From: Clostridiales bacterium UBA1446
GTDB lineage: Bacteria > Bacillota > Clostridia > Oscillospirales > Oscillospiraceae
NCBI GenBank assembly: GCA_002329245.1
Contig: DCTG01000012.1
Location: forward strand, 3,152 to 15,043
Length of the DNA: 11,892 bases
Reading direction: 5' to 3'
Below are positions 1 through 11,892 of this stretch, one piece after another. The notes beneath the pieces are model-generated. The model did not search any database and was not told the origin of the DNA. It saw nothing but the letters and a program-made list of their open reading frames with translations. Positions within the stretch are counted from its first letter, which is position 1. Each line of letters begins with the position of its first letter. A program made the position numbers and the translations under genes.

Positions 1-18
1 GGCGATATTCGCTGACGG

Positions 19-40
19 AAAAATCGCCCTGTATCAGGGG
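19..40 (-). terminator. Possible weak intrinsic terminator after the symporter/microprotein genes
   Basis: On the minus strand a short hairpin (CCCTG-ATA-CAGGG, arms 35-39 and 27-31) is followed by CGATTTTT (19-26). It lies 22 bases past the stop of the 38-residue microprotein, where the left operon should end. The stem is only 5 bp with a 3-base loop, so it could be coincidental, and the window edge hides what follows. Confidence 0.3.
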
Positions 41-61
41 GAGAACGATATTATTTGGTCC

Positions 62-178
62 TTATTTGGGATCGTCCCTCTTGTCTTCCACTGATTTTCC
101 TTTTCCGGCCAGCGCAATCGCGGCGAGAACAACCATGAGAATGGTTAAGTACAGGGGGACGGCATCCGCTAAAGCCAT
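62..178 (-). CDS. 38-residue single-pass membrane microprotein
   Basis: This tiny gene encodes MALADAVPLYLTILMVVLAA followed by IALAGKGKSVEDKRDDPK. A perfect Shine-Dalgarno AAGGAGGT (185-192) sits 6 bases before the ATG and supports real translation. Residues about 8-24 form one hydrophobic helix, and the C-terminal tail is hydrophilic with several Lys/Arg. The positive-inside rule therefore predicts N-outside, C-inside. It is the last gene of the symporter group, 61 bases after the 35-residue microprotein. Small single-helix subunits are known beside some secondary transporters, for example MetS with MetP, so an accessory role for the symporter is plausible. I recognise no family. The function is inferred from context only; that it is translated is fairly well supported. 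Confidence 0.72.
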   Translation of the reverse strand: MALADAVPLYLTILMVVLAAIALAGKGKSVEDKRDDPK

Positions 179-239
179 ACTACTACCTCCTTAACAAATC
201 AGTTCCGTTTTTATGCAGGGACGTTAAACCATCGTCCCC

Positions 240-347
240 TTACCATTTCTGCCCCCGGTGGGAAGCCCGCCAGAGCAGGTATATGATCAGTGTAATAACC
301 TCCGCAAAGATAATCTGGAATATGATCAGCTGAAGCACCCAACCCAT
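240..347 (-). CDS. 35-residue single-pass membrane microprotein
   Basis: The product is MGWVLQLIIFQIIFAEVITL followed by IIYLLWRASHRGQKW. A perfect Shine-Dalgarno AAGGAGGT (354-361) lies 6 bases before the ATG, with the same spacing and the same AAGGAGGTAG core as the next microprotein downstream. Residues about 3-26 are one long hydrophobic helix with a single acidic residue (Glu16) inside it. The tail RASHRGQKW is basic, predicting N-outside, C-inside. It begins 26 bases after the symporter stop codon, so it is almost certainly co-transcribed. It could be an accessory subunit or stabiliser of the symporter. It does not resemble the 38-residue neighbour in sequence. No known family was recognised. 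Confidence 0.75.
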   Translation of the reverse strand: MGWVLQLIIFQIIFAEVITLIIYLLWRASHRGQKW

Positions 348-373
348 TTCGCTACCTCCTTATTCCCTAATTC

Positions 374-1882
374 TTAATGCGTCTGCGTTTCCAAACTGTC
401 CGAGGCCATTTTCTGCAATTCGCTCCTTCCGACAAGAAGGCCCTTTTTCCGGTCGGGCATAACAAGGGGAAGAATGACCCCGAGGACGATGGAAACGAGG
501 GTAACGGGGTATACGTTTGCGGACCAGAAGCCGTCGCCGACAAAGGCGGGCGTGGCAAAGGTCCAGATGAAGTTTACCGCAAAGGCCACCAACGTCGTAA
601 TCCATGCCGCGGACTTGCTGATGCTGAACTTGAGCCCCATAAAGTAAATGACGAACACGGGGATTCCGAACGTAAAGCACCACAGGAAAATCGGGAATAT
701 GATGGCGTTGCTGAGAGCCGGAAAAGCAAACAGCAGGGCGCAAATCAGAATGGAAATCTTCATGGTTTTCAGTTTGGTTTTATCCGACATGTTCGGCCGC
801 CAAGCGCGCTTGATGATGTCGTTTGTCAAAACGTTGGCGTTCGCCATCACGGTAGCGCCGCCTGTGGAAAGGGTGGCCGCCAGCAGGCTGATGACAAGCA
901 AGCCCACAATGGGAGCGGGAAGCGCGTCAAGCGCGAGCTGGATGGGTGCTACCTTGGCGGCGGAGGCGGGGTCCAGTTTGCTTATCACCGCAGGGATTAC
1001 AGTCGCGCAGAGCGCCATGACAATCCAGGGTATGGAGGCCAGACAGTTGATTCCGGCGCCGATAAAAATTCCCTTGCGGCAGTCCGCGTCTGTTCTGGCG
1101 GCAAAGAAGGGGGAATTCATGTTTTGGGCGACCGCACAGGCGAAGCAGTGGAGGATGGCCACCGGAATGATGATGTTTTTCAGTACGCCGGGGGAGAAGT
1201 CCACGTTCATCAGCCAGGATGCCTGACCCATGGAATTGTAAACCTGCTGGATTCCCTCCCAGCCGCCTGCGTTGGCCGCAAGCCAGCCGGTAAGCATAAA
1301 CATTGCCAGATAGGAGCCTAGGATCATCACGATCGCGTTTACAATATTCAGCCACACCATCTGAAGCATGCCGCCGAGATAGACATACGCCACGATCAGG
1401 ACAAGCGCTATTAAGATGCACCAGGGGAAAAGGGGAAGAGCTCCTCCGGTCAGGCCGTAGATTCCGACTGCGGTTGCCGTGGTTTCAGCGGCGCCGATGC
1501 CGGTCCAGGTGGCTACAGTGACGCCTGCCTGCATACGGGCGTATTTCGCGCCGAACATATGCTCCATGATCTCCGGCATGGTATTCAGACCCGTCTGCCG
1601 AACCCAGGGGCCGAACCAAAGCATCATCATGGGAAGGAAAATTCCGCCCGTGATGATGCCCCACCACATGACGGAGGCGCCGAGTCCGGGAGCGGCTTCC
1701 CACAGGGAAATGGTATGGCCGGCGCCAAGCGGGATAAGGGTAAATCCGAATGCCACCATGACCCAGCTCAGTCCGCTGCTGGCTTTTGCAAAGTCCGCGG
1801 CGCTTTTTACGCGTTTTTTGGCCCAGTAGCCAACGACCGCAATCAGTATGACATAATAAGCCAGTGCTATTGCCAATGACAT
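374..1882 (-). CDS. Sodium:solute symporter (SSS family), probable aromatic substrate or acid uptake
   Basis: This 502-residue polytopic membrane protein has the length and helix spacing of the SSS family (usually 13 helices, LeuT fold). The first helix starts at residue 3, and hydrophobic segments continue to about residue 480. The segment ISLLAATLSTGGATVMANAN (331-350) followed by VLTNDI matches the family signature in which a Ser-Thr pair (339-340) helps form the Na2 sodium site. GAGHTISLWEAAPGLG (53-68) lies in the expected broken-helix region near the substrate site. The ATG at 1882 has GAGGAGG eight bases upstream. It follows the transhydroxylase genes by a 100-base spacer containing a strong hairpin and precedes two microprotein genes. 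The substrate cannot be read from sequence. Gallate or another phenolic acid is the contextual guess; a short-chain acid product is an alternative. Confidence 0.88.
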   Translation of the reverse strand: MSLAIALAYYVILIAVVGYWAKKRVKSAADFAKASSGLSWVMVAFGFTLIPLGAGHTISLWEAAPGLGASVMWWGIITGGIFLPMMMLWFGPWVRQTGLNTMPEIMEHMFGAKYARMQAGVTVATWTGIGAAETTATAVGIYGLTGGALPLFPWCILIALVLIVAYVYLGGMLQMVWLNIVNAIVMILGSYLAMFMLTGWLAANAGGWEGIQQVYNSMGQASWLMNVDFSPGVLKNIIIPVAILHCFACAVAQNMNSPFFAARTDADCRKGIFIGAGINCLASIPWIVMALCATVIPAVISKLDPASAAKVAPIQLALDALPAPIVGLLVISLLAATLSTGGATVMANANVLTNDIIKRAWRPNMSDKTKLKTMKISILICALLFAFPALSNAIIFPIFLWCFTFGIPVFVIYFMGLKFSISKSAAWITTLVAFAVNFIWTFATPAFVGDGFWSANVYPVTLVSIVLGVILPLVMPDRKKGLLVGRSELQKMASDSLETQTH

Positions 1883-1927
1883 AGAACACCCTCCTCGTAT
1901 AATTGGATTCAGATGAATGAACTTTTT

Positions 1928-1959
1928 CGTTCCGGCGGCAGCTTCCTGCCGCCGGAACG
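1928..1959 (-). other. Perfect 14-bp intercistronic hairpin between transhydroxylase and symporter
   Basis: The arms 1928-1941 (CGTTCCGGCGGCAG) and 1946-1959 are perfectly complementary around a 4-base loop (GAAG on the minus strand). On the minus strand, the direction of the flanking genes, the stem is followed by AAAAAG rather than a T-run, so it is not a canonical Rho-independent terminator. It lies 23 bases past the small-subunit stop and 45 bases before the symporter ATG. Likely roles are stabilising the upstream mRNA end, marking a processing site, or partly terminating to lower symporter expression. The structure is certain; the function is inferred. Confidence 0.65.
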
Positions 1960-1982
1960 TGGCTCCTAGGATCGGCTGGCTG

Positions 1983-2786
1983 CTACACGGATATGGTCCC
2001 GACGTTCAATGACGTATCAAGGTATACTCTCTTCACCTCATCGCCGTTGACCGCGATGGAGTATTCGCCAGGCTCTAAGTTATCGAATTTGAAATCGCCG
2101 AAATAATTGGTTTTTTGAGAAGCCTTCACCTCCTCGCCCGTAAGGGTTACCTCCGCGTCCTCAAGGCATTCGTTGTCCCGAATCACTCCGCCGGCAATAA
2201 AAAGCTTTTCATACCGGAAGAGATTTTTGTAATAGACGTGGGCGTCTGCGTTGTAACCCGGGAGGTAGCGTTCCAATTTTTCGTCCGCTACCTTTTTTTC
2301 CATCTCGGAAGGCTCCAACGTATAAAACTGGATCGCTCCCGTGGGGCAGCTGTGCGCGCAGCGGGGTATTTCCCAGCCGTTGTCCAAAAGATGCGCGCAC
2401 ATGGTGCATTTCTGGGCCACTCCGGCATCCTCATTCCAGTAAATGGCCCCGAAAGGACAGCTGTCCACAAGCTCTTTTTTGCCCTTGGCTTTTTCTATGT
2501 CGATCAGAACGATGCCGTCGTCCCGGCGGCTGATGCAATCCGGGTGCGCGGCGATGCAGGGAGCGTTTTCGCAGTGCTGGCATGGCATGGGAAGATAGGC
2601 TACGTCGATTCTCGGGTACTGGCCGCGTTCTTTTCTCTGAATATTCATCCAGCGGTGTCCGTGCCGGGGCTGGGCTTCCGTATAGGGAGGCCAATTATTC
2701 ATGACATGTTCGTCTTTGCAGGCGATAAAACAGTTGTTGCAATCATGGCAAAGCGCGACATCGATCACCAGATAACGCTGCTTCAT
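1983..2786 (-). CDS. athS: Pyrogallol:phloroglucinol transhydroxylase, small (iron-sulfur) subunit
   Basis: This is the electron-transfer/structural subunit of the molybdenum transhydroxylase. At 267 residues it is close to the Pelobacter acidigallici subunit (about 274, from memory). C13, C16, C19 and C23 form a classic CxxCxxCxxxC motif, and C127, C130, C143 and C147 complete two clusters. C69, C72, C77 and C110 can hold a third. The four positions for the usual fourth cluster are replaced (H81, A100, K103, L106), consistent with three clusters in this enzyme. Residues about 200-267 form a beta-rich transthyretin/Cna-B-like domain (GEEVKASQKTNYFGDFKF, then EPGEYSI), a hallmark of this subunit and absent from ordinary DMSO-reductase-type beta subunits. 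The ATG follows the large-subunit stop by one base, with AGGAG inside the large-subunit gene, which implies coupled translation. There is no signal peptide, so it is cytoplasmic. Confidence 0.92.
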   Translation of the reverse strand: MKQRYLVIDVALCHDCNNCFIACKDEHVMNNWPPYTEAQPRHGHRWMNIQRKERGQYPRIDVAYLPMPCQHCENAPCIAAHPDCISRRDDGIVLIDIEKAKGKKELVDSCPFGAIYWNEDAGVAQKCTMCAHLLDNGWEIPRCAHSCPTGAIQFYTLEPSEMEKKVADEKLERYLPGYNADAHVYYKNLFRYEKLFIAGGVIRDNECLEDAEVTLTGEEVKASQKTNYFGDFKFDNLEPGEYSIAVNGDEVKRVYLDTSLNVGTISV

Positions 2787-2787
2787 G

Positions 2788-5385
2788 TTACCGATCTCCT
2801 TTCCATTTCTCTATTTCAATGAGAGAATGCTCCGTTGCCATACCGCATGCGTATTTTGAGAGGAAGCGACCGGGGCTGAGGATGTTGACGCACCCTCCGC
2901 GGTCCGGGGATTCTCCCGGTTTTCCGAGCGGCTGGTATTCGGCGGACGATTCGTAAGAATGGCACGTTCCGGGGGGAACCCGCTCCGTGACCTGCGCGGC
3001 TAAAATAACCTCTCCGCGGTCGTTAAACGCTCTCACCAGGTCTCCGTCCTTGATTCCGCGCGCTTTGGCGTCCTGCGTGTTAATGCGTATGATCCAGTAA
3101 TAATGGCCGTCCACCAGTACGCGATGGTCCTTGATGTCGTTCATGAAGGCGTCTTTGCCGTCTCCCATGGTGTGGAAGCTGAACCGCGGGTGCGGCGCGA
3201 CCATGGACAGCGGGTATTTTTTAAAGCGTTCGGTATGGTGCCCTTCCCAAGAGGGCAGATACATGGGCATAAGCGGACGTTCCTTATCGTCCGTGTCGTA
3301 GTGGCCGAATCGCTTGAGGCTGCTGGAAACAAATTCGACCTTGCCGGACTGGGTTTGAAGCCCCTTCATTCCCACGGTGTCGCTGGGGCGGATATGGGAG
3401 AGCCATCCGGGCGTATCCTGCTCCCTGCCTTCCGCAAACCAGCGGAATGCCGGCCGGGAAGGCTTTTTCTGATCGACCGGGAGCACAAAGTAACCCTTCT
3501 TAGTGAACTCCTCCCAAGTGATATATTTGGGCAGGTCCGTCGCATGGAAATACTGCTTGATCCAATCCAGTTCGTCCTTGCCTTCCGAATAGGGACCTTC
3601 CACGCCGAGACGCCGGCAGATCAGCCGGAAGATCTCGTAGTCTGATTTTGACTCGCCTAAGGGCTCGATACACTTCATCTGGAAGGTGATGATTCGGTGG
3701 TTGGGCTGGGAGTGGGAGTTTGGTATGTAACCCGAGCAGTTGGCAAACTCGCTGATATCCCAGCGTTCAAAGTTCGTGCAAGCGGGCAGGATGATGTCGG
3801 CAAACTGGGTTTCTCCCTCAAACCAGATCGCCTGGCTGACGACTATGGGAAGGTTCTTGGTGCGGTACATCTTCGCATAGCGGTTGGTTTCGCCCATGGT
3901 TCCGATATGAGGCCCGCCGTACTTGTAGTACATCTGGATGGTGGAATATCCCGGTTCGGGGTAGCGGTATTCCTTAAACTGCTGTTCGATCGCCCCGCCT
4001 ACGAATCCTTTTCCGTACCAGGGTCCGTACTTGCCGTCCATGATGCATTCGGGAATTTTCAGCCGGGGGATATGCGCGCCGGCCGGGTTGTTGATGTTGT
4101 TGGAGGACGGGCGGCTGTCCGCGCCGAACATGCGGTATACAAAATGTGCCCCGGCGGCCGAGTTGTCGCAGTCTCCCGAAATGCCGCCTTCCGCATAGCC
4201 GGGGAAGAAGATGTCCGTATCGGTGGGAGCTCCCTGCGTGGTGCTCCAGAGGTTGATGCCCGGCTTGCCGAGTCCCTGCATGGTGATAAGGGCAATCATC
4301 ATTCTGGCCCAGTCCATGCCGATCGGGCTGCGGCATGCGCCGCCCCAGCCGCCAAGCCCGCCGGCGGCAAGCATGGTCTTGTTTTTGGCCCATTCCCTTG
4401 CAAGCGCCCGGATATCGTGCGCCGGGATGCCCGTCTCATTCTCGGCCCATTCCGCGGTCTTGGGGATACCGTCGGACTGCCCCAACACATATTGGGTCCA
4501 TTCCTCAAAGCCTGTTGCGTGGGTTTCGACATATTCCTTGTCGTAGAGCCCTTCGGTCAGCCACACGTACGCGATGGCGACCGCGAGGGCGGCGTCCGTG
4601 CCGACCCGGGGCGAGAACCACTTGTCTGCGTACAGGCCCGCCGTGTGGTTGTAAAACGGGTCGATAAACACCATTTTTACCCCTAATTTTTTCAGCCACA
4701 ATCTGCGGATTGTGCTTTCATAGGCGGCGTAGATGCCGCTGTTCGTCTCCGGGTCGGAAGACCAGAAAACGATCATCGTGGTATGCTTGAGCGCGTCCTC
4801 AAGCAAGTCATCCTGTTCGGGGTTCCCCAGCCGGTGGCTGAATCCCCAGGTATGTATTCCGCCCCAGTGCCACCCCTCCCAGCTATCGGGGTTGTGGTCC
4901 GCATAGGTAATGCCGACTGTGTTCATGAAGCGAAAGAGCGCGCTGTGGCGGTATCCGACGTTGCCCCACAGATGGTGGGAGCTGGGCTCGGCGACAATTG
5001 CGCCGGGACCGAAATCCCGCTTGATGCGCTTGATTTCGGACGCCACAATGTCGAGGGCTTCGTCCCAGCTGATGCGGACATACCCGGACTCGCCCCGCTT
5101 CTCCTCGTTGCGCTCGCCGTTCGGATCAAAGTCAACCCGCTTGAGCGGGTACAGGATCCGCCGGTCGCTGTGAACCATAGCCTTGTAGCCGGCGGTGTAT
5201 GCGGTGTAAGTAGTTTTTCTTGGCGGGGTAAAGGTCTGTCCCCTGGCATCGATTTTCCAGGAAGCAGCGTCTTCATCAGTAAGATCCATTGGGATGACGC
5301 GTACGATTTTGTTTTCCTTTTCGTCTACGTCGACGAAAACGGGACCACCTGTAGTGGAATTGGTTTTCCGCACGTAACGATCCAT
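2788..5385 (-). CDS. athL: Pyrogallol:phloroglucinol transhydroxylase, large (molybdopterin) subunit
   Basis: This 865-residue catalytic subunit belongs to the DMSO reductase family and is predicted to bind Mo-bis-molybdopterin guanine dinucleotide. It transfers a hydroxyl from 1,2,3,5-tetrahydroxybenzene to pyrogallol, yielding phloroglucinol and regenerating the co-substrate. Active-site residues recalled from the P. acidigallici structure (H144, Y152, D174, S175 as Mo ligand, Y404, C557) all appear here at a constant offset of 7: H137, Y145, D167, S168, Y397, C550. The N-terminus has neither the cysteine cluster motif of formate dehydrogenase/nitrate reductase relatives nor a Tat signal, so the enzyme is cytoplasmic without its own Fe-S cluster, as expected. 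Residues about 690-860 are the C-terminal dinucleotide-binding domain. AGGAGG precedes the ATG. Acetylene hydratase and arsenite or polysulfide relatives are excluded by these residues and by the partner subunit. Confidence 0.94.
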   Translation of the reverse strand: MDRYVRKTNSTTGGPVFVDVDEKENKIVRVIPMDLTDEDAASWKIDARGQTFTPPRKTTYTAYTAGYKAMVHSDRRILYPLKRVDFDPNGERNEEKRGESGYVRISWDEALDIVASEIKRIKRDFGPGAIVAEPSSHHLWGNVGYRHSALFRFMNTVGITYADHNPDSWEGWHWGGIHTWGFSHRLGNPEQDDLLEDALKHTTMIVFWSSDPETNSGIYAAYESTIRRLWLKKLGVKMVFIDPFYNHTAGLYADKWFSPRVGTDAALAVAIAYVWLTEGLYDKEYVETHATGFEEWTQYVLGQSDGIPKTAEWAENETGIPAHDIRALAREWAKNKTMLAAGGLGGWGGACRSPIGMDWARMMIALITMQGLGKPGINLWSTTQGAPTDTDIFFPGYAEGGISGDCDNSAAGAHFVYRMFGADSRPSSNNINNPAGAHIPRLKIPECIMDGKYGPWYGKGFVGGAIEQQFKEYRYPEPGYSTIQMYYKYGGPHIGTMGETNRYAKMYRTKNLPIVVSQAIWFEGETQFADIILPACTNFERWDISEFANCSGYIPNSHSQPNHRIITFQMKCIEPLGESKSDYEIFRLICRRLGVEGPYSEGKDELDWIKQYFHATDLPKYITWEEFTKKGYFVLPVDQKKPSRPAFRWFAEGREQDTPGWLSHIRPSDTVGMKGLQTQSGKVEFVSSSLKRFGHYDTDDKERPLMPMYLPSWEGHHTERFKKYPLSMVAPHPRFSFHTMGDGKDAFMNDIKDHRVLVDGHYYWIIRINTQDAKARGIKDGDLVRAFNDRGEVILAAQVTERVPPGTCHSYESSAEYQPLGKPGESPDRGGCVNILSPGRFLSKYACGMATEHSLIEIEKWKGDR

Positions 5386-5454
5386 GTTTCTCCTCCTTTT
5401 GCTGCTACAGTTTTCCTTTGGCCGAGATTACATTTTATTTCTATAGCTGCGGTT

Positions 5455-5483
5455 ATTTTACTCTAAAGGCAAAAGAAGGTAAA
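5455..5483 (-). promoter_or_regulatory. Predicted sigma-70-type promoter of the transhydroxylase operon
   Basis: On the minus strand TTTACC (5478-5483) and TAAAAT (5455-5460) are separated by 17 bases, matching the -35 consensus at 4 of 6 and the -10 consensus at 5 of 6. Transcription would start near 5448, giving a leader of about 63 bases before the large-subunit ATG. A weaker alternative is TTTAGA (5462-5467) with TATAGA (5440-5445), spacing 16. An imperfect -35 fits a promoter that needs an activator such as the adjacent LysR protein. Confidence 0.48.
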
Positions 5484-5492
5484 ATGAAGAAT

Positions 5493-5519
5493 ATTGATAG
5501 ATTCATCTAATAAATTGAT
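5493..5519. promoter_or_regulatory. Candidate LysR operator upstream of the transhydroxylase promoter
   Basis: A dyad TAGAT-TC-ATCTA (5498-5509) is flanked by two direct copies of ATTGAT (5493-5498 and 5514-5519) exactly 21 bases, about two helical turns, apart. Its centre is near -56 relative to the predicted start, close to where LysR-type activators bind (usually around -65). The LysR gene immediately upstream is the obvious candidate regulator. The spacing is 12 bases rather than the textbook T-N11-A, so this is a suggestion only. Confidence 0.35.
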
Positions 5520-5615
5520 TCGTTTGCGTCCCGTTTTGCATATATTGAACAATCCGCGCGCGTGGGGAAGTGGATTTCGAGCGCTCCGCGCCCCGGGCGG
5601 AGCGGTATTCTGACC

Positions 5616-5655
5616 CGAAAACAATGAACCTGAAACCTTTTATGGTTTCAGGTTC
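5616..5655 (-). terminator. Intrinsic terminator of the regulator genes
   Basis: A perfect 12-bp stem (GAACCTGAAACC, 5626-5637, with 5644-5655) and a 6-base loop are followed on the minus strand by ATTGTTTTCG. It starts 36 bases after the LysR stop codon. It should separate regulator transcription from the transhydroxylase promoter downstream. The T-tract is interrupted, so some read-through is possible. On the plus strand the stem is followed by TTCTTCC, but no plus-strand gene is nearby. Confidence 0.7.
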
Positions 5656-5690
5656 TTCTTCCGTATTGTATTTCGTGGAATAATTTTGGA

Positions 5691-6614
5691 TTACGTTTCC
5701 GCCGCCCGGGCGGGACAGATCTGACCGTCCGAAACCGGGATTCCCATTTCGGCCAAAAACAGCTTAATGCACGGGTTGGTATTCTCCTTGTTCCATGCAA
5801 GTCCCATGTAGTGCGTGGTGTCTTCGTCCACTATGTCGATGAACTTGAGAGAGGGATTCACAAAGACTTTCCAGCAGCTGGGCAGGATCGTAAAGCCGTA
5901 ACCGATTTCCGTGAGCATGTTCACCGTACGCTCGTCGTTGATATCGTCGATGATGCGCGGCATGAACCCTTTTTTCAAATATAGCTGCATACTCATGTCG
6001 TATAAGCCGGGATTGGTTCTGTGGTTCATAAGAATGAGCGGCTCGTCCTTAAACTGCGCAAGACTAGCCCTTTCCAGCCCGGACAGCGGGTGGTCCTCGG
6101 AGACCACAATCTGAAGCTTTTCCTTATAAATGGGATGCCAGTTGATGCGCTCCTGATCCGTTATGGTAGCGATACGGGCAAAGCCGACATCTAAGTCAAA
6201 ATTCTCGAGCTGCCGCGCAATCCGGATATCGTGATAGGAATTGTACTTGACACGGATATGCGGGTATTTCTGGGAGAAGGATTTGAACTTTTCAAACATG
6301 CACCAGGCTACCGGCACAAAAACATATCCGACCGACATGGAACCAGTGATTCCGGACAGCCTGAGCTGGACGTTGGTAATGGTGTCGCGCTCCATCGCCG
6401 TAATTTTATAGGCATGATCCAAAAGCAGCTCTCCGACGGGAGTGAGTACGATGGATTGCTTGTTGCGGAAAAAAAGCTTGGTGTTCAGCTCTTTTTCCAG
6501 CTCCGCTATGTTATGGCTGACGGCAGATTGCACAAGGTGGAGTTTTTCTGCGGCTTCGGTAAAACTGAGATATTCGGCCACAGCGATAAAACAGCGCAAT
6601 TGACGAAGCTCCAT
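5691..6614 (-). CDS. LysR-family transcriptional regulator, probable activator of the transhydroxylase operon
   Basis: The 307-residue length is typical for the family. Residues 1-60 form the winged helix-turn-helix: MELRQLRCFIAVAEYLSFTE, then AAEKLHLVQSAVSHNIAELE with the recognition helix around QSAVSHNI. TPVGELLLDHA marks the linker helix. Residues about 90-300 form the periplasmic-binding-like effector domain. LysR proteins of aromatic degradation (the CatR/BenM type) bind a pathway intermediate and activate nearby promoters. Here the gene is directly upstream of, and co-oriented with, the transhydroxylase genes, which fits activation by pyrogallol, phloroglucinol or a related phenol. The ATG at 6614 has AGGAGG upstream; other in-frame starts lack this. 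The gene is 30 bases after the TetR gene, so the two are probably co-transcribed. The effector is inferred. Confidence 0.9.
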   Translation of the reverse strand: MELRQLRCFIAVAEYLSFTEAAEKLHLVQSAVSHNIAELEKELNTKLFFRNKQSIVLTPVGELLLDHAYKITAMERDTITNVQLRLSGITGSMSVGYVFVPVAWCMFEKFKSFSQKYPHIRVKYNSYHDIRIARQLENFDLDVGFARIATITDQERINWHPIYKEKLQIVVSEDHPLSGLERASLAQFKDEPLILMNHRTNPGLYDMSMQLYLKKGFMPRIIDDINDERTVNMLTEIGYGFTILPSCWKVFVNPSLKFIDIVDEDTTHYMGLAWNKENTNPCIKLFLAEMGIPVSDGQICPARAAET

Positions 6615-6644
6615 GGCGGTTCCTCCTTTTCCCTCAAAGTCCTC

Positions 6645-7271
6645 CTATGGTCCGGCGGTTTTTTTCACGCTCGCTATCATGCCGAGGATCTGTTCGATTT
6701 GATCCCTGCTGCCCGTTCGGAAATCTTCGGCTACTCTTCCGGAGTATTCATGGATTCCGCAATGCACGCTGTAGCGGGAGCATTGCCTGGTAATGTAAGC
6801 GACAAACATCTCGGCAATCAGCGCCGCGTCTTCCGTCCGGATGGCGTCGGGGTAAATCTCGCCTAAATAGTCTATGAAAAAGCTTTTCATGGAGTCGGGG
6901 ATTAACCACATGTATTTATGGATTTTGGGGAAATAAGCTCCTTCGTTGATGAAGATTCTGAGGATATGAATATGCCGGAAGATGAGCTTAAAAAAGATAT
7001 CCGCTATCGTCGCGATGTCCTTGGATATGTTGCTTCCGCCGAGCTTGGAACGGATGCGCTCCTCAGGCACCTCGATCCTGTGAAAGCGTTCCACCACGCT
7101 GTAAAACAGGTTTTCCTTGTTTTCAAAGTGGCGGAAAACCGTAATGGCGTTACACCCGGCCGCTTCGCTGATTTCTTTGATTGTGGCGTCCGCATAACCC
7201 TTCAGGGAAAAAACCAGCAGCGCCTGCTCTAAAATCCGATCATGGATAGGCGAAGCGTTTTTTTCACCCAT
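6645..7271 (-). CDS. TetR-family transcriptional regulator
   Basis: This 208-residue protein has the family's N-terminal DNA-binding domain: ILEQALLVFSLKGYADATIK (residues about 14-33), then EISEAAGCNAITVFRHFENK ending in the hallmark F-R-H-F-E-N-K-E-N-L-F segment. The C-terminal two thirds are helical and lack recognisable sequence motifs, as usual for the ligand-binding domain of TetR repressors. Its start has GGAGG in the expected place. It lies 63 bases after the HxlR gene and 30 bases before the LysR gene, so all three regulators may form one transcript. The target and ligand are unknown. Candidates are its own group, the right-hand operon, or a phenol-efflux function elsewhere. Confidence 0.88.
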   Translation of the reverse strand: MGEKNASPIHDRILEQALLVFSLKGYADATIKEISEAAGCNAITVFRHFENKENLFYSVVERFHRIEVPEERIRSKLGGSNISKDIATIADIFFKLIFRHIHILRIFINEGAYFPKIHKYMWLIPDSMKSFFIDYLGEIYPDAIRTEDAALIAEMFVAYITRQCSRYSVHCGIHEYSGRVAEDFRTGSRDQIEQILGMIASVKKTAGP

Positions 7272-7334
7272 TCTTACTATCCTCCGATCCGCCCGGACGG
7301 AACCGGTTTAAACTGCGAAGACTGCGGCCCGGGT

Positions 7335-7775
7335 CTAATCCGGCGTCTCGTTAGGGAAAAAGTTGTTATGCTCCATAATGTCTCTTAAAACGTCCACATA
7401 CTTTTTAGATTTATGCACGGCAAAAGCATCCGGATCGATGGGGATTCCCAGCTCGTTCATTCTCCGGATTCCCCAGATATAAAGAATATCCAGCGCCGGG
7501 ACCAGTTCTTCGGCAACCGGCGTGAGGACATACTCCACCTTTACCGGAATGGTCTCGTACTGGATTCGGCGCACAAGCCCGTCTTCCACCAGCTCCTTAA
7601 GCTGCTGGCTAAATACCTTTTCCGAGATCGGAAGCGTTTTGAGCGTATTGTTAAAACGGATGCTACCATACGTATGGATATGATGCAGGATCGTCATTTT
7701 CCATTTTCCGAACAGACAATGACGTATGTAGTGGTACGGATTCACGCCGCCGGTGCGCATTGTTTTCAAGGACAT
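7335..7775 (-). CDS. HxlR-family winged-helix transcriptional regulator
   Basis: This 146-residue protein carries the HxlR/MarR-like winged helix. FGKWKMTILHHIHTYGSIRF (22-41) is the family's conserved G-K-W...I-L...R-F block. ISEKVFSQQLKELVEDGLVR is the recognition helix leading to the wing, and VEYVLTP begins the last conserved block. Family members often sense electrophiles or quinones through a cysteine located 11 residues before G-K-W. Here that position is Asn12, and the only cysteine is Cys20. It is divergent from the phloroglucinol operon with a 368-base shared control region, and its own promoter overlaps a repeated motif, suggesting it regulates itself and the right-hand operon. The start is supported by GAGGTG upstream. 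The effector is not known. Confidence 0.88.
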   Translation of the reverse strand: MSLKTMRTGGVNPYHYIRHCLFGKWKMTILHHIHTYGSIRFNNTLKTLPISEKVFSQQLKELVEDGLVRRIQYETIPVKVEYVLTPVAEELVPALDILYIWGIRRMNELGIPIDPDAFAVHKSKKYVDVLRDIMEHNNFFPNETPD

Positions 7776-7808
7776 ACGATTTCACCTCATTTGCGTTGAA
7801 TCAGAATT

Positions 7809-7836
7809 AGAATATCAAATTGCATAATATTGTCAA
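7809..7836 (-). promoter_or_regulatory. Promoter of the HxlR regulator gene
   Basis: On the minus strand a perfect -35 TTGACA (7831-7836) is followed after 16 bases by TATTCT (7809-7814), matching 4 of 6 in the -10. Transcription would start near 7802, giving a leader of about 27 bases before the ATG at 7775. The spacer contains one copy of the repeated motif, so a protein bound there would block this promoter. Confidence 0.65.
7816..7830 (+). repeat. Candidate operator, copy 1 of a 15-base direct repeat
   Basis: CAAATTGCATAATAT here matches CAAATTGTATAATAT at 7908-7922 with one mismatch. This copy fills the spacer of the HxlR promoter, and the other overlaps a plus-strand TATAAT. Placement over both divergent promoters is what an autoregulated operator looks like. 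The region is AT-rich, so chance similarity is possible. Confidence 0.45.
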
Positions 7837-7907
7837 CATGGAAATTAAAAGAACTGTATTATGTTATAAAAGTATTCTTTCGTAGCTTCATACAAATATT
7901 GCAAGGA

Positions 7908-7922
7908 CAAATTGTATAATAT
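7908..7922 (+). repeat. Candidate operator, copy 2 of a 15-base direct repeat
   Basis: CAAATTGTATAATAT differs at one position from the copy 92 bases upstream. It contains a perfect -10 hexamer TATAAT (7915-7920), but the -35 at proper spacing is poor. This could be a weak or activator-dependent promoter for the leader ORF and right-hand operon, controlled by whatever binds the repeat. Confidence 0.42.
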
Positions 7923-7951
7923 GCATATCATGGAAAAAATAGGAGGGGGAA

Positions 7952-8005
7952 TTGAAGATATTTCCTTCTGTTTTTTGTGCATATCGTTCAACTGAAAGAC
8001 ACTAA
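7952..8005 (+). CDS. Possible 17-residue leader peptide with TTG start
   Basis: A near-perfect ribosome binding site AGGAGGGGG (7941-7949) stands in the control region with no long ORF behind it. The only well-placed start is TTG at 7952, giving MKIFPSVFCAYRSTERH then TAA. It lies downstream of the possible TATAAT at 7915-7920 and upstream of the cupin promoter. If real it could be a leader peptide whose translation affects the operon. There is no clear terminator hairpin after it, only a T-rich run near 8006-8012. The composition is unremarkable, and the site could be a fortuitous purine run. Confidence 0.25.
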   Translation: MKIFPSVFCAYRSTERH

Positions 8006-8057
8006 CTTTTTTGATACTACCATACAAATTTGTTACTTAATCACAAAATTATCCGTA

Positions 8058-8086
8058 TTGTGGAAGAAAATTCGTGCAATTATAAT
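8058..8086 (+). promoter_or_regulatory. Promoter of the phloroglucinol degradation operon
   Basis: TTGTGG (8058-8063) and a perfect TATAAT (8081-8086) are 17 bases apart. Transcription would begin near 8093, about 50 bases before the cupin ATG. The -35 matches only the first three consensus bases. The -10 lies in a palindromic AT stretch (AATTAT-A-ATAATT, 8078-8090). Confidence 0.58.
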
Positions 8087-8143
8087 AATTTTAATCGACG
8101 GAGTAGGCTTGTCGGTAAACGCAACAAGAAAGGATGGTATTAC

Positions 8144-8491
8144 ATGGTCAAGCGTACGCTGGAGGAACTAAAGCCCTATGACGCGCCCGGTCATTTTAAG
8201 ATGACCGCGATGAGAATTCACGGAAAGGAGGAAACCGGAGCGGAGAAGTTCTGGGTCGGTCTTTCGACGTTTCTTCCCCAGGGCGGAGCGGAATACGCTT
8301 ACGAGGACAGCCCGCTGGAAAAATTCTACTATGTTTTGGAAGGCGAAGTCACCGTAACGGACCGCGAAGGAGAGAAATACGTTATCCACGCCGGGGAGTC
8401 TATTTCGTTCAGGCCCTTTGAGGGGCGTTCGCTTCTCAACGAAAGCAACCGTGCGGCCACGATGTTGGTCGTGATAAGTTATCCCTTATAA
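8144..8491 (+). CDS. Small single-domain cupin protein lacking the usual metal-binding histidines
   Basis: This is a 115-residue beta-barrel protein. The ATG at 8144 is preferred because AAGAAAGGA precedes it; the upstream in-frame extension to 8030 is AT-rich, covers the promoter and has no ribosome binding site. The cupin core is clear: [12 protein letters not shown] (62-73), then [13 protein letters not shown] (82-94). In metal cupins motif 1 carries H-x-H and motif 2 a further His. Here the H-x-H positions are Tyr51 and Tyr53, and the motif 2 position is about Ser96. A classical iron/manganese dioxygenase is therefore unlikely. As the first gene of the operon it might bind a polyphenol or diketone, act as a metal-free isomerase, or be regulatory. 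The real role is unknown. Confidence 0.82.
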
Positions 8492-8522
8492 ACAGGGGAA
8501 ATGGAAACGGGAGGAAAATGAC

Positions 8523-9311
8523 ATGGCAGTGGTGGAGAAAGATTTCGTGGAGTCCCTGTTTTCAATCCGGGATAAGGTGGCCCTTGTCACCGGCGCAACC
8601 GGTGCGCTCGGCTCCGTGATATCCATGGGCTTCGGGTACGCGGGGGCAAAGGTGGTGCTGACCGGCCGGAATGAGAAGAAATTGGAGGAACTTGCCGCGC
8701 AGATGAAGGAAGCGGGGCTTGCATGCGCTTACATTGCCGGCGATCCGGCCGTGGAAGAGGATGTGAAAAAAATCATCTCCTTTGCGGTGGATACATACGG
8801 CGAGCTCAATATTTTGATTACCTGCCACGGACTGAACAAGGCAAAAAGCGTGCTGGAGCAATCGCTCGAGGAATGGCAGGCTATTATGGACGCCAATACC
8901 AAGAGCGTCTATCTTCTATCCAAATACGCGGCCGAACAGATGGTGAAACAGGGGAAGGGCGGCAAGATCGTCATAACCTCCTCCGCCCGCTCCAAGCGCG
9001 GCATGAAGGGCTACACCGGCTATTCAACTTCAAAGGGAGCCGTCGACCTGATGGTGCAGTCCCTCGCCTGCGACCTTGGGCAATACAACATTCAGGTCAA
9101 CAGCTTCAACCCCACGGTGTTCCGTTCCGACCTCACGGAATGGATGTTCCATGACGACAACGTTTACCAGAACTTTCTCAAAAGGCTTCCGATCGGACGT
9201 TTGGGCGAACCGGCGGACTTCATCGGCATGGCAATCTTTTTAAGCTCCAATGCCTCCAACTTCTTTACCGCCTCCAATTACGCGGCCGACGGCGGTTACT
9301 GGGGGAACTGA
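8523..9311 (+). CDS. SDR-family NADPH-dependent phloroglucinol reductase (predicted)
   Basis: This 262-residue classical short-chain dehydrogenase/reductase probably reduces phloroglucinol to dihydrophloroglucinol. The Rossmann motif TGATGALG spans 23-30. Arg49 after the second strand (VVLTGRN) favours NADPH. The catalytic set is N125, S154, Y167 and K171 (YSTSK). The usual N-N-A-G stretch is replaced by T-C-H-G (100-103). SDRs of this type include gluconate 5-dehydrogenases and 3-oxoacyl-ACP reductases, and sequence alone does not fix the substrate. The assignment comes from the following genes, which encode the hydrolase, dehydrogenase and thiolytic enzyme families of the known anaerobic phloroglucinol route. 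GGAGG lies upstream of the ATG, and the gene ends 2 bases before the next start. Confidence 0.8.
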
Positions 9312-9313
9312 GC

Positions 9314-10249
9314 ATGAAAGAGCTGCGAAACGTTGTCGTTGTCGGTGCCGGCATGATGGGGAATGCGCTGGCCCAGGTGTTCGCGTCTGACCCGGGGCTG
9401 CATCTGATCCTGAAAACCCGCGCGCTGAAAAAAGACCGCTATGATCCGATCATCAGCAATCTTGACATCATGATTGCGCGCGGCGCGGCCACGGAAGCGG
9501 AAAAAGAAGCGATATTGGAGCGCATCCATTTTGTCACGGACGACGCCGAAGCGTATACAGACGCCGATTTCATCATCGAGTGCTACCCCGAGGTCATGGA
9601 GGAGAAACAGAATCTCTTTGCGCACGTGGAAAACTTCTGCCGCGACGACTGCATTCTCGCGACGAACACATCGGTGATGAGTCCGACGGAAATTTCGCTC
9701 AAATGCAGGCGGCGGGAACGGGTCGTCGGCGCACATTTCTGGAATCCGGGGCATCTGATTCCCCTGGTGGAGGTGGTAAAATCTGATTTTACTTCCGAAG
9801 AGGTGATGCAGGCAACGATTTCCCTTCTCGCGCGCGTTGGGAAAAAGCCCATTTACTGCGCCAAAGACGTGCCGGGTTTCGTGGCAAACCGGCTGCAGCA
9901 TGCCCTCTGGCGCGAGGCCTTCTACATGGTGGAAAACGGCATCGCAAGCCCCAAGACCGTGGACGACGCATGCAAATACGGTCCCGGCCTGCGCTGGCCG
10001 GTAATGGGACCCATGGAGAACAGCGACCTTGTTGGCATTGAGCTGACTTATAACATTCACAAGTATATCCTGAAGCATTTGGCGGATAATCACGAGCCGT
10101 CGCCTTTGCTGCAGGAGATGCTTGCGCGCGGAGACAACGGCTTTCGGACGGGAAAGGGCTGGCAGGAATGGACTCCGGAGCAGATGAAGGCTTCCAGCGA
10201 CGGGCTGAAGGAATACCTCATCGACTGCGCCGCGAAACAGAAAAAATAA
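9314..10249 (+). CDS. 3-hydroxyacyl-CoA-dehydrogenase-like 3-hydroxy-5-oxohexanoate dehydrogenase (predicted)
   Basis: The 311-residue protein resembles 3-hydroxyacyl-CoA dehydrogenase, L-carnitine dehydrogenase and lambda-crystallin. GAGMMG (11-16) is the dinucleotide-binding loop. Catalytic residues align with human HADH: S120 (TNTS), H141 (GAHFWNPGH), E153 and N192 (PGFVANR). The acidic residue expected at the end of strand 2 is Thr35, followed by Arg36, a change that favours NADP(H) over NAD(H). In this setting it should oxidise 3-hydroxy-5-oxohexanoate, a free acid rather than a CoA ester, to 3,5-dioxohexanoate. The ATG sits 2 bases after the reductase stop, with GGGGGA inside the reductase gene, so translation is coupled. 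A substrate other than this, such as carnitine, is not excluded by sequence alone. Confidence 0.8.
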   Translation: MKELRNVVVVGAGMMGNALAQVFASDPGLHLILKTRALKKDRYDPIISNLDIMIARGAATEAEKEAILERIHFVTDDAEAYTDADFIIECYPEVMEEKQNLFAHVENFCRDDCILATNTSVMSPTEISLKCRRRERVVGAHFWNPGHLIPLVEVVKSDFTSEEVMQATISLLARVGKKPIYCAKDVPGFVANRLQHALWREAFYMVENGIASPKTVDDACKYGPGLRWPVMGPMENSDLVGIELTYNIHKYILKHLADNHEPSPLLQEMLARGDNGFRTGKGWQEWTPEQMKASSDGLKEYLIDCAAKQKK

Positions 10250-10310
10250 CCTGCGGCAGAGAACCGCTGAAGAAAATTCATACCATAACTAACAAATGGA
10301 GGAACGCATC

Positions 10311-11249
10311 ATGGGAAAGAAAGTATTTGTGGACCTGACACATCCATTCAGCGCGGAGATTCCCCGATGGCCGTATTTTGACAAGCCGGTCATCGACAAT
10401 ACGCATACCATGGCAAAGGGAGGCGTTCTGACGCAGAAGATCACCTGCACGATGCACACCGGCACGCATTGCGACGCGCCCCGTCATGTGATGGAAATCG
10501 AGTTTGACGGCAGGAGAGCCCGCTATACGCATGAAATGCCGCTGGACGCATATACCGGAGACGCCGTTTGCCTTCCCATTGAAATCGAGCGCTGGGGACT
10601 CATCGGCCCGAAACACCTGGAAGCCGCCTGTGAAAAGGTGGGGATCAGGCCGGAAGAGCTGGAGGGAATGGTCGTCTGCCTCAATACCGGCATGCACCGC
10701 AAGTTTGACGACAGCAAGGAATACTATCATTATTCCTGCGGCACCGGCGTCGACGCGGGGAGGTGGTTTGTCGCACACAAGGTAAAGTGCGTCGCCATGG
10801 ATATGCAGGCGTTGGATCATCCGCTTCACACCGCGATGGGCAACAACGGCATGACTCGGATGAATTTGCTCGGCGCGTCGGGACGACCGATTACGGAAGA
10901 GTACATCGAGCAGTTCGGGGAAGAGGCGTACGCCGAATTTGACAAGTTCACGTACATCAAAGTTCACGGCAAAGAGGCGTATGATAAAAAATACGGAGAT
11001 CTGGAAGCAATTGGCAACTGGGGCACCTGGGAACCCTGTCATAAGCAGTTGTTGGGGCACGGCATTGTCGGCGTGGAAAACCTTGGCGGCGACCTGGATA
11101 AGGTCTCCGGAAAGCGTTTCCGCTTTTACTGCTTCCCGATTCGCTGGTACATGGGCGACGGCTCTATGGCCCGCTGCGTCGCGGAAATCGACGAAGACGA
11201 TCTCAACGACGTGCCCGACAGGGTCTATACATACGGAGGCAATATCTGA
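10311..11249 (+). CDS. Cyclase-family metal-dependent hydrolase, predicted dihydrophloroglucinol cyclohydrolase
   Basis: This 312-residue member of the cyclase/kynurenine formamidase superfamily is predicted to open the dihydrophloroglucinol ring hydrolytically to 3-hydroxy-5-oxohexanoate. The signature HTGTHCDAPRH (49-59) supplies metal ligands H49, H53, D55 and the acid/base H59. H244 and E256 (GVENLGG) correspond in order and spacing to the distal His/Glu pair of KynB. It is longer than the 210-260 residues usual for the family because of roughly 60 extra residues at about 178-240. The ATG at 10311 is chosen because GGAGG (10298-10302) lies 8 bases upstream; the ATG at 10296 would overlap this site. 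The gene follows the dehydrogenase by 61 bases without an evident terminator. Confidence 0.82.
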   Translation: MGKKVFVDLTHPFSAEIPRWPYFDKPVIDNTHTMAKGGVLTQKITCTMHTGTHCDAPRHVMEIEFDGRRARYTHEMPLDAYTGDAVCLPIEIERWGLIGPKHLEAACEKVGIRPEELEGMVVCLNTGMHRKFDDSKEYYHYSCGTGVDAGRWFVAHKVKCVAMDMQALDHPLHTAMGNNGMTRMNLLGASGRPITEEYIEQFGEEAYAEFDKFTYIKVHGKEAYDKKYGDLEAIGNWGTWEPCHKQLLGHGIVGVENLGGDLDKVSGKRFRFYCFPIRWYMGDGSMARCVAEIDEDDLNDVPDRVYTYGGNI

Positions 11250-11354
11250 GGGTACATGCAAAGGCCGCGGGGCGAATGCGGCGCGCAAGACACCGTTGGG
11301 ATATAAATCATATTAACCATATTAAGGCTTTGCCCGAAAAAGGAGGATCGAATC

Positions 11355-11892
11355 ATGCCGAATCACAAAACAAAACGCATCATAACGGTCGCTACCACAG
11401 GCGCCTGGCCCACGAAGGAAAACACCCCAAACGTGCCTATTGAGCCGCATGAAATCGCGCTGGAAATCTACAATTGCTGGAAGGAAGGCGCGGCCATCGC
11501 GCATATTCACTGCCGGGACGACAACGGGCGGGCAGCCATGATTTTTGAAAAGTTTGAAGAGGTTGTCACCCTCCTGCGCACCAAGTACGCCGACTGCGAC
11601 ATCATTTTGAACATCACCACCTCGGGCGGCATCAATCTCAAGGAAGAAGACAGGCTTCGCCCCTTCTATGAGCTCAGACCCGAAATGTGCTCCTATGACT
11701 GCGGAACCATGAACTGGCTGCATACCGGCGTATTCGAAAACAACCCGCAGTTTTTGGAAAAGTTGGGAAAGATGGCAAAAGAGGCGGGCGTCAAACCGGA
11801 AATCGAGGTCTTCGACCCGGGGATGATATACAACGCCCAGTACTATATCAAGAAGGGCATTTTGGATACCCCGGCCCACTTCCAGTTCTGCA
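11355..11892 (+). CDS. BKACE-family enzyme, predicted triacetate acetoacetate-lyase (partial, runs off the window)
   Basis: The gene is open from ATG 11355, with AGGAGG (11341-11346) upstream, to the window end: 179 complete codons of a family usually 270-310 long. HIHCRD (50-55) carries the zinc-binding H-x-H pair (H50, H52) of beta-keto acid cleavage enzymes, the third ligand being a Glu that would lie beyond the window. NITTSGG near 90 and KPEIEVFDPGM near 150 are further family blocks. These enzymes exchange acetyl-CoA with a beta-keto acid to give acetoacetate and a new acyl-CoA. With triacetate as substrate the products are acetoacetate and acetoacetyl-CoA, the end of the phloroglucinol route. 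Other 3-keto acids such as 3-keto-5-aminohexanoate are the main alternative; context argues for triacetate. Confidence 0.85.
   Translation, partial: MPNHKTKRIITVATTGAWPTKENTPNVPIEPHEIALEIYNCWKEGAAIAHIHCRDDNGRAAMIFEKFEEVVTLLRTKYADCDIILNITTSGGINLKEEDRLRPFYELRPEMCSYDCGTMNWLHTGVFENNPQFLEKLGKMAKEAGVKPEIEVFDPGMIYNAQYYIKKGILDTPAHFQFC

Follow-up and report, generated by a model that had tools for sequence, protein, structure and literature searches.

Can a single bacterial locus carry pyrogallol, a product of tannin breakdown, as far as acetoacetyl-CoA without oxygen? The transhydroxylation of pyrogallol to phloroglucinol has been shown for Pelobacter acidigallici. The window analysed here is a stretch of 11,892 nucleotides from Clostridiales bacterium UBA1446 (GCA_002329245.1, contig DCTG01000012.1, positions 3,152–15,043 of the forward strand), in which genes matching that step lie beside genes for phloroglucinol breakdown. 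Judged from its sequence, the cluster very probably encodes an oxygen-independent conversion of pyrogallol to acetoacetate and acetoacetyl-CoA, with a small cupin often found alongside the lower-pathway genes.

Layout of the locus

The original prediction named both transhydroxylase subunits, an SDR reductase, a 3HCDH-type enzyme, a cyclase-family hydrolase, a BKACE enzyme, a transporter and three regulators, and all of these are present as open frames with Pfam or structure matches. The BKACE gene is there but incomplete, cut at residue 179 by the window end. The genes named for the plus-strand block are confirmed, but a cupin gene at its head had been overlooked. The features, with their predicted identities, are:

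374–1882, minus: sodium:solute symporter (SSF; PF00474, 54.6 bits)
1983–2786, minus: pyrogallol–phloroglucinol transhydroxylase, small (iron-sulfur) subunit (4v4c_B 324 bits, next best 87; PF13247)
2788–5385, minus: pyrogallol–phloroglucinol transhydroxylase, large (molybdopterin) subunit (4v4c_A 1358 bits, next best 264; PF21423)
5626–5655, minus: predicted terminator-like hairpin (12-pair stem, 6 GC pairs) separating the regulator genes from the transhydroxylase operon
5691–6614, minus: LysR-family regulator (PF00126 and PF03466)
6645–7271, minus: TetR-family regulator (PF00440)
7335–7775, minus: HxlR-family regulator (PF01638)
8144–8491, plus: small single-domain cupin, uncharacterised (PF07883; ATG at 8144), heading the lower operon
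8523–9311, plus: phloroglucinol reductase (PGR), SDR family (5g4k 349 bits, next entry 127)
9314–10249, plus: (S)-3-hydroxy-5-oxohexanoate (triacetate-forming) dehydrogenase (TfD; PF02737 and PF00725)
10311–11249, plus: dihydrophloroglucinol cyclohydrolase (DPGC), cyclase family (PF04199)
11355–11892, plus: triacetate acetoacetate-lyase (TAL), BKACE family (PF05853, 200.8 bits over 179 residues; 3' end beyond the window)

By strand the genes form two divergent blocks, as had been proposed, but the minus strand probably comprises two transcription units, because the 12-pair hairpin separates the regulators from the transhydroxylase. Terminator-like sites in the window are no more numerous than in shuffled sequence (15 against a shuffle mean of 14.4), so the call at 5655–5626 depends on stem length and position. 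Three transcription units are probable: the transhydroxylase and symporter genes (minus), the three regulators (minus), and cupin-PGR-TfD-DPGC-TAL (plus). The window holds no tRNA and matches nothing in Rfam at gathering scores. A near search of a plasmid collection with the whole window gave no match, and no transhydroxylase relative was confirmed on viral contigs.

The predicted route from pyrogallol to acetoacetyl-CoA

The large subunit aligns nearly end to end with the solved transhydroxylase (residues 3–865 of 4v4c_A), with its Ser168 at Ser175, presumably the Mo-ligand serine, and this serine is invariant in all 17 aligned sequences, the window included. The small subunit aligns with 4v4c_B over residues 1–258. 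The assignment of the pair as a predicted pyrogallol–phloroglucinol transhydroxylase survives comparison with characterised proteins; 4v4c likewise has both subunits but, unlike the window cluster, is a single enzyme for the upper step only. That the substrate is instead another polyhydroxybenzene, such as hydroxyhydroquinone, is improbable. Several genomes carry at least two transhydroxylase-type genes, hinting that the family has more than one substrate, and hydroxyhydroquinone transhydroxylation in Pelobacter massiliensis is named in the title of a reference. However, the long, high-scoring alignment of the window large subunit is with the solved pyrogallol enzyme, and the neighbouring pathway genes require phloroglucinol, whichever compound is the starting point. 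The symporter, with an SSS homologue in 25 of the 80 transhydroxylase loci that we fetched, likely takes up pyrogallol, gallate or a related aromatic.

For the lower enzymes, the cofactor loop of PGR (TGRNEKKL) is identical to that of 5g4k, which we take to be the characterised phloroglucinol reductase of Clostridium sp. ATCC BAA-442. The NADPH loop motif is printed as TR(S/N) in the available text of PMC10470551; the window PGR and 5g4k both read TGRN. TfD retains the catalytic Ser120, His141 and Asn192 (found by motif), and has an Arg at about the position of Asn221, which like Lys56 binds CoA in 3-hydroxybutyryl-CoA dehydrogenase; a triacetate-forming dehydrogenase is expected to lack both residues. 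Its homologues, 43–59% identical, lie near DPGC-type genes. The substrate pocket of DPGC contains Trp20 and Tyr22, as does that of CsDPGC (PMC10470551, available text), and its relatives are 80–93% identical among the matches listed (120 of 567). In TAL, Trp18 aligns with a Glu of the lysine-pathway enzyme 2y7d, and the substitution of Trp for the 5-amino-binding Glu is the diagnostic given in the same text (PMC10470551).

The predicted assignments of PGR, TfD, DPGC and TAL are thus supported both by comparison with characterised proteins and by the diagnostic residues described in the accessible part of PMC10470551, and the original claim that the genes map to successive steps of phloroglucinol breakdown holds at this level. 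Clustering with enzymes of another pathway, which would have spoken against that claim, was not seen: the window PGR shares a clade with its Eubacterium oxidoreducens counterpart (support 0.998), and the window BKACE groups with DPGC-linked BKACEs (0.977), although these were quick FastTree runs with nearly all rows from loci fetched through DPGC, which makes the phylogenetic test weak.

In the proposed route, the symporter would import the aromatic and the molybdenum transhydroxylase would convert pyrogallol to phloroglucinol, which PGR would reduce with NADPH to dihydrophloroglucinol. DPGC would open the ring to give (S)-3-hydroxy-5-oxohexanoate, TfD would oxidise this to triacetate, and TAL would act on triacetate and acetyl-CoA to yield acetoacetate and acetoacetyl-CoA. 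Work published in 2023 described the lower pathway and reconstituted it with enzymes of Clostridium scatologenes, and its available text demonstrates each of the four lower reactions for that species (Zhou et al. 2023, PMC10470551). Because the matches and diagnostic residues agree with those enzymes, the pathway is one already known from clostridia, and the window cluster is a further member. The C. scatologenes cluster, as that text presents it, has the same PGR, DPGC, TfD and TAL with their diagnostic residues and a transporter and regulator nearby; the window differs in adding the transhydroxylase within the cluster, an SSF transporter, three regulators and the cupin.

The earlier suggestion that the cluster leads from pyrogallol to short-chain acids stands as a prediction as far as acetoacetate and acetoacetyl-CoA. 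No thiolase or CoA-transferase was found among the window open frames put to Pfam, so short-chain acid formation needs enzymes from outside. A one-locus route to acetoacetyl-CoA would make candidate tannin-fermenting microbes easily recognised in metagenomes.

The two halves across genomes

Conserved co-occurrence, which the original prediction had called on others to look for, was found: homologues of all four lower enzymes (matches above 55 bits, diverged forms included) are present in 10 of the 80 transhydroxylase loci, and at least two in 19, with many locus flanks cut by contig ends. A DPGC-type match is present in 47 of 49 transhydroxylase genomes, and in 32 at E ≤ 1e-60. In a Clostridiales Family XIII MAG (L024), THL-THs-cupin-TfD-PGR-DPGC-TAL lie on a single strand.

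It is barely credible that the divergent halves are two unrelated pathways made neighbours by chance. In favour of that view, 57 of the 80 loci have no lower-pathway gene in their flanks, and the regulators differ in their affinities, with the HxlR protein matching a phloroglucinol cluster and the TetR protein transhydroxylase loci, but the halves stand together in L024, L041, L053, L056, L061, L063, L068, L069, L070 and L077, whose titles name several phyla, and the product of the upper half is the substrate of the lower. Homologues of the TetR regulator (44–47%) occur in 7 of the 80 transhydroxylase loci and those of the LysR regulator (64%) in L003 and L014, while no HxlR homologue occurs in any of the 80 and one (69%) is found in the phloroglucinol cluster of Eubacterium oxidoreducens DSM 3217 (L141). 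This organism (L007, L047, L141) shares with the window the transhydroxylase genes, the phloroglucinol cluster and a diverged cupin, but its transhydroxylase genes and phloroglucinol cluster are on different contigs.

The cupin beside the phloroglucinol genes

An even draw of 291 genomes from one class found DPGC (E ≤ 1e-60) and the cupin (E ≤ 1e-8) in the identical eight genomes. With the centre genome excluded, only one of the seven cupin genomes had a transhydroxylase match (E ≤ 1e-150), which indicates that the cupin follows the phloroglucinol module; we rejected a tie to the transhydroxylase, given the six cupin genomes with no such match. The same pattern appears within the transhydroxylase loci, where the cupin accompanies 12 of the 19 with at least two lower enzymes, none of the four with one, and none of the 57 with none. 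In 33 of the 49 transhydroxylase genomes, the cupin and a DPGC-type match are no more than 6 kb apart (largest gap 2,956 bases); among the 47 with DPGC, six have no cupin match at about E ≤ 1e-16, and in eight the cupin occurs only at a greater distance or on a different contig. DPGC-type clusters with the cupin also occur in Acetoanaerobium, Novosphingobium, Aminobacter, Pacificitalea, Rhizorhabdus and Mycobacterium riyadhense records. The linkage is looser in a phylum draw around a deltaproteobacterial MAG (G041), where the cupin was near DPGC in four of nine new genomes, elsewhere in two, weakly matched in two and missing from one. Both weakly matched genomes (G547 and G591) have a DPGC of full length (E about 1e-193), adjoined by TAL, PGR and TfD, and no cupin at these loci.

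Metal-dependent cupins canonically display the motif HxH...E/H...H. None of 18 aligned rows has His at the usual metal positions (54, 56, 60 and 95 by counting), the window having Lys60 and Arg95, and the canonical ligand set is otherwise lacking, with Glu at 54 in two rows (window included) and at 60 in none. His17, Tyr62, Glu93, Arg95 and Asn99 are invariant in all 18 rows, and Lys60 is present in 15. The predicted model (pLDDT 93.2) has TM1459, the polyketide cyclase RemF, KdgF and the auxin-binding protein 1lr5 as fold neighbours. The fold shared with TM1459, RemF and KdgF shows no function, and at the positions that match the TM1459 ligands by counting (three of these ligands taken from mutant names) the window cupin lacks His.

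With low confidence, and from sequence, we propose that the cupin may be a metal-free keto-enol tautomerase acting on a 1,3-dicarbonyl intermediate, whose predicted barrel lining includes Lys60, Glu93 and Arg95 (Lys60 and Arg95 placed by motif counting rather than coordinates). Weighing against the proposal, the window cupin has Thr at position 42, which is His in 98% of 132 rows. Cupin relatives also adjoin beta-keto acid cleavage genes without DPGC. Tentatively, these proteins could form an unnamed enzyme family that speeds a step taken as spontaneous, serving both the DPGC route and an intradiol ring-cleavage route ending in BKACE. The published four-enzyme phloroglucinol pathway would in that case gain a conserved fifth enzyme. 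According to the available text of PMC10470551, enzymes of C. scatologenes carried out the lower pathway in vitro without a cupin, which is therefore dispensable for it; the word 'cupin' does not occur in the main text of that paper, and the protein marks a concrete gap in a pathway reconstituted without it.

It is quite possible, if short of probable, that the cupin is instead a non-catalytic binding or sensor protein, which might buffer enolic intermediates, aid manganese supply to DPGC or modulate a regulator. The absence of His at the usual ligand positions, the working in vitro pathway (PMC10470551, available text) and the appearance of 1lr5 in the fold search favour this, but the invariant residues resemble an active site more, and the gene sits among the enzyme genes of the operon. 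It is unlikely that the cupin depends on a metal bound by atypical residues (His17, His42 and Glu93, for instance) and converts a pathway side product, for which triacetic acid lactone and acetylacetone would be candidates: residue 42 varies across the wider family, being His in 7 of the 18 rows and Thr in the window.

As for the tautomerase proposal, no metal-independent cupin tautomerase was found in the literature searched, nor any description of a cupin role in the phloroglucinol pathway or of a joint cluster, in a search limited to main texts and few subscription journals, which is not proof of absence. One candidate paper for such a cluster, PMC6692535, proved unrelated in its available part. 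The window ORF scores 70.8 bits, and the L041 cupin 92.8, against NCBIfam NF050094 (named beta-D-galactosidase), below its curated cut-off of 175. At five loci with long open frames around the cupin, the extra residues precede the cupin's own Met and hold no recognisable protein, so no fusion to another enzyme is claimed. A cupin-like protein, HcdF, is described from a coumarin operon in the available part of PMC7913881.

Gene layout and enzyme identities

The open frames of the window were compared with Pfam and with solved structures, giving the following layout.

7775-7335, minus strand: HxlR regulator (Pfam)
7271-6645, minus strand: TetR regulator (Pfam)
6614-5691, minus strand: LysR regulator (Pfam)
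5655-5626, minus strand: terminator-like hairpin between LysR and the transhydroxylase large subunit
5385-2788, minus strand: transhydroxylase large subunit (Pfam and solved structures)
2786-1983, minus strand: transhydroxylase small subunit (Pfam and solved structures)
1882-374, minus strand: sodium:solute symporter, SSS (Pfam)
8144-8491, plus strand: cupin (Pfam)
8523-9311, plus strand: phloroglucinol reductase, PGR (Pfam and solved structures)
9314-10249, plus strand: triacetate-forming dehydrogenase, TfD (Pfam)
10311-11249, plus strand: dihydrophloroglucinol cyclohydrolase, DPGC (Pfam)
From 11355, continuing past the window end, plus strand: triacetate acetoacetate-lyase, TAL, of the BKACE family (Pfam)

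The plus-strand genes likely form one operon, to judge from intergenic gaps of 31, 2, 61 and 105 bases (in order from cupin to TAL).

Sequence comparison supports the original prediction of both transhydroxylase subunits: the large one aligns with the solved P. acidigallici enzyme over residues 3-865, and its 1358 bits are five times what the next structure scores; the small one reaches 324 bits against its solved counterpart. The SDR, predicted as the reductase, is supported in that role by 349 bits to 5g4k, the characterised phloroglucinol reductase, versus 127 to the next entry, and by a TGRNEKKL cofactor loop common to the window SDR and 5g4k. A phloroglucinol reductase structure exists from Clostridium sp. 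ATCC BAA-442 (PMC10470551); that paper gives TR(S/N) for the loop, whereas the window and 5g4k have TGRN. The cyclase-family hydrolase carries Trp20 and Tyr22, pocket residues separating DPGC from isatin hydrolase, and the BKACE has Trp in place of the Glu of the lysine-pathway enzyme 2y7d, a change tied to triacetate (both after PMC10470551). The 3-hydroxyacyl-CoA-dehydrogenase-like enzyme, the putative TfD, keeps Ser120, His141 and Asn192. In quick trees of 52 rows each, nearly all taken from DPGC loci, the window PGR falls in one clade with that of E. oxidoreducens (support 0.998) and the window BKACE groups with DPGC-linked BKACEs (support 0.977).

Publications already cover the lower pathway (PGR, DPGC, TfD and TAL) with its enzymes and how widely it occurs (PMC10470551), transhydroxylase operons in Chloroflexi (PMC3971608) and the treatment of PGR and transhydroxylase as two ways to handle phloroglucinol within one community (PMC12203004). 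The window cluster is a further member of this published pathway kind.

Upper and lower halves across genomes

A 17-sequence alignment, run against the GTDB species genomes, matched 433 transhydroxylase relatives; the best 80 serve as the loci compared here. All four lower enzymes had homologues in 10 of these 80, two or three in 9, one in 4 and none in 57, counting matches above 55 bits, among them SDR and BKACE forms that have diverged to 30-40%; many flanks stop at contig ends. The ten four-enzyme loci (L024, L041, L053, L056, L061, L063, L068, L069, L070 and L077) belong by title to Clostridiales, Desulfosporosinus, Desulfobacterales and other Deltaproteobacteria, Anaerolineales and other Chloroflexi, and Actinobacteria. 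Among the 49 source genomes of 50 of the 80 loci (the transhydroxylase genomes), 47 have a DPGC-type match, 32 of them at E<=1e-60. The two halves are thus usually found together in genomes, and at the same locus in a minority.

Among the same 80 loci, SSS homologues were found in 25, LysR homologues of any identity in 20, TetR homologues in 7 and HxlR homologues in none; a 69% HxlR homologue lies in L141, the E. oxidoreducens phloroglucinol cluster. By inference, the lower operon is likely under HxlR and the upper one under TetR or LysR. Elsewhere, transhydroxylases have UbiD- and UbiX-type genes nearby (families in 6 loci each), along with genes for the molybdenum cofactor, which fits an Mo enzyme with its cofactor supply and, through decarboxylation, gallate as a source:

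L012:15031-16545, L028:1779-2372, L055:11420-13631, L047:4911-5441: UbiD, UbiX-type flavoprotein, MoeA/MoaA/MoaC

Two or more large-subunit matches were present in 17 of the best 80 loci, some perhaps fragments of one gene; L008, L028, L050, L051 and others have two large-subunit genes per locus. The 3.3 Mb genome G820, from the phylum draw around the actinobacterial MAG G038, has 13 large-subunit-type matches at E<=1e-150 and two DPGC copies on separate contigs. Four loci of Clostridiales Family XIII MAGs (L014, L020, L032 and L062) have a transhydroxylase-type large subunit that follows a TfD-like gene and a cyclase at 35-39% identity, which in L014 and L062 lacks Tyr22; no small subunit is recognisable within these loci, and this set is perhaps a module for another polyhydroxybenzene.

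Linkage of the cupin to the lower pathway

The cupin is absent from the original prediction, and no description of a cupin in this pathway was found in the literature surveyed. Among the best 80 of 433, cupin relatives occur in 12 of the 19 loci that encode at least two lower enzymes, and in none of the 4 with one or the 57 with none. A cupin match (about E<=1e-16) is present in 41 of the 49 transhydroxylase genomes, all 41 with a DPGC-type match; the two genes lie within 6 kb in 33 (largest gap 2,956 bases) and apart in 8, and six of the 49 have DPGC without a cupin at this threshold.

The bias of transhydroxylase sampling was countered by an even draw of 291 genomes across the class to which E. 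oxidoreducens, its centre, belongs. DPGC (E<=1e-60) and cupin (E<=1e-8) were each found in 8, the identical 8 genomes, centre included, with the two genes always on one contig and at most 3.9 kb apart; one of the seven besides the centre has a transhydroxylase (E<=1e-150). In the phylum draw around the deltaproteobacterial MAG G041 (297 genomes), DPGC-type matches (E<=1e-25) occurred in 11, including 9 new genomes. Among these 9, the cupin is near DPGC in 4, at another place (E<=1e-50) in 2, only weakly matched in 2 and without a match at E<=1e-8 in 1. Both genomes with a weak match (G547 and G591) have a full-length DPGC adjoined by TAL, PGR and TfD with no cupin there, which argues against a strict need for it. 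The G038 draw (296 genomes) gave DPGC in 2, the single new genome having the cupin 2 kb away, and a draw around G023 returned its centre alone.

Of 31 plasmid-collection records with the cupin, 15 were listed and 10 of these opened, two via their DPGC match; a DPGC-type cyclase adjoins the cupin in 6 (Acetoanaerobium noterae, Novosphingobium pentaromativorans, Aminobacter MSH1, Pacificitalea, Sinorhizobium BG8 and Rhizorhabdus wittichii) and not in 4. The unannotated A. noterae record reads cupin-PGR-TfD-DPGC-TAL by translated search, with the cupin in two pieces. Found via DPGC alone, Mycobacterium riyadhense has a cupin adjoining the cyclase and Rhizobium ACO-34A a more distant one ~3 kb away. 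The cupin is kept while its partners vary: some clusters have a short DPGC form (~40% identity), some a BKACE type at ~30%. In locus L134 (6241 onwards) of genome G292, a 3-hydroxyacyl-CoA dehydrogenase relative (31% identity) immediately precedes the cupin and is possibly a TfD replacement; the fetched 18 kb holds no close TfD.

A second context and a possible role for the cupin

In four plasmid records (Skermanella, Bosea, Rhizobium bangladeshense and Shinella), the stretch fetched around the cupin has neither DPGC nor TfD:

L159:6001-6390, L160:6001-6351, L161:6001-6336, L162:6001-6333: cupins without DPGC

By annotation, BKACE, SDR and zinc-binding alcohol dehydrogenase genes lie near the cupin in all four, and an intradiol dioxygenase (PF00775 and PF04444) in all except R. 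bangladeshense. Both contexts include BKACE, and in both, ring opening would yield a 1,3-dicarbonyl or beta-keto acid that can enolise. The predicted cupin pocket is basic (Lys60, Arg95), has Glu93 as its conserved acid and lacks the usual metal site. Such a pocket would be suited to stabilising an enolate, and the cupin may act as a keto-enol tautomerase. It is at least equally likely to be a binding or sensor protein, and PMC10470551 describes in vitro reconstitution of the C. scatologenes pathway from four enzymes, without any cupin. Among NCBIfam models the cupin (window:8030-8491, L041:5978-6313) matches NF050094 best; this model is named beta-D-galactosidase, and the score is well below its cut-off. 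Names assigned automatically to this cupin call for caution.
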